Origin: Nitrospirota bacterium
Lineage (GTDB): Bacteria; Nitrospirota; UBA9217
Direction of reading: 5' to 3'
NCBI GenBank assembly: GCA_020052615.1
Contig: JAGVOT010000046.1
Coordinates: forward strand, 1 to 61,464
DNA: 61,464 nucleotides
The position numbers were made by a program, and so were the translations under genes. The notes under the pieces were generated by a model. The model was not told the origin of the DNA, did not search any database, and saw nothing but the letters and a program-made list of their open reading frames with translations. Numbering within the stretch: the first letter of the stretch is position 1; each line of letters opens with the position of its first letter. This document shows positions 1-61,464 of the stretch, piece after piece.

Positions 1-105
1 GATCCAGCACTTCTCTTCAACAGCAAGCCGGAACGCCTGCAGAAGCGCGTTCCGGCTCGATTCCGATCCATCAACAGCGACGAGTATCTTTTTATACTTC
101 CCCAT
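1..105 (-). CDS. Universal stress protein (UspA family), 5' part only
   Basis: The reverse strand opens with ATG at 105 and reads MGKYKKILVAVDGSESSRNA before leaving the window. The pattern K-I-L-V-A-V-D-G-S is the first beta strand of UspA proteins, where the Asp normally sits near the nucleotide. Only 35 residues are present, so ATP-binding motifs further on cannot be checked. The start codon lies inside the end of the TauE/SafE gene (14-nt overlap), which suggests translational coupling and places this as the last visible gene of the leftward stress/export operon. Confidence 0.85.
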   Translation of the reverse strand, partial: MGKYKKILVAVDGSESSRNALLQAFRLAVEEKCWI

Positions 106-1174
106 GCTCCAGCGCTCCCGCGGCGTGCTGCAGCCGCTCCGCCCTCCGACCCTGCCACATGGCGCGCAGGACGATGAATGCGCCGAGCAGCAATGCGAAG
201 ATCATTATAGCAAAGCTGGAGGTCTTGAGCAAATTCACCGTGCCTTCGCCGAGCGTGTCAATGAGCTGAAGCTGGGACAGATACACGGGGACCATCAGGC
301 CGCGGCTGAAGAGCACGATCACCATGATCACGCCCATGACGACCTTGATCATGAAAGTCTTCACATAGGTCGTCCCGATGGCGCCGAGCTGGATCCCGAA
401 AAGCGAGCCGGCCAGGATGATCATGGCGAGACGGATGTCGACCATGCCCGACAGCGCATACTTGAACGAACCGCCGAGGCCCATGACGAAGGCGATGACC
501 AATTCCGTGGCCGACGCCATGAGGCTCGGCGCGCCGAGGACATAGATCATGGCGGGAACGCCCACGAAGCCGCCGACGGCGATCGTTGCCGCCATCATGC
601 CGGTGGCAAAACCGAGGGGGATGGTGAACAGGATCGAAACGCGGGCATTGATGCTCTTGAAGTAGACCATCGTGCCCGGGATGTTGACGGACTGGATCCA
701 GCGGGCGAGCTTGCCGGCCTTCTCTTCAGTATTGGTATTCCCGGATTTGTAGGTCTTCCAGGCATCATAGAGGACAAAGCCGCCGACCGTTGCCAGGATC
801 ACGACAAAGGCCACGCTCACATAGAGGTTGGAGCCGGCGTCGCCGAAGGCAGCCTTGATCTTTTGCTGGATGCCCGCGCCGTACAGCACGCCCGCCTCGG
901 CAGACACGCCGAGAACGATGCCGAGCTTCACGTCCACCTGACCGTACTTGAAGCGCTTCATGGAGCCCACGAGGGCCTTGGGGAACTTGTGGCACATATT
1001 GCTCGCCACGGCCATGAGGCCCGGGACACCGAGGCTCATCATGCCCGGTGTCAGAACAAAGGCGCCGCCGGAGCCGATGAATCCGCTCACGAGGCCGCCC
1101 ACGAAGCCTACGCCGAACAGATAGGCGATCGTGATAGCGTCGAGATTGATGAAACTGGTCGCGATGTCATGCAT
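92..1174 (-). CDS. TauE/SafE family membrane permease
   Basis: This 360-aa polytopic membrane protein has the TauE/SafE signature near its N-terminus (GFVGGLVSGFIGSGGAFVLTP, about residues 23-43) and a second Gly-rich repeat in the C-terminal half (AATIAVGGFVGVPAMIYVLG), the usual two-fold repeat of the family. Members export sulfite, sulfoacetate or other organosulfonates across the inner membrane; the substrate cannot be read here. A strong AAAGGAGG ribosome site precedes the start. It follows the 83-aa membrane protein by 1 nt and overlaps the universal stress gene downstream. The operon context suggests export linked to a stress or energy-limitation response, which is inference. Confidence 0.9.
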   Translation of the reverse strand: MHDIATSFINLDAITIAYLFGVGFVGGLVSGFIGSGGAFVLTPGMMSLGVPGLMAVASNMCHKFPKALVGSMKRFKYGQVDVKLGIVLGVSAEAGVLYGAGIQQKIKAAFGDAGSNLYVSVAFVVILATVGGFVLYDAWKTYKSGNTNTEEKAGKLARWIQSVNIPGTMVYFKSINARVSILFTIPLGFATGMMAATIAVGGFVGVPAMIYVLGAPSLMASATELVIAFVMGLGGSFKYALSGMVDIRLAMIILAGSLFGIQLGAIGTTYVKTFMIKVVMGVIMVIVLFSRGLMVPVYLSQLQLIDTLGEGTVNLLKTSSFAIMIFALLLGAFIVLRAMWQGRRAERLQHAAGALEHGEV

Positions 1175-1175
1175 G

Positions 1176-1427
1176 TTACTTTACCTCCTTTTTCTTCCGT
1201 GCCGCCTCGACGCCGAGGACCGTCCAGAAATCTCCGGTGAACGACCCGTGGACGAACGAAAATACGAACGCCGTGATGATCGGCAGGAACGCGTACCAGC
1301 CGCCCTTCCCGAACATGAGGTTCACCTCGTCCTGCTTGATCAGCAGGAGCGCGTACAGGGCTAGCGATATGAGCCCCATGACGAGCATCTTGCCGACCGG
1401 TTTCTTCTTGGTTCCGGTTGTTGCCAT
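1176..1427 (-). CDS. Small two-TM membrane protein of the TauE operon
   Basis: This 83-aa protein has two hydrophobic segments (about residues 12-30 and 42-62) and a basic C-terminus ending EAARKKKEVK. A good AAGGAGG site sits before the ATG. Its stop lies 1 nt from the TauE/SafE start, so the two are almost certainly co-translated and it may be a partner subunit of that permease. I do not recognise a named domain. Function is unknown. Confidence 0.75.
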   Translation of the reverse strand: MATTGTKKKPVGKMLVMGLISLALYALLLIKQDEVNLMFGKGGWYAFLPIITAFVFSFVHGSFTGDFWTVLGVEAARKKKEVK

Positions 1428-1499
1428 GATGATTCCTCCTTACAGTAAAATATATTTTTTGCGAACCCTGCGGTGTTGTTTCCTTCTTACTTCTTTCGT

Positions 1500-2000
1500 C
1501 TAGGCTTCCGCCGCATCGGACACCACGACCAGCGGGCACCTGAGATTCTTCCAAAGCTCCGTGAGCACACCATCCTTCTTCTTGCAGTCCGCATCAAGGC
1601 TGGCGGGCGACTCAACGACCACAAAGAGAACGTCGTGCCGGCTGTTGGTCTGATCGATGATCTCCTGTTTCATGCAGCCCGAGCGAGTGATCACCTCGTA
1701 GCGAACGCCGGCCTTCTTGAGTTCGGCAGAGAAGTCCTCGGTCAGCGGATCGGCCGTGCTGTTCGACCCCGGCGCGGTCACGTACAGGATATCGAGGCTG
1801 GCGTTGATCCGAAGCGATGCGTTCAACGCGTAGCGGAGGGTCTTGGCGTCCGTGTGCCCTTCCTTCAGCGCGAGCAGGACGCGGCGTTCGCGTTTAAAGA
1901 GCGACATGGCCGCCTCAGCCTCGCCTTCCTCGGCAAAGGTGACCGCTGCCATCGCATCCTCCACCTGCTTCATCATCCTCTTGATCTTGTTCGGATCCAT
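1500..2000 (-). CDS. Universal-stress-like protein with FAEEGE N-terminal motif
   Basis: This 166-aa protein has two parts. The N-terminal ~35 residues are a helical segment with the motif TFAEEGEAEAAM. The rest resembles one UspA fold: a first strand RRVLLALKEG, then ALNASLRINASLDILYVT, and a late strand LRCPLVVVSD. A typical UspA ATP-binding G-x2-G-x9-G-S motif is not evident, so it may not bind ATP. An AGAGGG site precedes the start. The N-terminal motif is shared with the 59-aa protein encoded just upstream in the same operon. Its role is probably stress-related; the partner is unknown. Confidence 0.7.
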   Translation of the reverse strand: MDPNKIKRMMKQVEDAMAAVTFAEEGEAEAAMSLFKRERRVLLALKEGHTDAKTLRYALNASLRINASLDILYVTAPGSNSTADPLTEDFSAELKKAGVRYEVITRSGCMKQEIIDQTNSRHDVLFVVVESPASLDADCKKKDGVLTELWKNLRCPLVVVSDAAEA

Positions 2001-2037
2001 TGCTGTCCCTCTCGGTACCGTGAACCTGCTTGCGCTC

Positions 2038-2217
2038 CTAATCGACCCTCAACGTCGGCCTGCTGTCGGTGCGCTTTGCATCGCGGAGCGACGGGCGGTC
2101 GGACTTCCGGGGCTGCTTTTCCTCGTTCATCAGTTGACGGGCGGTCTCAAACTCTCCCTCTTCGGCGAACGCTGCTGCAGCAAAGGTCGTCTCCAGCTTC
2201 TTGAATATGCTCATCAT
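2038..2217 (-). CDS. 59-aa protein, first gene of the stress/TauE operon
   Basis: The start is taken at the double ATG ending at 2217 because an AAAGGAGG site lies 9 nt upstream; a longer reading frame exists but has no comparable site. The protein is MMSIFKKLETTFAAAAFAEEGE followed by FETARQLMNEEKQ and a charged Arg/Lys-rich tail. The FAEEGE(F/A)E(T/A)A motif is repeated at the start of the next gene, so this looks like a free-standing copy of that N-terminal helical module. It is the promoter-proximal gene of the leftward operon. Function is unknown. Confidence 0.65.
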   Translation of the reverse strand: MMSIFKKLETTFAAAAFAEEGEFETARQLMNEEKQPRKSDRPSLRDAKRTDSRPTLRVD

Positions 2218-2292
2218 GGTCTTTTCCTCCTTTACTTGATGATAGGACAGATGAAAATCCTGCGGTCCCTGTCCTTTTCTGATACCATGTAT

Positions 2293-2308
2293 TACAAAGC
2301 GCGTGCCA
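2293..2308 (-). promoter_or_regulatory. Candidate sigma54 (-24/-12) promoter for the stress/TauE operon
   Basis: On the minus strand the sequence is TGGCACG-CGCT-TTGTA, against the consensus TGGCACG-N4-TTGCA. Spacing between the -24 GG and the -12 dinucleotide is exactly right, but the -12 GC reads GT. Initiation would be expected near 2283, leaving a leader of about 65 nt that contains the AAAGGAGG site. A sigma54 activator gene (6293-7669) lies in the divergent cluster. Confidence 0.5.
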
Positions 2309-2451
2309 GAATGAACCATGATCTAACAGATTGGAATAATGAGCGATTTTCATCTTTGGCAGCGGGCCTGACTGTTCACTGCGGTTTCATATTGCAACAT
2401 TCAACTCCGCAATTTACTCAACGCACTGTATTAACATGGTTATTTTAAGTG

Positions 2452-2480
2452 TTGCGCATAACATTCAAACGTTGTAAAAT
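2452..2480 (+). promoter_or_regulatory. Candidate sigma70 promoter for the Lon-receiver operon
   Basis: TTGCGC, a 17-nt spacer and TAAAAT end 29 nt before the Lon ATG. The short direct repeat AACATTCAA occurs at 2396-2404 and again at 2460-2468 inside the spacer, which could be a regulator site. The divergent spacing from the sigma54 candidate is about 145 bp. Confidence 0.4.
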
Positions 2481-2509
2481 GCAACCCTGGGATCGAAGAA
2501 TGGCGCACT

Positions 2510-4504
2510 ATGAAATTTTTTAAAAAACCTGACGAGTCAGCACAGGACCAGAACCTCGAGGACCTCGGGGTGCGCATCAAAGAGGCCAACCTTCCCTCCG
2601 CCGTAGAGAGGATCGCCGTCACGGAGCTGGATGTCCTTCGCAAGATCGGCCCCTCCCCTGCCGAGTTCACCATCGGCCTCACGTATATCGATTATCTTCT
2701 CTCGCTCCCCTGGAACCGGAAGACCGAGGACAACCTCGACATCGCCCAAGCCGAGAAGATCCTGAACGAGAAGCATTTCGGCCTGGAACGCATCAAGGAG
2801 CGCGTTCTGGAACACCTTGCGGTGAAGGTCCTCAGGATGAACCGGCGCGCCCGGATCCTCATCGTGGACGACGAAGAGATCGCCCGGAAGAACCTGTCCC
2901 ATGTGCTCGGCAAGGAACAGTATGATGTCGTCACCGCTCCCGACGCGGAGCAGGGGCTGGCGGAGCTGGCGTCAGCCGATTTCGATGTGGTGCTCACAGA
3001 CCTCCGGATGGGCAAGGTCGGCGGCATGGAGCTCCTGGAGACGGCGCGGCGGAAGCATCCCGAGACCCGGGTCATCATCGTGACCGGGTTTGCCACGGTC
3101 CCGTCGGCGATCGAGGCCATCAAAAAAGGCGCGTTCAACTACATCACCAAACCCTACAAGCTCGATGAGGTGCGCGACTCGGTGAAGCAGGCGCTGGAGA
3201 AGCGCTCGCTCGCTGCAAGCAGCCGGGGCACGGTGCTCTGCTTTGCCGGCCCTCCCGGCACGGGCAAGACCTCCCTCGGCCGGGCCATTGCCCTCGCGCT
3301 CGGCAGGAAGTTCGCACGCATCGCGCTCGGCGGGATGAAGGACGAAGCGGACATCCGGGGGCATCGGCGCACCTATGTGGGCGCCCGGCCGGGAAGGGTC
3401 ATCGAGGAGCTCCGGCGCGTCGAATCGGCGAATCCCGTCATCATGCTCGACGAGCTGGACAAGATCGGCCAGGACTTCAAGGGAGATCCCGCCTCTGCGC
3501 TCCTGGAGGTCCTGGATCCGGAGCAGAACCGCTCCTTCACGGACCACTACCTTGACGCCCCCTTCGACCTGTCGAGCATCATGTTCATCGTGACGGCAAA
3601 TGTGCTCGACACGGTCCCCGCCCCGCTTCGGGACCGCATGGAGGTCATTGAGTTCTCGGGCTATACCCAGGAGGAAAAGGCGCGCATCGCGGAACGCTAC
3701 CTGATCCCGAAGCAGGTCCGCGACAAGGGGCTCGATCCGGACCAGGTCGTGTTCGCCCCCGACGCCCTGGAGATGATCATCCATGAGCATACCCATGAAG
3801 CGGGCATTCGCAACCTGGAACGGAAGATCGCGACGATCTGCCGGAAGATCGCGAAGGAATCGCTTGGCCTGCAGGGACGCCGGAAGGTCGCCGTGGACAC
3901 GGCGTCGGTGGCGCGCTACCTGGGGCGGAGGAAATACCAGCACGATGTGGTGGAAGAACTCGACCGGGTGGGCGTGGCCACCGGCCTGGTGCGCACCGAG
4001 ACCGGCGGAGACATCATCTTCGTGGAAGCCGCCAAGATGAAGGGCAAAAAAGAGCTGATCATCACCGGCTCTCTCGGCGACGTGATGCGGGAGTCCGCCC
4101 AGGCGGCCCTTTCCTATATCCGGAGCAATGCCCTGGCCTACGGGTTGCCCGAGGACTTCTTCGAGAGCCAGGATATCCATATCCACGTCCCCTCGGGCGC
4201 TGTCCAGAAGGACGGCCCCTCGGCGGGCATTACCATCGCCGTGGCCGCGTTGTCCCTGCTGACCGGCCGGCCGGCCAGGCGGGAGGTGGCGCTCTCGGGA
4301 GAGATCACGCTCACGGGACGGGTCCTGCCGGTGGCGGGTGTCCGGGAAAAGGTGCTCGCCGCAAAGCGGGCGCGGGTCAAGACGATCGTCCTGCCCGCCA
4401 GGAACCGGTCGGATGTGGAGGAACTCCCCGAAACCATCCGCCAGGGCATCGACATCAAACTTGCGGAAACAGTGTCCGAAGTTGTGGACATCGTGCTGGT
4501 GTGA
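2510..4504 (+). CDS. Lon-family protease with an inserted response-regulator receiver domain
   Basis: This is a 664-aa ATP-dependent serine protease of unusual architecture. Residues ~20-112 match the helical segment that precedes the AAA+ core in LonA (YIDYLLSLPWN, HFGLERIKERVLEHLAV). Residues ~115-232 are a complete CheY-like receiver with acidic pair D120/D121, phospho-acceptor D164 (VVLTDLRM) and K214. The Lon core then resumes: Walker A GPPGTGKT (247-254), Walker B D314/E315, and a proteolytic domain with Ser571 (KDGPSAG) and Lys614 (VREKVLAA). The 43-residue Ser-Lys spacing equals that of the E. coli 679/722 dyad. The ~200-residue N-terminal substrate-recognition domain of LonA is absent. 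It heads a cluster with a histidine kinase and NtrC-type regulator, so phosphorylation probably controls degradation. All catalytic residues I can check are intact. Confidence 0.93.
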   Translation: MKFFKKPDESAQDQNLEDLGVRIKEANLPSAVERIAVTELDVLRKIGPSPAEFTIGLTYIDYLLSLPWNRKTEDNLDIAQAEKILNEKHFGLERIKERVLEHLAVKVLRMNRRARILIVDDEEIARKNLSHVLGKEQYDVVTAPDAEQGLAELASADFDVVLTDLRMGKVGGMELLETARRKHPETRVIIVTGFATVPSAIEAIKKGAFNYITKPYKLDEVRDSVKQALEKRSLAASSRGTVLCFAGPPGTGKTSLGRAIALALGRKFARIALGGMKDEADIRGHRRTYVGARPGRVIEELRRVESANPVIMLDELDKIGQDFKGDPASALLEVLDPEQNRSFTDHYLDAPFDLSSIMFIVTANVLDTVPAPLRDRMEVIEFSGYTQEEKARIAERYLIPKQVRDKGLDPDQVVFAPDALEMIIHEHTHEAGIRNLERKIATICRKIAKESLGLQGRRKVAVDTASVARYLGRRKYQHDVVEELDRVGVATGLVRTETGGDIIFVEAAKMKGKKELIITGSLGDVMRESAQAALSYIRSNALAYGLPEDFFESQDIHIHVPSGAVQKDGPSAGITIAVAALSLLTGRPARREVALSGEITLTGRVLPVAGVREKVLAAKRARVKTIVLPARNRSDVEELPETIRQGIDIKLAETVSEVVDIVLV

Positions 4505-4608
4505 TCACAAGCGCTTTGACACTGATGACTCTGAAAAAGCCCTGAAACATCCTGACCTTTCTTAACAGTGCCCTTTCAGTGTCCTCAGTGTCGGAAAAAC
4601 TGTTTAAA

Positions 4609-6189
4609 ATGAAGAAATACCAGCAAAGCATACGCCAGAAGGTTCGGCTCGGCTACTACGCCGTCGTCATCATGATCGTCGGGCTGTCGGCCTTCACGTT
4701 CATCGAGCTCAATTATCTTGAGAAGAAGATCATGTCCGGAGAGGCCATCTCCGAGTTCTTCGACACGGTCCTGGAGATCCGGCGGTTCGAGAAGAACTAC
4801 TTCCTCTATGAGCAGCGGTCGGACTACGACGAGAACCTCCAGTTCGTCACCCGCGCAGGCGAGCTCTTCGACGCGAACATTTCGGGTTTTGCCGCGGTGG
4901 CGTCGGTGGACCAGGTCATAGCGACCCGTGACGGCCTGCAGCGGTACAAGGACCTCATGGAGCGATACGAGAAGCTCATCCGGCGCCAGAAGCGCGGCTT
5001 CATGGAGGCCGACAGCGCCCTCAAGATCAAGCTCGCCGGGGACATCCGCAAGACCGGCAAGGACATCATCACCGTGGCGGAAGAGATGTCGAAGACGGAA
5101 CGGAAGAGCCTCCAGTCGCTCCTCGTCAACTCGCGCCGCTTTCTCATCATCTCCATTGCGTTCCTGATCGTGCTGGTCGTCGTGATCGGGCAGGTCCTGG
5201 CAAAGATGGTCGTGAAGCCCCTGAAGCTGATGGAACGGAACATGGAAGTCATCGCCGAGGGCAATTTTGAGAACATCCGGATCGAATCGAAGGACCGCGA
5301 GGTCCTGTCCCTGACCCGGGCGTTCAACAAGATGCTGCGGGAGCTGGACCTGCGCCAGCGCCATCTCGTCCAGTCCGAAAAGCTCGCGTCCCTCGGCACG
5401 CTGCTGTCCGGCGTGGCCCACGAATTGAACAATCCGCTCTCGAACATCTCGTCGTCCGGCCAGATCCTTGCCGAGGAGATGCAGGAGGGGCAAGGGTCGG
5501 GGGGCAAGGGCCAGGGAACGCGGCAGGGCGCACCCTTCCCTGATCCGGCCTTTGCGATGGAGTTAGTCGCCCAGATCAACGAGCAGACCGACCGGGCGCG
5601 AAACATCGTGCGATCGCTCCTCGAATTCTCCCGCGACAAGGAGTTCAAGGACCAGCAGATGCCGCTCAAGAGCCTCTTCGAGGAGACCATCCGGTTCGTG
5701 AAGGGGCAGCTCCCCCCGTCGGTGAGCATCAGGCTCGACATTCCCGGAGACCTGGCCATCACGGCGGACAAGCAGCGCATCCAGCAGGCCTTCCTGAACC
5801 TCATCAAGAACGGCATCGAGGCGATCCGGGATGAAGGCACGATCTCCATCACCGCGCGAAAGCACCACGCCATTGATAAGGCCGGGGACGGTACGGGGAT
5901 CACCAATTATCTCAAGTACCGGGGCAAATGCACGCTTGAGGACGACACGGTGGATATCGAGATCCGGGACTCCGGCGAAGGCATACCGCTGGACCTGCTG
6001 TCCAAGGTCTTTGATCCCTTCTTCACCACCAAGGACGTGGGCAAGGGCTCGGGTCTGGGGCTCTTCATCGTCCATGAGATCATCGAGGAGCACGACGGGT
6101 GCATCGCCGTGGACAGCGAGCCGGGCAAGGGCACGGCGTTCCTGATCCGGCTGCCGGTGAAGGAGAAGACCGGCACGGAGACAAGGTGA
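4609..6189 (+). CDS. Membrane sensor histidine kinase (HAMP, NtrB-like catalytic core)
   Basis: The start is set at ATG 4609 (526 aa), just before a basic segment and the first membrane helix; an upstream in-frame GTG at 4579 would add 10 residues. Layout: TM1 ~13-33, an all-helical periplasmic sensor ~35-172 containing EIRRFEKNYFLYEQ (resembling four-helix or HBM-type sensors), TM2 ~176-198, HAMP ~199-250, an H-box with His271 (GVAHELNNPLSN), and an ATPase domain with IKNGIEAI, DSGEGIP, FDPFFTTKD and GSGLGLFI. A Gly-rich stretch (GQGSGGKGQGTRQG) sits in the loop of the dimerisation hairpin, which is unusual. It lies between two genes carrying near-twin receiver domains and is their obvious phosphodonor, by inference. 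Confidence 0.93.
   Translation: MKKYQQSIRQKVRLGYYAVVIMIVGLSAFTFIELNYLEKKIMSGEAISEFFDTVLEIRRFEKNYFLYEQRSDYDENLQFVTRAGELFDANISGFAAVASVDQVIATRDGLQRYKDLMERYEKLIRRQKRGFMEADSALKIKLAGDIRKTGKDIITVAEEMSKTERKSLQSLLVNSRRFLIISIAFLIVLVVVIGQVLAKMVVKPLKLMERNMEVIAEGNFENIRIESKDREVLSLTRAFNKMLRELDLRQRHLVQSEKLASLGTLLSGVAHELNNPLSNISSSGQILAEEMQEGQGSGGKGQGTRQGAPFPDPAFAMELVAQINEQTDRARNIVRSLLEFSRDKEFKDQQMPLKSLFEETIRFVKGQLPPSVSIRLDIPGDLAITADKQRIQQAFLNLIKNGIEAIRDEGTISITARKHHAIDKAGDGTGITNYLKYRGKCTLEDDTVDIEIRDSGEGIPLDLLSKVFDPFFTTKDVGKGSGLGLFIVHEIIEEHDGCIAVDSEPGKGTAFLIRLPVKEKTGTETR
5487..5516 (+). other. G-quadruplex-type motif inside the kinase gene
   Basis: The coding strand has five G-runs of 3-6 (5487-5490, 5494-5496, 5499-5504, 5508-5510, 5514-5516) separated by 2-3 nt, meeting the usual G3+N1-7 rule. 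It encodes the Gly-rich insert in the dimerisation hairpin. Confidence 0.55.
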
Positions 6190-6292
6190 CGGGGGGAAAT
6201 ACCCGAAGGCACGATCTTCCTTCCCTCCTGCCTTCCTGCCTTCTTACGTTCCGTGCCTCCGTGTTTCCGTGGTGACATTTTAGTCAGGAGTA

Positions 6293-7669
6293 ATGATGCA
6301 GAATAGCTCAAAGATACTGATCATCGACGACGAGCGGGTGGCGCTCAAGAACCTCGAGCACGTGATGAAAAAGGAAGGCTACGAGGTCACGTCCACGCTG
6401 AGCGGCCAGAACGCGCTCAAGCTGCTGGAGGGGCAGCAGTTCGACGTGGTGCTCACGGACCTCCGGATGGAAAAGGTGGACGGACTCCAGATCCTGCAGC
6501 GGTCCCGGGAGCTGTACCCGGACAGCGAGGTGATCATGATCACCGGCTTCGCCACGCTCCAGTCGGCTGTCGATGCCATGAAGCACGGCGCCTTCTACTA
6601 CATCGCCAAGCCGTTCAAGCTCGACGAAGTGCGGAAGGTCGTGAAGGAGGCCAGCCACAAGGTGGCGCTCAAGCGGGAGAACCGCCACCTCCGCGAACAG
6701 CTCGAGGGATACCAGGGCAAGGTGAAGATCGTCACCCAGGACCCGTCCCTGCAGAAGCTCCTGGACGTGGCGCGCCAGGTCGCTCCCGTGGACACGAACG
6801 TCCTTATCACCGGTGAGAGCGGCACAGGCAAGGAGCTGTTCGCACGCTACCTGCATGTGAACAGCAAAAGGGCCGGCAAACCGTTCTTCGCCATCAACTG
6901 CGGCGCCTTCACCGAGGAACTGCTGGCAAGCGAGCTCTTCGGTTATGAGAAGGGCGCCTTCACCGGCGCCGCGGCCCAGAAAAGCGGCCTCATCGAGATG
7001 GCCGCGGGCGGCACCCTCTTCCTCGACGAGGTCACCGAGATGCCGACATCCATGCAGGTGAAGCTCCTGCGCGTGATCCAGGAGCGGGAGCTCCTGCGCG
7101 TCGGCGGCACCGAGCCGATCAGGGTCGACGTGCGGCTCGTGGCAGCGACGAACCGGGACGTGCAGGAGGCCGTCAAGTCAGGCTCGTTCCGGCAGGACCT
7201 CTACTTCCGGCTGAACGTGGTGACGCTGCGCATCCCGCCCCTCTCGGCGCGGAAGGACGACATCCCCCTGCTGTCCTATTTCTTTCTGAAGAAATACGCC
7301 ACGCTGATGAAGAAGCCGGTCACGGAGATCGCCGAGGAGGTGATCACCCTGCTCCTGAACTACGACTTCCCGGGGAACGTGCGCGAGTTGGAGAACATCA
7401 TCGAGCGCGGCGTGGCGCTCTCCAACGGCACCGCCATAGAGCTGGCCCACCTGCCTGAGGACCTGAAGGAGCTGAACATCAAGACCTTCCGGAAGAAGGA
7501 AGGAAAGATCCCGTCGCTGGACGAGCAGGAGCAGTCCTACATCCAGTGGGTGCTGAACGAGACCGGCGGGAACAAGACCCTGGCCGCGCAGGTCCTCGGC
7601 ATCGACCGCGTATCGCTCTGGAGGAAGCTCAAGAAGTACGGGCTGGAGGAAGGACAAGGCAGCGACTGA
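6293..7669 (+). CDS. NtrC-family sigma54-dependent response regulator
   Basis: This is a 458-aa, three-domain activator. The receiver (1-~120) has acidic pair D10/D11, acceptor D56 (VVLTDLRM) and a KPFKLDEVR end. The AAA+ domain (~140-385) has GESGTGKE near 174, the sigma54-contacting GAFTGA at 221-226, and FLDEVTEM. The C-terminal Fis-type helix-turn-helix (~415-450) contains NKTLAAQVLGIDRVSLWRKL. An AGGAG site precedes ATG 6293. Its receiver is about half identical by eye to the one inserted in Lon, suggesting a shared kinase. It should activate sigma54 promoters; the candidate at 2293-2308 is the nearest target, by inference. Confidence 0.96.
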   Translation: MMQNSSKILIIDDERVALKNLEHVMKKEGYEVTSTLSGQNALKLLEGQQFDVVLTDLRMEKVDGLQILQRSRELYPDSEVIMITGFATLQSAVDAMKHGAFYYIAKPFKLDEVRKVVKEASHKVALKRENRHLREQLEGYQGKVKIVTQDPSLQKLLDVARQVAPVDTNVLITGESGTGKELFARYLHVNSKRAGKPFFAINCGAFTEELLASELFGYEKGAFTGAAAQKSGLIEMAAGGTLFLDEVTEMPTSMQVKLLRVIQERELLRVGGTEPIRVDVRLVAATNRDVQEAVKSGSFRQDLYFRLNVVTLRIPPLSARKDDIPLLSYFFLKKYATLMKKPVTEIAEEVITLLLNYDFPGNVRELENIIERGVALSNGTAIELAHLPEDLKELNIKTFRKKEGKIPSLDEQEQSYIQWVLNETGGNKTLAAQVLGIDRVSLWRKLKKYGLEEGQGSD

Positions 7670-7720
7670 ACGGGTGATGGACATCGTTCCGCGGCTTGCC
7701 ATGCTGAAGAGGTTCCCTTT

Positions 7721-8149
7721 ATGAAAGATACGTTGAAGCCCGGGATCGAATCGACCTTCACCTTTCGCCTGCCCGGCACAAAGACCGTCCCTGCCCTCTA
7801 TCCCGAAGCGGCTGAATTTCAGGAAATGCCGGAAGTGTTCGCGACCGGCTTCCTGGTGGGCTTTCTCGAGTGGGCCTGCATCCAGGCCGTCAATCCGCAC
7901 CTCGACTGGCCGCGGGAGCAGACCGTCGGGACCCATGTCGACATCAGCCACGTTGCCGCGACACCGGCCGGCTTTGTCGTCACCGCGAAAGTTAAACTGA
8001 TCGAGGTGTCCGGACGCCGGTTATTGTTCGACGTAGAGGCCCATGACGGTGTCGAACTGATCTCGAAGGGGAAACATGAACGGTTCATCATCAACAAGGA
8101 TAAGTTCGACGCAAAGATGAAAGAGAAGCTTGCCCGAAAGAGCGCGTAA
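7721..8149 (+). CDS. Hotdog-fold thioesterase (FlK-like)
   Basis: This 142-aa protein matches the single-hotdog thioesterase family that includes fluoroacetyl-CoA thioesterase. Diagnostic stretches are FATGFLVGFLEWACIQAV (with the helix Glu), TVGTHVDISHVAATPAG (with the conserved His) and a final strand ISKGKHERFIINKDKF. Such proteins hydrolyse small acyl-CoA thioesters in the cytoplasm; the substrate here is unknown. It lies 51 nt after the regulator in the same direction and may be co-transcribed with it. Confidence 0.8.
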   Translation: MKDTLKPGIESTFTFRLPGTKTVPALYPEAAEFQEMPEVFATGFLVGFLEWACIQAVNPHLDWPREQTVGTHVDISHVAATPAGFVVTAKVKLIEVSGRRLLFDVEAHDGVELISKGKHERFIINKDKFDAKMKEKLARKSA

Positions 8150-8263
8150 CGAAGAACAGCACGGAACAGAGCAGCGGTCGTCCGGGACCGGCCTCCGTCA
8201 GCATCGGCAGCAGGAATGACGGCCTTTCAATCCGGGGAAATGACGGGCACTGAGGAGAACCAC

Positions 8264-9442
8264 ATGCATAACAACCTTTCCGAGATAGTTGCCGATCTTT
8301 TTGCGAGATCGCAGGGAGGCGAAGAGGTGTCGTCCCATATCCTTCGTCTGCGCGATGAGATCAAGAAAGTTACTGAACGTGAGGAGGCTGTCTTCGGGAA
8401 ATTCCGCGGCCTCCTGGAATCGTTTCGGGAGGTCATTCCCGACGAGAAGCAGCGGTATCATGCCGCCATCAAAGCGTTGTCGTCGACTTCGAAGCTAAGC
8501 CGGCAGGAGATCGTCAACGCCATCGGCGGCCAGCTCGAGGAGCTTAATATACTCGAAAAGACACTGCTGTCCCCCCTCCCCGGCTGGCACGTCGAACTGA
8601 AGGCCATGGAAGCCAGGGCGAAGGAGAAGAGGGACGAAATAGCGAAACTGCGTGAACATATGGCGCGGCTTGAGACCGAAGAAGAAGGGATCCGCAAAGG
8701 CAAGGATGCACGGGAAAAGATAATGGAACTCGCCGAGCAGGCAATGAAGGAGCTCTTTACCGATATCGGGACGGAGATCTCCGCCATCAAAAAGAAAGCC
8801 GAGGAATTTACTGCTGAAAGTGCGGCCGTCCAGCCGGCACCGCCGCAGAAGGCCCCCGCAATGAGTGATGTTCCCGTTGAAACAAAGGGAGGCGGCGGGC
8901 AGAACATCGAGTTCAACGCGGCCCCTGCGCCGCAAGACACGGAATTCGAGAAGAAATGCCCCATGTGCGGGGGGCGCATGAACCTCCACACTGCCGAGAA
9001 CCTGTGGATGTGCTACTCCTGCGCATATGAGGAAGCAGACAAAGCACCGGGTGTCGGCAGGCAGAAAAGCGAGCCCCGTGAGACGGCGGCGCCGCGGGAT
9101 ACGCAAGGTCAGAAAAAATGCCCCATGTGCGGGGGAAGAATGGACTTCTTCAACAATGAGCGGATGTGGCAGTGTTATTCCTGCGCGTACGAAGAATCGG
9201 AAGGGGGGAAAGCCCTGGAAAAAAGCGCAGAAAATAGTGATCAGACGCCGTCCATCGCGGTCCCCGTGGCGGATATGACCTCCGGCGAATACGAGGCGCC
9301 AAAAAAGAAATCATCGCAGGCCGGCAGGCATCCGATGAAAACAAAGCCTTGTCCGTCATGCCGTAAAAAAATGTTCTTTTACCCCGAGGAGAACGCCTGG
9401 CGGTGCCCTTCCTGCCAGTACATGACAAGGTCCTTAAAATAG
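8264..9442 (+). CDS. Coiled-coil protein with three C-terminal zinc ribbons
   Basis: ATG 8264 is chosen because GAGGAG lies 6 nt upstream; a longer frame from 8216 has no such site. The product is 392 aa. The first ~190 residues are charged and helical (e.g. MEARAKEKRDEIAKLREHM), consistent with a coiled coil. After a Pro/Ala-rich linker come three CxxC-CxxC ribbons: CPMCGGRMNLHTAENL..CYSC, CPMCGGRMDFFNNERM..CYSC and CPSCRKKMFFYPEENA..CPSC. The first two are near duplicates. It resembles no enzyme I know and may be a scaffold or nucleic-acid-binding factor. It is last in the rightward cluster and converges on Lhr. Confidence 0.75.
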   Translation: MHNNLSEIVADLFARSQGGEEVSSHILRLRDEIKKVTEREEAVFGKFRGLLESFREVIPDEKQRYHAAIKALSSTSKLSRQEIVNAIGGQLEELNILEKTLLSPLPGWHVELKAMEARAKEKRDEIAKLREHMARLETEEEGIRKGKDAREKIMELAEQAMKELFTDIGTEISAIKKKAEEFTAESAAVQPAPPQKAPAMSDVPVETKGGGGQNIEFNAAPAPQDTEFEKKCPMCGGRMNLHTAENLWMCYSCAYEEADKAPGVGRQKSEPRETAAPRDTQGQKKCPMCGGRMDFFNNERMWQCYSCAYEESEGGKALEKSAENSDQTPSIAVPVADMTSGEYEAPKKKSSQAGRHPMKTKPCPSCRKKMFFYPEENAWRCPSCQYMTRSLK

Positions 9443-9500
9443 TGAATGCGGGGCCTGACCGTTCAGATGGCCTGAAGATGATCGGTAACCGTTCCTCCGG

Positions 9501-12500
9501 TCAGTACGCCCTCCACAGGTCCAGTGTCGCCCGCGACGTCTGGAACCCGAATTCCCGCATCGCCCCGGCGTATGCGCTCTTGAGCGCCGGCTCGCCGTTG
9601 ATCTCCTCCACGGTGATCTTCGAAAGCGGCCGGAATTCCCTCCCCAGCATATCCTTGAACAGCCCGAAATACCCGCTCAGATGCGGATCATCCACAGGCA
9701 CACGGATGTCCAATGCCTTTCCGAGCCGCTTCGAGACCAGGACCAGCCTGCTGCCGTGGTAAACGAGATGGGTCGACGCAAGCCTCGGCGGCAGCTGCGG
9801 CCTGAGCGGCTCCGGCGCCATGCCGCAGAGCGACGCGGGATCGGCGGCCGAGAGCCAGTAAACAGCGTCACGCGGCAGAGAATCCTGGATCATGCGGAAG
9901 GCCTCGTGGGATATGAACTGAAGGCCCCGGATGTCCCTGAAGAACCAGCCGGACAGCACCTCGCCGGAAAGCTCCATCAGCCTGAGCGCGCGGATGACCT
10001 CCCGCCACTGAAGCAGCGGCAGTTCGTTCGACAGCAGCTCGCGGAAGAGGATGCCGTACCGCCTCAGCAGCTGCCGCACGCGGTCCTTCACCAGCTCGTC
10101 GGCCGCGATGACGTCCCTTTCCCCGGCATCATCGGCGTCGATCCTCTGCCAATGGCCTTCCATGGGCCGCGAGACCTTCCACCGGTCGAATCCCGAACGC
10201 CGCGAACCCGAGACCGTTCCGTCGGCCACGGCCTTCGCGTTGAAGCCTGTCACGATGCCTTTCCGTATGGTTCGGAAGGAATCGCTCGTCACGTTCCCTT
10301 CCCATGCCTGCTGCCACAGAAGCTCCGCCGCTTCCTTGCTGTCGAGATGGGCCGTATCGGCGATCTCGAGGAGGCCATACTTCCCGCGCCGGTCGGGAAG
10401 GAGGTAGCTAAGGCCGGCGACGAGTTCCCGCTCCTTTTCGGCCACGGTCGCCCGGAAGAGCTCAAGGTCCTGCCGGAACGCAAGGCTCAGCCGTTCCCTG
10501 CCGCTCCCGAACCAGATGAGCTCGCTCTCAGCCATGAGCTTGTCGAGCCACTCGCCCCGGTAGGGATGCATCCGGCTGGGAAGGATGCTCTCCTCCCACG
10601 ATGACGCCGGTGCCGGCCATCCGAAGAGCTGCTCAATGCGCTGCTGCAGGTCTTCCCTGGTCTCGCCGCGCCGGACGATCCCCTGGTACGCCGCGAGGAA
10701 GAGCGGCAGGTCCCCGACGGCCAGCGCCTCGAAGGACGGCTGGCGCCGTCGCCGCGCCATGCGGAGCAGCATTTCGAGGTTCGCGCTGTCGCACAGCTCC
10801 TCCTCCGTGCTTGTTTCGCTGAACCGGTCCATGACCAGCTCCTGCGCCTCGACCAGTTCCTCGATCGCCGGCTCCAGCCGGTCATCAGGCAGGCCGAGCA
10901 ATGACCCGGCCCGGGACCGTGCGATCGGCCCGTAGTACGAGAGCCAGCTCGAGAGCAGGCCGGCAAGGCCCGTCTGTTCGGAGTCACTCTCTTCCTGCGG
11001 GCGTGGTTTCTGCTTAAGGAACTGCTCCACACGCTTGCGCACACCCCGCCCTGCCGGTGACGATGTGTCTTCCGACAAGGCGACCTGAGTGAAGCTCATG
11101 TCATCGAGGCGCATGCCCATATCCTTGATCAGCCGCGGCACGGTCTCGAGCGCTGCAAGCAACCGGTACTCCGCGCCCTCCCAGGAAACCCAGAGCAGTT
11201 TCGGTTCCTGCTCTGCGAGCCATGCGGGGCCGTCGCCGCCGTCGCCTGCTATTGCCCCGGCAAGTTCCTGCCACTCCGGTTCAGGGACCAGGAGCCGCTC
11301 CTTGACCCAGTCGAGCAGTTCGACCGCCGATCCCGGAGCGTATCCCGGCGCTGTGCGCTTCAGCTTCCGGTCAAGGACCGCGATGACCTCCACGGGAACC
11401 TTCGGCCTCAGGTGGGACGAGAAGAGCAGCTCGCGGACCAGACCGGGCCGCAGGCCGGATCCTCTGGTCGTGAGCGGCGTGTCGTCGGCATACATGGCCG
11501 CGTTCGTCTGCTTCCAGACAAGGTTCGAGGCAAAGGGCGAGGCCGCGGTCGTCGAACATTCGGAGAGGTTGATCTCGCGGTCATCGAGCTCATCGAGCAC
11601 CTGTTTCAGCCGTTCCAGGTCGAACTCGTCCCTGAGGCAGGTGCGCCACGTCTCGATCAGGATCGGGAAGTCCTGCGTATCCCGGACCGCCTCGAGCAGC
11701 CGCTTGGACCTGAGCCGGATGAGCCAGAGCGGCATCCTGCGTTTGAAGCTCGTCTTCGGCAGCAGCAGCGCCCGCTCCGCGTTCTCCCGGAACCGGCCGC
11801 CGAAGAACCCGGTCTGCTCAAGCTTCTTCCTGAGCAGGCCTTCCACGTTCGCGGAGGTCACGAGCCCCAGGAGGTCCCGGCTCGGGATGTCGTGCGGCAG
11901 CATGAGCGACAGGGCATCGTCGTTCACGACGATCGGGAGCGGATAGCGGTATTTCTCCTCCCACGCGGCGGCAAGCGCCAGGGCAAACGGCCGGTTCACC
12001 CTGCCGCCCCAGAGCGTGTGAAGGATCACCTGCTTTGCCTCGGCCTGTGCTGCCGGCTCGTTCACCCGTTCGATCAGGAGATGATGGCGGTGCGGCAGAT
12101 TCGCACCCGTTGCCTCGCGCTGCCGCCTGAGGAAGGCCAGGAGTTCCTCGCCCGCATCCCGGTCCAGGGAATACCGGTCTACCAGTTCCTTCAGGAACGC
12201 GTCGTCCCCCAGGCGGGGATCGGCATGTTCGAGGAAGAGGCCGATCCGCTCGGAGAGATGGAAGTCGCGGTTCTGCTCCTCGGCGCGCCAGAAGGGGAAG
12301 ATCCCCTGCCCGCCCCGGGTCGGCGCGACCAGCACGTCGTTGTGCGTGATGTCCTCGATGCGCCAGAGCCGGGACCCCAGCGTGAAGGTCTCGCCGATGG
12401 AGCGCTCCCACACGAACTCCTCGTCCAGCTCGCCGACCTTTGCCTTCGAGTCCTTCAGCCTCAGGTCGAAATAGCCGCGCTCCGGGATCGTCCCGCCGGA

Positions 12501-13997
12501 GCTGTACAGCAGGAAACGCGCCTCGTCCCGCGCCTGCACCGTGCTGTCCACGCGGTCGATCGAGACGCGCGGTCTCAGCTCCCGGAGCCGCGATTCGGCA
12601 TACCTGCCGCCGAGCATCTCGAGCACCAGGTCGTACTGCCGCCGCGGAAGATCGTGATAGGGCCGGCTCGTCAAGAGGAAGTCATACAGTTCGTCAATGT
12701 CCCAGGTCTCCATGGCCGTCATGGACAGGATGACCTGCGCCAGCACGTCGAGCGCCCCCTCGACCGGGCGCACCTCCTCGATGTCCTGCTCCGCGACCAG
12801 CCGCGCCATCACCGCGGCGTTCACCATGTCCATGCCGTGGAGCGGGAAGAGCAGCCCCTTGCTCGCCTCGCCCACGGAATGGCCGGAGCGGCCGATCCTC
12901 TGGAGCGTCGACGAGACCGAACGGGGCGTCTGGATCAGGACCACCTGGTCGAGGCTGCCGATGTCGATGCCCAGCTCCAGCGAGTTCGTGGCAACGATGG
13001 CCTTGAGCTCGCCGTGCTTCAGCTTCTCTTCCACGGCGAGGCGGATCTCGCGCGACAGCGAGCCGTGGTGCGCGTACGCGATGTCCGCCGGTTCGTTCTC
13101 GTTCAGGAACCGGGTGACCTTCTCGGTGGTACGCCTGCTGATGGCGAAGAAGAGCGTGGAATTGTGTTCTGAGATGATCTTTTTGAAGGACCGGGTGAGG
13201 GCGGGCCAGATGCCGTCCTCGCCGCGAATGTCACCGGTTTCAGCCGGCAGCGACACGCGAAGCTCGTATTCCTTCGGAGCCTCGGAACGGATGATGGTCA
13301 CCGGCCTCGGCACGTAACGGCTGGCAGGACCCCTGCCGGTCCTCAAGAAGCCGCCCACGAACGAGGCGACCCGTTCCAGGGGATTGACCGTCGCGGAGAG
13401 CGCCACGCGCTGGAACTCTCCCGAGAGCGGGACCAGCCTGTCCACGGCAGTGATGAGGTGCGTGCCCCGCTTGCCGTCCACCACGGCATGGATCTCGTCG
13501 AGGATGACCGTCGCGACGCCCGTGAGCATGGTCCTGCCGCTTTTCGACGAAAGGAGAAGGTTCAAGGACTCGGGAGTGGTGATCAGGATCTCGGGCGGCC
13601 GCCGGATCATTCTGCGCCGTTCCTCGCCCGGCGTGTCCCCGCTCCGGGTCTGGACCGCGATGTCGGGGAACGTTTCGCCTGCCTGCTCGAAATGGGACCT
13701 GAGCGATGCAAGCGGCAAGAGGAGGTTCCTGCGCACATCGTTGTTCAAGGCCTTGAGCGGCGAGACGTAGAGCACCCGCACCCTGCCGGAAGGCCATGCG
13801 CCGGTTACGAGCTGGTTCAGGGACCAGAGAAACGCGGCCAGGGTCTTGCCGCTTCCCGTGGGAGCGGTCACGAGCACATGTTTCCCGCTTGCGATCTCCG
13901 GCCAGGTCTTGAGCTGGATGTCCGTGGGTTCGCCGACCGAACCGGCAAACCAGGAACGGATGAGAGGATGGAATTTGGAAAGTCCGTCTGCTGCCAT
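9501..13997 (-). CDS. lhr: Lhr-type large DEAD/H-box helicase
   Basis: This is a very long (~1498 aa) superfamily 2 helicase. Motifs seen from the N-terminus: IQLKTWPEI (Q motif), APTGSGKTLAAF (Walker A), TTPESLNLLL, LDEIHAVVDGKRG (DEIH Walker B), ALSATVNP (motif III), and IQTPRSVSSTLQRIGRSGHS (motif VI). The long C-terminal extension is typical of bacterial Lhr helicases with the extended C-terminus, which translocate 3'-5' and act in DNA repair. The start at 13997 (MAADGLSKFHPLIRSWF) follows a GAGG; an in-frame ATG at 14018 is an alternative. It stands alone and converges with the zinc-ribbon gene. Confidence 0.93.
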   Translation of the reverse strand: MAADGLSKFHPLIRSWFAGSVGEPTDIQLKTWPEIASGKHVLVTAPTGSGKTLAAFLWSLNQLVTGAWPSGRVRVLYVSPLKALNNDVRRNLLLPLASLRSHFEQAGETFPDIAVQTRSGDTPGEERRRMIRRPPEILITTPESLNLLLSSKSGRTMLTGVATVILDEIHAVVDGKRGTHLITAVDRLVPLSGEFQRVALSATVNPLERVASFVGGFLRTGRGPASRYVPRPVTIIRSEAPKEYELRVSLPAETGDIRGEDGIWPALTRSFKKIISEHNSTLFFAISRRTTEKVTRFLNENEPADIAYAHHGSLSREIRLAVEEKLKHGELKAIVATNSLELGIDIGSLDQVVLIQTPRSVSSTLQRIGRSGHSVGEASKGLLFPLHGMDMVNAAVMARLVAEQDIEEVRPVEGALDVLAQVILSMTAMETWDIDELYDFLLTSRPYHDLPRRQYDLVLEMLGGRYAESRLRELRPRVSIDRVDSTVQARDEARFLLYSSGGTIPERGYFDLRLKDSKAKVGELDEEFVWERSIGETFTLGSRLWRIEDITHNDVLVAPTRGGQGIFPFWRAEEQNRDFHLSERIGLFLEHADPRLGDDAFLKELVDRYSLDRDAGEELLAFLRRQREATGANLPHRHHLLIERVNEPAAQAEAKQVILHTLWGGRVNRPFALALAAAWEEKYRYPLPIVVNDDALSLMLPHDIPSRDLLGLVTSANVEGLLRKKLEQTGFFGGRFRENAERALLLPKTSFKRRMPLWLIRLRSKRLLEAVRDTQDFPILIETWRTCLRDEFDLERLKQVLDELDDREINLSECSTTAASPFASNLVWKQTNAAMYADDTPLTTRGSGLRPGLVRELLFSSHLRPKVPVEVIAVLDRKLKRTAPGYAPGSAVELLDWVKERLLVPEPEWQELAGAIAGDGGDGPAWLAEQEPKLLWVSWEGAEYRLLAALETVPRLIKDMGMRLDDMSFTQVALSEDTSSPAGRGVRKRVEQFLKQKPRPQEESDSEQTGLAGLLSSWLSYYGPIARSRAGSLLGLPDDRLEPAIEELVEAQELVMDRFSETSTEEELCDSANLEMLLRMARRRRQPSFEALAVGDLPLFLAAYQGIVRRGETREDLQQRIEQLFGWPAPASSWEESILPSRMHPYRGEWLDKLMAESELIWFGSGRERLSLAFRQDLELFRATVAEKERELVAGLSYLLPDRRGKYGLLEIADTAHLDSKEAAELLWQQAWEGNVTSDSFRTIRKGIVTGFNAKAVADGTVSGSRRSGFDRWKVSRPMEGHWQRIDADDAGERDVIAADELVKDRVRQLLRRYGILFRELLSNELPLLQWREVIRALRLMELSGEVLSGWFFRDIRGLQFISHEAFRMIQDSLPRDAVYWLSAADPASLCGMAPEPLRPQLPPRLASTHLVYHGSRLVLVSKRLGKALDIRVPVDDPHLSGYFGLFKDMLGREFRPLSKITVEEINGEPALKSAYAGAMREFGFQTSRATLDLWRAY

Positions 13998-14114
13998 AGG
14001 GGCCTCGCGCGAGGGCATACTGCCCCGCCCTGTTACCTGCCTAAAACATAGCCCCGGGCGGGTGGAAAAGCAAGAGGAAGGAACGGCGGCAGGATAGCTG
14101 AAAACGTCTTTTTC

Positions 14115-14205
14115 TGTCTTTGCGGGCAAAGCGAAGCAAACTCGTCGTTAAGTATTTTCATGCACTGCGAGATTGCTTCATCGCGGAGATCGCTCCTCGC
14201 AATGA
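14115..14205. repeat. Palindromic repeat, TCATTGCGAGGAGC family, copy 1
   Basis: A right arm (CGAGATTGCTTCATCGCGGA..CTCCTCGCAATGAC) pairs with a decayed left arm. The same element recurs at 18100-18175 and 32606-32689. It fills the gap between Lhr and Tex. Confidence 0.75.
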
Positions 14206-14233
14206 CAAGACAGGACTTTTTATCGGCGAACAG

Positions 14234-16435
14234 CTAGTTTCGCTGTTTCGTGAAGGACTGACGGAGCGACTGCAGGTCGGTCTTCTCCTCCTTCGGCGCC
14301 GGCCCCTTCTTCATCGTCAGTGCGATCCGCTTCCGCTTCACATCGACCTCGCGTACGGTGACCGTCACGTGCTGATGGACCTTCACGACCTCGTTGGGGT
14401 CCTTGACGAACCGGTCGGCAAGCTCGCTGATATGGACCAGGCCGTCCTGGTGCACGCCGATGTCCACGAACACGCCGAACGCGGCGATGTTCGTCACGAT
14501 GCCGGGAAGCGTCATTCCCGGCGACAGGTCCTCGATCTTCGATACCCCCTCGGCAAAGGAGAACGCTTCGAACTTCTCCCGCGGGTCCCTGCCCGGCTTG
14601 GCAAGCTCCTTCATGATGTCCTGGAGCGTGGGGAGACCGACAGCCTCGGTCACATAGCGACTGAGGTCGATCTTCCTGCGGAGGCCTTCGTCCTTCATCA
14701 GGTCGCGGACCGAGCAGTTCAGGTCCCTGGCCATGGCATCGACCACGGGATAGCTTTCAGGATGGACGGCGCTCGCGTCAAGCGGGTTCGTCGCCGCATG
14801 GATGCGCAGGAACCCGGCAGCCTGTTCGAAGGTCTTCGGACCGAGCTTCGGGACCTTCCGGAGCTCTTCGCGGGAGCCAAAGGGCCCCTTCGCGTTCCGA
14901 AGCTCCACGATGCCCGCGGCAAGCTGCGGCCCGAGTCCCGACACGTACATGAGCAGCTGTTTGCTTGCCGTGTTCACCTCGACGCCCACGGAGTTCACGC
15001 ACGACTCGACCACGTCGTCGAGGCTTCTTTTGAGGGCGGGCTGGTCAACGTCATGCTGATACTGCCCCACGCCGATGGACTTGGGATCGATCTTGACCAG
15101 CTCCGCCAGGGGGTCCATGAGCCGCCTGCCGATGGAAATGGCGCCGCGCACCGTAACATCGTGATCGGGGAACTCCTCGCGCGCCACATCGGACGCGGAA
15201 TAGACCGATGCTCCGTTCTCGCTCACCATGACGATGGCGATGGACTTCGCAAGGCCGAGACGGCGAATAAAGGCCTCGGTCTCCCTCCCGGCGGTGCCGT
15301 TCCCGATCGCGACTGCTTCGATACTGTACGTCGCGCACATTTTTAAGATCGTCTCCCCCGCTTCCGTTGCCCCCTTCTCATTAAAGAGCGGAAAGATCGT
15401 TTCGTTATGCAGGAGCTTCCCCTGCTGGTCTATGCAGACAACCTTGCAGCCCGTGCGGAACCCCGGATCGATGGCAAGGATGTTCTTTCTCCCCAGGGGA
15501 GGCGCCAGCAGGAGCTGGCGGATGTTCCCGGCGAAGACCCTGATGGCCTCCTCATCGGCGCGCTTCCGGGTGCTGAGCCGCATCTCCGTTTCCAGGGAGA
15601 CCGACAGGAGCCGTTTATATCCGTCATGTATTGCAAGCCGCACCTGCTCCGTTGCCAGGCCCGTGCTCTTCAGGAACTGTGATTCCACCATGGCCAAGCC
15701 GTCCGCTTCGGGAGCGACGATACGCATGAACAGGAAGCCCTCGTTCTCGCCCCGGCGCATGGCGAGGATGCGGTGCGACGGCGCCGAGGCAACAGGCTCC
15801 TCCCAGGCGAAGTAGTCCTTGTACTTGATCCCCTCTTCTTCCTTTCCCGTGATGACCTTCGACCGGAAGATCCCCTTTGACGCGAACAGCTCCCGTACGC
15901 GTCCGCGGGCGACAGGGTCCTCGCTCATCCATTCAGCGATGATGTCGCGCGCCCCCGCGAGGGCGTCGTCGGTGCCAGCCACTTCCTTTTCCGGATCGAT
16001 GTACGCGGCAGCCTCGGCAAGGGGATCCAGGGCCGGGTCCTGGGCGAATATCTTCTGTGCCAGCGGTTCGAGACCTTTTTCCTTCGCTATCGTCGCACGG
16101 GTACGCCGCTTGGGGCGGTAAGGAAGATAAAGGTCCTCGAGGACGGTCAGCGTCTCAGCTGCAAGGATGTCCGCATTGAGCTTGTCCGTGAGCTTGCCCG
16201 ATTCCTCCAGGGAACGAAGGATGGCTTCGCGCCGCTTTTCCAGCTCCCGCAGCTGAGTGATCCGGTCGCGGACAGCGGCGACCGCGACCTCATCGAGCGA
16301 GCCCGTCGCTTCCTTCCGGTAGCGCGATATGAACGGCACGGTCGCGCCTTCATCAAGGAGTGCTACGGTTGCCTGGACTTGCTTCGGGGAAATATGGAGT
16401 TCGCGAGCGATACGAGCAACATGGTCTTCGGTCAT
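14234..16435 (-). CDS. tex: Tex-family RNA-binding transcription accessory protein
   Basis: Start MTEDHVARIARELHISPKQV at 16435 matches the family N-terminus; upstream in-frame codons are ignored. The product is ~733 aa. Seen in order: helical N-domain (FISRYRKEATGSLDE), YqgF/RNase H-like domain (LAIDPGFRTGCKVVCID, IAIGNGTAGRETE), helix-hairpin-helix region (LGPQLAAGIVELRNAKGPF), and a C-terminal S1 domain (GMTLPGIVTNIAAFGVFVDI). Tex proteins bind nucleic acid and transcription complexes. It is monocistronic. Confidence 0.96.
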   Translation of the reverse strand: MTEDHVARIARELHISPKQVQATVALLDEGATVPFISRYRKEATGSLDEVAVAAVRDRITQLRELEKRREAILRSLEESGKLTDKLNADILAAETLTVLEDLYLPYRPKRRTRATIAKEKGLEPLAQKIFAQDPALDPLAEAAAYIDPEKEVAGTDDALAGARDIIAEWMSEDPVARGRVRELFASKGIFRSKVITGKEEEGIKYKDYFAWEEPVASAPSHRILAMRRGENEGFLFMRIVAPEADGLAMVESQFLKSTGLATEQVRLAIHDGYKRLLSVSLETEMRLSTRKRADEEAIRVFAGNIRQLLLAPPLGRKNILAIDPGFRTGCKVVCIDQQGKLLHNETIFPLFNEKGATEAGETILKMCATYSIEAVAIGNGTAGRETEAFIRRLGLAKSIAIVMVSENGASVYSASDVAREEFPDHDVTVRGAISIGRRLMDPLAELVKIDPKSIGVGQYQHDVDQPALKRSLDDVVESCVNSVGVEVNTASKQLLMYVSGLGPQLAAGIVELRNAKGPFGSREELRKVPKLGPKTFEQAAGFLRIHAATNPLDASAVHPESYPVVDAMARDLNCSVRDLMKDEGLRRKIDLSRYVTEAVGLPTLQDIMKELAKPGRDPREKFEAFSFAEGVSKIEDLSPGMTLPGIVTNIAAFGVFVDIGVHQDGLVHISELADRFVKDPNEVVKVHQHVTVTVREVDVKRKRIALTMKKGPAPKEEKTDLQSLRQSFTKQRN

Positions 16436-16933
16436 CAATGGTCCCCGTTCATGGGTGGAATAGAAGCGGGGCATAATAGCATGAGGTGGGCAATGAGTAA
16501 AGAACAACCGGGAAAGGAGCGAAGCGCTTCCTGCCTGATGAATGGCGTCAAAATCGGAGAGGTCAGAAGTCCGGTGGGCTTTTTGCTTCCTTCACGGTCC
16601 GGCTCGGAATGCAGTGCGTGTAGATCATTATCGTGATCGCTCGTTCACCTGTCAAGCACCGGAGTTCCATTTTAACCTACCGATCCAACCCTGGGCCAGC
16701 CTTTCAGTGCAGCAGTACCATTGCGTTCATTCATCAGCAAATCGATTGACCCATTACAGCCATCTATGCTACTGTAATTTTGAACTGATGATATTGTGCG
16801 TTTGAAGTACTACCAGCTAATCTCGCACCACAGAAGTCGAGCATTATTATTGTGGGCCGGTAAAGAACGGAAATTCGTGTTTTACTAGCCGCACGCGGCT
16901 AGATAATCACTGGTTGAACAAAGGAATACGCCG
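16436..16933. other. AT-rich intergenic region with an 18-bp palindrome
   Basis: No convincing gene is visible in these ~500 bases. Base composition turns distinctly AT-rich from about 16640. A palindrome, CTAGCCGC-AC-GCGGCTAG (16885-16902), lies 31 nt before the first small ORF. It may be an operator, or the boundary of the acquired segment that follows. Confidence 0.5.
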
Positions 16934-17203
16934 ATGACTTGGAATCGCTCACTGTCATTGATAGTCACCATTGCATATGTCTTATTTTTTATAATCGATA
17001 GCAGCAAGAATTTGTGGCTTATTATGCTCGCATTTTTAATGCTACCCCTCATGTGTATTTGGTTCGGTGACGAGCTTGGTGATTTTACAGGTCTTGGACC
17101 GCACCTCATATATATTTCTAATTCCTCGCCAGGACTTTCAATTCGGATCATAGGGTGGGTCTTATTGTTAATGCCCGGTGCTGTCCTGTATTTATGGAGA
17201 TAG
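16934..17203 (+). CDS. Small AT-rich membrane protein (cassette 1, ORF a)
   Basis: This 89-aa protein is highly hydrophobic, with three likely membrane segments (LIVTIAYVLFFII, LIMLAFLMLPLMCIWFG, IIGWVLLLMPGAVLYLW). AAAGGA lies just upstream. Codon use is AT-rich and unlike the neighbouring GC-rich genes, which indicates acquisition. The next ORF begins 7 nt later. No family was recognised. Confidence 0.6.
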   Translation: MTWNRSLSLIVTIAYVLFFIIDSSKNLWLIMLAFLMLPLMCIWFGDELGDFTGLGPHLIYISNSSPGLSIRIIGWVLLLMPGAVLYLWR

Positions 17204-17210
17204 GATTACT

Positions 17211-17474
17211 ATGTTCCTATTGATCGTAGCTTCCGTTTCATGGATTATTTCAGCATATTGCCTCTTCAACATTTGGAGAGGTAAATCTCCCTTGTTGAAG
17301 AAGTTACTATGGTCTGCAACTCTATTATGCCCCGTTCTCGGTCCTTTAGCTTATGGGGGGCTCTTTGTGCCTCAAACAGAACTACCAGCTGACTTGAGAG
17401 CGCCAGAATACGATCAAACGCGTCATGGTTTGGGCGACAACTATGATGCTCATCCCCCTGAACACCATCACTAA
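17211..17474 (+). CDS. Small membrane protein with His-rich tail (cassette 1, ORF b)
   Basis: This 87-aa protein starts at ATG 17211. It has a first TM (LLIVASVSWIISAYCLF), a second hydrophobic segment (LLWSATLLCPVLGPLAYGGLF) and a soluble tail ending HPPEHHH. The WSATLLCPVLGPLAY stretch loosely resembles phospholipase-D N-terminal-like or cardiolipin-synthase leader segments, but no catalytic domain is present. It is AT-rich like its neighbour and ends 13 nt before the first attC-like site, the spacing expected for an integron gene cassette. Confidence 0.6.
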   Translation: MFLLIVASVSWIISAYCLFNIWRGKSPLLKKLLWSATLLCPVLGPLAYGGLFVPQTELPADLRAPEYDQTRHGLGDNYDAHPPEHHH

Positions 17475-17486
17475 TTGATGCAATAA

Positions 17487-17546
17487 TTACAACTAGGCGC
17501 TCGACGGCGACGCGCCAAAGGGCGGCGCGTCAGCGCCGCGTTAACC
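17487..17546 (+). other. attC-like (59-base element) recombination site 1
   Basis: A 60-bp imperfect palindrome: a 7-mer ending AAC (17487-17493), stem GGCGCT/AGCGCC, inner stem GACGCGCC/GGCGCGTC, an unpaired CGACGGC on one side only, and a final GTTAACC (17540-17546). One-sided extrahelical bases and the AAC..GTT ends fit integron attC sites, although both terminal 7-mers depart from the RYYYAAC / GTTRRRY consensus. Confidence 0.6.
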
Positions 17547-17723
17547 CTGAAGGAGTCCCGGAACCTCGCTTGTCTTCATCAAACCTGCAGTGACGGCAAT
17601 TGCGTGAACTATTTTCCTAAAAACCTCCTTGTTAAAACGTGATGCAATTTAAAACCCGGAGAGATCAACTTGCTGGTTATATGTGTGGTAAACTTTTATC
17701 AACTCAACACAAAGGAGGCTCCT

Positions 17724-18074
17724 ATGCATTACGTCGATGGATTTGTGATACCGGTACCGAAGAAAAACCTGAGAGTCTATGTCCGAATGGCCAGGATGGG
17801 AAAAGAGATGTGGATGAAGCATGGCGCCATCGATTAAAAGGAGTGCGTCGGGGAGGACCTGGAGAACAAGTGGGGGACGACTTTTTCACGAATGATGAAG
17901 TTGAAACCCGGCGAGACCGTGGTTTTCTCCTGGATCGTTTACAAGTCCCGGGCGCACCGCGACCGCGTCAATGCAAAGGTGATGAAAGAGATGGAAAAGA
18001 TGAGCCCGAAGGAGATGCCCTTCGACATGAAACGCATGGTGTATGGCGGTTTCAAGGTCCTCGTTGACATCTAA
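17724..18074 (+). pseudogene. DUF1428 (YbaA-like) gene interrupted by one stop codon
   Basis: Reading from ATG 17724, preceded by AAAGGAGG, gives MHYVDGFVIPVPKKNLRVYV and continues to GAID, then TAA at 17835-17837. The same frame resumes KECVGEDLENKWG and runs through VVFSWIVYKSRAHRD and MPFDMKRMVYGGFKVLVDI to a normal stop. YbaA-type proteins have an aromatic residue at the interrupted position (..Y.EC..ED), so a single change of TAC or TAT to TAA explains it. Everything else looks intact at 116 codons, so inactivation is recent, or the base call is wrong. It lies between the two attC-like sites. Confidence 0.8.
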
Positions 18075-18099
18075 TACAAAAGCGGAAAGATTTGTTACA

Positions 18100-18175
18100 C
18101 CGTCTTTGCGCGCAAGCGCGGCGATCTCGTCGTAAAATACGAGATTGCTTCGTCGCGATGCTCCTCGCAATGACA
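18100..18175. repeat. Palindromic repeat, TCATTGCGAGGAGC family, copy 2
   Basis: The right arm is GAGATTGCTTCGTCGCGATG followed by CTCCTCGCAATGAC; the left arm (..GCGGCGATCTCGTC) is degraded. It is followed at 18222-18252 by a second, unrelated hairpin (TCGGGT..AACCCGA). Both lie inside the second candidate cassette, between its gene and its attC-like site. Confidence 0.7.
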
Positions 18176-18255
18176 CAAAATGTAGTGCGTTTGCAGCAAG
18201 CCCGTTATTTAATAAGTCGGTAGGTCGGGTAGAACGAAGTGAAACCCGACAATGA

Positions 18256-18317
18256 TTCTAACGAGGCGGGTCCACAGCGCCGCGCCAGAAGGCGGCGCGT
18301 GACCCGCGTCGTTGCTC
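18256..18317 (+). other. attC-like recombination site 2
   Basis: A 62-bp imperfect palindrome with the same plan as site 1: TTCTAAC (one mismatch to RYYYAAC), outer stem GGCGGGTC/GACCCGC, unpaired CACAG on the left only, inner stem CGCCGCGCC/GGCGGCGCG, and end GTTGCTC. The core GCGCCA..GGCGGCGCGT is shared with site 1. It lies 47 nt before the ATPase gene. Confidence 0.6.
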
Positions 18318-18364
18318 CGACAGCGGCTGACGTATCATTCTCTGCAGCACCAGCTGAAGCTACC

Positions 18365-18904
18365 ATGCGAATAGCAATTTCCGGCACTCACTTTTCTGGA
18401 AAGTCATCGCTCGTTGAAGCGTTGTCCGAAGCCCTCCCACGGTATACAACCGTCGAGGAGCCCTACCGCCAATTACAGGATGAGGGATACGACTTTGCAG
18501 AGTTTCCCTCGATCGAAGATTTTGAACTGCAGCTCGAGCGCTCCCTCGAGGACCTTTACGAGAGCCCGCCGAACGTCATTTTCGACCGATGTCCGATCGA
18601 TATCCTGGGCTACCTTCTCTCGCATGCCGACGCTGAAGCGTTCGACCTCGATGCCTGGATGCCGCGCGTTCAAACGGCGGTTCGCAAACTTGATCTCGTG
18701 GTATTGCTATCCATCGAAGCGCCTGACCGGATAGTTCTGCCTGTGTCGCAGGACGCTGTCTATAGACAACGCGTGGATGAAATTCTCAGGGAGATGGTCC
18801 TGGAAGATCCATACGGCCTTGATGTGGACGTGCTGGAGGTCAACGGCAGCGTGCAAATGCGGGCGAAGCAGGTGCTGACGTATATTCGCAATAAGGACCA
18901 CTGA
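18365..18904 (+). CDS. Small P-loop ATPase / kinase-like protein
   Basis: This 179-aa protein starts with a P-loop strand, MRIAISGTHFSGKSSLVEAL (Walker A GTHFSGKSS). It continues with a DRCPIDILGYL segment typical of nucleoside-kinase-like folds, and LDLVVLLSIEAPDR as the next strand. It resembles NadR/AAA-type small kinases of unknown substrate. It begins 47 nt after attC-like site 2 and would be the third cassette gene. No clear attC follows it. Confidence 0.75.
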   Translation: MRIAISGTHFSGKSSLVEALSEALPRYTTVEEPYRQLQDEGYDFAEFPSIEDFELQLERSLEDLYESPPNVIFDRCPIDILGYLLSHADAEAFDLDAWMPRVQTAVRKLDLVVLLSIEAPDRIVLPVSQDAVYRQRVDEILREMVLEDPYGLDVDVLEVNGSVQMRAKQVLTYIRNKDH

Positions 18905-19041
18905 TGCATTGAAATCCCGGAAACAACAGATCGTCCCGCGCGATCGCTGAGCGGGTGTGAACTCGCTCGTTATGAAATAGAAAACGGCGGCCGATGAGGC
19001 CAACCTTCGCGTTTTCCTTCGATTGTCCTGCCCGTTCCGGG

Positions 19042-19794
19042 CTACTTCCCGAACACCTTCTTCAGCAGGTCCGTCACCCGGGCCACCGGGTCCTTCCTGA
19101 TCTTCTTCTCTTCCTGCCCCAGCAGGTAGAACAGCCCGTCCAGCGCCTTGCTCGTCACGTGGTGGTCAAGGTCCAGTGACCCGTCCCTGATGAGTTTGGT
19201 CTTTTTCGCCTTTTCGACCAGGTTCGCATAGGCCTTCGTGACTCCCACGGACATAACGGCCTGGGTCACGGTAGGCTTGAAGGACGCGTAGAGCTTTTCG
19301 TAGGTCTTCGACCGCATGTAGTCGGTTGCCGCGGTATCGCCTCCCTGCAGGATGTTGATGGCGTCGACGATGGTCATCTCCTTTACGGCGCCCACGAGGA
19401 TGTCCTTCGCCTGCGGCGCCGACTTCTCGGCGGCCCGGTTCATGGTCACGATGAACTCGTCCACCTGCTTGGAGAGACCGACCTTGCGGAGCGGCTTCTC
19501 GACCTTCTTGACCTTCTCGGGCAGCGGGATCTTGATGGCCGGGTTCCTGAGATACCCGTCTATCTGTGAACCGGCCTTCACGGCGTTCTGCGACCCGATC
19601 GCGAGGGCCTCCTTGAGGCCCGCGGCCACCGTGTCCTTGTCCAGCGTGGTTCCGGCCTGGCCGGCCGAAGCCGCCGGCTTGGCCTTGTCCTTGTTCAGCA
19701 GCGATTTTGCCTTGTCCAGCAGATCGGCCTGGGCCGGGGCACCGAGGCACAGGACAGCTGCAATGATCATGACCCCGAACGTCGTGCTGCGCAT
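19042..19794 (-). CDS. DUF4197 exported protein
   Basis: This 250-aa protein has a signal peptide (MRSTTFGVMIIAAVLCLGAPAQA, cleavage after AQA) and a helical mature part. LKEALAIGSQNAV, YLRNPAIKIPLPEKVKKVEK and VVDAINILQGGDTAATDYMRSKTYEKLY-type stretches match DUF4197. The family is periplasmic and of unknown function. A GGAGG-type site precedes the start. The C-terminus is intact. It is monocistronic, with an ATTCGTG repeat upstream. Confidence 0.85.
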   Translation of the reverse strand: MRSTTFGVMIIAAVLCLGAPAQADLLDKAKSLLNKDKAKPAASAGQAGTTLDKDTVAAGLKEALAIGSQNAVKAGSQIDGYLRNPAIKIPLPEKVKKVEKPLRKVGLSKQVDEFIVTMNRAAEKSAPQAKDILVGAVKEMTIVDAINILQGGDTAATDYMRSKTYEKLYASFKPTVTQAVMSVGVTKAYANLVEKAKKTKLIRDGSLDLDHHVTSKALDGLFYLLGQEEKKIRKDPVARVTDLLKKVFGK

Positions 19795-19839
19795 GGAACA
19801 CCTCCGTGAGAACTGTATTTAGGAACTGGATCAGCAGCC

Positions 19840-19970
19840 TTGAACGCGAATAACACGAATGGACGAATTTCACGAATAAAGGCTAACGGATATATTTCAG
19901 CAAAGAAATAGCTGCCCTGTTTTCATTCGTGTCATTCGGCAGTTATTCGTGACATTCGTGGCAAAGCTTT
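19840..19970. repeat. ATTCGTG repeat, copy A
   Basis: About 130 bp with inverted arms built from CACGAATGGACGAATTTCACGAATAA-like units on the left and TTCGTGTCATTCGGCAGTTATTCGTGACATTCG-like units on the right. It is nearly identical along its length to copy C at 23668-23792. Confidence 0.85.
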
Positions 19971-19997
19971 TTTCACCCTTGAACGGATTCAATAAGA

Positions 19998-20020
19998 ACG
20001 GCGGCCTTATCGGCCGCCGT
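19998..20020 (-). terminator. Hairpin terminator candidate after the cytochrome genes
   Basis: A perfect 9-bp stem, ACGGCGGCC / GGCCGCCGT with a 5-nt loop, lies 43 nt past the cytochrome b stop. On the minus strand it is followed by TTCTTATT, a weak U-rich tail. Confidence 0.5.
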
Positions 20021-20062
20021 CTGTTCACTACGTTGTCTGTTTGCCGGAAACTGCTCTCACAG

Positions 20063-20773
20063 CTACTTCTTCTTCTCCGAGCCCTTGCCGTAGAGATAGT
20101 CGAATTCAGCCGGATGATGGTGCTTGAACTGTTCGATCGGCATCTTGCCGGTCAGCCACAGCCAGTTCATGGGGAAATACTCCGACCGCAGGTGTTCATT
20201 GTAGAAGTGGATGATGAGGATGAACACGATGGCCAGGAGCGCCTCGTCGCTGTGCATGATAAACAGCACGTCCCATGCCCAGGCCAGGGACCATGTCGGG
20301 AACAGCGCCGACACCGTCACCGGGAACGCGAGGAAGAAGCCCGAGGTCCCGATGATGAACATGCCCCAGTACACCGCCCAGTAATCGAACTTCTGGAGGT
20401 ACGTGAACTTGCCGAAGTACGGCCGCTCCTTCCGGAGGCCGAGGAAGTACATGAAGTTGTGGACGAGGTCCACCACGTCCTTCGGCATCGGGATGATCGT
20501 GAGCCGGAGGTCCTTCTTCCGGGCCAGGTTCAGCAGGTAGAACTGGTGGTAGATGAAATCCAGCAGCATGAGGATGCCGGCGACGCGGTGGATGATCCCG
20601 GCGACCCTGGGGCCGCCCCAGATATTGATCCAGGCGCTTGACGGCTCGACGTAGGCGTACTTGAGGCCCCAGCCCGTAAAGGACAGGATCAGGAACGTCG
20701 TGAACATGATGATATGCTGGATGCGCGCGGAAAGGTCGAACCGCTGGATCTCCTGCGGAATGTTCTTATTCAT
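20063..20773 (-). CDS. Membrane cytochrome b subunit (FdnI/HydC-like)
   Basis: This 236-aa protein has four to five membrane spans and His residues placed as in diheme cytochrome b subunits of formate dehydrogenase or hydrogenase: RIQHIIMF, IIHRVAGILM, IMHSDEALLA and IHFYNEHLR. It should take electrons from the quinol pool, or return them, through two b hemes. Its start overlaps the end of the heptaheme cytochrome gene by 8 nt, so the two are a translationally coupled pair forming one quinol:cytochrome c module, by inference. Confidence 0.88.
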   Translation of the reverse strand: MNKNIPQEIQRFDLSARIQHIIMFTTFLILSFTGWGLKYAYVEPSSAWINIWGGPRVAGIIHRVAGILMLLDFIYHQFYLLNLARKKDLRLTIIPMPKDVVDLVHNFMYFLGLRKERPYFGKFTYLQKFDYWAVYWGMFIIGTSGFFLAFPVTVSALFPTWSLAWAWDVLFIMHSDEALLAIVFILIIHFYNEHLRSEYFPMNWLWLTGKMPIEQFKHHHPAEFDYLYGKGSEKKK

Positions 20774-21671
20774 GATGGTCCCCCCCCTTCCTGAACAGCC
20801 GGTCGCGAATGTCCGCGAAGATATCGAGAAGCACGTGCGTGATGATGAAGATGAACGTGCCCACGGTGAGCAGGATCAGGCCGATCTCTGTGAAGTGAGC
20901 GATCGGGTGGAGCGGCTTGTGGGTAATGGCGGCAACGAATTTCTCCGTTGCGCCCGGGTGGCACGCGCCGCAGGTCTTTTTCTTTGCCTCGACCGAGCCG
21001 ACGGGCGACTTCGGGTCCTTGGCGCTCACGATGGCGTGGGAGCCATGGCAGTTGGCGCAGGAAGGCGCTCCGCTGTGGCCGAGCTTCAGCTTCCTGCCGT
21101 GAAAGCTTTCCTTGTAGCGCTCCATCACGAGAGGAGAGAACCGGTACTTCTCGGTGATGTGCTTCTCTTCGTGGCATTTTCCGCAGCTCTCGACGACATT
21201 GAAGAGGTAGACCTTCGATGCCGTGCTCGGCCGCTTCTCGATGTAGTGGGGAACTCCGTGGCAGTTCGTGCAGACCGGACCGTCCGCGGACTTCTTGACG
21301 ATCACGTTCTGGCCGTGGATGCTTCCCTTGTACTCTTCGACCTTGTCGGGATGGCAGCCCGCGCACGCGGCCGCGGCAAGGGTGTCCTTGAGGCCCTTCG
21401 GCGCGATGGCGGCGGCGAACTCCCTGACCGCCTTGTCCGGCGCGGCGCCGCCCATGCCCTGGTGCTGGTCGCCCTTGGGCGCTGCGTGACACATGACGCA
21501 GTCAAATGAACCATGGACGGACTTCTCGTATTTCTCCTTGTTGACATTGACAGCCCCTTCCATCGATCCGTGACAGCTCAGGCACGTTGCCGAATCGGTC
21601 GCCGCGCCCGCAGTCGTGATCAGAAGGAAGGTGAACAGCAACGACAGCAATGCGTTCAGCCAAGTCCTCAT
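20766..21671 (-). CDS. Membrane-anchored heptaheme cytochrome c
   Basis: Start MRTWLNALLSLLFTFLLITT at 21671 has an AAAGGAG site and a signal peptide; the longer frame is ignored. The protein is 301 aa with seven CxxCH heme sites: CLSCH, CVMCH, CAGCH, CTNCH, CGKCH, CANCH and CGACH. Additional His residues after them could be distal ligands. A C-terminal membrane span (IGLILLTVGTFIFIITHVLL) anchors it on the periplasmic side. Combined with the overlapping cytochrome b it resembles CbcL-type multiheme quinol oxidases of metal-reducing bacteria, but split into two genes. Confidence 0.93.
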   Translation of the reverse strand: MRTWLNALLSLLFTFLLITTAGAATDSATCLSCHGSMEGAVNVNKEKYEKSVHGSFDCVMCHAAPKGDQHQGMGGAAPDKAVREFAAAIAPKGLKDTLAAAACAGCHPDKVEEYKGSIHGQNVIVKKSADGPVCTNCHGVPHYIEKRPSTASKVYLFNVVESCGKCHEEKHITEKYRFSPLVMERYKESFHGRKLKLGHSGAPSCANCHGSHAIVSAKDPKSPVGSVEAKKKTCGACHPGATEKFVAAITHKPLHPIAHFTEIGLILLTVGTFIFIITHVLLDIFADIRDRLFRKGGDHHE

Positions 21672-21866
21672 ACGTACTCCTTTCAAATGATTTTTATTGT
21701 GATGCGGAGCAGCCGCATGGGGATGCGCGGCTGCCTCCCCCGTTCGAATGATCGAGGCACAGCAAGTTGCAAGTTGAAACATTATCACAACAGGGAAATT
21801 TTGGCAAGCAGATTTTGCAAAGCTGGAGATTGAGAAATGAGCAGGGGCCTGCAGCCGTACAGAGGA

Positions 21867-22619
21867 TCAGGAGCGGGGATAAAAGACCTGCATCAGATAG
21901 AGTCCGCGTGCGGGGGCTGTTTTGCCTGCCGCGGTTCGGTCCCGGCCTCTGATCATGGCTTTCACCTCATCAGGAGAGAACCTGCCGAGCCCCACGTCAA
22001 TGAGCGTGCCGACGATGTTCCTGGCCATGTGCATCAGAAACGCGTCCGCTTCGAGAATGAACTCGATCTGGTCGCCCTTCTTCCCTATCATCAGGGTCCT
22101 GAGTTTCCTGACCGGCACCTTTGCGTTGCATGCCGAGCTCCGGAAGGCCGAGAAATCGTGCTTTCCGACCAGGTGCGCGGCCGCCCGCCGCATGTTCGCA
22201 AGGTTCAATTTCCGGTCGACATGCCAGGCGTGGTCACGGAGGAGCGCCGAGGGTGCGCTGCGGGCAAGGACGACATACCGGTATTGTTTGCCTCTGGCGC
22301 TGAAGCGCGCGTGAAAGTCCGCCCTCACCTCTTCCGAGGCGATGACCCTGATGTCCCTGGGAAGGAGCCGGTTCAGGGCCGGCGCCCAGGCCTCTCCGGG
22401 GATGGGGCTCTCCGTCGGAAAATTCGCCACGTGGCCCAGGGCATGGACGCCCGCGTCGGTCCTGCCGGACGAGACCGTCCTGATGTCCTCCTTCGTGAGC
22501 GCCTTGAGGGCCGTCTCGAGGGTCTCCTGGATGGTCGGACTGCCGCTTCCCTGCTGGGACTGCCAGCCGTGGTAGTTCGTTCCGTCGTATTCGAGGATGA
22601 GTTTTATGTTGCGGGACAT
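21867..22619 (-). CDS. truA: tRNA pseudouridine(38-40) synthase
   Basis: This 250-aa TruA makes pseudouridine at positions 38-40 of the tRNA anticodon stem. The catalytic Asp lies in SSGRTDAGVHALGHVA. Other family landmarks are LILEYDGTNYHGWQ at the N-terminus, FSARGKQYRYVV, HDFSAFR and FLMHMARNIVGTLIDVG. Length and ends are normal. It is monocistronic, with repeat copies upstream. Confidence 0.97.
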   Translation of the reverse strand: MSRNIKLILEYDGTNYHGWQSQQGSGSPTIQETLETALKALTKEDIRTVSSGRTDAGVHALGHVANFPTESPIPGEAWAPALNRLLPRDIRVIASEEVRADFHARFSARGKQYRYVVLARSAPSALLRDHAWHVDRKLNLANMRRAAAHLVGKHDFSAFRSSACNAKVPVRKLRTLMIGKKGDQIEFILEADAFLMHMARNIVGTLIDVGLGRFSPDEVKAMIRGRDRTAAGKTAPARGLYLMQVFYPRS

Positions 22620-22642
22620 TATGAAGACCTAAGAAAGAACCT

Positions 22643-22720
22643 TTACCACGAATGTCACGAATAAGTGCCGAATGACACGAATGAGGCCGGGAGCAGTCAT
22701 TTCGTTGTCAAAATATTCGT
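22643..22720. repeat. ATTCGTG repeat, copy B (partial, inverted)
   Basis: It starts CACGAATGTCACGAATAAGT and continues GCCGAATGACACGAATGAG. This is the reverse complement of the right arm of copy A; the other arm is reduced to a stray ATTCGTTAG. Confidence 0.75.
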
Positions 22721-22762
22721 TAGCCTGGCATATCGTAAACTTAGTTGTTAATGGTTCACCGC

Positions 22763-22842
22763 AGTCATTCCGGCACGTTCTAAGCCGGAATCCGGGGATT
22801 TAAACCTCTGGACCCCGGCTAAAATCATGCCGGGGTGACGAG
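22763..22842. repeat. CATTCCGGC..GCCGGGGTGACG double-hairpin repeat
   Basis: Two hairpins in a row: TTCCGGC/GCCGGAA and CCCCGGC/GCCGGGG. The element fills the rest of the truA-livF gap. Nothing else is visible up to 22925. Confidence 0.65.
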
Positions 22843-22924
22843 AAAAAGCGGCGAGATACCATCAGGAATTAGATTTACAGTGTACTAGTTTCGTTCAATC
22901 CGCAATCCGAAATCCGCAATCGTC

Positions 22925-23626
22925 TCACTCCCCAAGATACGCCTTTTTGATCCCCGGGTCGTTGGCAAGCTCCGACGCCGCTCCCTGCATCACGACCCGT
23001 CCGCTCTCCATCACGTATGCCCGCCTGGCAAGGCGCAGCGCCGCCTTGGCGTTCTGCTCAACGAGCAGGATGGTCGTCCCCTGGCTGTTGATCTCCTCGA
23101 TGATCTTGAAGATCCTGCTCACGATGATCGGCGCCAGTCCCAGAGACGGCTCGTCCAGGAGCAGGAGCTTCGGCCGGGACATGAGCGCCCTGCCGATGGC
23201 CAGCATCTGCTGTTCTCCGCCCGACAGGGTCCCGCCCAGCTGCCTGCTCCGGTCGGCGAGCGCCGGGAACATGGCGAACACGCGGTCCATGTCCTGCTGG
23301 AGCTTACCCTTATCACCCAGGAATGCGCCCATCTCCAGGTTCTCCCGCACCGTCATGCGGGACAGAATGCGCCTGCCTTCAGGCACCTGGGAAATGCCGA
23401 GGGCGACGATCGCGTGGGGAGGCATCCCCGATATCACGCGGTCATTGTACCGGATCGATCCGGTGGTGAGCCCCGCGACGCCGGAGATGGACATGAGCGT
23501 CGTGGACTTGCCGGCGCCGTTCGCGCCGATGAGCGCCACGATCTCGCCCTGCCGCACCTCGACGCTCACGCCCTTGAGCGCCGCGATCATGCCGTAGGAG
23601 ACGAATATGTCGGAAAGAGTAAGCAT
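22925..23626 (-). CDS. livF: Branched-chain amino acid ABC transporter ATPase LivF
   Basis: The start is set at ATG 23626 (233 aa); an in-frame GTG at 23641 is possible. Motifs: Walker A GANGAGKST, Q-loop SQVPEGRRIL, signature LSGGEQQML, Walker B LLLLDEPSLGL and switch His replaced by the family's LLVEQN. The VPEGRRI stretch and short length identify LivF rather than LivG. It energises uptake of branched-chain amino acids or related solutes. It lies downstream of livG but is separated from it by a repeat. Confidence 0.95.
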   Translation of the reverse strand: MLTLSDIFVSYGMIAALKGVSVEVRQGEIVALIGANGAGKSTTLMSISGVAGLTTGSIRYNDRVISGMPPHAIVALGISQVPEGRRILSRMTVRENLEMGAFLGDKGKLQQDMDRVFAMFPALADRSRQLGGTLSGGEQQMLAIGRALMSRPKLLLLDEPSLGLAPIIVSRIFKIIEEINSQGTTILLVEQNAKAALRLARRAYVMESGRVVMQGAASELANDPGIKKAYLGE

Positions 23627-23667
23627 AAGATCCGAGTCCACTAAACTTCAAGACAACAGGAACCTTG

Positions 23668-23792
23668 AACACGAATGGCACGAATGGACGAATTTCACGA
23701 ATAAAGGCTAACGGCTAATATTATGGCAAATAAATGACTACCCTGTTGTCATTCGTGTCATTCGGCAGTTATTCGTGACATTCGTGATAAAG
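23668..23792. repeat. ATTCGTG repeat, copy C
   Basis: Full-length copy, nearly identical to copy A including the non-palindromic middle (AATAAAGGCTAACGG..). It separates livG from livF. Confidence 0.85.
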
Positions 23793-23807
23793 TTAATTTC
23801 CTTTTCT

Positions 23808-24581
23808 TTAGGCGTGCTGCTGATGTTCCTTCCCCAGATATGCCTCGATCACCGCGGGGTCCTGCTGGATATCCTTCGGCGAGCCTTCGGCGATCTTCAC
23901 GCCGTGGTCGAGCACCACCACGCGGTCCGAAATGCCCATGACCACCTTCATATCGTGCTCGATCAGGATGATCGCGACGCCGTTGTCCCTGATCCTGCGA
24001 ACGAGGTCCATAAGCTCCTGCGTCTCATGGGGATTCATGCCCGCCGCGGGCTCGTCCAGCAGAAGGAGATGCGGCTCGGTCCCCAGGGCCCGTGCGATCT
24101 CGAGCCGGCGCTGGTCGCCGTAGGACAGGTTCGCCGCTACCGTATCGTGCTTCGCATCGAGCCCGGTGAACTTCAGGATGTCCATGGCACGGTAGCGCAT
24201 GTCGCGCTCTTCCTTCTTCACCTTCGAAGGACGGATGATGGCCCCGAAGAACCCCGCCTTCGTGCGGCAATGGGCGGCCACCATGACGTTCTCGAGGCAG
24301 GACATGCCGCTGAAGAGCCGGATGTTCTGGAAGGTGCGCGCCACGCCCAGGGCCGTGATGTCGTGGGGGGCCATCGTGGTCACGTCCCGGTCGGTGAAGG
24401 CCACCGTCCCCTTCGTGGGCCGGTAGATGCCGGTGATGCAGTTGAAGAACGTTGTCTTTCCGGCGCCGTTCGGTCCGATGATGCTCACGATGCGCTCGCG
24501 CTCGACGCGGATGTCGATGCCCTCGATGGCCTTGAGCCCGCCGAAGTGCTTGGTCAGGTTTTTGGTTTCCAGTAAGAGCAT
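23808..24581 (-). CDS. livG: Branched-chain amino acid ABC transporter ATPase LivG
   Basis: This is a 257-aa ATPase. Motifs: Walker A GPNGAGKTT, GVARTFQNIRLF (LivG-specific Q-loop region), LSYGDQRRLEIARAL (signature with a Tyr, usual for LivG), and LLLLDEPAAGMNPHE. It pairs with LivF. No strong ribosome site is visible before the ATG. ATTCGTG repeat units lie on both sides. Confidence 0.95.
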   Translation of the reverse strand: MLLLETKNLTKHFGGLKAIEGIDIRVERERIVSIIGPNGAGKTTFFNCITGIYRPTKGTVAFTDRDVTTMAPHDITALGVARTFQNIRLFSGMSCLENVMVAAHCRTKAGFFGAIIRPSKVKKEERDMRYRAMDILKFTGLDAKHDTVAANLSYGDQRRLEIARALGTEPHLLLLDEPAAGMNPHETQELMDLVRRIRDNGVAIILIEHDMKVVMGISDRVVVLDHGVKIAEGSPKDIQQDPAVIEAYLGKEHQQHA

Positions 24582-24603
24582 AGAAAGATCAAACTATTAA
24601 TCT

Positions 24604-25120
24604 GAACACGAATGGCACGAATGGACGAATTACACGAATAAAAACACATCAAAAAACCAATGCTATGGGGTAACGTCTAATTCACGATCCTTCGCACTTC
24701 GACCTTTTTCCCGCCGAAGTTTACAAGCAAACCAAGTTTCAATCCTGATGCTTTGAGATACGACAGTACCTGGCTTTCGAAGATCGAATTTAGTTCAGAT
24801 ACCGCCTTGAACTCCAGCAGGATAGTATCGTCCGCGACCGAATCCAGCCGACATTCTCCGATCTTGTCCCCTTTATACATGACAGCCACGATCCTTTGCC
24901 TATCTACCGATATGCCTTGACCGGTGAGCTCTCTATCCATGGCTTCTTCATATATCTTTTCTGAATATCCCGGACCAAGGACATTATGGACCTCATAGCA
25001 AGCCTTAACGATTCTGTAGGATGGGTCCTTAAAAATGATCCCATCAAGATCATTGTTTTTCTTTTCGTCTTCAGCCGTCATTCGTGACATTCGTCCATTC
25101 GTGTCATTCGTGTTATTCCT
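24604..25120. mobile_element. ATTCGTG repeat unit carrying a GxxExxY gene (copy D)
   Basis: The left end (CACGAATGGCACGAATGGAC..) is the same as the left ends of copies A and C. The right end is a run of ATTCGTG/ATTCGTCC units. The 40-50-bp middle of the other copies is replaced by a complete 137-codon gene. The unit sits between livG and livM. Calling it a mobile element is inference; no transposase is present. Confidence 0.5.
24677..25090 (-). CDS. GxxExxY protein (predicted PD-(D/E)XK nuclease fold)
   Basis: This 137-aa protein has the name-giving motif in GPGYSEKIYEEAM, preceded by RIVKACYEVHNVLG. The later segment CRLDSVADDTILLEFKAV has the D..ExK arrangement of PD-(D/E)XK nucleases, and QVLSYLKASGLKLGLLVNFG is the usual C-terminal end. 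The first residues (MSRMTAEDE) are encoded by the flanking repeat itself, and no separate ribosome site is seen. Function is unproven in the family. Its placement inside a repeat unit suggests it belongs to the repeat rather than to the liv genes. Confidence 0.85.
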   Translation of the reverse strand: MSRMTAEDEKKNNDLDGIIFKDPSYRIVKACYEVHNVLGPGYSEKIYEEAMDRELTGQGISVDRQRIVAVMYKGDKIGECRLDSVADDTILLEFKAVSELNSIFESQVLSYLKASGLKLGLLVNFGGKKVEVRRIVN

Positions 25121-25157
25121 TATGATATTGTTCTCTTCGTAATTTGCATTCTACTTC

Positions 25158-26309
25158 TCATTTTCCCTTCGCCGTTCCCAGCAGTCCCTGGGGACGGAAT
25201 ACCATCATCAGCACCAGCGCGACGCCGAAGCCGAGCATGCGGTAGTCGGCAAAATCGCGGAACACCTCGGGCAGCGTGACCAGGAGGAACGCCCCCAGGA
25301 TGATGCCGGGGATGCTCCCCATGCCGCCCAGGACCACCATGCACAGGATCATGACGGACTCGAAGAAGGTGAAGCTCTCGGGAGAGACGAAGGCCATCTT
25401 CGCCGCGAAGAACACGCCCGTCATCCCCGCCCAGGCGGACGCCACCACAAAGGCCAGCAGCTTCAGCCGGAAGGTATTGACGCCCATTGCCTCGGCGGCG
25501 ATCTCGTCCTCGCGGATCGCGATCCATGCCCTGCCGATGCGCGACACCATGAGCCGGTTCATGGCGAAGACCGTGACGATGGCGATGACCAGGATGAGAT
25601 AGTAGAAATCCAGGGGCGTGGAAAGGACCATGCCGCCGATGGCCGGCCTGCCGATGCGCGATATGCCGTTCGGGCCGCCGGTGACAGTGTCCGAATTGTT
25701 CAGAACGATGCGCGTGATCTCGCCCAGGCCCAGCGTGACGATGGCGAAGTAATCGCCGCGCAGCCTCAAGGTGGACAGCCCGATCAGGAGCGCCATGAAG
25801 GCCGAGGTCGCGGCGCCGACAACAAGCCCCGGCCAGAAGCCCAGCCCGAACCGCGTCGAAAGGATGGCATAACTGTACGCGCCGATCGCGTAGAACGCAA
25901 CGTAACCCAGGTTCAGGAGCCCCGTCTGCCCCACCATGATGTTGAGGCCGAGGGCAAGGACAGCATACATGCCCGTCAGGGTCAGCACGTCGCGGTAATA
26001 ATCGTTCTGGAAGAAGGGAATGACGAACAGGAGGGCTATAAAAACGGAAAGGAAGAGCGGCGAGCGGGTCCGGAAAAGAATGCTGTTGACGCTCGCTCGG
26101 AGGCCCGAGGCCTTGTAGAGGACCGCATTGACGATCCGCGAGGCGGCGTCGGTCTTCAAGAGGCCCCAGAGCGCGACGCCGGCCAGGATGACCATGACGA
26201 CCTGAAACGCGCGCCACGGCCCCGTAAAAGGGAAAGCAAGGGCTCCCGCCCACAGGGGGACCGCAAGAAAGGACAGGTACCGCGTTACAGTGTTCCGGGA
26301 TTCGCTCAT
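25158..26309 (-). CDS. livM: Branched-chain amino acid ABC transporter permease LivM
   Basis: This 383-aa polytopic protein has the LivM landmark region TLGLGEITRIVLNNSDTVTGGPNGISRIGRP and the following cytoplasmic loop RIGRAWIAIREDEIAAEAMGVN. About eight to ten membrane spans are visible, and the N-terminus is slightly longer than average. The other permease (LivH) and the binding protein (LivK) are not next to it, so the transporter must draw them from elsewhere or be incomplete. A promoter with its -10 box 11 nt before the ATG is seen. Confidence 0.94.
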   Translation of the reverse strand: MSESRNTVTRYLSFLAVPLWAGALAFPFTGPWRAFQVVMVILAGVALWGLLKTDAASRIVNAVLYKASGLRASVNSILFRTRSPLFLSVFIALLFVIPFFQNDYYRDVLTLTGMYAVLALGLNIMVGQTGLLNLGYVAFYAIGAYSYAILSTRFGLGFWPGLVVGAATSAFMALLIGLSTLRLRGDYFAIVTLGLGEITRIVLNNSDTVTGGPNGISRIGRPAIGGMVLSTPLDFYYLILVIAIVTVFAMNRLMVSRIGRAWIAIREDEIAAEAMGVNTFRLKLLAFVVASAWAGMTGVFFAAKMAFVSPESFTFFESVMILCMVVLGGMGSIPGIILGAFLLVTLPEVFRDFADYRMLGFGVALVLMMVFRPQGLLGTAKGK

Positions 26310-26320
26310 CGTGGAGCGAA

Positions 26321-26349
26321 ATTATCGCACAACCTCGGGGGGAATTCAA
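26321..26349 (-). promoter_or_regulatory. Candidate sigma70 promoter for livM
   Basis: Minus strand: TTGAAT, 17-nt spacer, GATAAT. The -10 box ends 11 nt before the ATG and no ribosome site fits in between, so the mRNA would have a leader of only a few bases. Confidence 0.5.
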
Positions 26350-26384
26350 GGAGTAGTTGGAAGGATGGTAGAAAAACGCGAGAC

Positions 26385-26738
26385 CTAGACGTCCCGCGGC
26401 TCGATGAGAAGCCGAAGCCCGTCCACGATCTGCCTGACGCGCGCCGGGGAAAGGCTGCCGATCTTCTCGGCACAGTCGGTTTTGTCCACGGTAACGACCT
26501 GGGATATGTTCACGACGCTGTCCTTTTTCAGATTCGCCTCGCCTTTTTTCAGCAGAACGTTGCCGGGAACATCGGCGCGTTTGAGGTTGGACGTCAGCGC
26601 GCAGACCACGATGGTGTTGATCCTGCTCTTGTTGAACACGTTGTTCTGGACAACCACATGAGGATGGCGGTATCGCGGTTCGGAGCCTTCGGGTTCTCCG
26701 AGGTCGATCCAGTAGATGTCGCCCTGCCTGATGCTCAC
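26385..26738 (-). CDS. MazF/PemK-family toxin
   Basis: This 117-aa protein begins RQGDIYWIDLGEPEGSE and continues HPHVVVQNNVFN, the typical first strands of MazF/PemK endoribonucleases. TIVVCALTSNL, DSVVNISQVVTVDK and a closing helix follow. The loop reads RYRHPHVV where most members have R-x-RP-x-VV, so substrate preference may differ. Its ATG overlaps the antitoxin stop by 4 nt. It should be an mRNA-cleaving toxin neutralised by the upstream partner. Confidence 0.92.
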   Translation of the reverse strand: MSIRQGDIYWIDLGEPEGSEPRYRHPHVVVQNNVFNKSRINTIVVCALTSNLKRADVPGNVLLKKGEANLKKDSVVNISQVVTVDKTDCAEKIGSLSPARVRQIVDGLRLLIEPRDV

Positions 26739-26983
26739 GAACGTTCCTTCAGGACGGTCCTGCTATACCGTTTTTTACTTTTCTGCCTGACGCTATACTC
26801 TTCGGCAGTTTCGGCGGCCGCGGATGCCTCATTGATCGCATCAAGCAGTTTCCCGGACTTCCTTTTCTCCAGGTATTCCCGCACCGCAGTGACGAACACT
26901 TCGCTCCGTGATGAGCGGCGTTCCTTCGCGACCTTCTCTATCTCCTTGAACATTTCATCAGGAACGGATATGGCTGTTTTCAT
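26735..26983 (-). CDS. Ribbon-helix-helix antitoxin
   Basis: Start MKTAISVPDEMFKEIEKVAK at 26983 (82 aa). The first ~45 residues are a ribbon-helix-helix DNA-binding domain (AISVPDEMFKEIEKVAKERR, SRSEVFVTAVREYL). The C-terminal half is charged and presumably wraps the toxin. The longer upstream frame is rejected because a consensus promoter lies there. The gene ends in a 4-nt overlap with the toxin. The operon is probably autoregulated through the palindrome described next. Confidence 0.9.
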   Translation of the reverse strand: MKTAISVPDEMFKEIEKVAKERRSSRSEVFVTAVREYLEKRKSGKLLDAINEASAAAETAEEYSVRQKSKKRYSRTVLKERS

Positions 26984-26989
26984 GAGATG

Positions 26990-27018
26990 AGTATACCATG
27001 CGGTTATACCCATGTCAA
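26990..27018 (-). promoter_or_regulatory. Consensus sigma70 promoter and operator of the toxin-antitoxin operon
   Basis: Minus strand: TTGACA (27013-27018), 17-nt spacer, TATACT (26990-26995). The -10 box ends 6 nt before the antitoxin ATG, so transcription should start at or next to the A of the ATG. The palindrome GTATA-N9-TATAC (26991-27009) covers the spacer and -10 box, a natural site for RHH autorepression. Confidence 0.7.
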
Positions 27019-27090
27019 TACCATAGAGATCCCGTCGGGAGAGCACCTTGTGAGACAATGAAGACCCGCCTCCTCGCATCTCGTTTATTG

Positions 27091-28665
27091 TTAGCGCCCT
27101 GACAGAACCGCCTCCACCGCCCGTATGGCATCGGCAGCCGAGCTCGTTATCCCGCCGGTATAACCGGAGCCTTCGCCGATGGGATACAGGTTCCTGATGT
27201 TCACTGATTCAAATTTGTCACTGCGCGTTATCTTGACGGGCGCCGACGTTCTTGTTTCAGCGCCCATCAATAGGGCATAGGGGGACACAAATGTTGGATA
27301 CGTCTTCTGCCACGCTGTAAATGCGGCCGTGAGCGACTCATTGATGAACGCCGGGAATATCCCGCGCATATCCGCCGCTGTCGTTCCCGTTGCGCAGGAA
27401 TTTTCATTCAAACCGCCCGAACCCTTCCCGCTCAGGAAATCAGGCAGATTCTGGGCAGGAACGCCCCAGGCCCCTCCCCCGGCCTGAAAGGCCTTTCGCT
27501 CGATGTCCTTCTGGAGCTCGACCCCGGCCAGGGGATCGGCCGATCGGTAATCGCCGGTCCGGCAGGTCACCACGATGGCGGCATTGGAATACTCCGATGC
27601 CCTGCGGGAATAGCTCATGCCGTTCACGACCAGCATGCCGTCTTCCGATGAAGCGTTCACCACCTCGCCGCCCGGGCACATGCAGAAGGTGTACACGCCC
27701 CTTCCTGTCGCCCGTTCGGTATGCGTAAGGGAATACGCGGCGGCCCCGATACGGTCGTAATCCTTGTATTTATCGCCATAGCGCATCTGGTTAATGATCT
27801 CCACCGGGTGCTCCACTCTTACCCCGACAGAGATCGGTTTCTGCTCAAGGGCAATGCCCTTGCCATGGAGCATCTCAACGGTGTCGCGCGCGGAATGCCC
27901 CAGCGCAAGATAGAGGCTTGAACAGTGATATTCCTTTTCTCCGTTGATGACGACGCCGACGGCAGCATGGTCCGACAGCAGGATGTCCGTCATTTTCGAA
28001 CGGTAATGGATCTCGCCGCCCTGTGCGAGGATATGGTTCCGTATATTGCGGACGATCCCGCACAGCACGTCGGTGCCCAGATGGGGCTTGCTGACATATC
28101 CTATCTCCCCGGGAGCGCCGAACTTGATGAACGTATCCAGCACCTTGTTGATATGGTCCGTGTTGATCTTCCGGGAGAACAGTTTCCCGTCGGAATAGGA
28201 GCCCGCGCCGCCTTCGCCGAACTGGATGTTCGATTCAGGATCGAGCACCTTTTCCTCGATGAACTTCCGGACATCAAGGGACCGCTCCTCGATCTTCTTA
28301 CCCCGTTCGAAGATGATCGGCTTGAGCCCATAGGCAAGAAGTTCAAGAGCGGCGAACATGCCGGCAGGGCCGAAACCGATGACGATCGGCCGTTCAGCGC
28401 TGCTGCTTGATCCCTGTTCTTTCGGGATTTTCTCGGTGTAGAGAGGAAGGTTCGCTTCGTTGGCAAAGCTGTCGGAGGTATGGACCGCGAGGGATATGTC
28501 GTAGAAGAACTGCTCTTGATCGCCCGCATCGAGCGACTTGCTCAGCACTTTGACGATGCGCAGGGTTGTCTCGCTGACGTTCAGTTTTTGTGCTGCCGCC
28601 CTTCTGTATTCATCATGCCCGTCTTTTTCAACAGGGATGCGCAAATTGCTCAGGAGTAGATTCAA
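27091..28665 (-). CDS. FAD-dependent oxidoreductase (COG2509-like)
   Basis: This 524-aa flavoprotein has an N-terminal ~85-residue cap and then a Rossmann FAD site, PIVIGFGPAGMFAALEL. Other segments are FGEGGAGSYSDGKLFSR, YTFCMCPGGEVVNAS and, at the C-terminus, LYPIGEGSGYTGGITSSAADAI, which is the second FAD-contact motif. These match the family of uncharacterised FAD-dependent dehydrogenases; substrate unknown. The start overlaps the upstream DarP-like gene by 4 nt, so the two are co-translated. Confidence 0.88.
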   Translation of the reverse strand: MNLLLSNLRIPVEKDGHDEYRRAAAQKLNVSETTLRIVKVLSKSLDAGDQEQFFYDISLAVHTSDSFANEANLPLYTEKIPKEQGSSSSAERPIVIGFGPAGMFAALELLAYGLKPIIFERGKKIEERSLDVRKFIEEKVLDPESNIQFGEGGAGSYSDGKLFSRKINTDHINKVLDTFIKFGAPGEIGYVSKPHLGTDVLCGIVRNIRNHILAQGGEIHYRSKMTDILLSDHAAVGVVINGEKEYHCSSLYLALGHSARDTVEMLHGKGIALEQKPISVGVRVEHPVEIINQMRYGDKYKDYDRIGAAAYSLTHTERATGRGVYTFCMCPGGEVVNASSEDGMLVVNGMSYSRRASEYSNAAIVVTCRTGDYRSADPLAGVELQKDIERKAFQAGGGAWGVPAQNLPDFLSGKGSGGLNENSCATGTTAADMRGIFPAFINESLTAAFTAWQKTYPTFVSPYALLMGAETRTSAPVKITRSDKFESVNIRNLYPIGEGSGYTGGITSSAADAIRAVEAVLSGR

Positions 28666-29027
28666 GTATCCTCGTTTCTTTTAGTTTTCGCGGCCTGACG
28701 GTGTTTCCCCTGATCCAATGCTTCGAGGAATTCCCGGACAGGAGATGGATCATACATCCGCATCAAGGAGCCGATATACTGCATCTGCCGGTTAAGAGGA
28801 CAATGTTTTTTAATGGTCTTTGCCGCTTTCACGGCCTTGAGAATATCTTCGGTCAGGCCGATCCGATCGAGCTTCTCATCCGGCAGCTTTACCAGTCGTT
28901 CACCCAGGTCCTGCAGGGACAGCGCGGCTTTTTTCTTTTGAGTTCTGCTCAGGCACGCCGGCTGTTCTCCCCGCTCCTGCCCGGATCTCGCCGTTCTCTT
29001 CAGGTTCTTTTTGTGTACCAATCCCAT
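28662..29027 (-). CDS. DarP/YjgA-like ribosome-associated protein (DUF615)
   Basis: This 121-aa basic protein matches the DUF615 family (E. coli YjgA/DarP, a 50S assembly factor): ALSLQDLGERLVKLPDEKLD, AVKAAKTIKKHCPLNRQMQY, IGSLMRMYDPSPVREFLEAL. The N-terminus is a Lys/Arg-rich tail instead of the acidic one in E. coli. It shares an ATGA overlap with the FAD oxidoreductase downstream. Nothing recognisable lies in the 245 bases before it. Confidence 0.75.
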   Translation of the reverse strand: MGLVHKKNLKRTARSGQERGEQPACLSRTQKKKAALSLQDLGERLVKLPDEKLDRIGLTEDILKAVKAAKTIKKHCPLNRQMQYIGSLMRMYDPSPVREFLEALDQGKHRQAAKTKRNEDT

Positions 29028-29272
29028 GCATTCACCGTTTTGTCAGATCGATCTGTGAGAAGATCAGCAACGACGTGAGGAACGGGTTCTCAGCGTTTCT
29101 CTCGACGGAGTTGTTGTGGATCTTAAATGGCTCATATGCAATTTGCGGTCAGCCGCAGCCGACCAAACTACTGAACGGCGACTATATCACATTGTACCTG
29201 TTTCAAACAGCACTTTTGATCGCCGCAGGAGTTCAGGAACGGATCGCTGCCGGAAAGCTGCTTCAACCATTA

Positions 29273-29782
29273 CTATTTCCCCGCCCGTGCCCGTTCTTGT
29301 CCCGCCTGGTATAGGATAGAGGCGAGATAAACGACGATGGCCGTATTCACGATCAACAGGGAGACCCGCGGCCAGGTAACTTTGCGAACGACCTCGTAGA
29401 TCTCAATAGGTACATAGATCGCGCCCGCTAAAAGGCCGAACCATTCGGCCCAGCGGCGCTGCAGCCAGAGACCGTAAGCTTCGACTAGGCGAATGACGGC
29501 GTAGACGAGGGCTGACAGAGCCAGCACCCATAACTGCGCATCAGTCACATTGCCGGCCAGATCGAGAAATACCCGGGGGTAGCGGCTGGCGGGATTTAAA
29601 TGGAAGCGCCGGACAAGATGCTCGGCCGCGAGGTGAAGGTCCTTATGGATGTACTCCAACAACCCGAATCCGGCCAGCAGGACAAGCAGCCCCTTCGTTG
29701 CTTCAAACAGGGATACGACACGAAGACCGCCTTTTCCCTGCTCACGTTCCATGAGAATTCTTAGCTCACCCCGCAGGCTCAC
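29273..29782 (-). CDS. DUF2127 membrane protein
   Basis: This is a 169-aa inner-membrane protein. It opens with GLRVVSLFEATKGLLVLLAG and has three to four spans, including AQLWVLALSALVYAVIRLVEAYGLW and the LLAGAIYVPIEIYEV stretch typical of DUF2127. The GTG start at 29782 overlaps the stop of the VWA gene by 4 nt; ATG 29752 is an alternative start. Function is unknown. Confidence 0.75.
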   Translation of the reverse strand: MSLRGELRILMEREQGKGGLRVVSLFEATKGLLVLLAGFGLLEYIHKDLHLAAEHLVRRFHLNPASRYPRVFLDLAGNVTDAQLWVLALSALVYAVIRLVEAYGLWLQRRWAEWFGLLAGAIYVPIEIYEVVRKVTWPRVSLLIVNTAIVVYLASILYQAGQERARAGK

Positions 29783-31566
29783 AGCCCGAGCTTCTTGTTG
29801 ATCCTCGCCTTGGTGACCGAAAGCACCTCGCCGGACTCGACGCGGAGCAGTTTCAGGAACAGCTCGTAGTTCTCCGCGTTCCCGTACAGGCTCCCGGTGA
29901 CGATCATCTTCGCTCCGGCCAGCTTGCCGACCTTCACGGCGTCCTTCTCGGACACGGCCCCGGTCAACTGGAGCTTCAGTTCCTCCAGAACGGCTTGGAG
30001 GTCCTTCCGTTCGACCATGGTGAAGGTCTTGCTCCTGCTGAGCGAGAGGCCGAGCTGCTCGCCGAAATATTCCGCATTCACGGACAGCGATGCGTCCTTC
30101 GGTGAAATGGGAAGCACCGTTGCCGCGGTCTTCTCCGCGATCACGATGGTGGAGTAGTCCACGAGCTGGGCAACGGCCTGTTCGAAGAGCTTCTGCAGGG
30201 TCGCTGCGCCGTCCTCGTCGCTGATCTTGGTTGCGGTGAAATACTCCCCGTCGCCTTCCCTGCCCGCGCCCAGGACGTTGTTGATCTCCTCCTTGGCGAA
30301 CTGGATGATGATGGTCTCGAGCTTGTCCGTCTGGAAATTATCTCCCGTGTGGTGGCTCACGCTGCCCGGCTGTCCGCCTTCGCTCTCGCCCTTTTCGCCG
30401 TAGGTCAGGAAGATGTATCTGCCCGAAGTGTACTGGGCGATCTGCCGGAGCACGTATTCACCGGCAAGGTCCAACCCGCCCGTGCCGACCGAGAAGATCT
30501 TGATGCCCTGCTTCTTCGCGTCCCCCGCGGCGTGGACATAGGTGTATTTCTGGCCGTAATCGAGGTGCGGCGGCGCGTCGGTGATCACGAAGACCAGGCG
30601 GACACCGTCGGGGTTCCAGCTGATCTTCCGGACGGCATCCGCCAGGGCGCTCTGAAGGTCTTCGGGGCCGTCGCCGCCGCCGCCGGCCTGGACCTTGTTC
30701 AGCTCCATCTGGAATGCATCGAGGTCGCCGGTCAAGGCAACGGTCCTGGTCACGTACTCGTCTCCCTTGTCCTTGTACAGAACGATGCCGAACCGGACCT
30801 GGGGCTTTGATGACAACGAAGAAAGATTAAGATTAATGATCTCGATGGTCCTTTTCAGCCGTTCGATCTCCTTGCCCATGCTCCCCGTTGTGTCGAGGAC
30901 AAAGAGCACGTCGAGCGGAAGCGGCTCCGGGACGGTCCTCGGCTGTGACAGCTTCACCTCGATCTCGCGCGGTCCCTGCCGGTCAAGGGTGAGATCCTGT
31001 CTTTGCTGCATATGGGTGACCACCGCCTGATAGCGGAATATGTCGGCACCGTACAGGGAAGGAAAGAAAAAGAACGTCCCGTCGGAATAGGTCTTTCCTT
31101 CCGCAAGGAGCTCGCTCCCGCCGGGGGCCGAGACCTTGATCTCCGCGTTCAGGACCGGCTTGCCCGCCCCATCGACGACCTTCACCAGGATCCGTTCGGA
31201 GATGTTGATCGGATAATGTTTTGCCCGGGGACCGTATTGATCGAGAAAATGGATGAAATAGTTGAACTGCTTGTTGTCGTCCGCATACCCGGCCTTGAGG
31301 CCCGAGGCTTCCTGGCTTCTGGCTGCCGGTGCGGACATTGCTCTGGATTTACTGAAATCTGCTTCGGCCTTCCTTTCTCCGTCCGCCCTCATCATGGATT
31401 CCGCAGGCGCCGGAGCCTCCTTCGCGAACAATCCCAGTTTCGGTTCTCCCGAAAGCGCGACGTCGGCCTTTTTCGCCGGCATGGTTGCAGGGGCGCAGGC
31501 GAACAGAAATAGCAGGATCACAAGAGATGACAGGGACGGGAACAAGCGGGTACTGGATGATTGCAT
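29779..31566 (-). CDS. Lipoprotein with VWA domain fused to a CsgG-like C-terminal domain
   Basis: This 595-aa protein begins with a lipoprotein signal (SLVILLFLFACAPA, lipobox LFAC). After a low-complexity linker comes a carboxypeptidase-regulatory-like segment (~125-205, VKVVDGAGKPVLNAEIKVSA). A VWA domain follows (~220-410) with the metal site DTTGSMG in place of DxSxS, so the first Ser is a Thr. The last ~130 residues (FGEQLGLSLSRSKTFTMVER, AKMIVTGSLYGNAENYELFL) resemble CsgG/FlgO-type domains that detect a named lipoprotein family by curli-secretion-like folds. A strong AAGGAGG site precedes ATG. Role is unknown; the fusion suggests an envelope assembly or sensing factor. Confidence 0.82.
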   Translation of the reverse strand: MQSSSTRLFPSLSSLVILLFLFACAPATMPAKKADVALSGEPKLGLFAKEAPAPAESMMRADGERKAEADFSKSRAMSAPAARSQEASGLKAGYADDNKQFNYFIHFLDQYGPRAKHYPINISERILVKVVDGAGKPVLNAEIKVSAPGGSELLAEGKTYSDGTFFFFPSLYGADIFRYQAVVTHMQQRQDLTLDRQGPREIEVKLSQPRTVPEPLPLDVLFVLDTTGSMGKEIERLKRTIEIINLNLSSLSSKPQVRFGIVLYKDKGDEYVTRTVALTGDLDAFQMELNKVQAGGGGDGPEDLQSALADAVRKISWNPDGVRLVFVITDAPPHLDYGQKYTYVHAAGDAKKQGIKIFSVGTGGLDLAGEYVLRQIAQYTSGRYIFLTYGEKGESEGGQPGSVSHHTGDNFQTDKLETIIIQFAKEEINNVLGAGREGDGEYFTATKISDEDGAATLQKLFEQAVAQLVDYSTIVIAEKTAATVLPISPKDASLSVNAEYFGEQLGLSLSRSKTFTMVERKDLQAVLEELKLQLTGAVSEKDAVKVGKLAGAKMIVTGSLYGNAENYELFLKLLRVESGEVLSVTKARINKKLGL

Positions 31567-31687
31567 GGATCCTCCTTAAAGTATGGCTTCGGAACGCTCT
31601 TTGAACGACGTAACATTTTCGAGACCGGGGTCCGGATGGATCGTGCCGGTTTGCAGGATCATCCTTCCTGCTGGTCTGTGCGCCGGA

Positions 31688-31716
31688 ACTATAGCAACAG
31701 CAGCCCGTTGAATCAA
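31688..31716 (-). promoter_or_regulatory. Candidate sigma70 promoter for the VWA lipoprotein operon
   Basis: Minus strand: TTGATT, 17-nt spacer, TATAGT. It lies about 120 nt before the ATG. The rest of the 31567-31790 gap shows nothing else. Confidence 0.45.
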
Positions 31717-31790
31717 GGTATTTCTCGCACGGCAATGGCGCATAAGGCTGGCGCTCTCCTGAAAGGATGCCTTACAAGGGGCACGAAAGT

Positions 31791-32270
31791 TCATTTTACC
31801 GCAGGCTGTCCGCCCATCCCCTCCCCCGCCCGCTCCCACTTGGCCGACGTGACCTTCCACTGGCCGCCTTCCTTATTTAAGAGCACCTCGAAATTATACG
31901 CTCCCAGGGATTCGGGAAGAATGCCGCCGGAAGCCTCGCCCGTTCCCCTGCCGGTCAGGATGGCCTGGAAGACCGCTTTTGCCGTCTGCCCGGTCACCAC
32001 GATATCGATGTTCGGCATGTAGACCGAAACCTTCTGGTGCCGGAAGAAATAGAACGCCAATAGCCCCTTGATGCCGTTGTAGTCGTTGCCCTGGGGATCG
32101 CGGTAGGTCTTCGAGATATGGTCCAGCACCGCGCCGATCTTCTTCTCTTCCGCAGCCTGCTGGACGCTCGTTATGACCTTCTTTACTTTGTCTTCTTCCG
32201 TCTCCTTTGTGCAGGCGGAAAGGAGTAGGACCGGGATGATGAGCATAAGCATTTGCCTGTGTATCTTCAT
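31791..32270 (-). CDS. Small lipoprotein, NTF2/SnoaL-like
   Basis: Start MKIHRQMLMLIIPVLLLSAC at 32270, preceded by AGGAG; the 159-aa product has lipobox LSAC. The mature protein has an initial helix (EDKVKKVITSVQQAAEEKK), then IGAVLDHISKTYRDPQGN and beta strands (NIDIVVTGQTAKAVFQAIL, GQWKVTSAKWE). That pattern is usual for NTF2-like lipoproteins. It is probably anchored to the outer or inner membrane; ligand unknown. Confidence 0.75.
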   Translation of the reverse strand: MKIHRQMLMLIIPVLLLSACTKETEEDKVKKVITSVQQAAEEKKIGAVLDHISKTYRDPQGNDYNGIKGLLAFYFFRHQKVSVYMPNIDIVVTGQTAKAVFQAILTGRGTGEASGGILPESLGAYNFEVLLNKEGGQWKVTSAKWERAGEGMGGQPAVK

Positions 32271-32353
32271 GAAAGCTCCTTCCAGAGTTCTTTCGTCCCG
32301 CAAAGCGGGACGGCTACCAACAAAATATTGTCATTCGCATGATAGCCGCACCC

Positions 32354-32581
32354 TTAGTAAGTTATGAATCAAAATCTACCCAAAATGGCAAGAATATTTC
32401 TCGCAAAGCGCGCAGAGGTCGCAAAGAAAGGCCAAAGCTCAGGCCTTTAATTTACAACAAAAGTCTCGCCAGCTTTTCTTAGCGTACTTTGCGAGCTCGC
32501 CTAGAGGCGCCTACTTCTGGTTGCGAGAGACGCCTTTGTATTTTGTCTTTTGGTTCCGGCTCGTCCAGGTTAGGGTGCGTT
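32354..32581. repeat. Long repeat, TTAGTAAGTTA..TTAGGG family, copy 1
   Basis: About 225 bp matching 35283-35473. Internal inverted arms are CTCGCAAAGCGCGCAGAGGT and ACTTTGCGAGC. Relative to copy 2 it has an extra ~25 bp around CTAGAGGCGCCTACTTCT, a nested short repeat related to those at 37257 and 60528. With the next repeat it fills the 519-base gap between the lipoprotein and the transglutaminase gene. Confidence 0.8.
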
Positions 32582-32605
32582 TTCTACGACCCGGCAAGGT
32601 ATGCT

Positions 32606-32689
32606 GTCATTGCGAGCGACCGAAGGGAGCGCGGCAATCTCGTCTCTGGATACGAGATTGCTTCGTCGCTCTGCTCCTCGCAATGACGG
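32606..32689. repeat. Palindromic repeat, TCATTGCGAGGAGC family, copy 3
   Basis: This is the best-preserved copy in the window: TGTCATTGCGAGCGACCGAA on the left and CTGCTCCTCGCAATGACG on the right, around GGCAATCTCG/CGAGATTGC. Confidence 0.85.
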
Positions 32690-32753
32690 CATAATTGGTG
32701 CACGTAAACATGATAGCACACTTCCCCGTCCATCGACAATTCCCAACGTTCGT

Positions 32754-32782
32754 TTGACATCCTGCCGCGGTACGGTTACTAT
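32754..32782 (+). promoter_or_regulatory. Candidate sigma70 promoter for the transglutaminase gene
   Basis: TTGACA, 17-nt spacer, TACTAT. The -10 box ends 7 nt before ATG 32790 and there is no ribosome site, predicting a leaderless or one-base-leader mRNA. Confidence 0.6.
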
Positions 32783-32789
32783 TGGACCT

Positions 32790-34238
32790 ATGGCAAAGAT
32801 CATCAAGACCGTCATCCTGCTCTTCTGGTTCGTGATGCTGGGACTGCTCGTCCACCGGACCTATCTGAGTCCCGCGTCGGTCGTGGCGCTCGACATCGTC
32901 ACGGAAGAAGGCATCAAGGCCGGCGACGAATGGTTCGGCATCTACCAGAAGGGCCGGAAGATTGGCTATGCCCACACGCAGACGCAGGTGGAAGGCGACA
33001 CCTACCACGTCTTCGAGGAATCGACCATGGACGTCCTGGCCCTGGAGCGGGTCCAGCGGGTCAGCACCGTGATCAACGCCTATACGACCAAGAAGTTCAT
33101 GCTCAAGTACTTCGACTTTACGCTCCGTTCCGGCGTCTCGACCATGGACATCAAGGGAGCAGTCGTCGGCAAACAGCTGGTCGTCGATATCGTCACCGCC
33201 GGCGAAACGAGAAAGGAGCGCTTTCCGCTCAAGGAACCTGTCTATCTCACTCCCAACATCAGACCCGCCGTCGTCAGCCTGGGACTCGAGCCCGGGAAGC
33301 GCTACCGGTTCCCCCTCTTCAACCCGGCCACCATGAGCACCGAGGACGCCTTCGTCACCGTTGAGGCAAAGGAGACCATCAAGGTCGGCGACGCGGAACA
33401 ACCGGTCTATAAATTGAAGGAATCCTTCCAGGGGATGGAGGCGACCTCCTGGATCACCCACGAGGGGGAGACCATCAAGGAGGAAAGTCCGCTGGGGTAT
33501 TCCCTGCTGAAGGAAACAAGGACCGAAGCCCTGAAGCTGGACAAGCGCGGCCCGGCCGTGGACATCATCGCTCTGGTGAAGATCCCCTCGAACCCCATCA
33601 ACAATCCCCATAAAGTGAAGCTGCTGAAGGCCCGGCTTTCCGGAGCGCCGCTCGAAGGGTTCGAACTGTCCGGGGGCGGGCAGACCTGGAAGGACGGCCT
33701 CATCGAGATCCGGTCCGCGACGGCGGTCAGGTCCTACGCCGTTCCCTACCCCGGAAAGGACCATCTTCCGGACCTGCAGGCCACGATGCTGGTGCAGAGC
33801 GATGACAGGAACATCCGCGATCAGGCCGCGAAGATCATCGGGAAAGAGAAGGACGCCCGCGAGGCGGCAAGGAAGCTGAACACCTGGGTCTACGAAGCGA
33901 TCAGCAAACAGCCCGTGGTCAGCATCCCGAGCGCAGTCGAGGTCCTGAAGCAGAAGGTCGGCGACTGCAACGAGCACACGACCCTCTACACGGCGCTGGC
34001 GCGAGCAGCCGGGATCCCGGCCCGCATGGCTGCCGGCATCGTCTATATGAAGAACGGCTTCTACTATCACGCGTGGCCCGAGGTGTGGCTGGGTGAGTGG
34101 ATCGCCATCGATCCCACGTTCAACCAGTTCCCCGCCGATGCAACGCACATCCGCTTCGTCACCGGCGACCTTTCGAAGCAGTCGGAGATCCTGAAGCTCG
34201 TGGGGAAGCTGAAGGTGGAAGTGATGGAGTATAAATAA
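32790..34238 (+). CDS. Membrane-anchored transglutaminase-like protein
   Basis: Start MAKIIKTVILLFWFVMLGLL at 32790 (482 aa) follows the promoter directly; the longer frame runs through an intergenic repeat and is rejected. One N-terminal membrane span is followed by a ~330-residue beta-rich region and a transglutaminase-like domain with Cys (VGDCNEHT), His (YYHAWPEVW) and Asp (AIDPTFNQF), the expected catalytic triad. It is likely periplasmic, acting as a protease or peptide-modifying enzyme; substrate unknown. Confidence 0.88.
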   Translation: MAKIIKTVILLFWFVMLGLLVHRTYLSPASVVALDIVTEEGIKAGDEWFGIYQKGRKIGYAHTQTQVEGDTYHVFEESTMDVLALERVQRVSTVINAYTTKKFMLKYFDFTLRSGVSTMDIKGAVVGKQLVVDIVTAGETRKERFPLKEPVYLTPNIRPAVVSLGLEPGKRYRFPLFNPATMSTEDAFVTVEAKETIKVGDAEQPVYKLKESFQGMEATSWITHEGETIKEESPLGYSLLKETRTEALKLDKRGPAVDIIALVKIPSNPINNPHKVKLLKARLSGAPLEGFELSGGGQTWKDGLIEIRSATAVRSYAVPYPGKDHLPDLQATMLVQSDDRNIRDQAAKIIGKEKDAREAARKLNTWVYEAISKQPVVSIPSAVEVLKQKVGDCNEHTTLYTALARAAGIPARMAAGIVYMKNGFYYHAWPEVWLGEWIAIDPTFNQFPADATHIRFVTGDLSKQSEILKLVGKLKVEVMEYK

Positions 34239-34252
34239 GAAATAACCAATTC

Positions 34253-34394
34253 TACCACAGAGACACAGAGGCACAGAGAGAACCAATGACGAGAACGTTG
34301 CTCATGATAAATCTTTTCTCCGTGTCTCATGCCTTTAAAACAAATCTATTGTTTCCCGTTTCCTCTGTGTTCTCTGTGCCTCTGTGGTAAAAAT
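34253..34394. repeat. CACAGAGGCACAGAGA inverted repeat
   Basis: A 142-bp element with left arm TACCACAGAGACACAGAGGC and right arm TTCTCTGTGCCTCTGTGGTA. Degenerate relatives occur near 6250 and 58960. The gap holds nothing else. Confidence 0.8.
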
Positions 34395-34436
34395 ATATCT
34401 TGTTTTCTGCTTCTCATCCGTGGTTTGAGAAAACTT

Positions 34437-35165
34437 ATGATCAAGCTCACCAACCTTACCAAGGACTACGGCAGTTTCACCGCCGTGAAGAACATCAACC
34501 TCGAGGTTCAGGCCGGCGAGGTCTTCGGGTTCCTCGGCCCCAACGGCGCGGGCAAGACCACGACCATCAAGATGATGGCCGGGCTCCTCCAGCCCACGGG
34601 CGGAAGCGTGGAGATAGGCGGCTTCGACGTCCAGAAGGACCCGATCCGGGCCAAGTCCATCACCGGCTTCATCCCCGACCGGCCGTACCTCTACGAGAAG
34701 CTCACCGCCGAGGAGTTCATGCGGTTCGTGGCTGAGCTGTACACGATGACCGGTCCGGCCGCGCGGATCCGAGACCTTCTCGAGCTGTTCGGACTGGCCG
34801 ACTGGGCCGGCGAGCTCGTCGAGAACTTCTCCCACGGCATGAAACAGCGGCTGGTCATGGCGTCCGCGCTCCTCCACGAGCCGAAGGTCCTCGTTGTGGA
34901 CGAACCCATGGTGGGGCTGGACCCCCGGGGCGCCCGGCTGGTGAAGGACCTCTTCAAGGACCTCGCCGCGAAAGGCGTGACGATCTTCATGTCCACCCAC
35001 ACCCTCGAGATCGTCGAGGCCATGTGCACCCGTGTTGCCATCATCAACAAGGGAGAGATCATCGCCGGGGGAAGCGTCGGGGAACTGGGCCGCCTGGCGC
35101 GGATGGAGAACAGCCACCTGGAGCCCATCTTCCTGAAGCTGACCGGCGGGGACGAGACGATATAG
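34437..35165 (+). CDS. ABC-2-type exporter ATPase
   Basis: Start MIKLTNLTKDYGSFTAVKNI at 34437 (242 aa). Motifs: GPNGAGKTTT (Walker A), GFIPDRPYLYEKLTAEE (Q-loop region), FSHGMKQRLVMASAL (signature with SHGMKQR as in CcmA/NatA-like exporters), VLVVDEPMVGLDP (Walker B), and STHT (switch). It should partner with the ABC-2 permease at 37431-39119, from which it is now separated by a SulP gene. Confidence 0.92.
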   Translation: MIKLTNLTKDYGSFTAVKNINLEVQAGEVFGFLGPNGAGKTTTIKMMAGLLQPTGGSVEIGGFDVQKDPIRAKSITGFIPDRPYLYEKLTAEEFMRFVAELYTMTGPAARIRDLLELFGLADWAGELVENFSHGMKQRLVMASALLHEPKVLVVDEPMVGLDPRGARLVKDLFKDLAAKGVTIFMSTHTLEIVEAMCTRVAIINKGEIIAGGSVGELGRLARMENSHLEPIFLKLTGGDETI

Positions 35166-35175
35166 CGAGTCAGAA

Positions 35176-35227
35176 TAACCCCTCCCTATCCCTACCCTTA
35201 AATAAGGGGAGGAAAAAGGAGGGGTTA
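35176..35227. repeat. TAACCCCTCC..GGAGGGGTTA hairpin, copy 1
   Basis: A 10-bp perfect terminal stem with a smaller inner hairpin (CCCTTAAATAAGGG). The same element recurs at 58193-58244. It could also end transcription of the ABC ATPase gene. Confidence 0.75.
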
Positions 35228-35282
35228 ATGATGCGGGTGGTCAGGTGGGGTAATTTTCAGTGAATCTCATACACGCCACACG

Positions 35283-35473
35283 TTAGTAAGTTACGAATCA
35301 AAATCTACCCAAAACGGCAAGAATATTTCTCGCAAAGCGCGCAAAGGTCGCAAAGAAAGTCCAAAACTTTAGCCGCTTTTATTTGAAAACAAAAACCTCG
35401 TCTGCTTTTCTTTGTGTACTTTGCGAGCTTTGCGAGAGACGCCCTTAGATTTTCCGGCTTGTCCGGGTTAGGG
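35283..35473. repeat. Long repeat, TTAGTAAGTTA..TTAGGG family, copy 2
   Basis: About 190 bp, the shorter twin of 32354-32581. Arms are CTCGCAAAGCGCGCAAAGGT and CTTTGCGAGCTTTGCGAGA. It occupies the gap before the SulP gene and ends 20 nt before its ATG. Confidence 0.85.
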
Positions 35474-35492
35474 AAGCACTACGAAAGTAACC

Positions 35493-37313
35493 ATGCAGAT
35501 CAAGGACTATCTTCCTTTTCTTCGCTGGTGGCCGACGGTCACGCGGCGCACCCTGAAGGCCGATCTCATCGCCGGGATCACCGGCGCGGTAATTGTGCTG
35601 CCCCAGGGCGTCGCTTTCTCCGTCATCGCGGGCCTTCCACCGGAATACGGCCTCTACTCGGCGATCGTCCCCGCGATCATCGCGGCATTGCTTGGCTCTT
35701 CCTACCACCTCATATCGGGTCCCACTACCGCAATATCCATTGTCATTTTCACCACCATCAGCCCGCTGGTCGAACCGGGCAGCGCCCACTACATCCAGAT
35801 GGTGCTGACCCTTACGTTTCTCGCCGGACTGTTCCAGTTCGGCCTGGGCCTGGCCCGGCTCGGAGCGCTGGTCAATTTCGTGTCCCACTCCGTCGTGGTC
35901 GGGTTCACCACCGGAGCCGCGGTCCTGATCGCGACCAGCCAGCTCAGCGGTTTCTTCGGCGTCGCCGGTTCGAAACGCCACGCCTTTATCCACGTGTGGG
36001 AAGACCTGTTCAACGAGCTGCCACGAACCAATCCCTACGTGGCGGCCATTGCCGTCACGTCGCTGATCACCGCGGTCCTGTTCAGACGATATTATCCTCG
36101 TCTTCCGGGCATGCTCTTCGCCATGATCATTGGCAGCGTGCTTGCCTCGGTACTGAACGCGCAGGAGCGCGGCGTACGGCTCATCGGTTCCCTCCCGGGC
36201 CATCTGCCGCCCCTGTCCGTTCCCGACCTATCAACCTCCTCGGTGCGGCAACTGGCCCCGGCTGCGCTTGCCGTTGCCATGCTCGGCCTCGCCGAAGCGG
36301 TGTCCATCGCCCGGGCGGTCGCCACGCGCTCTCATCAGCGCATCGACAGCAACCAGGAATTCATCGGCCAGGGACTTTCCAACATCATCGGCAGTTTTTT
36401 TTCGAGCTACGCGGCGTCGGGCTCATTCACCCGCACGGGCGTGAACTACGAGTCCGGCGCGAAAACGCCGATGGCCGCCGTCTTTGCGGCGCTGTCGCTT
36501 TCGGCGATCCTGCTGCTCATCGCGCCGCTCACCGCCTATCTTCCCCTTGCCTCCATGGCGGGAGTGCTGCTGGTCGTTGCGTACGGCCTCATCGACTTCC
36601 ACCATATCCGCACCATCGTCCGGACAAGCACCCCCGAGGCCGCAGTGCTCGCCGTGACCTTCCTGGCGACGCTCCTGGTCGAACTGGAATTCGCGATATA
36701 CGTGGGCGTCATTCTCTCCCTCCTGCTTTACCTCAACCGGACGTCCCATCCGCACTTCATCACCCTCGCTCCGGACCCGGACAGCGACCGGCGGAGCTTC
36801 ATCAATATCACAAGGATGCCGGTGGATGAATGCCCCCAGCTCAAGGTCATTCGGATCGACGGCTCGCTGTTCTTCGGGGCCGTGGACCATTTTGCCCAGG
36901 AACTGCGAAACCTGACCAGGAACACCCCCGAACAGGCGCATATCCTGATCGTCGGGAGCGGCATCAATTTCATCGATGTTGCCGGATGCGAGGCGCTTGC
37001 CAATGAGGCGCATCGCCTCCATGTGAACGGTAGACAATTGTACCTCTGCACGCTGAAAAGCGAGGTCCTGAACACGCTGCGGCGGGGCGGCTATCTCGAG
37101 CGCATCGGGGAGAAGAACATCTTCTCCTCCAAGCTTCAAGCGATCGACCGGATCGTTCCGCGCCTCGACCCGGAGCGATGCCGCGTCTGCACGGTCCGGG
37201 TATTCCATGAGTGCGACGGAATGCCGGGGGCGAAAAAACTCGACACGGAGCCAAAAGTAGGCGCTTCTAAGCGACACGGGAACACGGGGAAAATACAGGG
37301 GCAGGGCCCCTGA
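35493..37313 (+). CDS. SulP-family anion transporter with STAS domain
   Basis: This 606-aa protein has an N-terminal transport domain of 10-14 spans with SulP landmarks: ADLIAGITGAVIVLPQGVAF, PPEYGLYSAIVPAI, GPTTAISIVIF, and NQEFIGQGLSNIIGSFFSSY followed by ASGSFTRTGVNYESGAKTP. The C-terminal STAS domain (~445-560) has SGINFIDVAGCEAL. A Cys cluster (CRVCTVRVFHEC) follows. The last ~25 residues are encoded by a short intergenic repeat, so the native C-terminus may have been extended. It should carry sulfate, bicarbonate or another anion; specificity cannot be read. Confidence 0.93.
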   Translation: MQIKDYLPFLRWWPTVTRRTLKADLIAGITGAVIVLPQGVAFSVIAGLPPEYGLYSAIVPAIIAALLGSSYHLISGPTTAISIVIFTTISPLVEPGSAHYIQMVLTLTFLAGLFQFGLGLARLGALVNFVSHSVVVGFTTGAAVLIATSQLSGFFGVAGSKRHAFIHVWEDLFNELPRTNPYVAAIAVTSLITAVLFRRYYPRLPGMLFAMIIGSVLASVLNAQERGVRLIGSLPGHLPPLSVPDLSTSSVRQLAPAALAVAMLGLAEAVSIARAVATRSHQRIDSNQEFIGQGLSNIIGSFFSSYAASGSFTRTGVNYESGAKTPMAAVFAALSLSAILLLIAPLTAYLPLASMAGVLLVVAYGLIDFHHIRTIVRTSTPEAAVLAVTFLATLLVELEFAIYVGVILSLLLYLNRTSHPHFITLAPDPDSDRRSFINITRMPVDECPQLKVIRIDGSLFFGAVDHFAQELRNLTRNTPEQAHILIVGSGINFIDVAGCEALANEAHRLHVNGRQLYLCTLKSEVLNTLRRGGYLERIGEKNIFSSKLQAIDRIVPRLDPERCRVCTVRVFHECDGMPGAKKLDTEPKVGASKRHGNTGKIQGQGP

Positions 37314-37430
37314 TCTAAGACCCAGCCTCGCTCTCCTCTGGACCTCGCCTAGAGACGTCTCCTTTTGCTGCGGTGAAAAGGTCTTTTATCATTTTGTTAT
37401 CTTGAATAGTAACTCTTGAATAGTAAAATT

Positions 37431-39119
37431 ATGCTAATCCTCCTCCACCCCCGTTTCCACGCCGTGAAAAACCGGCTTATGCGCCTGAAGAAAGGCGACG
37501 GGCTGAAGACGGCCGTCCTTGCCCTCCTGGGCGTTGCCTTCTGGGCCTTCCTGTTCGTCGTTTCCTACCGCGTGCTTTCCTACTTCCGGACGGTCGAAGG
37601 CCTCGGCGACCTGCTGGCCCTGCGGCTTCTGTCCATGGTCCTGTTGACGTTCTTCTCGATCCTGGTCTTCAGCAACGTCGTCACCTCGCTCTCCACCTTC
37701 TACCTCTCGGGCGAACTGGAGATCCTGCACTCGGCGCCCGTCAGGATCGAGAGCATCTACCGCGCCAAGTTCGTCGAGACCCTGATCGACTCCTCGTGGA
37801 TGACGCTCATCTACGGCCTGCCGGTCTTTCTGGCCTACGGGGCGGTCTTCAAGGCGGGTGCCGCCTACTTCGCGGGGCTCCTGTTCACGATCGTGCCGTT
37901 CCTGATCATCCCGGCGGCCATCGGGATCATCGTAACCATGCTGCTCGTCTCCGCTTTCCCGGCGCGGCGCGCCCGGGACATCCTGGTGCTCCTGGGCCTT
38001 CTGATCTTCGTGGTCCTCTACATCCTGTTCCGCATGCTCCGGCCCGAGAGCCTCGTGGACCCCGACGCCTTCCCCACGCTCGTGCAGTACCTTACGGCCA
38101 TGCGCGGTCCCGTGTCTCCGCTCCTTCCCAGCTCCTGGGCGTCCGACGCGCTGGCGCCCCTGCTCAGGAAGAACGCGCGTGAAGCCCTCTTCTTCCTGCT
38201 TATGCTCTGGAGCACCGCCCTTGCGGGCATCGTCATCGCCGAGTGGGTCTGCGGCAGGATCTACTATGCCGGCTGGTCCCGGTCGCAGGAAGGCAAACGA
38301 GCGAAGCTCTCCCGCTCGCGGGCCGCGGACCTGTTCTTCCGCCTTGCCGTCCTGCCCTTCCGCGGCACGATGCGCGCCATCGTGCTGAAGGACATGAAAC
38401 TGTTCTTCCGGGACGCCTCACAGTGGTCGCAGCTCTTCCTGCTGCTGGCCCTCACGGTGGTGTATATCTACAGTTTCAAACTGCTGCCCCTGGAACGGGC
38501 GGCTCTGCCCACGATCTATATCCAGAACCTCATCTCCTTCCTGAACCTCGGCATGGTCGGCTTCGTCACCTCGGCAGTGGCGGTCCGCTTCGTCTTCCCG
38601 GCGGTGAGCCTCGAAGGCGAGTCCTTCTGGATCGTCCGTTCCTCGCCGCTGCCCCTCAAGGATCTCCTGTGGGCGAAGTTCTGGTCAAGCGTGATCCCCC
38701 TCCTCGTCCTTGCCGAGGTCCTGATCGTGCTGTCGAACATCCTGCTCAAGGTCTCGGGCCTCATGATGGTCATCGGCATCGTGACGGTCAGCCTCATGAC
38801 CGTCGGCATCGCCGCCCTCGGCGTCGGCATGGGCGCCGCGTTCCCGCGTTTCCGCTACGAGAACGCGGCCCAGATCCCCACGGGCTTCGGCGGCATCGCC
38901 TACATGATCGTGACCATGCTGTTCATCGGCTCGGTCATCACGCTCGAGGCATGGCCCGTGTACCGCATCTTCCTGGCCCAGTCCCTGGGCGCAGGCATGG
39001 GGGCCGCCAAATGGGCATGGATCGCCCTGACCTTGCTGATTGTCGTCGCCCTTATCGCCCTGGCCGTGATTTTGCCCATGAAAATAGGCCTGAAACGCCT
39101 TTTGGACCGCGAAATATAG
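37431..39119 (+). CDS. ABC-2-type permease
   Basis: The start is taken at ATG 37431 (MLILLHPRFHAVKNRLMRLK, 562 aa); an in-frame TTG at 37416 is less likely. About twelve hydrophobic segments are visible, in two halves linked by a cytoplasmic region (WSRSQEGKRAKLSRSRAADL). The motif AMRAIVLKDMKLFFRDASQWSQ-like stretch is typical of large ABC-2 exporter permeases. It is the likely membrane partner of the ATPase at 34437. Substrate is unknown. Confidence 0.82.
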   Translation: MLILLHPRFHAVKNRLMRLKKGDGLKTAVLALLGVAFWAFLFVVSYRVLSYFRTVEGLGDLLALRLLSMVLLTFFSILVFSNVVTSLSTFYLSGELEILHSAPVRIESIYRAKFVETLIDSSWMTLIYGLPVFLAYGAVFKAGAAYFAGLLFTIVPFLIIPAAIGIIVTMLLVSAFPARRARDILVLLGLLIFVVLYILFRMLRPESLVDPDAFPTLVQYLTAMRGPVSPLLPSSWASDALAPLLRKNAREALFFLLMLWSTALAGIVIAEWVCGRIYYAGWSRSQEGKRAKLSRSRAADLFFRLAVLPFRGTMRAIVLKDMKLFFRDASQWSQLFLLLALTVVYIYSFKLLPLERAALPTIYIQNLISFLNLGMVGFVTSAVAVRFVFPAVSLEGESFWIVRSSPLPLKDLLWAKFWSSVIPLLVLAEVLIVLSNILLKVSGLMMVIGIVTVSLMTVGIAALGVGMGAAFPRFRYENAAQIPTGFGGIAYMIVTMLFIGSVITLEAWPVYRIFLAQSLGAGMGAAKWAWIALTLLIVVALIALAVILPMKIGLKRLLDREI

Positions 39120-39131
39120 CGCCCTGCCTGG

Positions 39132-39147
39132 CCACAATATATTGTGG
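39132..39147. promoter_or_regulatory. 16-bp perfect palindrome upstream of smc
   Basis: CCACAATATATTGTGG lies between the permease gene and the smc promoter. It has no U-run, so it is more likely an operator than a terminator. Confidence 0.4.
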
Positions 39148-39185
39148 TGTCCTGAAAAAAATATACCTTACCTTGTAATTTCCCC

Positions 39186-39214
39186 TTTACAAACCCCGAC
39201 TCCTGTGATATAAA
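39186..39214 (+). promoter_or_regulatory. Candidate sigma70 promoter for smc
   Basis: TTTACA, 17-nt spacer, TATAAA. It leaves a leader of about 70 nt with a GGGAGG ribosome site before ATG 39290. Confidence 0.5.
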
Positions 39215-39289
39215 CGCTGTTGATAATGGCCGTGGGTGTACCTCCTCATTCTGACTTCTTAATTCTTACTTTTTTTCATCGGGAGGCCT

Positions 39290-42200
39290 ATGCAGCTCAA
39301 GTCCCTCAACATGCTCGGCTTCAAATCCTTCTTCGAAAAGACCACGCTCAATTTCCAGGGCGGTGTTACGGCCGTCGTGGGGCCCAACGGGTGCGGCAAG
39401 AGCAACATCTCCGACGCCATCCGCTGGGTGCTGGGCGAACAGAGCGCCAAGCACCTGCGGGGCGACAAGATGGAGGACGTGATCTTCAACGGCAGCGAGT
39501 CCCGCAAGCCCCTCGGCCTTGCCGAGGTGAACCTCACGCTCACGAACGTCTCGGGACTGCCGTCGGAGTTCGGCCAGTACAACGAGATCGAGATCACCCG
39601 CAGGCTCTACCGCTCCGGCGAGAGCGAATACCTGATCAACAAGATCCCCTGCCGCCTCAAGGACATCCGCGACCTGATGATGGACGCCGGCGTGGGCGCC
39701 AAGCTCCACGCCATCATCGAGCAGGACCGCGTGAAGAAGATCATCGAATCCAAACCGGAGGACCGCCGGTTCCTGTTCGAGGAAGTCGCGGGCGTGATGA
39801 AGTACAAGGCCCGGCGGCAGGAGGCGCTCTCGAAGCTCGAGTCCACCCAGCAGAACCAGCTCCGGGTGAACGACATCCTGACCGAGGTGAAGCGCCAGGT
39901 GAACTCGCTGGACCGCCAGGCCAGGAAGGCCGAGCGCTACCAGAAGCTCCGTGGCGAGATGAAGGACCTGGAGTTCCGGCTGGCCAGCGTGGAGTACTCG
40001 AACCTGGGCCGCGAATGGACCGCGTCCACGGACGAGTTCAAAACGATCGAGGACGAGGTCACCGGGCTCCACGCCTCCCTGAGCACCATCGAAGCGGCCA
40101 TTGAAGAGACCCGCGCCGAGGCCCTGTCGTCGGAACGGGAGCTTGCTCATCTCCAGGGCCGGCTCCACGAGACCGAGAACTCCCTCCGCCAGGCGGAGCA
40201 CCGGGTCGAGATGTCCCGCACCCAGATCGCGGCGCTGACCGAGCAGCGCGGACGGGACCTGAAGGACATCGAATACCTCAACCAGGAGACCGAACGGAAC
40301 GCCGAGCAGAAGAAGCGCTTCGAGGAGGAGTCGGGCAGCATAGCGGCCTCCCTCGCCTCCCAGAACAACCTGCTCCTCGAAAAGACCGTGGCCTTCGAGA
40401 ACCTCAGCCAGGCCCTGAAGGGCAAGGAAGCCGACCTGGAAGCGGCCCGTGCAGGCGTATACACGGCCATGACCGAATCGGCCGCGGAAAAGACGCGCAT
40501 TGCGAACATCGAGTCGCGCATCCAGCATCTCGACGAGCAGGACCAGGCGGCGCAGGGCGAGTCGGACGAACTGGCGAAGAAACTGGAGGGCCTCAAGGTG
40601 CTCCTCGCCCAGAAGGAGGAGGAGATCGGCCGGACCGCCTCGCGGCGCGCCGCCCTGCAGGAGGAACATGTCCGCGTCTCCACGCGGCTCGCCGATGCCG
40701 TCGCCGGGAAAAAGACGCTCGACGAGGAGCTCGGCGCGACGAAGAACCGTCTCGCCGCCCAGAATTCCCGCCTCCATTCCCTCATTGAGCTGGAGCAGAG
40801 CCTCGATGGATATCAGAAAGGCGTCCAGACCGTCATGGCGGCGAAGAAGCAGTCCGCGTCGGACCGGGTGGGCACCATTCACGGTCTCGTTGCGGACATC
40901 ATCGAGACGGAGCCGAAATACGAAACGGCCATCGAGGCGGTCCTCGGCGACCGGCTCCAGAACGTCGTCGTCGGATCCCAGAACGATTCCCTGAAGGCCA
41001 TCGAATACCTGAAATCGAGCAGCGGCGGCCGGAGCACCTTCATTCCCGAATCGCCGCGCACCATTCCGACCGAGCCCTTCGTGAAGAACGGCCATGCCGG
41101 CGTCATCGGCAGCGCCCTGGGCGTCGTCAGGTACAAAGAGGACTACAAGAATGTAGCGCAGTACCTCCTGGGCGATGTGGTCGTCGTGGACACCATGGAC
41201 ACGGCGCTCTACCTCTTCCACAAGAACGGCATCCACAAGACGATCGTAACGCTCACCGGCGAGATCGTCGATCCCTGGGGCGCCTTTACGGGCGGCGCCG
41301 TCGAAGCGGGCGGCTCGGGCATGCTCCGGAAGCGGCGCGAGATCAAGGACCTCGAAAGCGAAGTTGCAGGGCTCACGACGCGCATTGCGGAGCTCGAGAA
41401 CACCGCCCTGACCCTGGAGACGTCCATCGGGGAGGATACGCGGTCCGAGGCACGGCTGTCCGAAGAGGTCCACAAAGCGGAACTGGAGCTGCTGCACCAG
41501 GAAAAGGACGCGGCCGCGCTCCGTGAGGAAACAGGGCGCACCGGGACGCGGGTCAACACGCTCGCTGCGGAGCTCGCCGAGCGCGCTGCCCGGCGGAACG
41601 AGTTCCGCGCTGATATCGAGCGATCCTCGACCATGCTCAAGGACCTCGAGGATGGCCACAGCAGCGCCCAGGCAAGCATCGAGAGCCTCCAGCGCGAGCT
41701 GGCCGCGGAGCGCGAACACCTGGAAAAGGCAAGGGCCGAGATCACCGAGGTCCGCATGGCGGTGACTTCCTTCCAGGAGAAGCAGGCCGCGGCCGAGAAG
41801 GGCCTCGCTGCCCTCGCCCTGACCGCGGCGGACCTTGCGGAACGGCTCCGGAAACGACAGGCCGAGATCGGCGAGATCGCCGGCAAGGTCGGGGAGTTCG
41901 AGGCCGCCATCGCCGCGGCCGAAGAGGAGATCCGCGGGAGCATCACGGTCCTCGAGCGGGAGCGTGAAGCGCTCGCCCTGAAACAGGAATCCCATGCAGA
42001 GAAGACCAGGGCGCTTTCCTCGCACGAGGAGGAGGCACGCCAGATCCGCCATGACATCGATTCCGCGCAGAAGCGGTTCTCGGCCATCGAGGTCCGGCGC
42101 ACCGAGCTCCGCATGAAGATCGAGCATCTCAAGGACAACATCTGGACCGCCTACCATACCGAGCTTGAGGCCATGGTGCAGGAGCTGGGCCAGTTCGAGA

Positions 42201-42865
42201 TCAACCTGGACGAGTCGAAACAGCGGCTCGACGAGCTCCGTCTGAAGATCGAACAGATGGGGCCCATCAACGTGGACGCCCTGCAGGAGTACAACGAGCT
42301 CAGGGAGCGCTATGACCTGCTCTCGGCCCAGCAGCAGGACATCAACGACTCCATCGCCAATCTCAAGGAGACCATCGCCAAGCTCGACGTGGAGACCATC
42401 GAGCTCTTCACCCGGTCGTTCAACGACATCCACGAAAAGTTCAAAGAGGTCTTCAACCGCCTGTTCGAGGGAGGGCGCGCGGAGCTCGTCCTGCTCGATC
42501 CGGCCAATGTCCTCGAGTCGGGCATCGAGATCATCGCCCAGCCCCGGGGCAAGAAGGTCCAGAGCATCACGTCGCTTTCGGGCGGCGAGAAGGCGCTCAC
42601 GGCGATCGCCCTGCTCTTTGCGGCCTTCCTCGTGAAGCCAAGCCCCTTCTGCATGCTCGACGAGGCCGACGCGCCCCTGGACGCCTCCAACGTCATGCGT
42701 TTCACCCGGCTGATCCGCGAGATGAGCAGCATGTCCCAGTTCATCGTCATCACCCACAAAACGGGGACCATGGAGATGGCGGACGCGCTCTACGGCATCA
42801 CCATGGACGAACCGGGCTGTTCGAAGGTCGTCTCGGTGAAGCTGCGCGAGGCGGCAATGGCGTAA
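39290..42865 (+). CDS. smc: Chromosome segregation protein SMC
   Basis: This 1191-aa condensin ATPase is full length. The N-terminal head has [20 protein letters not shown] and Walker A [20 protein letters not shown]. Two long coiled coils flank a hinge (~510-670, including [20 protein letters not shown] and [12 protein letters not shown]). The C-terminal head has the signature [17 protein letters not shown] and Walker B [13 protein letters not shown]. SMC organises and segregates the chromosome with ScpA/ScpB, which are not in this window. The D-loop DEADAPLD is slightly unusual against DEVDAALD. It has its own promoter and terminator. Confidence 0.98.
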   Translation: [1191 protein letters not shown]

Positions 42866-43107
42866 CCAAGGCGAGCGTAACCACGGGAGCTTCGCTCACA
42901 CGGGGCTGCGCCACGCGGATAAGACGTGGTCACGGTCGTAAACAGCTCAAGCTTTTCCGTGCGCGCGATCGCACCCGTGTCGCTGAGAAGCACCTATTGT
43001 TGGTCATCCGTGGCATTCTTGAAATTGTGTTTCCCCTGTCCGTGCCGCTCCTCTGCCGGCTGACTTGCCACAGACGACAGAGGACGGCTACTGGCAGTCC
43101 GTTTCAG

Positions 43108-43140
43108 GCAGGACCGGCCGTTCCGGTCCTGCTTTTTTTT
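43108..43140 (+). terminator. Rho-independent terminator after smc
   Basis: A 10-bp stem (GCAGGACCGG / CCGGTCCTGC) with a 5-nt loop is followed directly by eight T. The remaining ~240 bases between smc and this hairpin contain only low-complexity CGTAACCACGG-like sequence and no recognised gene. Confidence 0.92.
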
Positions 43141-43193
43141 AGAGCACTGCCCGGCCTTGCAATCGCTGCTCAGGCATGTTAGATTCCTGCAAC

Positions 43194-44180
43194 ATGGTGT
43201 CCATTGCCTTTCCCCTGAAATCGCTCCTCCGGAGACTGTTCCTCGTCGCACTGATCTCCCTGTCGTTCCCGGTCGCACCCTCCCAGGGAGCGGAACCGGC
43301 GCCTCCCCTGCCGGCCCCCCCGGCGGAACCTGAAGCCGCCCCCGAATGGGCCAAGGTGGAGTTCGAACCCGACGCCTATTACACCAGCCTCGGGCTGTAT
43401 CTCGCCCTGACAAAGGACCCGATCCCCCATGTCGGCCATCAATCGGAGAAGGAACTCTACCTGACGCTGCTGTCCCGCGCCTATGCGCCCCGGTTCCTGG
43501 TGATCGAGGGCAGCGTCAATCCCCTGCCTTATCTCGGCACGTACATCAAGGAGCATCATGCGGAATTTTACGATGATGCCCGGGTGACCGGCAGCTTTAA
43601 CTGGATCAAGGCCGTGACCGCGGGATTCGAAGAGCCCTATGCCTACTCGGTCTTCCTCGGCAATGTTGTGGATTTCTCGATCCCTGAAGATCCCCGGAGC
43701 AAGGGACTGGGCTACAGCGGCCTGCTCTACAGCGCGGGCACCTATCACATCAAGAGCAATGAACTGATACGCGACGACTGGTGGGAAGTGGAATGGAAGG
43801 TGAAAGGCGACCGCAGAACGCAGTACCGGAAGATGAGCTGGAGCTTCCGGGTGGGCACCAAGGTCCACGGGAATCCCCAGATCACCGATATCTACTACCT
43901 GTCCTTTCGAAGGAGCAGGCTTGACTTCAAGACCGAGAAAAGCTCGTTCTTCAACAACAGCGGATTCGAATACACCGTGGACATGGAGCGCGGCACGTTC
44001 ACCCCGATCCGCCACTATTTCTTCGTGGACAAGAAGTGGCCCTTCGAGAACAAAAAGATGGCCTTCACGCTCGCGACCGGTTTTGTCTGGGAATCTGCCA
44101 ATAAGTATTCAGGCGCTCTCGCCGCCGACCACACGGGCAGCCAGACCCAGATCATCCTCCGGCCGAACATCGAGTTCTGA
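43194..44180 (+). CDS. Exported protein, probable outer-membrane barrel, uncharacterised
   Basis: This 328-aa protein has a signal peptide (FPLKSLLRRLFLVALISLSF.., cleavage near SQGAEP) and a Pro/Ala-rich linker. A beta-rich domain with alternating aromatic residues follows: YGTYIKEHHAEFYDD-like, YRKMSWSFRVGTKVHGNPQI, FFVDKKWPFENKKMAFTLAT. It ends in the Phe-terminal strand TQIILRPNIEF, which fits a BamA-recognised outer-membrane C-terminus. An in-frame ATG at 43176 is an alternative start. I do not recognise the family. Confidence 0.7.
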   Translation: MVSIAFPLKSLLRRLFLVALISLSFPVAPSQGAEPAPPLPAPPAEPEAAPEWAKVEFEPDAYYTSLGLYLALTKDPIPHVGHQSEKELYLTLLSRAYAPRFLVIEGSVNPLPYLGTYIKEHHAEFYDDARVTGSFNWIKAVTAGFEEPYAYSVFLGNVVDFSIPEDPRSKGLGYSGLLYSAGTYHIKSNELIRDDWWEVEWKVKGDRRTQYRKMSWSFRVGTKVHGNPQITDIYYLSFRRSRLDFKTEKSSFFNNSGFEYTVDMERGTFTPIRHYFFVDKKWPFENKKMAFTLATGFVWESANKYSGALAADHTGSQTQIILRPNIEF

Positions 44181-44395
44181 CATTTCTGATGCGGAACGGA
44201 CGAAGAGACATGGGAAACACGTCAAGGTTCCTTGGCACGGAAGAGACGGATTTGCGGGACGATACAGGCGGATGGATCTGAAGCCGGTTTCTGCAGTATC
44301 CGCAGGTATCAAAGGACGTTGTCCGATTTTATCCGTGTCAAAGACTTTTTCGAACGGCAGGGACCGTCAACGTCTTTGTCACGGAAGGAACACGG

Positions 44396-44428
44396 AACAG
44401 CCGGCCCGGAAGAACAGGGCCGGCTGTT
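44396..44428. terminator. Bidirectional hairpin terminator between convergent envelope genes
   Basis: A 12-bp perfect stem, AACAGCCGGCCC / GGGCCGGCTGTT with a 9-nt loop, is followed on the plus strand by TTC. It sits between the rightward gene ending 44180 and the leftward gene ending 44434. Confidence 0.75.
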
Positions 44429-44433
44429 TTCGA

Positions 44434-44991
44434 TCAGAACGCGACGCCGAGGGTGACGGCCAGGGTCAGGAACGAATCAGAGATAAGGTGCAGTCTGCCG
44501 CTGACGCCGAGCCTGAGGTTCTTTGCAAGGGCAAAGTCGACGCCGCCCCCGCCGGCAAGTCCGAGGTCCATCTCCGTGGAACTGTGTTTTCCGAATCCCG
44601 GCAGGGCAACCTCGACCTCTCCATAACCAAATTCGAGCCCGCCTTCCACATAGGGGGAGACGGCGCCCGGAAGAAAGGTCAGCCGCGGGCCGCCGAAGAA
44701 CATCAGCCGCTGGTACGAAACGTCAATTCCGAACATATCCCCGTCCCAGTCGAAGTAGGCCATGTCCGCCCTGATCCCGAGCTTCATATCCTTTGACGAC
44801 GTCTTCATCCGGTCGGACATGTCGATGAGCGCGCCCACGCCGATCCCGACCGTGGAATCGAAGGCTCCCGTGGGTTCGGTGGCGAAAATCAGCGAACCGT
44901 CGATGGTGGTGCCGCCTGCTGCGGCGAACACCGGTCCGGCAGTAAGCACCGCCGTAAGAGCCAGAACTGCAATGATCGATACCTTCTTCAT
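44434..44991 (-). CDS. Small outer-membrane beta-barrel protein
   Basis: This 185-aa protein has a signal peptide (MKKVSIIAVLALTAVLTAGP.., cleavage after VFA). It carries about eight amphipathic strands (GSLIFATEPTGAFDST, YVEGGLEFGYGEVEVAL, LTLAVTLGVAF) and a C-terminal Phe, as in OmpX/OmpA-like barrels. GGGAGG precedes the start. It probably resides in the outer membrane; no pore specificity can be read. Confidence 0.82.
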   Translation of the reverse strand: MKKVSIIAVLALTAVLTAGPVFAAAGGTTIDGSLIFATEPTGAFDSTVGIGVGALIDMSDRMKTSSKDMKLGIRADMAYFDWDGDMFGIDVSYQRLMFFGGPRLTFLPGAVSPYVEGGLEFGYGEVEVALPGFGKHSSTEMDLGLAGGGGVDFALAKNLRLGVSGRLHLISDSFLTLAVTLGVAF

Positions 44992-45184
44992 AATGTAACT
45001 CCCTCCCCCGATAAGATGAAGTTGGTCAACGGATCGAGATCCCGGACCATCGAGTTGCGATAGTAGTGAATAGTTCCCGGAGAGTCAAGCAGTTTGAGGA
45101 CAGAAGGGTGAAAATCAGGGCAGAACGACGAATATATTGCACTTTACTGCAAATTCCTGTTTTTTCTTTAGTTCATGCCGTTAC

Positions 45185-46375
45185 CTACTGCATGCGGACT
45201 GACTCCGCTGGGGCACCAGCGGCCGGCTTCGTCGCAGACGGTCCAGAAACAAGGATATCGTCCCTTAAGATAGCTTCGAGCGGGCCCGTAACAATCTCAT
45301 AGGACGGATTCGGTGTGCCCAGTGAACTCAGGAAGAAACCGGCCTGGTCTTCATGCCCCTCGCAGGACAGCGCGCGCACTTCATTGCCTTCTTTCATCAG
45401 CAGAACGCGGTCGAGAGCTGCGCCGGGAGAAACGGTGCCCGTCAGGGAGGACGCGATGAGGCCGTCCTGGAGCGACTTATCGATGGTCGTTCGTATCGTG
45501 AGGCCCTGGCGGTACAGCCCTTGCTCGCCGACATAGGCCAACAGCACTTCTTCCAGCGCCTTCAGGTGGCAGGGACGTTCGCTGCCCGCGGACAGCATCG
45601 AGAGGTCGAACCTGCGCGATGACGCTTCCCGGAGCGTTACCGGGGCATCCATGGCCTGGCCGTATTCGTCCTGGGTCATGAGCTTCGCCTGGAACATGTT
45701 GAACAGCACCTGCTCCTGCCGCTGGCGGGCCTTGTCCATCCGCTTGTACGGATTGTAATAGCGGGGGTTCGGCAGCATGCCCGCCAGGAGCGCGGCCTCG
45801 GCCTTGGTGAGCTCCGTCGCGTGCTTGTCGAAATAATAGCGTGCCGCCGCCTCGATGCCGTAGATGTTCTCGCCCCACTCCACTTCGTTCAGGTAGATCT
45901 GCAGGATCTGGCGTTTGGTCAGGACCTCTTCGGCCCGCCTCGCCAGCACGAACTCGCGAAGCTTGCGCGTCAGTGTCTTCTCTTTCGACAGCAGGACGTT
46001 CTTGATCATCTGCTGGGTGATCGTGCTGCCGCCCCGGGCAAACCGCTTCTTCTGCACGTCGTGCCGCAAGGCCTCCCACACGGCCTTGTAGTTGATCCCC
46101 TCGTGGCCGAAAAAGGTGTCATCCTCGGCGGTCACGACCGCCTGGATAATGCTGTCCGGGACCGACGCAATGGGCGTCCAGATGCGGAATTTCCGGTCGT
46201 AATAGTGAGCGATGACCATGCCGCTCCGGTCCAGGACCTCCGATGCCGCGGCAGGCCGGTAGCGTTTCAGGGCGGCTACGTCAGGAAGGTCGGACAGGTT
46301 CCGGATGACCCAGACGGCAAGGAGGAGAACAACGAATACAGCAGCGCCGAGGGCCGCAAGGAGGGTCTTCTTCAT
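45185..46375 (-). CDS. GT51 peptidoglycan glycosyltransferase without a full transpeptidase domain
   Basis: This 396-aa protein has an N-terminal anchor (LLAALGAAVFVVLLLAVWVI) and a complete GT51 domain: AVVTAEDDTFFGHEGINYKA (catalytic Glu), FARGGSTITQQMIKN, KLREFVLARRAEEVLTKRQI, YLNEVEWGENIYGIEAAARY and AALLAGMLPNPRYYNP. The region after ~255 shows the start of a class A PBP linker (TIRTTIDKSLQDGL) but no SxxK, SxN or KTG transpeptidase motifs, and ends in a Pro/Ala-rich tail. It polymerises glycan strands. The missing half is either lost or functionally dispensable. Confidence 0.9.
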   Translation of the reverse strand: MKKTLLAALGAAVFVVLLLAVWVIRNLSDLPDVAALKRYRPAAASEVLDRSGMVIAHYYDRKFRIWTPIASVPDSIIQAVVTAEDDTFFGHEGINYKAVWEALRHDVQKKRFARGGSTITQQMIKNVLLSKEKTLTRKLREFVLARRAEEVLTKRQILQIYLNEVEWGENIYGIEAAARYYFDKHATELTKAEAALLAGMLPNPRYYNPYKRMDKARQRQEQVLFNMFQAKLMTQDEYGQAMDAPVTLREASSRRFDLSMLSAGSERPCHLKALEEVLLAYVGEQGLYRQGLTIRTTIDKSLQDGLIASSLTGTVSPGAALDRVLLMKEGNEVRALSCEGHEDQAGFFLSSLGTPNPSYEIVTGPLEAILRDDILVSGPSATKPAAGAPAESVRMQ

Positions 46376-46453
46376 GGATCGAGATTACTTCTTCCCATCC
46401 TCGGGGTCCTTGTGGGGCTCATCCCGTCTACAGACGGGACCGGAATCGGGGCC

Positions 46454-46540
46454 TCAGCCGCCGCCGCCGCGCCGGAGCGCGCCGATGACGAGAATGAAAG
46501 CGATCCCAATGAGAATATTGATGAACTGGTTATCGGACAT
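46454..46540 (-). CDS. Possible 27-aa membrane peptide
   Basis: The minus strand encodes MSDNQFINILIGIAFILVIGALRRGGG, one membrane helix with a basic, Gly-rich end. No good ribosome site is seen. It lies between the GT51 and TlpA genes. It may be a real small membrane protein or chance. Confidence 0.3.
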   Translation of the reverse strand: MSDNQFINILIGIAFILVIGALRRGGGG

Positions 46541-46606
46541 AATTATTATCCAGATGACAGACTTCAGACTGTTCTGACGTCAGACTGGCGCAAGGGATCT
46601 GAGATC

Positions 46607-46632
46607 TGTCTGCTGTCTGCTGTCTGCTGTCT
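46607..46632. repeat. Short tandem TGTCTGC repeat
   Basis: Four near-perfect 7-bp units lie just outside and into the 3' end of the TlpA-like gene. Confidence 0.7.
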
Positions 46633-47161
46633 ACCTTTTCCCCACCATGGCCTGAATGATCTCCTGTGCCGCAGGACTCATCCAATCCGCTGCTCCGATG
46701 ACCTTTTTGCGGACGATCCCGTCGCGAGAAATGAGATAGGTCTCAGGGAACTTGAACGAGCCGTACTGCCTCGCCACGGACTGGTCGGGATTCAACAGCA
46801 CCGGAAGCGCGAACCGGTTCCTCTCCATGAACTGCCCGACAGCCCCCGCGCCGCCCTCGTCGACGCTCACGGCGAGGATCTCGAGGTCCTTGCCGTAATA
46901 CGCGCGGTACAGGCGTTCCAGCGTGGGCAGCTCCTCGACGCAAGGCGGACACCAGGTGGCCCAGAAATGCACCATGACCACCTTGCCCCGATGGGACGAC
47001 AGGCTGACCGACTTCCCGTCGAGAGCGGACAGGCGGAACTCCGGCGCCTGGTCCCCTTCGCGGATGATCTTCACCCGATTGCCGCTGTTCTGTCCATAGA
47101 AGAACAGAACGCCGATGGCAGCCAGAACAGCGATGATGCCGATCAGTGTTGCCTTCTTCAT
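46631..47161 (-). CDS. TlpA/ResA-like membrane-anchored thioredoxin
   Basis: Start MKKATLIGIIAVLAAIGVLF at 47161 (176 aa) with GGGGGAAGG upstream; the longer frame is ignored. One N-terminal anchor is followed by a periplasmic AhpC/TSA-type thioredoxin fold: GDQAPEFRLSALDGKSVSLS, VVMVHFWATWCPPCVEELP (active site CPPC) and FPETYLISRDGIV with the cis-Pro. Such proteins reduce disulfides, often for cytochrome c maturation, consistent with the multiheme cytochrome nearby. Confidence 0.93.
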   Translation of the reverse strand: MKKATLIGIIAVLAAIGVLFFYGQNSGNRVKIIREGDQAPEFRLSALDGKSVSLSSHRGKVVMVHFWATWCPPCVEELPTLERLYRAYYGKDLEILAVSVDEGGAGAVGQFMERNRFALPVLLNPDQSVARQYGSFKFPETYLISRDGIVRKKVIGAADWMSPAAQEIIQAMVGKR

Positions 47162-47292
47162 GACCTTCCCCCGTCCTTTGCGCGCGCCCGGCGATCCAGG
47201 CCCAACGCGGCCTGATGCGAACGCGGGGTGCATTATAACCCTTCATGCCGGCTCGGGCAAGCAAAAATGTGGTATAAATATGGCGGACGCTC

Positions 47293-47301
47293 TGATATAA
47301 T
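47293..47301 (+). promoter_or_regulatory. Extended -10 promoter for the 606-aa protein/lptFG operon
   Basis: TGATATAAT matches the extended -10 consensus TGnTATAAT exactly; there is no good -35 box. The -10 ends 8 nt before ATG 47310, so the leader is about 2 nt. Confidence 0.55.
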
Positions 47302-47309
47302 GATCATCT

Positions 47310-49130
47310 ATGATCCGCGAAATAAAACTGCTGGGAAAGGCCAATGACAAGGTCGATTACACGGTCACCATCATGGGCGCCGACCTCAGCAACCGCTATT
47401 ATTACGAGTCGGTCCCCGAGGGGGACCGCTTCTTCTCCGGCGGGAACGAGTTCATCATCACCAGGAGCGGCGTCCGCTACATGGGCACCGGCGGCCAGGT
47501 CTGCCAGTACATGTTCGGCGTGGACCTGCCGCTCAAGGACCTCCTCCGCAAGGACGTCTCGAACCGCCTCGTCATGTTCGGCGCCTTCTACGACAAGACG
47601 GACAGCATCAGCTTCACCAATACGACGGGAGGGGAAGAGTCCTTCGACCGGGTCTTCCTTACGGGCAACGCCGTCTCCAACTACTTTTTTTTCGTGGACA
47701 TGACCCAGAAGAACGAGGTCCGGGAGATACAGCGGGAGGTCCTCCGCAAGCTCGGCAAGCAGGTGAAACGGAGCCAGTCCGTGGGCGCCCGGGACGACTC
47801 CCGTTTTTGCGGCGAGATCTTCGACGCCCTGGACGATCCCAAGGCCTTTGTGTTCCTGTTCCGGTTCGTCAACCTGCACAACGAGGAGTATTTCACCTCC
47901 TTCAACCAGGTGTATTCGGAGCAAAAGCAGATCCCGCCCCATGACATGGAGATCCTGAACGCCCTGTCCGATCTCCATGAGATCCCGCCCTACCAGCAGG
48001 AGCGCATGAAGATCGACGGGATGTACAAGCTTGCGGAGAACAAGAAGGTCGTCGATGAATACAAGGACATCCTGATCGCCGTTTCGGACACGGGGGAGGT
48101 CAACCCGTCGGAACTGGCGAAGCTGTCAAGGCTCCGCACCCTGAGCCTGCGCCTCAACATTCCCAACAATCTCTTCGACACCCTTGACGAGCTGCTCCTG
48201 AAGGACATGCAGATCATCGAGGTGGAGGAGCCGGACTATATCCGCGAGACCCGCGCCATCTGCGAAGGTTTCTTCCTCAAGACCGGAGAGCTCAGAAGCC
48301 ACGTCGGACCCGAGGACCTCATCAAGCTCCTGAAGGCGAAGCAGCGTTCCATGACGAACCGCGATCCGGCCTTCGAGAGCCTTCTCCTGGATACCGTCCG
48401 CGCCGGTGACGAACACGCCCGGGACACCAACGATCTGAGCATCATGGAGGGCATGAGCAGCGTCCTCACCTACTTCGACCGGTATGACAGCACCGCGACG
48501 GTGATCAACAATCTTGCCTTCATGGAGCGCTCGTCCCTCGGCGAGGACAGCATCCGGAGCCTCGCCGGCAACATGGCCGTCTTCGACAAGGTGAAGCCCG
48601 GCTTCTTCCACGAACTGTTCATCGCGGAGCTGAAGGAGAACCGCTATCTGACGCGATACGGCAGGAGGAAGGTCGAAAAGCTCTATGAGGGCCTGGAGAA
48701 GATCAGGTCCGGCGACAGTACGTACCGCGAGGTGGCGTCAGCCCTCAATGCCGTCAATGCCGAGGAGCGGACCTCCATGGCCATCCACCGGTACATCAAG
48801 GAACGTTTCAAGAGCATCTATGCCGAGCTGAACTCCAAGGAGGACCAGGAGATCTTCATCCAGGACCTGAACCGGGAGATCCAGTCCAAAGGGCTCATCA
48901 AGGGCCCCGTCCCCCACCACATCTATGAGGACATCATCCTCGACATCAGGAAGGAGTCGTTCTATCTCAACAACCTCCTGCCGCACATCATCGTTTCCCG
49001 GGACAACCGTGTCCGGGAGGATTTCCTCACGAACAGCGGTCTTGACCGCTTCTACGTGGAGGAGCTTGAGCGGGACTACTTCGACATGAACCAGATCGAT
49101 ATGGACATCCTTGAGGAGCTCAGGAAATAG
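47310..49130 (+). CDS. Uncharacterised 606-aa protein coupled to lptF (TIGR04442-like)
   Basis: This is a soluble, charged protein without signal or membrane segments. Notable parts are an N-terminal beta region (VDYTVTIMGADLSNRYYYES, SGGNEFIITRSGVRYMGTGG) and a long helical C-terminal two thirds. I recall a similar family in deltaproteobacteria (TIGR04442), without known function, and am unsure of the match. It ends 2 nt before lptF, so co-translation is likely. That context suggests a cytoplasmic role connected with lipopolysaccharide transport, which is inference. Confidence 0.8.
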   Translation: MIREIKLLGKANDKVDYTVTIMGADLSNRYYYESVPEGDRFFSGGNEFIITRSGVRYMGTGGQVCQYMFGVDLPLKDLLRKDVSNRLVMFGAFYDKTDSISFTNTTGGEESFDRVFLTGNAVSNYFFFVDMTQKNEVREIQREVLRKLGKQVKRSQSVGARDDSRFCGEIFDALDDPKAFVFLFRFVNLHNEEYFTSFNQVYSEQKQIPPHDMEILNALSDLHEIPPYQQERMKIDGMYKLAENKKVVDEYKDILIAVSDTGEVNPSELAKLSRLRTLSLRLNIPNNLFDTLDELLLKDMQIIEVEEPDYIRETRAICEGFFLKTGELRSHVGPEDLIKLLKAKQRSMTNRDPAFESLLLDTVRAGDEHARDTNDLSIMEGMSSVLTYFDRYDSTATVINNLAFMERSSLGEDSIRSLAGNMAVFDKVKPGFFHELFIAELKENRYLTRYGRRKVEKLYEGLEKIRSGDSTYREVASALNAVNAEERTSMAIHRYIKERFKSIYAELNSKEDQEIFIQDLNREIQSKGLIKGPVPHHIYEDIILDIRKESFYLNNLLPHIIVSRDNRVREDFLTNSGLDRFYVEELERDYFDMNQIDMDILEELRK

Positions 49131-49132
49131 CC

Positions 49133-50323
49133 ATGTTCAGAGCACGGATCATCGACCGGTACATCATGCGCGAGCTCCTGGCGCCCTTTTTCCTGAGCAT
49201 CGCCGTTCTCACGCTCGCCCTTTTTTTACAAAAGATGTTCCGCCTCGTGGAACTCGTTCTGTCCAAAGGGTCCACCCTGGCCGCGACCGGCAAGCTCCTC
49301 CTGTACATCATGCCGGGGTTCCTGGCAATGACCATCCCCATGTCGCTTCTCGTCGCGGCGCTCACGGCCTTCACCCGGCTCTCGTCCGATTCGGAGGTGA
49401 CCGCAATGAAGGCCTCCCGGATCAGCCTCTATGCCATGGTCCGGCCGGTGATGCAGTTCGCCGCCATCCTGTTCATCATCACCTCGTTCATCGCACACTT
49501 TCTGGCGCCCCATGCAAATCACGCCTTCAAGTCGCAGCTCTTTAACATGGTGAAGTCCCGCGCCATGATCGGCCTGGACCAGGGGGTCTTCAGCAGCACC
49601 TTCGACGGCCTGGTCATCTATGTCGACAAGATGAACTCACTGGATGACATCCAGGGGTTGTTCATTTCCGACGAACGCTCGGCCAGCGAACCTTACACGA
49701 TCATGGCAAAGCAGGGCAGGCTCATCACCAATCCCGACAGCTTCAAGGTGGTCCTCGCCATGGAACAGGGTTCCATCCATGCGCAGCCCCATGCCGAAGG
49801 CACGTACTCGCTCATGACCTTTGATGCCGGCAAGCTCTTCCTCAATATCGATGAGGCAAGCTTCAGGAGAGGCGATGGCGCGGGACGGAACATCGATGAA
49901 CAGGACAGCCTCGCGCTCTACCGGAGCTGGCGGTCGGCGCGCGCCGAAAATGCGCCGACGACGAACATTGAGATCGAGTTCCAGAAGCGCCTGTCCGTTT
50001 CCTACGCCTGCCTGCTCTTCGGCATCATCGGTGCGCCCCTGGGTATCCGCAAGAGCCGGACCGGCAAGTCGGCGGGGGTCGCGATCTCCATCGGCGTGAT
50101 CCTCGTTTATTATCTCGTTCTCGGGACCGCTGCGAGGCTGGCAGGCAGCGGGGCGCTGTCGCCGGTCGCCGCCACCTGGGTCCCGAACGGGTTGATCACC
50201 CTGGCTGCCATAGCGCTGCTCATCAAGAAAGGGAGCGAGATCTACCTGGGGATCGGCCTCCGGATCAGCGCCCTGGCGCACTCCCTGATGTCGTTGTTCA
50301 ACAGGGCGCGGAAGGCGCCGTAA
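49133..50323 (+). CDS. lptF: LPS export permease LptF
   Basis: This 396-aa YjgP/YjgQ-type permease has six spans, with an N-terminal RARIIDRYIMRELLAPFFLS motif typical of LptF and a large periplasmic beta-jellyroll domain (~130-290, VFSSTFDGLVIYVDKMNSLD). The C-terminal spans follow the LSVSYACLLFGIIGAPLGIR coupling region. With LptG and the LptB ATPase it extracts LPS from the inner membrane. It follows the upstream gene by 2 nt. Confidence 0.95.
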   Translation: MFRARIIDRYIMRELLAPFFLSIAVLTLALFLQKMFRLVELVLSKGSTLAATGKLLLYIMPGFLAMTIPMSLLVAALTAFTRLSSDSEVTAMKASRISLYAMVRPVMQFAAILFIITSFIAHFLAPHANHAFKSQLFNMVKSRAMIGLDQGVFSSTFDGLVIYVDKMNSLDDIQGLFISDERSASEPYTIMAKQGRLITNPDSFKVVLAMEQGSIHAQPHAEGTYSLMTFDAGKLFLNIDEASFRRGDGAGRNIDEQDSLALYRSWRSARAENAPTTNIEIEFQKRLSVSYACLLFGIIGAPLGIRKSRTGKSAGVAISIGVILVYYLVLGTAARLAGSGALSPVAATWVPNGLITLAAIALLIKKGSEIYLGIGLRISALAHSLMSLFNRARKAP

Positions 50324-50420
50324 CCCGGCCAAGCCGTTGCGCATCCCTGGCACCGCCGCTGCGGCAGGTTCGAACGGAAAATAGCATACGTCCCTTATGC
50401 TCGTTACGGTATGACATGAC

Positions 50421-51506
50421 ATGAAACTGCTCGGCCGCTACATATTCATGGAGTTCATCAAGACCTCGTTCACCATCCTCTCGGGGATACTGGTCCTGTT
50501 CCTGTGCGTGACCTTCCTGCGGGAGGCCGACGACTTCATCAAGCAGAATGCCAGCATCGTCCAGATCGCGATGTTTTATCTCTACAGCCTGCCGGCCATG
50601 GCGGGTCAGGCGCTGCCGTTCGCGGCCCTGATCGGGACCCTGCTCTCGCTCGGCAATCTTTCCCGTCATCAGGAGATTACCGCCATGCGCGCCGGCGGCG
50701 TAAGCCTCGTCGGCATCATCGCGCCGGTCCTGATCGGCGGCATCCTCATCTCGGGCCTCGGGTTCCTGAACAACGAAGTGATCATGCCGGTCTATGCAGC
50801 GCGCGCCGCCCATATCAAGAACGTGGAGGTGGGGAAAAAGCAGCAGCGCGTCGTCTTCCAGCAGCGGCGCCTCTGGCTCCGCGGACCGGACAACAGCATC
50901 GCGAACATCGATCTCGTGGCGCCGGACCGCCGCGAGATGATCGGCATCAATATCTACAAGCTGAACGCCGATTTCAGCCTCCGGGAACGGATCAAGGCGG
51001 AACGGCTCGTATGGGAAGAGACGGCGTGGAGGCTCCGGGACAGTCAGAAATTCATCACGAAAGGCGAAGCGATCGTCACGGTGCCGGCGGACGGAGAGGT
51101 CTACAACATCGTGGAAAAGCCCGAGGACATGGGCATGATCGTCAAGAGCTCAAGCGAAATGAGCTTCAAGGAGCTTTGGGACTACGTGCGCCGGCTGAAG
51201 TCGAGCGGGTATAAGGCGGTCCGCTACGAGGTAGACCTTCACGGAAAGGTCGCCCATCCTTTCGCGAGCCTGCTCATGGTCCTGATCGCCACCCCCTTCT
51301 CGCTCCAGCAGGTCCGGAGCGGCGGCGCGGCGCGCGGCATCGCCCTGGCCTTGCTGATCACCGCCATATACTGGGCCCTCTCCAGCGGCGGCAGGGCGCT
51401 CGGACTCTCGGGCACCATTCCCCCGTTCCATGCCGCATGGCTCGCCAACGTCGTCTTCGCGGTCATAGCGACGATCACCGTCTACCGGATGCAGCGACAG
51501 GTGTAG
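50421..51506 (+). CDS. lptG: LPS export permease LptG
   Basis: This 361-aa paralogue of LptF has the LptG-like start KLLGRYIFMEFIKTSFTILS and YLYSLPAMAGQALPFAALIGTLLSLG. A periplasmic domain (~150-265) and a C-terminal SFKELWDYVRRLKSSGYKAV coupling helix follow. It forms the LptFG heterodimer. A 97-nt gap with no obvious signal separates the two genes. Confidence 0.95.
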   Translation: MKLLGRYIFMEFIKTSFTILSGILVLFLCVTFLREADDFIKQNASIVQIAMFYLYSLPAMAGQALPFAALIGTLLSLGNLSRHQEITAMRAGGVSLVGIIAPVLIGGILISGLGFLNNEVIMPVYAARAAHIKNVEVGKKQQRVVFQQRRLWLRGPDNSIANIDLVAPDRREMIGINIYKLNADFSLRERIKAERLVWEETAWRLRDSQKFITKGEAIVTVPADGEVYNIVEKPEDMGMIVKSSSEMSFKELWDYVRRLKSSGYKAVRYEVDLHGKVAHPFASLLMVLIATPFSLQQVRSGGAARGIALALLITAIYWALSSGGRALGLSGTIPPFHAAWLANVVFAVIATITVYRMQRQV

Positions 51507-51540
51507 GCGACCGGGGAAAGGACATGATATAAAATGCATG

Positions 51541-51658
51541 AACACGAATGCCACGAATGGACGAATAGCACGAATAACTACGAACAACTAATAAAAGAGC
51601 TCAACGTTCTTGTTCATTCGTGACATTCGGCAGTTATTCGTGTAATTCGTGGTAAGGT
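51541..51658. repeat. ATTCGTG repeat, copy E
   Basis: Left arm CACGAATGCCACGAATGGAC and right arm TTCGTGACATTCGGCAGTTA with TTCGTGTAATTCGTGG. It fills most of the gap after lptG; the next 150 bases contain only a Lys/Arg-rich 19-codon frame (51698) that I do not call. Confidence 0.85.
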
Positions 51659-51808
51659 TTTTATATTAGAGGGCGGCGCAAGATAAAGGCGAAAGCAATG
51701 AAGGCGTCAAAGAAAAAGATATCAAGGAAACGGACAACGAAGAAGGCCGTCTGTTGACATTCACCGGTCAGGGTGCTACGTTGTACCAGGAGTGAACGAG
51801 AGACCGGC

Positions 51809-52237
51809 ATGAAACGCGTTTTTTTCTCCCAGAGCATGCTCGACAGCATGGTGGATGCGGGCAAGATCAAGGTGGACAAGGGCGTTCTGACCATGCTTAC
51901 CGCCGGCAATCCCGCCTTCGAACTGAGGCAGGCGTATCGCTTCGTCAAGACCATCGACGACGCGGCCGATCCCAGCGGGCTCGTAGGGCGGATCATGTCC
52001 GAGGCCGAGCTCAAGGAGTTGGGCGCGGAGATCTACATGGACTCCATCATTTACCGGGACATCGCCTACCAGGCCGATCCCGGATACATCGCGGAGAAGA
52101 TCGTCCCCGGCCGGCCGCAGGTCTCCAAATCCGCTGAAGCGGCCGGAACGCCTGCGGCGAAGCTCGTAGAACCAGCGGCGGACCAGGCGTCGGAAACCGA
52201 CCAGCTTTCCCAGTTCATCATGGACAACCTGCGCTGA
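51809..52237 (+). CDS. Uncharacterised 142-aa protein
   Basis: Start MKRVFFSQSMLDSMVDAGKI at 51809. The first ~95 residues are folded-looking (VLTMLTAGNPAFELRQAYRFV, AELKELGAEIYMDSIIYRDI), and a low-complexity Ala/Pro tail follows, ending QLSQFIMDNLR. I recognise no family. It is 17 nt from the HEXXH membrane gene, so the two probably form an operon. Confidence 0.65.
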   Translation: MKRVFFSQSMLDSMVDAGKIKVDKGVLTMLTAGNPAFELRQAYRFVKTIDDAADPSGLVGRIMSEAELKELGAEIYMDSIIYRDIAYQADPGYIAEKIVPGRPQVSKSAEAAGTPAAKLVEPAADQASETDQLSQFIMDNLR

Positions 52238-52254
52238 GGTCCTCGGGATACTCC

Positions 52255-52929
52255 ATGCTCAGACGGACCGGCACAATACTCCTGGGCATCGCCCTCCTCC
52301 CTTTCTGCATCGGATTTTCCTGGCAGCTCGCGGTCACCGTGACCGGCATCACCTACCGGCCCCTGGTACCCTACTGGTTCACCGGCGGGTTCCTGCTGTA
52401 TCTCATCGTCCATTTCCTCTTCAAGCAGCCGATCCTGAGCTATGTGGTAGGCCACGAGCTGACCCACGCGCTCTTTGCCGTCCTTTTCGGCGGTTCGGTC
52501 AAGGCATTCCATGCGAGCGAAAAGGGCGGGCGGGTCCACCTCACGCGGTCGAACTTCATCATCACCCTGGCACCTTATTTTTTCCCCCTCTACACCTTTT
52601 TCGCGCTCGTCGCCACCTGGCTTGCCCGGGCGGCAAACGCGCCTGCCCTGGAGCCGTGGCTGGTCCTCGTCGCCGGCGCCTCCTTCGCGTTCCATGTCGT
52701 CCTGACGGCGATCTTTCTCCAGACGGACCAGAACGACATCAGGGAGCACGGCGCGTTCTTCTCCTATCCCCTCATCTTCCTGTTCAACATCATTCTCACG
52801 GCGCTCCTCATCCGCCTCCTCCTCGCCCGGGACATGAGCTACCCCGCATACCTGATTGATGGTATAATGAGAAGCATCAAATTGATCGCGCTGGGGGTCA
52901 CGAAGCTGTACGGATGGATCGCGCCGTAG
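52255..52929 (+). CDS. Membrane protein with M50-like HEXXH motif
   Basis: This 224-aa protein has about six membrane spans and YVVGHELTHALFAVLFGGSV, a HEXXH zinc motif followed by an FGG, as in site-2-protease-like families. A second D/N metal ligand of the usual type (NxxPxxxxDG) is not obvious, so it may be a divergent or inactive member. It lies downstream of an uncharacterised gene. Proteolytic function is possible but unproven. Confidence 0.65.
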   Translation: MLRRTGTILLGIALLPFCIGFSWQLAVTVTGITYRPLVPYWFTGGFLLYLIVHFLFKQPILSYVVGHELTHALFAVLFGGSVKAFHASEKGGRVHLTRSNFIITLAPYFFPLYTFFALVATWLARAANAPALEPWLVLVAGASFAFHVVLTAIFLQTDQNDIREHGAFFSYPLIFLFNIILTALLIRLLLARDMSYPAYLIDGIMRSIKLIALGVTKLYGWIAP

Positions 52930-52950
52930 CCTATCGATACCAATACCCAT

Positions 52951-53086
52951 CACGAATTGCACGAATAACTGCACGAATGACACGAATGAGGGCAAGACAG
53001 GGAGTTGTAATAAATCAGAAAACAACCTGTCTCGTCTTTATTCGTGCCCATTCGTCCTAATTCGTGACATTCGTGGTAAAGATGTT
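52951..53086. repeat. ATTCGTG repeat, copy F
   Basis: Left arm CACGAATTGCACGAATAACT..GACACGAATGAG, right arm TTTATTCGTGCCCATTCGTC..TTCGTGACATTCGTGG. It fills the gap before coaE. Confidence 0.85.
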
Positions 53087-53145
53087 GGCAGTGTCCTTCG
53101 TGTTCAGCCGTTTATTGACGCTTATTATTTTCGAGAGAGAAACGC

Positions 53146-53760
53146 ATGCTCATTGTAGGACTCACCGGCGGGATCGCGAGCGGCAAAAGCCTTGTGACCC
53201 GGGTCCTGAGGGAACTGGGGGCGCATGTCATCGACGCCGACAAGATCGTCCATGACCTCCTGTCGTCGGGCCAGGACGCATGCAACGAGGTCATCGGCCA
53301 CTTCGGCACGGGCATCCGGCTGTCCGACGGCTCCATCGACCGAAGGATGCTGGGAGACATCATTTTCAACGATCCCGGCGAGCGCGCCTGGCTCAACAAC
53401 TGCATCCATCCCCGCGTGTTCGAAGCCTACAACCGCCAGGTTCGCCATATCATAGAACGCCAGCCCGAAGCCATCGTGGTGATGGACGCGGCACTCCTGA
53501 TCGAGACCGGTTATCACAAGAAGGTGGACAAGCTCATCGTGGTCTATGCCACGCAGCAGGACCAGGTCAGGCGTCTGATGGAGCGGGACCGGTTCACCCT
53601 GGAGCAGGCACTGGCGAGGATCTCGAGCCAGATGCCCCTGGACGAGAAGCGGAAGTATGCCGACTACGTGATCGACAATACAGGGACCCGGGAAGCATCG
53701 GAGCAGCAGACACGGGAGCTCTTCGAAAAGCTCAGGCAGGTTGCGGTACTTAGAGACTAA
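53146..53760 (+). CDS. coaE: Dephospho-CoA kinase
   Basis: This 204-aa enzyme catalyses the last step of coenzyme A synthesis. P-loop GLTGGIASGKSLVTRVL, HVIDADKIVHDLL, RRMLGDIIFNDPGERAWLNNCIHPRV and MDAALLIETGYHKKVDKLIVV are standard CoaE segments. Length and ends are normal. GAGAG precedes the ATG. Confidence 0.97.
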   Translation: MLIVGLTGGIASGKSLVTRVLRELGAHVIDADKIVHDLLSSGQDACNEVIGHFGTGIRLSDGSIDRRMLGDIIFNDPGERAWLNNCIHPRVFEAYNRQVRHIIERQPEAIVVMDAALLIETGYHKKVDKLIVVYATQQDQVRRLMERDRFTLEQALARISSQMPLDEKRKYADYVIDNTGTREASEQQTRELFEKLRQVAVLRD

Positions 53761-53786
53761 ACCGAAAGGACATCGAGGTCGTTCAT

Positions 53787-54242
53787 ATGAAAAAAATCTC
53801 CCCCAAGATCGTCGCCATGACGCGCAGCCACATCCCGGCATGCAGCGACATCGTCGCGTCATCGGAGCCCTGGAAGTCCCTGCGGGAGACCGTGGATTTC
53901 CTGCCGTCCATAAAAAGAAAGCAGGCCTTTGTGGCGTTGATCGAAGGGGCCGTTGCCGGATTCGTGGTATTTACGCAGGAGCCGGTCTTCGCGCGCGGCG
54001 GCTACCTCCGCGCCATCGGCGTGGCGCCCGCGATACGCGGGTTCGGCATCGGAAAGTTCCTGATGGATTTCGCCGAAAAAGCCACGGCAAAGCACGCACC
54101 CAACTTCTTCCTCTGCGTCTCGTCCTTCAACCGGGCGGCTCAGGCGTTCTACCGTAAAAACGGATACAAAAAGGTCGGCAAGATAGATGGTTTGATCCGG
54201 AAAGGCGCCTCAGAGTATATCTACTGGAAGAAACTGCGGTAG
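53787..54242 (+). CDS. GNAT-family N-acetyltransferase
   Basis: This is a 151-aa single-domain GNAT. The acetyl-CoA loop lies in YLRAIGVAPAIRGFGIGKFLMDFAE (Q/RxxGxG/A form: RGFGIG), followed by NFFLCVSSFNRAAQAFYRKNGYKKVG, the typical last strands. The substrate cannot be predicted. It begins 26 nt after coaE and is probably in the same operon. Confidence 0.9.
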   Translation: MKKISPKIVAMTRSHIPACSDIVASSEPWKSLRETVDFLPSIKRKQAFVALIEGAVAGFVVFTQEPVFARGGYLRAIGVAPAIRGFGIGKFLMDFAEKATAKHAPNFFLCVSSFNRAAQAFYRKNGYKKVGKIDGLIRKGASEYIYWKKLR

Positions 54243-54350
54243 GATAGAAGGTGCTTTCCTTCCTGTAAATAGGGACCTGCCGATAAGGTGATATCGCCCA
54301 GTGATGCTGAGTATCTCATAGATAACCAGGTGACCGTCAAAACCTAAGTG

Positions 54351-54459
54351 GAGCCCCACCGGCAGGAGCCGGTGGCTCCCTTTAAGAACGCGTCCTCCCG
54401 CGAATTCCGCATTCCTCCCCCGGCGGGAGCCGGGGGATTCCAATTCGCAGGGATTGACA
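54351..54459 (+). repeat. GNRA-hairpin repeat, copy 1
   Basis: About 110 bp with two hairpins, CCACCGGC-AGGA-GCCGGTGG and CCCCCGGC-GGGA-GCCGGGGG, the second with a GNRA-type loop. It ends in CGCAGGGATTGACA. Same orientation as copy 2; copy 3 is inverted. Confidence 0.85.
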
Positions 54460-54477
54460 TTTCCCGCTCACACAGCC

Positions 54478-55530
54478 ATGACCGAACCCCTCATCCGGAG
54501 AGAATACCAGCAATTGACGCTCAAACGGTTCGCCGCGTCAGCCGTCCTGAACGCGTTCATCAACACGGCCATTGCCCTCCTGCTGACGGCCATCCATTTC
54601 GGCCGCGGATTTTTTTCCAACCTGGTAATCTCGCAGTTCATCGGCTTCTCCATCTACGGCGCCAATATGGCGGTGATCCCGCTGTATCAAAGGACGCGAA
54701 AGCCCGCCGTCCAGATCGTGATCATCATTGCGGCGGTCCTCGTGGGGGCGGTCGCCGGCACGGTCCTCGGTTCCTTTGCCGTCGGGACGGGTCCGGCTGC
54801 GCTCTTCGGGGAACAGTTCCCCTTCTTCACCCAGGTCGTGCTGCTCGGGATCCTGTTCGGCGCGCTGGTCAGCTACGTCTTCGTTTCCCTGGAACGGATC
54901 TCGGAAGAGCGACTGCGCAGGGTTGAAACGGAAAAGGCCGCCATGGAGTCTGAGCTGCGGCTCCTCCAATCGCAGATGGAGCCCCACTTCCTGTTCAATA
55001 CGCTGGCGAACATCAGGGGCCTCATCGACTCCGATCCCCGCAGAGCAGGCGGAATGCTCGAGACCTTCGTGGCGTTCCTTCGTTCATCCCTTCGCGCGTC
55101 GCGGGAGCGGACGGTAACGCTGGCACAGGAGATGGACGTGGTGCGGAGCTATATCGATCTGTTTGCGGTCAGGATGGGAGACCGGCTGCGGTACCGGATC
55201 GATCTTCCTGATGGACTCCGCGAGGTTCGCATCCCCCCGCTCCTCCTCCAGCCGCTGGTGGAGAACGCCATCAAGCACGGCCTCGAGCGGTCGGTGCGTG
55301 GCGGTGAGATAACAGTGACCTGCCTGGCAGTGAACGGCATGGTCAGACTCATCGTCACTGATTCGGGAAAAGGCGTGGATGAGCAGGGTTGGGTCGGCAG
55401 TGGCATGGGGCTCGACAATATCAGGAAGCGGCTTTCCCTCCTCTATGGAACGGCGGCCACACTGTTCCTTGAGGAGAATACGCCGACTGGCGTTAAAGTG
55501 ACGGTTGAAATACCTGCTGAGTCGAAATAA
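54478..55530 (+). CDS. LytS-type sensor histidine kinase
   Basis: The start is set at ATG 54478 (350 aa); an in-frame TTG at 54454 lies in the repeat. Four membrane spans (~15-140) precede a linker coiled coil (RLRRVETEKAAMESELRLLQ) and a His-kinase domain of the LytS/YehU class: QSQMEPHFLFNTLANIRGLI with the phosphoryl His, YIDLFAVRMGDRLRYRIDLP, and PPLLLQPLVENAIKHGLERS with the N-box, then DSGKGVDEQ. No extracellular domain is present. It forms a pair with the LytTR regulator 14 nt downstream. Confidence 0.93.
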   Translation: MTEPLIRREYQQLTLKRFAASAVLNAFINTAIALLLTAIHFGRGFFSNLVISQFIGFSIYGANMAVIPLYQRTRKPAVQIVIIIAAVLVGAVAGTVLGSFAVGTGPAALFGEQFPFFTQVVLLGILFGALVSYVFVSLERISEERLRRVETEKAAMESELRLLQSQMEPHFLFNTLANIRGLIDSDPRRAGGMLETFVAFLRSSLRASRERTVTLAQEMDVVRSYIDLFAVRMGDRLRYRIDLPDGLREVRIPPLLLQPLVENAIKHGLERSVRGGEITVTCLAVNGMVRLIVTDSGKGVDEQGWVGSGMGLDNIRKRLSLLYGTAATLFLEENTPTGVKVTVEIPAESK

Positions 55531-55544
55531 GGAGAACCCGTATC

Positions 55545-56300
55545 GTGCAGACGGTTCGTGCTATCATCGCGGACGACGAGGAAGCGCTTCGAAGTCACCT
55601 GAGATACAAGTTGGCCAGCCTCTGGCCCGGTCTTGAGATCGTCGGAGAGGCGCGTGATGGTGAAGAGGCTCTTGACCTGATACGCAGGGAGCGGCCGGAC
55701 ATCGCGTTCCTGGACATCAGCATGCCGGGGATGTCGGGCATCGAGGTGGCGAAGGCCGCAACAGGCGTGTGTCTGTTCGTGTTCGTGACGGCCCACGACG
55801 AGTTCGCCGTCGAGGCGTTCGAGCGGGAAGCGGCGGACTATCTGCTCAAACCCGTGACGGACGAACGGCTTGCTGACACTATCCGGCGGCTGAAAGGGCG
55901 CCTTGCAGCGACTCCGGCCCCCGATCTGTCGAGCGTCCTGGAACGGCTGTCAAAGGTCCTGACGAAAGCGCCACGCCATCTGCAGTGGATCAAGGCCCAG
56001 CATAAGGATGGCGTTCGGCTCATTGCCGTGAACGACATCTATTTTTTCCGCGCCACGGACAAGTACACGACGGTCAGGGCAAGGGACGGCGAGTTCCTGA
56101 TCCGGAAGACCCTGAAGGAGCTCGAGAACGAGCTCGATCCCGCCCAGTTCTGGCGGGTCCACCGCGCGGCCATCGTGAACGCCCGCCTGATCCAGAAGGT
56201 GGACCGCTCCCTTGCCGGCACGCGCACCATCCGGTTCAAGGACCTTCCCGACAACCTGACCGTCAGCCGCGCTTATAGCCATCTGTTCAGGCAGATGTGA
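55545..56300 (+). CDS. LytTR-family response regulator
   Basis: The GTG start at 55545 (251 aa) is supported by AAGGAG 9 nt upstream. The receiver (1-~120) has acidic residues IIADDEEALR, acceptor Asp in IAFLDISMPGMSG, and KPVTDERLADTI. The C-terminal LytTR DNA-binding domain (~150-250) reads YFFRATDKYTTVRARDGEFL, LDPAQFWRVHRAAIVNARLI. Its targets are unknown. Confidence 0.95.
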   Translation: MQTVRAIIADDEEALRSHLRYKLASLWPGLEIVGEARDGEEALDLIRRERPDIAFLDISMPGMSGIEVAKAATGVCLFVFVTAHDEFAVEAFEREAADYLLKPVTDERLADTIRRLKGRLAATPAPDLSSVLERLSKVLTKAPRHLQWIKAQHKDGVRLIAVNDIYFFRATDKYTTVRARDGEFLIRKTLKELENELDPAQFWRVHRAAIVNARLIQKVDRSLAGTRTIRFKDLPDNLTVSRAYSHLFRQM

Positions 56301-56364
56301 TCATGCGTGCCGACCCGGCGTCAGGAGATGGATGCCTGCGGGACGACCGGCCATTCCGGTGGCA

Positions 56365-56474
56365 GAGCCCCCACCGGCAGGAGCCGGTGGCTCCCTTAAG
56401 AACGCGACCTCCCGCGAATTCCGCATTCCTCCCCCCGGCGGGAGCCGGGGGATTCCAATTCGCAGGGATTGACA
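56365..56474 (+). repeat. GNRA-hairpin repeat, copy 2
   Basis: Nearly identical to copy 1, in the same orientation. Its last six bases, TTGACA, form the -35 box of the promoter for the MFS gene. Confidence 0.88.
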
Positions 56475-56496
56475 ACGTCCGGCCGGGCCGTATAAT
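56469..56496 (+). promoter_or_regulatory. Consensus sigma70 promoter of the MFS exporter gene
   Basis: TTGACA (56469-56474), 16-nt spacer, TATAAT (56491-56496). The -10 ends 9 nt before ATG 56506, so the leader is about 3 nt with no ribosome site. The -35 box is the end of repeat copy 2. Confidence 0.75.
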
Positions 56497-56505
56497 CCTC
56501 TGACC

Positions 56506-58023
56506 ATGACGCAGGAACTTCCCGAACCCCAGCCCGCGAGCGAACGCGAGGTCCGGACCGTCTTCTCCGGTCTCATGCTCGCCCTGGCGCTCGCCTCGCT
56601 CGACCAGAACATCGTGGGCGTCGCGCTGCCGCAGATCGTGAGCGACCTGGGCGGACTGTCCCATCTCTCCTGGGTGGTCACGGCGTTCCTCGTGACCTCC
56701 ACGGCAACGACGCCGCTGTACGGCAAGCTCTCGGACATGCATGGCAGGAAGGCGCTCTTCATCGTCGCGATCGTCATTTTCCTGATCGGATCGAGCCTGT
56801 GCGGCCTGTCGCGGTCCATGATGCAGCTGGTCGTCTTCCGGGGGATCCAGGGGCTGGGCGCGGGCGGGCTCATAACGCTGGCGCAGACGACCATCGCCGA
56901 TCTCGTGGCGCCGCGCGATCGCGGACGGTACCAGGGGCTCTTCGGCGCGGTCTTCGTCGTATCGAGCGTCGCGGGGCCGCTCCTGGGCGGGTTCATCACC
57001 GACGCCCTGTCGTGGCGCTGGATCTTTTACGTGAACGTGCCGATCGGGATCGCGGCGCTGGCGCTCATCGTCTTCGGGTTCAGGCGGCCGCACCATGCCG
57101 TGGCGCACCGCGTGGACTACGCTGCCGTCACGCTGCTCACGTCAGCCACCGTGGCGCTCCTGCTCGTGCTCTCGTGGGGCGGCGTGCAGTTTTCCTGGTC
57201 GTCGCCGGTCATTCTCGGCCTGGCCGCCGCTGCAGCGGTGCTTACCGCGCTGCTCATCATCGTTGAACGGCGCTCGGCAGAGCCCATTCTCTCACCGCAC
57301 ATCTTCCATAACAAGATCGTGGTGATCGGCACCTCGGTCATGGGCGTCACGTTCATGGGCCTCTTCGGGGCCGTCGTGTTCCTTCCGCTCTTTCTTCAGC
57401 TCGTGCTGGGCTATCCCCCGACGCAGGCCGGGCTCCTGATGGCGCCCATGACCGGCGGCATGATCGCGGCATCGGTCATCGGCGGCCGTCTTGTCTCAGC
57501 GACCGGACGGTATAAGATCTATCCGGTGGCGGGTCTTGCCGGCGCAACGCTCTCCTACCTCGTGGTCATGGCGGCCGCATCCGCAGGGGGCGGCATCGTG
57601 ATGGTCGAGGCGGCGCTCATCGTTCTCGGTATCGGCTTTGGACTGGTGATGCCGAACCTCGTCGTGGCCGTCCAGAACGCGGTCGGCCATCACGAGCAGG
57701 GCGCGGCAACGGCAACAGCCGCGTTCTTCCGGTCCCTGGGCGGCACCTTCGGCGTCGCGCTGTCGGGGGCCATCATGACCGGCCAGTTGCACGCGCTCTC
57801 AGTCGGGTACGGTGCGGGTATGGCGCAAGGCGGACGCGCGCTGCTCGACCGGAACCTGCAGGAGATCGCCGCACTGCCCGAGGTTCAGCGCCTCGCGGTC
57901 ATCGCGGCCTACCGCCAGGCCATAAGCACGACCTTCCTTGTCGGCGCGGTCATCACGGCGCTTGCGTTCATACTCGTGCTTTTCCTGCCCGAAAAGCCGC
58001 TCCGAACGGCTCATAAAGCATAG
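56506..58023 (+). CDS. MFS exporter, DHA2 (EmrB/QacA) family
   Basis: This is a 505-aa, 14-span drug:H+ antiporter. Family motifs: LDQNIVGVALPQIVSDLGGL (motif D1), WVVTAFLVTSTATTPLYGKL, SDMHGRKALFIVAIVIFLIG (motif A), LVVFRGIQGLGAGGL (motif B), and VSSVAGPLLGGFITDALSWR with WRWIFYVNVPIG (motif C region). It should export lipophilic compounds or metabolites from the cytoplasm. The gene has a consensus promoter formed with a repeat. Confidence 0.95.
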   Translation: MTQELPEPQPASEREVRTVFSGLMLALALASLDQNIVGVALPQIVSDLGGLSHLSWVVTAFLVTSTATTPLYGKLSDMHGRKALFIVAIVIFLIGSSLCGLSRSMMQLVVFRGIQGLGAGGLITLAQTTIADLVAPRDRGRYQGLFGAVFVVSSVAGPLLGGFITDALSWRWIFYVNVPIGIAALALIVFGFRRPHHAVAHRVDYAAVTLLTSATVALLLVLSWGGVQFSWSSPVILGLAAAAAVLTALLIIVERRSAEPILSPHIFHNKIVVIGTSVMGVTFMGLFGAVVFLPLFLQLVLGYPPTQAGLLMAPMTGGMIAASVIGGRLVSATGRYKIYPVAGLAGATLSYLVVMAAASAGGGIVMVEAALIVLGIGFGLVMPNLVVAVQNAVGHHEQGAATATAAFFRSLGGTFGVALSGAIMTGQLHALSVGYGAGMAQGGRALLDRNLQEIAALPEVQRLAVIAAYRQAISTTFLVGAVITALAFILVLFLPEKPLRTAHKA

Positions 58024-58192
58024 GTCGAATCCTCGCACAATACCATATCCGTAGGTCCATCCCGCCCCTTTACCGTTCATCCCCTGATTTCTGCCGTTCG
58101 TCGCTCATTCGTTGCCTTCCGATATTTCCCGCGGTATCGTTTGCTCAGAACAGAATACAACCCTTCACCCTTGCCCTTTCGGTAATCGCAGT

Positions 58193-58244
58193 AACCCCAC
58201 CCTGCCCCTCCCCTTGGATAAGGGGAGGAAAAAGGAGGGGTTAG
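58193..58244. repeat. TAACCCC..GGGGTTA hairpin, copy 2
   Basis: Second copy of the 35176-35227 element (core CCCCTTGGATAAGGGG then AGGAAAAAGGAGGGGTTA). Between the MFS stop and this hairpin I see nothing definite. Confidence 0.75.
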
Positions 58245-58280
58245 CTCTGAGGCGAGGGAAAAATTGAAGGAGGATCGGAT

Positions 58281-58952
58281 ATGAGCATACTGGAATTCAA
58301 GGGCGTCACCAAGGACTACCGGCTGGGCGAGACCACAGTACAGGCGCTCCGGGGCGTGGACCTGTCGGTCGGCAAGGGAGAGTTCATCGCCGTGCTCGGC
58401 GCTTCCGGGAGCGGCAAGACAACGCTCCTGAACCTGGCCGGCGCCATCGATGATCCGACGTCCGGCGAGGTCTCCATGAACGGCAGGAACATCTCAGGGC
58501 TTACGGACAATGAGAAGGCAGAGATCAGGAACAGCGCCATCGGCTACATCTTCCAGACATTCAACCTGGTCCCGGTGCTCACGTCCCTGGAAAACGTCAT
58601 GCTGTCCCTCCAGATCCGGGGCGGGCGGACCGCCGATATCCGGAACGAGGCCAGCCGGCGTCTGGACGAAGTGGGACTTGCGGACTTCATGCTTCACCGG
58701 CCGGACAAGCTTTCGGGCGGCCAGCGCCAGCGGGTTGCCATCGCCCGGGCGCTTGTGACACGACCCACGCTGATCCTGGCTGACGAGCCCACGGCCAACC
58801 TGGACCACCAGACCGCGCAGTCGATCATCGACCTGATGAAGGAGCTGAATGAGAAGGAAGGCGTCACCTTCCTGTTCTCCACCCACGACCAGCGGCTGAT
58901 CAACGAGGTGAAGCGCGTGGTGCGGATCGATGACGGGAAGATCGTTCAATAA
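58281..58952 (+). CDS. ABC transporter ATPase, LolD/MacB type
   Basis: This 223-aa ATPase has Walker A GASGSGKTTLLNLAGAID, Q-loop GYIFQTFNLVPVLTSLENV, signature LSGGQRQRVAIARAL, Walker B LILADEPTANLD and switch STHDQRL. The FQTFNLVPVLT and DEPTANLD stretches place it in the LolD/MacB/FtsE class that works by mechanotransmission in the envelope. GGAGG precedes the start. Its permease follows after 222 bases that hold degenerate CACAGAGGC repeats. Confidence 0.95.
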   Translation: MSILEFKGVTKDYRLGETTVQALRGVDLSVGKGEFIAVLGASGSGKTTLLNLAGAIDDPTSGEVSMNGRNISGLTDNEKAEIRNSAIGYIFQTFNLVPVLTSLENVMLSLQIRGGRTADIRNEASRRLDEVGLADFMLHRPDKLSGGQRQRVAIARALVTRPTLILADEPTANLDHQTAQSIIDLMKELNEKEGVTFLFSTHDQRLINEVKRVVRIDDGKIVQ

Positions 58953-59174
58953 CGTCCGCCACAGAGGCAAAGAGACGCAGAGGAGGGCTTTGGATAAGAA
59001 TCAAAACCTTTGCCACAGATTTGCACAGATTTGAACTGCTGATGACGGCGGATACATCCGAATAATGATATTCATGATAACTTGTGGCTTATATCAGATT
59101 CTATCATACGTACAAATCCGCCCTTATCTGTGTCAAAGGTTGTATTTTCATTATTGAAGTAACGGGAGGCAATC

Positions 59175-60422
59175 ATGCTTATGTGGCTTACCATATCGTT
59201 TCGGAACATCATCAAGAACGGCAGGCGGAGCCTGATGACGGTGCTGGCCATCGCGCTGGGCTATGCCGCCATCAACCTGTTCCAGGGGTACGTGCACAGC
59301 ACCTATGAAGGCCTGACGAACGCGGCGATCCACGGCGAGGGGCTGGGGCATATCACGATCTTCAAGAAAGGCTACCTGGACCAGGGCAAGCTCCACCCTG
59401 AGCGGTTCCAGTTCAGCAAGGACGAGGTCGAGCGCATCTCGGGGATCGTGCGCAAGGAGGCAGATGTCCAGCTCGTTACGCCGCGGCTGTCGGTCTCGGG
59501 CATCCTGTCGAACGGCAGGAGCTCGACCATCTTCATCGCCGAGGGGCTGGTGCCGGCCGACGACAAGGAGATCCGGGGCGACCTGTCAAGATACGCGTCC
59601 TTCAGCGGGAGCTATCTCGACGACAAGGAACGGGCGGGCGTCGTGATCGGGTCGGAGCTTGCCGCCATGCTGGACCTGAAGGTCGGGAGCGACGCGGTGG
59701 TCCTCTCGAACACCTATTCCGGCATGGCGAACGCCCTTGACGCGAAGATCTCAGGCATCTACAACACCGGGAACACGGCGACGAACGACAAGATGCTGCT
59801 CATGACCTTCCGCCATTCCCAGGACCTGATGGATTTTTCAGGCGCCGAGCGCCTGGTGGTCCTCCTGAAGGACGGGCGGAACGGAAAGAACCTGCTATCG
59901 GTGCTGGGCCGGCTGGAGAAGGACCTTGCCGACGCTGGCTTCAGCGTTGAGATGAAGACCTGGAACGAGCTGTCGGTATTCTACAAGCAGGTCAAGAACC
60001 TCTTCGACATGATCTTTCTGTTCATCTTCATCATCGTGATGGTGATCGTAGTGATGAGCGTCGTCAATACCATGAGCATGTCGGTGATGGAGCGTACGCG
60101 GGAGATCGGCACCCTGCGCGCGCTGGGCCTGAAGCGGCCGGGAGTGAAGGCCCTCTTCGCCACCGAGGGGGCGCTGCTGGGGTTCCTGGGGAGCGCGATC
60201 GGATTCGTCATCTTCCTCACGGTCTACGCTCTTATTACAGCGGCGCATCCCACGTATGTGCCTCCCGGCTCTTCGAACCCCGTGCCGCTCCGGGTGGACC
60301 TGGTCTGGCCGGTGCTGGGCCGGAGTGTTCTGTCACTGGCGGTCCTGGCGCTGCTTGCGGCGTATGTTCCCGCGCGGCGGTCTGCGCGAATGGCGATCGT
60401 GGATGCGCTGGGGCATATTTGA
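59175..60422 (+). CDS. FtsX-type ABC permease (LolC/MacB-like)
   Basis: This 415-aa permease has the usual plan: TM1 (SLMTVLAIALGYAAINLFQG), a ~230-residue periplasmic MacB-PCD-like domain, then three C-terminal spans beginning near LFDMIFLFIFIIVMVIVVMS. The FtsX coupling segment VMERTREIGTLRALGLKRPG lies between. GGGAGG precedes ATG. It partners with the upstream ATPase, probably in lipoprotein sorting or efflux. A single permease gene suggests a homodimer. Confidence 0.93.
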   Translation: MLMWLTISFRNIIKNGRRSLMTVLAIALGYAAINLFQGYVHSTYEGLTNAAIHGEGLGHITIFKKGYLDQGKLHPERFQFSKDEVERISGIVRKEADVQLVTPRLSVSGILSNGRSSTIFIAEGLVPADDKEIRGDLSRYASFSGSYLDDKERAGVVIGSELAAMLDLKVGSDAVVLSNTYSGMANALDAKISGIYNTGNTATNDKMLLMTFRHSQDLMDFSGAERLVVLLKDGRNGKNLLSVLGRLEKDLADAGFSVEMKTWNELSVFYKQVKNLFDMIFLFIFIIVMVIVVMSVVNTMSMSVMERTREIGTLRALGLKRPGVKALFATEGALLGFLGSAIGFVIFLTVYALITAAHPTYVPPGSSNPVPLRVDLVWPVLGRSVLSLAVLALLAAYVPARRSARMAIVDALGHI

Positions 60423-60436
60423 TGCCGCAGGCGTCA

Positions 60437-60513
60437 ATCAATCCCTGCGAATTGGAATCCCCCGGCTTCCGCCGGGGGAGGAATGCGGAATTCGCGGGAG
60501 GTCGCGATCTTAC
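60437..60513 (-). repeat. GNRA-hairpin repeat, copy 3 (inverted, truncated)
   Basis: Reverse-strand copy with ATCCCTGCGAATTGGAATCC and hairpin CCCCCGGC-TTCC-GCCGGGGG (GGAA loop on the other strand). The second hairpin of copies 1 and 2 is missing. A GTAGGCGCTTCTGAGCGAC short repeat follows near 60530. Confidence 0.8.
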
Positions 60514-60586
60514 GACACGGGAACAAGAGTAGGCGCTTCTGAGCGACGGGGGGACAGGCGGCACGGGGAGACGGGAGGTGAGCAAG

Positions 60587-61426
60587 ATGAGCGCAGAGGA
60601 AAAGGCATCGAAGCAACAGGCAGTTCTTGTCACCGGGGCATCCTCGGGGTTCGGGGAGGCGACCGCTTCCCTGCTTGCACAGAGGGGATACCGGGTATTC
60701 GGCACGGGCCGGGCCCCCGACAGGAACCGGGCGTGGGGATACGAAATGCTTCCGCTGGATGTTCGGTCGGACGATTCCGTTCGGGCATGTGTTCAGGGGC
60801 TCATGGAGCGCACGGGCCGGTTGGATGTGCTGATCAACAACGCGGGCTACGAGCTTGCAGGAGCGGTGGAGGAGACGTCGATCAGCGAGGCCAGGGATCA
60901 GTTCGAAACGAATTTCTTCGGCGCGGCGAGGATGGTGAAAGCCGCGCTGCCGGTCATGCGGAAGCAGAAGGGCGGCCGAATCCTCCTGGTCAGCTCCCTT
61001 GCCGGTCTTATCAGCGTACCGTTCCACGGCTTCTACAGCGCGAGCAAGCACGCCCTCGAAGGATATGCCGAGGCCCTGCGCCATGAAGTGAAGGGATTCA
61101 ATATCAGCGTGTCTCTCATCGAACCGGGCTTCTTCAGAACGAACCTCGCGCGTGCGGCGCGGAACAGTATAGAGACCGTCAGCGAGTACGCAGGGATGCG
61201 CGAACGGGCCCTGAAGGCGTTCGTACGCGCGGTCCAGGCGGGGGAGGACCCGGGTCTGGTTGCGTCACTGATCCTGACCGTCGTCGGGAGCAGGTCGCCT
61301 CGGCTCCGGTACCGCGTGGGGAAGGATGCGAAACGGCTTCCGAGGATCAAGGCGCTTGTGCCGGAGGCGGCCTTTGAAGCGGGCGTGCGCAGGAACTTTC
61401 ACCTCGACGGGCAGGAGGGCATATGA
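60587..61426 (+). CDS. Short-chain dehydrogenase/reductase
   Basis: ATG 60587 is chosen because GGGAGGTG lies 6 nt upstream; a GTG at 60578 is in frame. The product is 279 aa. Classical SDR motifs: VLVTGASSGFGEATA (TGxxxGxG), INNAGYELAG (NNAG), LLVSSLAGL with Ser, and YSASKHALEGYAE (YxxxK). It uses NAD(P)H to reduce or oxidise an unidentified alcohol or carbonyl. Its stop overlaps the next ATG by 4 nt. Confidence 0.95.
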   Translation: MSAEEKASKQQAVLVTGASSGFGEATASLLAQRGYRVFGTGRAPDRNRAWGYEMLPLDVRSDDSVRACVQGLMERTGRLDVLINNAGYELAGAVEETSISEARDQFETNFFGAARMVKAALPVMRKQKGGRILLVSSLAGLISVPFHGFYSASKHALEGYAEALRHEVKGFNISVSLIEPGFFRTNLARAARNSIETVSEYAGMRERALKAFVRAVQAGEDPGLVASLILTVVGSRSPRLRYRVGKDAKRLPRIKALVPEAAFEAGVRRNFHLDGQEGI

Positions 61427-61464
61427 AAAAGCTTATCGTGTTCATAACGGTCGCGCTGCTGGCC
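61423..61464 (+). CDS. Start of an exported protein (truncated by window edge)
   Basis: ATG 61423 overlaps the SDR stop (ATGA) and reads MKKLIVFITVALLA, a basic start and hydrophobic core of a signal peptide or membrane anchor. Nothing more can be said. Confidence 0.7.
   Translation, partial: MKKLIVFITVALLA

Follow-up and report, generated by a model that had tools for sequence, protein, structure and literature searches.

A probable decayed chromosomal integron, with a putative attI and two cassettes, in a genome of the Nitrospirota

The window, that is, the whole stretch of DNA that we analyzed, is a contig of 61,464 nucleotides. It contains an AT-rich island, with a GC content of 0.44 to 0.55 as against approximately 0.60 around it, as the initial annotation of this DNA had described. 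As shown in Table 1, a fragment of an integron integrase gene (intI) with its promoter is followed from left to right by a leader element, two gene cassettes and an AAA_28 P-loop gene, and the whole is flanked by tex on the left and a DUF4197 gene on the right. The cassettes end in attC sites, and all are oriented away from the intI remnant.

Table 1. Coordinates of the features in the window and identities of the related genomes cited in the text
Feature	Position	Strand	Evidence or remark
tex, gene of a conserved RNA-binding protein, left flank	14234..16435	-	Pfam Tex_N, Tex_YqgF, S1 and others
intI remnant, final 23 codons of the gene, then TGA at 16563-16565	16566..16634	-	tblastn
Remnant intI promoter (TTGACA, 17 nt, GATAAT), joined by deletion to intI end	16627..16655	-	11/12 consensus
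Putative attI, conserved ~82-bp leader, crossover G16913↓T16914	16838..16918	+	R2: 82.7 bits, E 2e-14
7-bp palindrome CTAGCCG/CGGCTAG within putative attI	16885..16902	.	compensatory changes in other leaders
Cassette 1	16914..17540	+	attI crossover to G↓TT of attC 1
Cassette 1 ORF, 89 aa, small membrane-like protein	16934..17203	+	no Pfam family
Cassette 1 ORF, 87 aa, small membrane-like protein	17211..17474	+	weak PLDc_N-like match below cut-off
attC 1	17486..17546	+	R1 covariance model: 75.1 bits, E 1.5e-22
Cassette 2	17541..18311	+	bounded by the G↓TT points of attC 1 and attC 2
Cassette 2 gene, DUF1428	17724..18074	+	one in-frame TAA at 17835-17837
attC 2	18255..18317	+	R1 covariance model: 72.1 bits, E 1.5e-21
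AAA_28 P-loop gene	18365..18904	+	Pfam AAA_28 E 1.6e-12; no attC after it
DUF4197 gene, right flank	19042..19794	-	conserved in G001 and G002, next to the gene of cytochrome b
G001			integrase contig identical over 600 bp to contig of Nitrospiria Hainich-H41-bin277
G002			integrase contig identical over 600 bp to contig of Nitrospirae W9_Combined_metabat2_096
G003			integrase contig identical over 600 bp to contig of GWC2_57_13
G004			integrase contig identical over 600 bp to contig of 4_1_July_SF_Bin20
G011			integrase contig identical over 600 bp to contig of GWC2_57_9

The initial annotation had recognized two imperfect palindromes with a common core, with AAC and GTT at their ends and with extrahelical bases confined to one side. 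Both were found where it had placed them, with AAC paired to GTT and the extrahelical bases on the left arm, and these hallmarks of attC sites are joined in the window by a further one, the unpaired spacer. Read from the outside in, the structure consists of the AAC/GTT pairs, the spacer, six base pairs, a run of three pairs with an extrahelical base before and after it, and the terminal stem (feature names according to PMC8946536). We examined this structure, including the two left-arm extrahelical bases three pairs apart, in nine comparable sites that lie on other contigs of this genome (alignment A2). In these nine sites 95.7% of the cells were paired, and in 6 of the 18 stem pairs both partners had changed. 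The covariation score was 0.279, compared with a mean of 0.083 for shuffled alignments, none of 500 shuffles reached the observed value, and sliding the structure along the alignment lowered the score to 0.079 or less.

The same nine sites, with the window excluded, were the basis of the covariance model R1, so that the attC calls rest on a model from this genome's own loci. In this check, which the initial annotation had recommended, both palindromes scored far above background (Table 1). The only other R1 matches in the 61-kb window, with 13.8 and 12.0 bits, came from reading these two sites on the opposite strand. As single-stranded DNA, the plus strands of attC 1 and attC 2 folded with z values of −2.96 and −5.21, in both cases better than 200 of 200 dinucleotide shuffles. 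Of the minus strands, attC 1 was equaled or surpassed by 4 of 200 shuffles and attC 2 by none of 200. The best fold of attC 1 taken alone consisted of two smaller hairpins and was not the attC fold. An Rfam search of the window gave no match. A DNA pattern for the attC core gave 40 and 51 matches as against 39 and 43 in the control; because these counts barely exceed the control, the pattern served only for finding seeds. Judged by sequence and predicted structure, both palindromes are genuine attC sites.

One could argue that the two palindromes belong to the ordinary intergenic repeats of the REP or MITE type and have no role in recombination. R1 detected 30 sites at E <= 1e-3 in this genome, spread over 17 contigs and many of them single, which such repeats might well produce, and the initial annotation had itself named scattered ordinary repeats as an observation that would refute its reading. 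The sites are indeed scattered, yet they stand head-to-tail as cassette ends do, and the attC reading is therefore left unrefuted. Among the matches listed (151 rows, 21 genomes), neighboring sites less than 4 kb apart had the same orientation in 42 of 42 pairs, 11 of them from this genome, and the median spacing was 849 bp. At most of the 13 single-site loci inspected, the attC closely follows an ORF of the same strand. This combination of shared orientation and a preceding ORF has the look of a cassette array and is unlike that of intergenic repeats. The one-sided unpaired bases and the compensatory changes in the stem also speak against the repeats, as do the position of attC relative to attI at the leader loci and the point at which host sequence resumes at three orthologous loci, both described below. 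We give the repeat explanation next to no weight. Within the matches listed, R1 sites were present in 13 of the 13 family genomes searched; in other families, 4 of 8 genomes had one weak match each, with E values of 1.7e-5 to 9e-4. Two of the single-site loci carry toxin-antitoxin-like genes.

The cassette bounds proposed earlier, 17540/17541 and 18310/18311, proved to be correct to within one base of the G↓TT positions at 17540↓17541 and 18311↓18312. When the two pieces of the interrupted cassette 2 gene were searched apart, they matched positions 1-35 and 57-102 of DUF1428, both above the cut-off. One cassette 1 protein is faintly similar (40% over 47 residues) to a region that precedes tex in G003; we attribute this to chance, as the region lies inside a LysR-type gene that is read in the opposite direction.

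The initial annotation had also proposed a third cassette starting at 18311. This did not hold, as no attC lies behind it: with the filters of the model off, R1 gave no other match of more than 8 bits between 16400 and 19900. The AAA_28 gene could still be a third cassette that is without its attC, in which case the array would be larger than two cassettes. It reads in the cassette direction, its surroundings are low in GC, and it is missing from 12 of 14 family genomes, the only relative otherwise being a broken one, 53% identical, in G012. The missing attC argues against this idea. In addition, attC crossover ends usually conform to GTTRRRY, and the GTTGCTC at attC 2 departs from this motif, as would be expected if host sequence follows the last cassette. 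We consider a third cassette unlikely.

No integrase gene had been seen in the window by the initial annotation, and none is present on the contig; the array was nevertheless not integrase-less originally, as the annotation had supposed, for the promoter and the last 23 codons of intI are left. In tblastn searches, the remnant matched integrase C-termini with 74% identity (E 1e-6) and 83% identity (E 4e-7). Its score was 46.2 bits, whereas the best score in 20 Markov-1 random windows was 32.3 bits. The eight integrase queries included one neighboring ORF (L066), from which none of the reported matches stems; other integrase matches in the window had E values of 0.16 or worse and were regarded as chance. 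A near-identical promoter precedes intI at C101, C53, G002:C81 and G001:C15. This promoter has a GAAC-N4-GTTC box (GTGAACGAACGTTCAC) that we take to resemble the Gram-positive type of LexA site, and the box is eroded in the window.

Comparison with G001:C15, an intact integron from the same genus, showed how the gene was lost. From the end of attI to the −10 box the two sequences align over 292 bp at 83%; after the −10 box, the window jumps 1,436 bp of the G001:C15 sequence and continues in the last 73 bp of intI. This colinear alignment across one gap indicates that the integrase was lost by a single internal deletion. The remnant, attI and cassettes are oriented as in the intact integrons C74 and G001:C15. 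An intI stub of 17 codons adjoins the same attI in G003:C66, and a larger integrase piece is found at G006:C256. The search for an integron integrase elsewhere in the genome, another suggestion of the initial annotation, was productive: two full-length integrases, C74 (366 bits) and C101 (338 bits), lie above the curated TIGR02249 cut-off, and a third, C53, is broken. C74 has two cassettes with attCs of the window type, and its integrase reads in the direction that leads away from them.

The element of approximately 82 bp that lies to the left of cassette 1 recurs at the head of cassette loci. In the aligned copies, conservation runs from GGCATTATTCTTGC to CACTGGTT; similarity stops at the GTT, where different cassettes start. 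The window copy ends in CTGG↓TTGAAC and is matched by the model R2, which represents ten copies with that of the window left out. In G001:C15 and G002:C81 the element adjoins an intact intI. Because of the conservation of the leader up to GTT, the R2 match and the position beside intact intI, we infer that the element is attI, and we use this name for it; cassette 1 would accordingly start at 16914. In ten leaders from elsewhere, 97.1% of the cells in the attI palindrome were paired, and 4 of its 7 pairs had changes on both sides. As to a cassette promoter (Pc), the attI region contains no forward sigma-70-like match, one weak forward match being located at 17459, and the counts of such matches were at the level of shuffled sequences.

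The most probable interpretation of these results, to which we would assign a probability of roughly 0.87, is that the island from 16566 to 18317 is a decayed chromosomal integron of which attI and two cassettes are left, its integrase having been deleted to a stub. The original plan would have been an intI gene reading to the left from its own promoter, an attI, and cassettes reading to the right, each with a terminal attC. One internal deletion of approximately 1.44 kb would then have taken intI from the −10 box to the last 23 codons; attI and the two cassettes would have survived it, and the gene of the second cassette is broken. An integron integrase acts on the folded bottom strand of attC and so moves cassettes in or out. 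In the case of the window, the bottom strand of an attC would fold, and an integrase would bind it and exchange strands at G↓TT with attI or with another attC. Excision or addition of cassettes could here take place only in trans, through the integrase of C74 or C101, both of which are present in the genome and might act on this locus.

Of the components of a complete integron, the window has attI, as identified by its position, and one-way cassettes that end in attC, and it has no functional intI. It also has what characterizes a CALIN, namely, two attC sites with no integron-integrase gene nearby apart from the remnant. An attG, in contrast, is a genomic site without attI, and attI is present. 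One could nonetheless imagine that the cassettes landed at a non-classical, attG-type genomic site that never had an integrase of its own. Insertions of this type have been described for IntI1 (cited in PMC12901181), and many single attC sites of this genome stand beside ordinary genes. The window, however, has a complete attI together with 290 bp of integron leader in which the promoter and the gene end of intI are included, and we think that an attG-type origin is very improbable. Taken by itself, a decayed integron is a locus of a known kind; the evidence of how the decay went is unusually clear.

The initial annotation had called for a look at close relatives. In G004, which belongs to the same family, livF, truA, the cytochrome c and cytochrome b genes and tex stand side by side, with approximately 170 bp between cytochrome b and tex. 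G010 has the same gene order, with approximately 1 kb between the two genes, and neither genome has attC or attI at this junction. The cytochrome b gene and tex of the window are separated by the island, the AAA_28 gene and the DUF4197 gene. Absence of the array was thus seen at the cytochrome b-tex junction of G004 and G010, but a clean empty site within the genus was not: since tex was not found at E 1e-100 in G001, of the same genus, where the neighborhood differs, the genus offers no exact empty site. G001 keeps DUF4197 and its right-hand neighbors, and in G003 and G012 tex is present in other surroundings. The flanks also bear on whether a foreign contig with a piece of an integron was placed in this genome by an error of assembly or binning, for which one could cite that the assembly consists of 135 contigs and that the window is one whole contig. 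The island sits inside this 61-kb contig. To its right, the proteins from DUF4197 to livF are 81-94% identical to those of G001 and have the same order, and to its left, tex is 70-74% identical to family members. We think that such an artefact is very improbable.

The attI of the window is one of many. With R2, 10 of 14 family genomes yielded a total of 48 attI places (E <= 0.01), most of them without an integrase. All eight attI sites of the window's own genome are followed by attC on the same strand, and none lies beside an intact integrase (C73 was judged from 304 bp upstream); the window is the only one of the eight that shows a former integrase of its own. At other attC places of this genome, including the arrays C66 and C132 and the complete integron C74, R2 recognized no attI. 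As arrays without an R2-type attI exist, docking at attI is not a pattern that holds for every array. Of 30 attI loci for which flanking sequence was searched, 15 had attC matches, 21 in total, and every one of these lay downstream of attI on the same strand; the remaining 15 loci had no attC at E <= 0.05 within the flank searched. Inspection of 33 attI loci showed five with an integrase or a remnant and two cut by a contig end. In 22 of the other 26, the nearest upstream ORF of at least 100 aa is on the same strand, the nearest gene having been determined by a crude longest-ORF rule, except that C36 was counted by its upstream gene, at a gap of 81 nt.

Three attI sites were orthologous between this genome and G001 according to their upstream genes (C50/C1, C36/C57 and C110/C78); judging by protein sequences, we take the sites to stand before mutS, hisS and larC, respectively. 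The attCs differ at all three, and in each case the downstream host sequence sets in again precisely at G↓TT. The attC of G001:C78 has a low model score (18.1 bits, E 0.014). On the attI side, similarity reaches GTT in C50/C1 and ends before or within the palindrome in C36/C57 and C110/C78. The cassettes between the flanks had no blastn similarity at E 1e-3. That orthologous integrase-free sites hold different cassettes implies that cassettes have been exchanged there, and exchange at sites with no adjoining integrase points to action in trans. Such integrase-free attI sites of the genus with exchanged cassettes make it likely, as far as sequence comparison can tell, that the window is also served in trans.

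One possible hypothesis that covers these sites is a distributed integron in this bacterial family, in which a few integrases serve in trans many attI docking sites dispersed along the chromosome, most of the sites, including the window, being integrase-free. We regard this hypothesis as slightly better than an even bet. A docking site would hold one or a few cassettes and would often follow closely on a host gene of the same strand, from which transcription could continue into the cassette. Alternatively, each attI site might once have had its own integrase and have lost it without trace. This alternative must contend with six integrase-free attI sites that start just 7 to 37 bp past the upstream ORF. 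The exchanged cassettes at many integrase-free attI sites suggest that the distributed arrangement is a new variant of integron organization. A search of the literature by titles and the openings of abstracts, with subscription journals mostly outside its scope, gave no description of many integrase-free attI sites served in trans. Sites with a single cassette fall below the default limit of two attC sites that IntegronFinder 2 applies to integrase-free arrays and hence would usually go uncounted.

The decay of the window integron can be read in its sequence, as promoter, stub, attI and cassettes are all present and an intact sister copy is available for comparison. We attach greater importance to the family-wide docking pattern than to the decay of this one locus. 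If integrase-free attI sites exchange cassettes, as is indicated by the three orthologous sites, then an integron would not have to be confined to a single locus, and captured genes could be put downstream of many host promoters within one genome. A direct test is thereby possible, in one genus, of whether an orphan array is dead or is served in trans.

Among known systems, archaeal integrons, in whose description the Nitrospirota are among the phyla with attCs like the archaeal ones (PMC9668308), and taxon-specific attC models (PMC8352920, the available text of which does not mention Nitrospir-) show the breadth of the system. As in SOS-controlled integron integrases (PMC3108266), a palindrome lies between the −35 and −10 elements of the intI promoter; the box here is of a different form, GAAC-N4-GTTC (GTGAACGAACGTTCAC), and is a putative LexA site. 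With attG insertions (cited in PMC12901181) the loci described here have in common that cassettes are found outside an integron platform, but our sites carry a conserved attI of approximately 82 bp and are not minimal genomic sites. Surveys have found integrase-free attC arrays to be about as common as complete integrons, and CALINs have been proposed to be degraded integrons (PMC9024848). The window resembles a CALIN in having at least two attC sites and no adjoining integrase gene; it differs in that the decay is directly visible, with the promoter and last codons of intI, placeable deletion ends and a retained attI. The sedentary chromosomal integrons of Xanthomonas, in which intI is truncated or lost and CALINs occur at seven distinct loci, have been read in terms of an ancestral activity of which these CALINs are the remnants (PMC12444791). 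Here, too, there is an ancestral platform with its integrase truncated or lost, cassettes that stay behind and CALINs at other loci. In contrast to Xanthomonas as described there, the family studied here has many loci at which a conserved attI is found, frequently beside a single cassette, and the cassettes of sister genomes differ.

The attI site in the window contains a 7-bp palindrome with compensatory changes, which is found in 10 other attI copies as well and is located approximately 11 bp upstream of the crossover. At two orthologous attI sites the palindrome is altered or missing, along with the cassette. It may serve in integrase binding or as a transcript hairpin.

A 76-bp stretch close to the end of cassette 2 is also present (82%) on contig C15 of the sister genome G001, which carries the intact integron. 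In appearance it is a dispersed intergenic repeat, and it has no relation to the attC. Two short stretches close to the DUF4197 gene were found again elsewhere in G001 and in a second related genome, G002, and a distinct short repeat has many copies in the bacterium's own genome (G000) and in G001.

In G001, the cassette that occupies the larC docking site codes for a 422-aa protein with a weak, below-cut-off match to CAP12/Pycsar TIR, and is perhaps a defence gene. Toxin-antitoxin-like pairs are present at single-attC loci on G000:C41 and G000:C61, with a BrnT match, also below the cut-off, and an HTH antitoxin-like protein.

Coordinates of the features discussed
Feature	Location	Basis
attI 7-bp palindrome	window 16885-16902	
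76-bp repeat, cassette 2	window 18117-18192	
Short stretches near DUF4197	window 19897-19971; 19994-20020	
Distinct short repeat	L092 (rc) 2792-2825	
larC-site cassette	G001:C78 41922-43384 (L219)	
Single-attC loci with toxin-antitoxin-like pairs	G000:C41 ~26370-27200; G000:C61 ~12038-12800	
intI genes of own genome with promoter palindrome	G000:C101 89498-90433; G000:C53 1338-2272	promoter sequence

The intI promoters of G000:C101, G000:C53, G002:C81 and G001:C15 have in common a 16-bp palindrome, TTGACAGGTGAACGAACGTTCACTATAMT, positioned between −35 and −10. Its sequence matches the Gram-positive type of LexA box, and this fit suggests that intI at these loci could be under SOS control.

Follow-up and report, generated by a model that had tools for sequence, protein, structure and literature searches.

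GxxExxY nuclease-like genes are enclosed by inverted arrays of a degenerate heptamer and may form REP/RAYT-like units

Background

The window analysed here is a stretch of 61,464 nucleotides from a Nitrospirota bacterium (contig JAGVOT010000046.1). In it, a short gene of the GxxExxY family lies between two inverted arrays of the heptamer CACGAAT/ATTCGTG, and gene-less copies of the same repeat occur elsewhere in the window. This raises the questions of whether gene and arrays form one unit, whether the encoded protein acts on the arrays, and how the gene-less copies arose. The GxxExxY family (TIGR04256) is widespread and has no assigned function. The open-access literature that we searched holds nothing on the function of GxxExxY, on its link to repeats or on these repeat words. 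A first-pass annotation of the window had proposed a non-classical mobile element whose gene-less copies are internally deleted derivatives of the gene-bearing unit.

A nuclease-like gene between inverted arrays

The features of the locus are listed in Table 1. The left array (AACACGAATGGCACGAATGGACGAATTACACGAAT) and the right array (ATTCGTGACATTCGTCCATTCGTGTCATTCGTGTT) enclose the gene from 24605 to 25114 and are 91% complementary to each other. Both the start codon (25088-25090) and M4, another in-frame ATG, lie within or adjoin the innermost units of the right array, so the first-pass annotation was right to derive the first codons from the repeat. It had also equated the left end of the unit with those of solo elements A (19840) and C (23668); the left array differs from C by one base over about 37 and is a close match to A. 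The right end is built from CACGAAT-type units as well, with the same 2-1-2 spacing as the left. In this it is unlike the right arms of solos A, C and the solo at 51543, which are asymmetric (ATTCGTGTCATTCGGCAGTTATTCGTGACATTCGTG). The genes on either side code for proteins, apparently of ABC transport. The repeat far exceeds chance expectation in both the window and the genome: CACGAATNNCACGAAT with up to two mismatches has 24 matches in the window (mean of 0.27 in shuffles), and its exact form occurs 43 times in the 3.99-Mb genome, against none for the reversed pattern.

Table 1. Coordinates of the GxxExxY unit and of gene-less elements in the window
Feature	Position	Strand	Remarks
Left array	24605..24639	+	4 units, spacers 2-1-2 (CACGAAT GG CACGAAT G GACGAAT TA CACGAAT)
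GxxExxY gene (TIGR04256/PF13366)	24677..25090	-	137 aa; predicted RecB/Cas4-type PD-(D/E)XK nuclease; D83, E93-x-K95, Q107xxxY111 present
Right array	25080..25114	-	Mirror spacing 2-1-2; contains GxxExxY start codon
Solo A, CACGAAT dialect	19845..19960	.	84-90% identical to C, loop included
Copy B, half element	22647..22682	+	Single arm only
Solo C, CACGAAT dialect	23670..23786	.	DNA hairpin z=-5.9
Solo, CGCAAAG/CGCAGAG dialect	32402..32493	.	23-bp REP-like insert in right arm (32498-32520)
Solo, CACAGAG dialect	34256..34386	.	Orthologous site in G001 holds a CACGAAT-dialect element
Solo, CGCAAAG dialect	35331..35434	.	Absent from the orthologous site in G001
Solo E, CACGAAT dialect	51543..51651	.	
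Solo F, CACGAAT dialect	52951..53075	.	

The window protein is a full-length member of TIGR04256 (128 bits against a cut-off of 35, E=2.2e-37) and matches PF13366 (PDDEXK_3; 122.9 bits against a cut-off of 22, E=1.2e-35), which bears out the annotation of a 137-codon nuclease-like gene inside the repeat unit. PDDEXK_3 was the sole domain matched, and no Y1/HUH tyrosine transposase domain was found in the protein. When an AlphaFold2 prediction of the GxxExxY protein (pLDDT 95) was compared with solved structures in Foldseek, the top matches were MGME1, Cas4 SSO0001, lambda exonuclease and AddAB; by sequence, no credible relative of solved structure was found. Across alignments A1 and A2, the D, E-x-K and QxxxY residues vary little or not at all. 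The prediction, made with high confidence, is of a RecB/Cas4/lambda-exonuclease fold of minimal size whose active site is intact. Exonucleases of the RecB/Cas4 type act on DNA ends or single strands, and by analogy the GxxExxY protein may do the same. It shares the PD-(D/E)XK core and the QxxxY motif with Cas4, MGME1, lambda exonuclease and the AddB nuclease domain, its best fold matches, but differs from them in its low identity (about 15%), its minimal size and in not belonging to a CRISPR, recombination or mitochondrial system here. The window protein matched none of the PADLOC defence models, and one relative gave a weak match to Cas4 (E=0.003).

One degenerate word, many dialects

The source genome has eight GxxExxY loci; its arrays were counted by pattern searches and in 827 kb of stretches. 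The ATTCGTG dialect occurs at the window locus only; the other seven are flanked by inverted repeats in other words (CACAGAG, CGCAAAG, CGCGAAG, CACGGAT, CGCAGAT, CACGAAG and others). Nearly all of the flank words fit the general word C[AG]C[AG][AG]A[GT] (CRCRRAK), which is repeated at 8-11 bp and of which ATTCGTG is one dialect. The first-pass annotation had suggested looking for an enrichment of GxxExxY genes within ATTCGTG copies, and had counted GxxExxY genes lacking such ends as evidence against its model. Taken literally, seven of the eight genes do lack them; in substance the architecture is the same, in other dialects. Genome-wide there are 245 CRCRRAKNNCRCRRAK unit pairs, compared with 5 for a reversed control.

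The same architecture extends well beyond this genome. We collected 80 GxxExxY loci from genome contigs that span about 20 phyla, archaeal ones among them; this set consists of the top matches to a single GxxExxY subgroup, and further relatives beyond the 80 bring in other GxxExxY subgroups. At 52 of the 80 loci, and in 12 of 1640 controls, an inverted repeat no more than 250 bp from the gene scored above the 99th percentile of same-locus controls. By unit-chain score, inward-facing CRCRRAK arrays stand on both sides of the gene at 86 of 112 loci (about 20 phyla), against 10 of 112 for the reverse polarity, and in a stricter scan of 82 loci the dominant class was up+|dn- (43 loci, versus one up-|dn+). 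Each arm holds 2-4 copies of the word. Of 76 scorable elements, 61 have the same pattern of spacer lengths in their two arms, whereas shuffled arms give a mean of 14 and a maximum of 26. The spacer sequences themselves are weakly mirrored between arms (those of 1 and 4 nt not at all), and unit order is mirrored weakly and not significantly; simple selection for a hairpin was rejected on these grounds. For a family without an assigned function, the physical link to arrays of matched spacing provides a direct candidate substrate, and it offers an origin for the abundant intergenic palindromes (CACAGAG, CGCAAAG, CACGAAT and similar words) of environmental genomes.

Array form follows the protein tree

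Array spacing and dialect follow the phylogeny of the GxxExxY protein. A quick maximum-likelihood tree was made of 111 proteins; on it, the spacing vector changes 26 times, compared with 36 times when shuffled (minimum 30); unit dialect and last base also change less often than in shuffles. When shuffling was confined within phyla, the values observed for spacing and for word positions 4-5 were reached by none of 400 shuffles, and that for position 2 by 0.75%. Among protein pairs that cross phyla, 51% share their spacing at 65-80% identity, compared with about 21% at 45-65%. In 61 related genomes, GxxExxY is present in 15 of the 17 that are array-rich and in 4 of the 44 that are array-poor (Fisher p=6e-9, uncorrected for kinship; the counts, drawn from two or three clades, are not independent). 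Arrays are present without a detected GxxExxY gene in G018 and G027. The sister species G001 and G002 have 26 and 7 matches to the CACGAAT pattern, respectively, and no close relative of the window protein.

Gene-less elements and turnover of sites

According to the first-pass annotation, the gene occupies the place of the 40-50 bp middle of the solos, which would be internally deleted derivatives of the unit. The loops do not bear this out. Among 80 solos from two genomes, no loop contained a convincing piece of a GxxExxY gene interior (there was one 14-nt match near an arm), and the middles of the window solos are not gene remnants. Nor do the loops, for the most part, match each other: 11 of the 80 resemble another loop, and the clear pairs among 18 CACGAAT loops compared are A with C and 51543 with C81. 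Since the loops are unmatched, and since G001 and G002 carry CACGAAT arrays but lack a close relative of the protein, a derivation of the solos from the window gene by internal deletion is unsupported. What stands of the proposed mobile element is a unit of palindromic ends around a predicted PD-(D/E)XK protein. Copies E and F are empty units as described, while B is a half element.

Comparison of sites points to movement. Within the 827 kb of the source genome, one CACGGAG palindrome has a CGCAAAG palindrome inserted in its loop (G000:C113:66700-67037). In G001, which is 92% identical around the window locus, most of the orthologous intergenic array sites examined have a different element or none. 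The orthologue of the window locus carries no array in G002 and a gene-less CGCAGAG palindrome in G001. Sites thus vary between relatives; fixation of copies at the same positions in all relatives would have spoken against the first-pass model. The nested insertion together with the turnover at orthologous intergenic sites indicates mobility. Several GxxExxY copies are decayed by stops or frameshifts, which fits a selfish gene. No excess of direct repeats was found at element edges, where the age of the insertions limits power, and no clean empty site was found among the sites compared. Elements that seemed to interrupt genes were discounted, because the joined flanks showed just adjacent genes in operons. 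Two cases of apparent duplication of 25-31 bp were examined, and that at L172 proved to be a tandem duplication including an arm. In a single case (L159, Ramlibacter), a GxxExxY element is flanked by an imperfect direct repeat of 25 bp that duplicates the start of trpG (about 2910-2940 and 3415-3440), possibly a target duplication. Carriage by phages was rejected: GxxExxY is absent from 50,697 phage records, and only 8 plasmid records have it.

Relation to known elements

The layout most resembles that of REP/RAYT (REPIN) systems (PMC2817692, PMC3116915). In both, a nuclease gene is flanked by inverted copies of a palindromic repeat, the same repeat is dispersed intergenically as gene-less units, repeat and protein co-vary (here in spacing and dialect against the tree), and there is no regular target duplication. 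The enzyme differs, being a Y1/HUH tyrosine transposase in RAYTs and a predicted PD-(D/E)XK nuclease in the GxxExxY unit. REPs consist of a GTAG head and one short palindrome, whereas GxxExxY arms consist of 2-4 spaced heptamers, and the GxxExxY system differs further in having several genes of different dialect per genome. A Y1 transposase acting as mobiliser was considered and set aside, as RAYT-type Y1 genes of the same family do not lie near the arrays (0.085 vs 0.133 arms/kb).

Intervening sequences (IVSs) of 23S rRNA with an S23 ORF (PMC4990558) are also alike in being about 430-470 bp long, with inverted ends around one small ORF and heptamer repeats beside the start codon, and they are thought to be selfish. 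However, they are inserted in rRNA and excised by RNase III, and S23 is a four-helix bundle rather than a nuclease; the window ORF encodes GxxExxY and lies between protein-coding genes, not inside a 23S rRNA helix. The heptameric arrays of Xanthomonas and Nostoc (GGGAATC; PMC4692102) and of Beggiatoaceae (TAACTGA; PMC4679880) are likewise intergenic, with convergent (inverted) pairs reported in Xanthomonas (PMC4692102). They differ in their sequence and in their continuous period of 7; the parts of these accounts that we consulted report no enclosed nuclease gene and propose other functions (G-quadruplex, translation). Classical TIR transposons and MITEs (DDE) differ in having target site duplications of fixed length, which were not seen here, although old insertions limit the power of that comparison, and in having solos that are internal deletions of a full element. 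The layout is thus REP/RAYT-like, but the unit has neither a Y1/HUH enzyme, nor the hallmarks of DDE elements and MITEs, nor the setting of an rRNA IVS, and we assign it to no known family.

How the unit might move

We tentatively favour, at a little less than even probability, the reading that gene and inverted arrays belong together as a single selfish unit resembling REP/RAYT, in which an unrelated PD-(D/E)XK nuclease would act on the arrays. The protein would bind the repeated heptamers, probably on arms folded as a hairpin in single-stranded DNA, and would nick or trim at the outer ends (TTNAC|CRCRRAK). Once released or copied, the hairpin could be joined to another intergenic site by the replication or repair machinery of the host, and no regular duplication of the target would result. 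On this reading the solos would be non-autonomous and mobilised in trans, with loops that are not deleted forms of the gene; the solos may also be relics. Somewhat more tentatively, GxxExxY proteins may supply the nuclease for a class of mobile elements that spans phyla and has not been described before. The enzyme would be RecB/Cas4-like, in place of a transposase, tyrosine nuclease or reverse transcriptase; it would recognise a short degenerate word in inverted arrays and spread palindromes with and without the gene. If the nuclease does move the arrays, a REP/RAYT-like system would have arisen independently around the PD-(D/E)XK fold.

The strongest alternative, which we regard as unlikely though it deserves weight, is that the arrays are mobile or self-propagating by other machinery (replication slippage, single-strand repair or another enzyme) and that the genes are carried in their loops. 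It draws on other enclosed genes. S23 four-helix-bundle genes (PF05635; L244-L273) of the same genomes are bracketed by inverted arrays, mostly of continuous period 7 (median inverted-repeat score 19 vs 9), in words such as GTAGACA, AGGGTCC, GTACCAA and GAGTTCG and with a grammar unlike that of GxxExxY. To our knowledge, the S23 four-helix bundle has no enzymatic activity. An enclosed protein can therefore be something other than the enzyme that mobilises the arrays, and the case for GxxExxY as mobiliser is weaker for it. The IVS of Coxiella, with its terminal inverted repeats, tandem heptamers and S23 ORF (PMC4990558), looks like a member of this S23/period-7 class, which may be parallel to the GxxExxY class with a grammar of its own and may explain the origin of rRNA intervening sequences. 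CGCGAAG arrays also surround an unrelated 132-aa ORF without a Pfam match (G000:C113:114979-115457), at a separation close to that of the GxxExxY unit. Most elements, moreover, are gene-less with unique loops, and solos persist without a cognate gene. Against carriage as a passenger, CRCRRAK arrays accompany GxxExxY and not S23 (arms at 3 of 30 loci) or Y1 transposases, spacing and dialect track the GxxExxY tree, and array abundance tracks the presence of the gene.

It is improbable that the element works at the RNA level, as a transcribed hairpin around the gene that GxxExxY acts on or is regulated by, in the manner of the RNase III-cut IVS that encodes S23. The Coxiella parallel, the strong fold of the window element as RNA (z=-6.2) and the start codon within the array would suit such a hairpin. 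The arms, however, have mismatched spacers and no significant mirroring of unit order, the predicted fold is that of DNA exonucleases, the elements are intergenic, and no Rfam family scored above its gathering threshold in window positions 19000-27000. More improbable still is that the arrays are host-kept, operator- or origin-like sites regulating a resident nuclease gene (of repair or defence, for example), with solos as ordinary regulatory sites: the iterated sites of fixed spacing and polarity resemble iterons and equal arm spacing fits an oligomer, but sister species differ in element content at most of their orthologous intergenic sites, solos are numerous, genes are decaying and the window protein matches no defence family.

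Additional repeats

Three further kinds of repeat were seen. A 23-bp REP-like sequence (CCAAAAGTAGGCGCTTCTAAGCG) occurs in the window at 37251-37273 (+), 32498-32520 (-) and 60523-60545 (+); its pattern has 24 copies genome-wide and 28 in G001. Of 26 sites inspected, nearly all have it inside or next to an array. At 15 of these, in several dialects, its removal restores an intact heptamer split after the fifth base (CRCRR^AK), without duplication. It thus appears to be a second element, aimed at a single exact position in the arrays. A 60-bp dispersed repeat (ATTGCGAGGAGC..., other strand) at 18115-18174 and 32628-32687 (87% identical) belongs to a different intergenic family. Other direct arrays of period 7 (GTTCAAA, ATCCGCA) are intergenic too, for example at window positions 22897-22925 and at g1C49:38868-38965 in G001, and show turnover between species.
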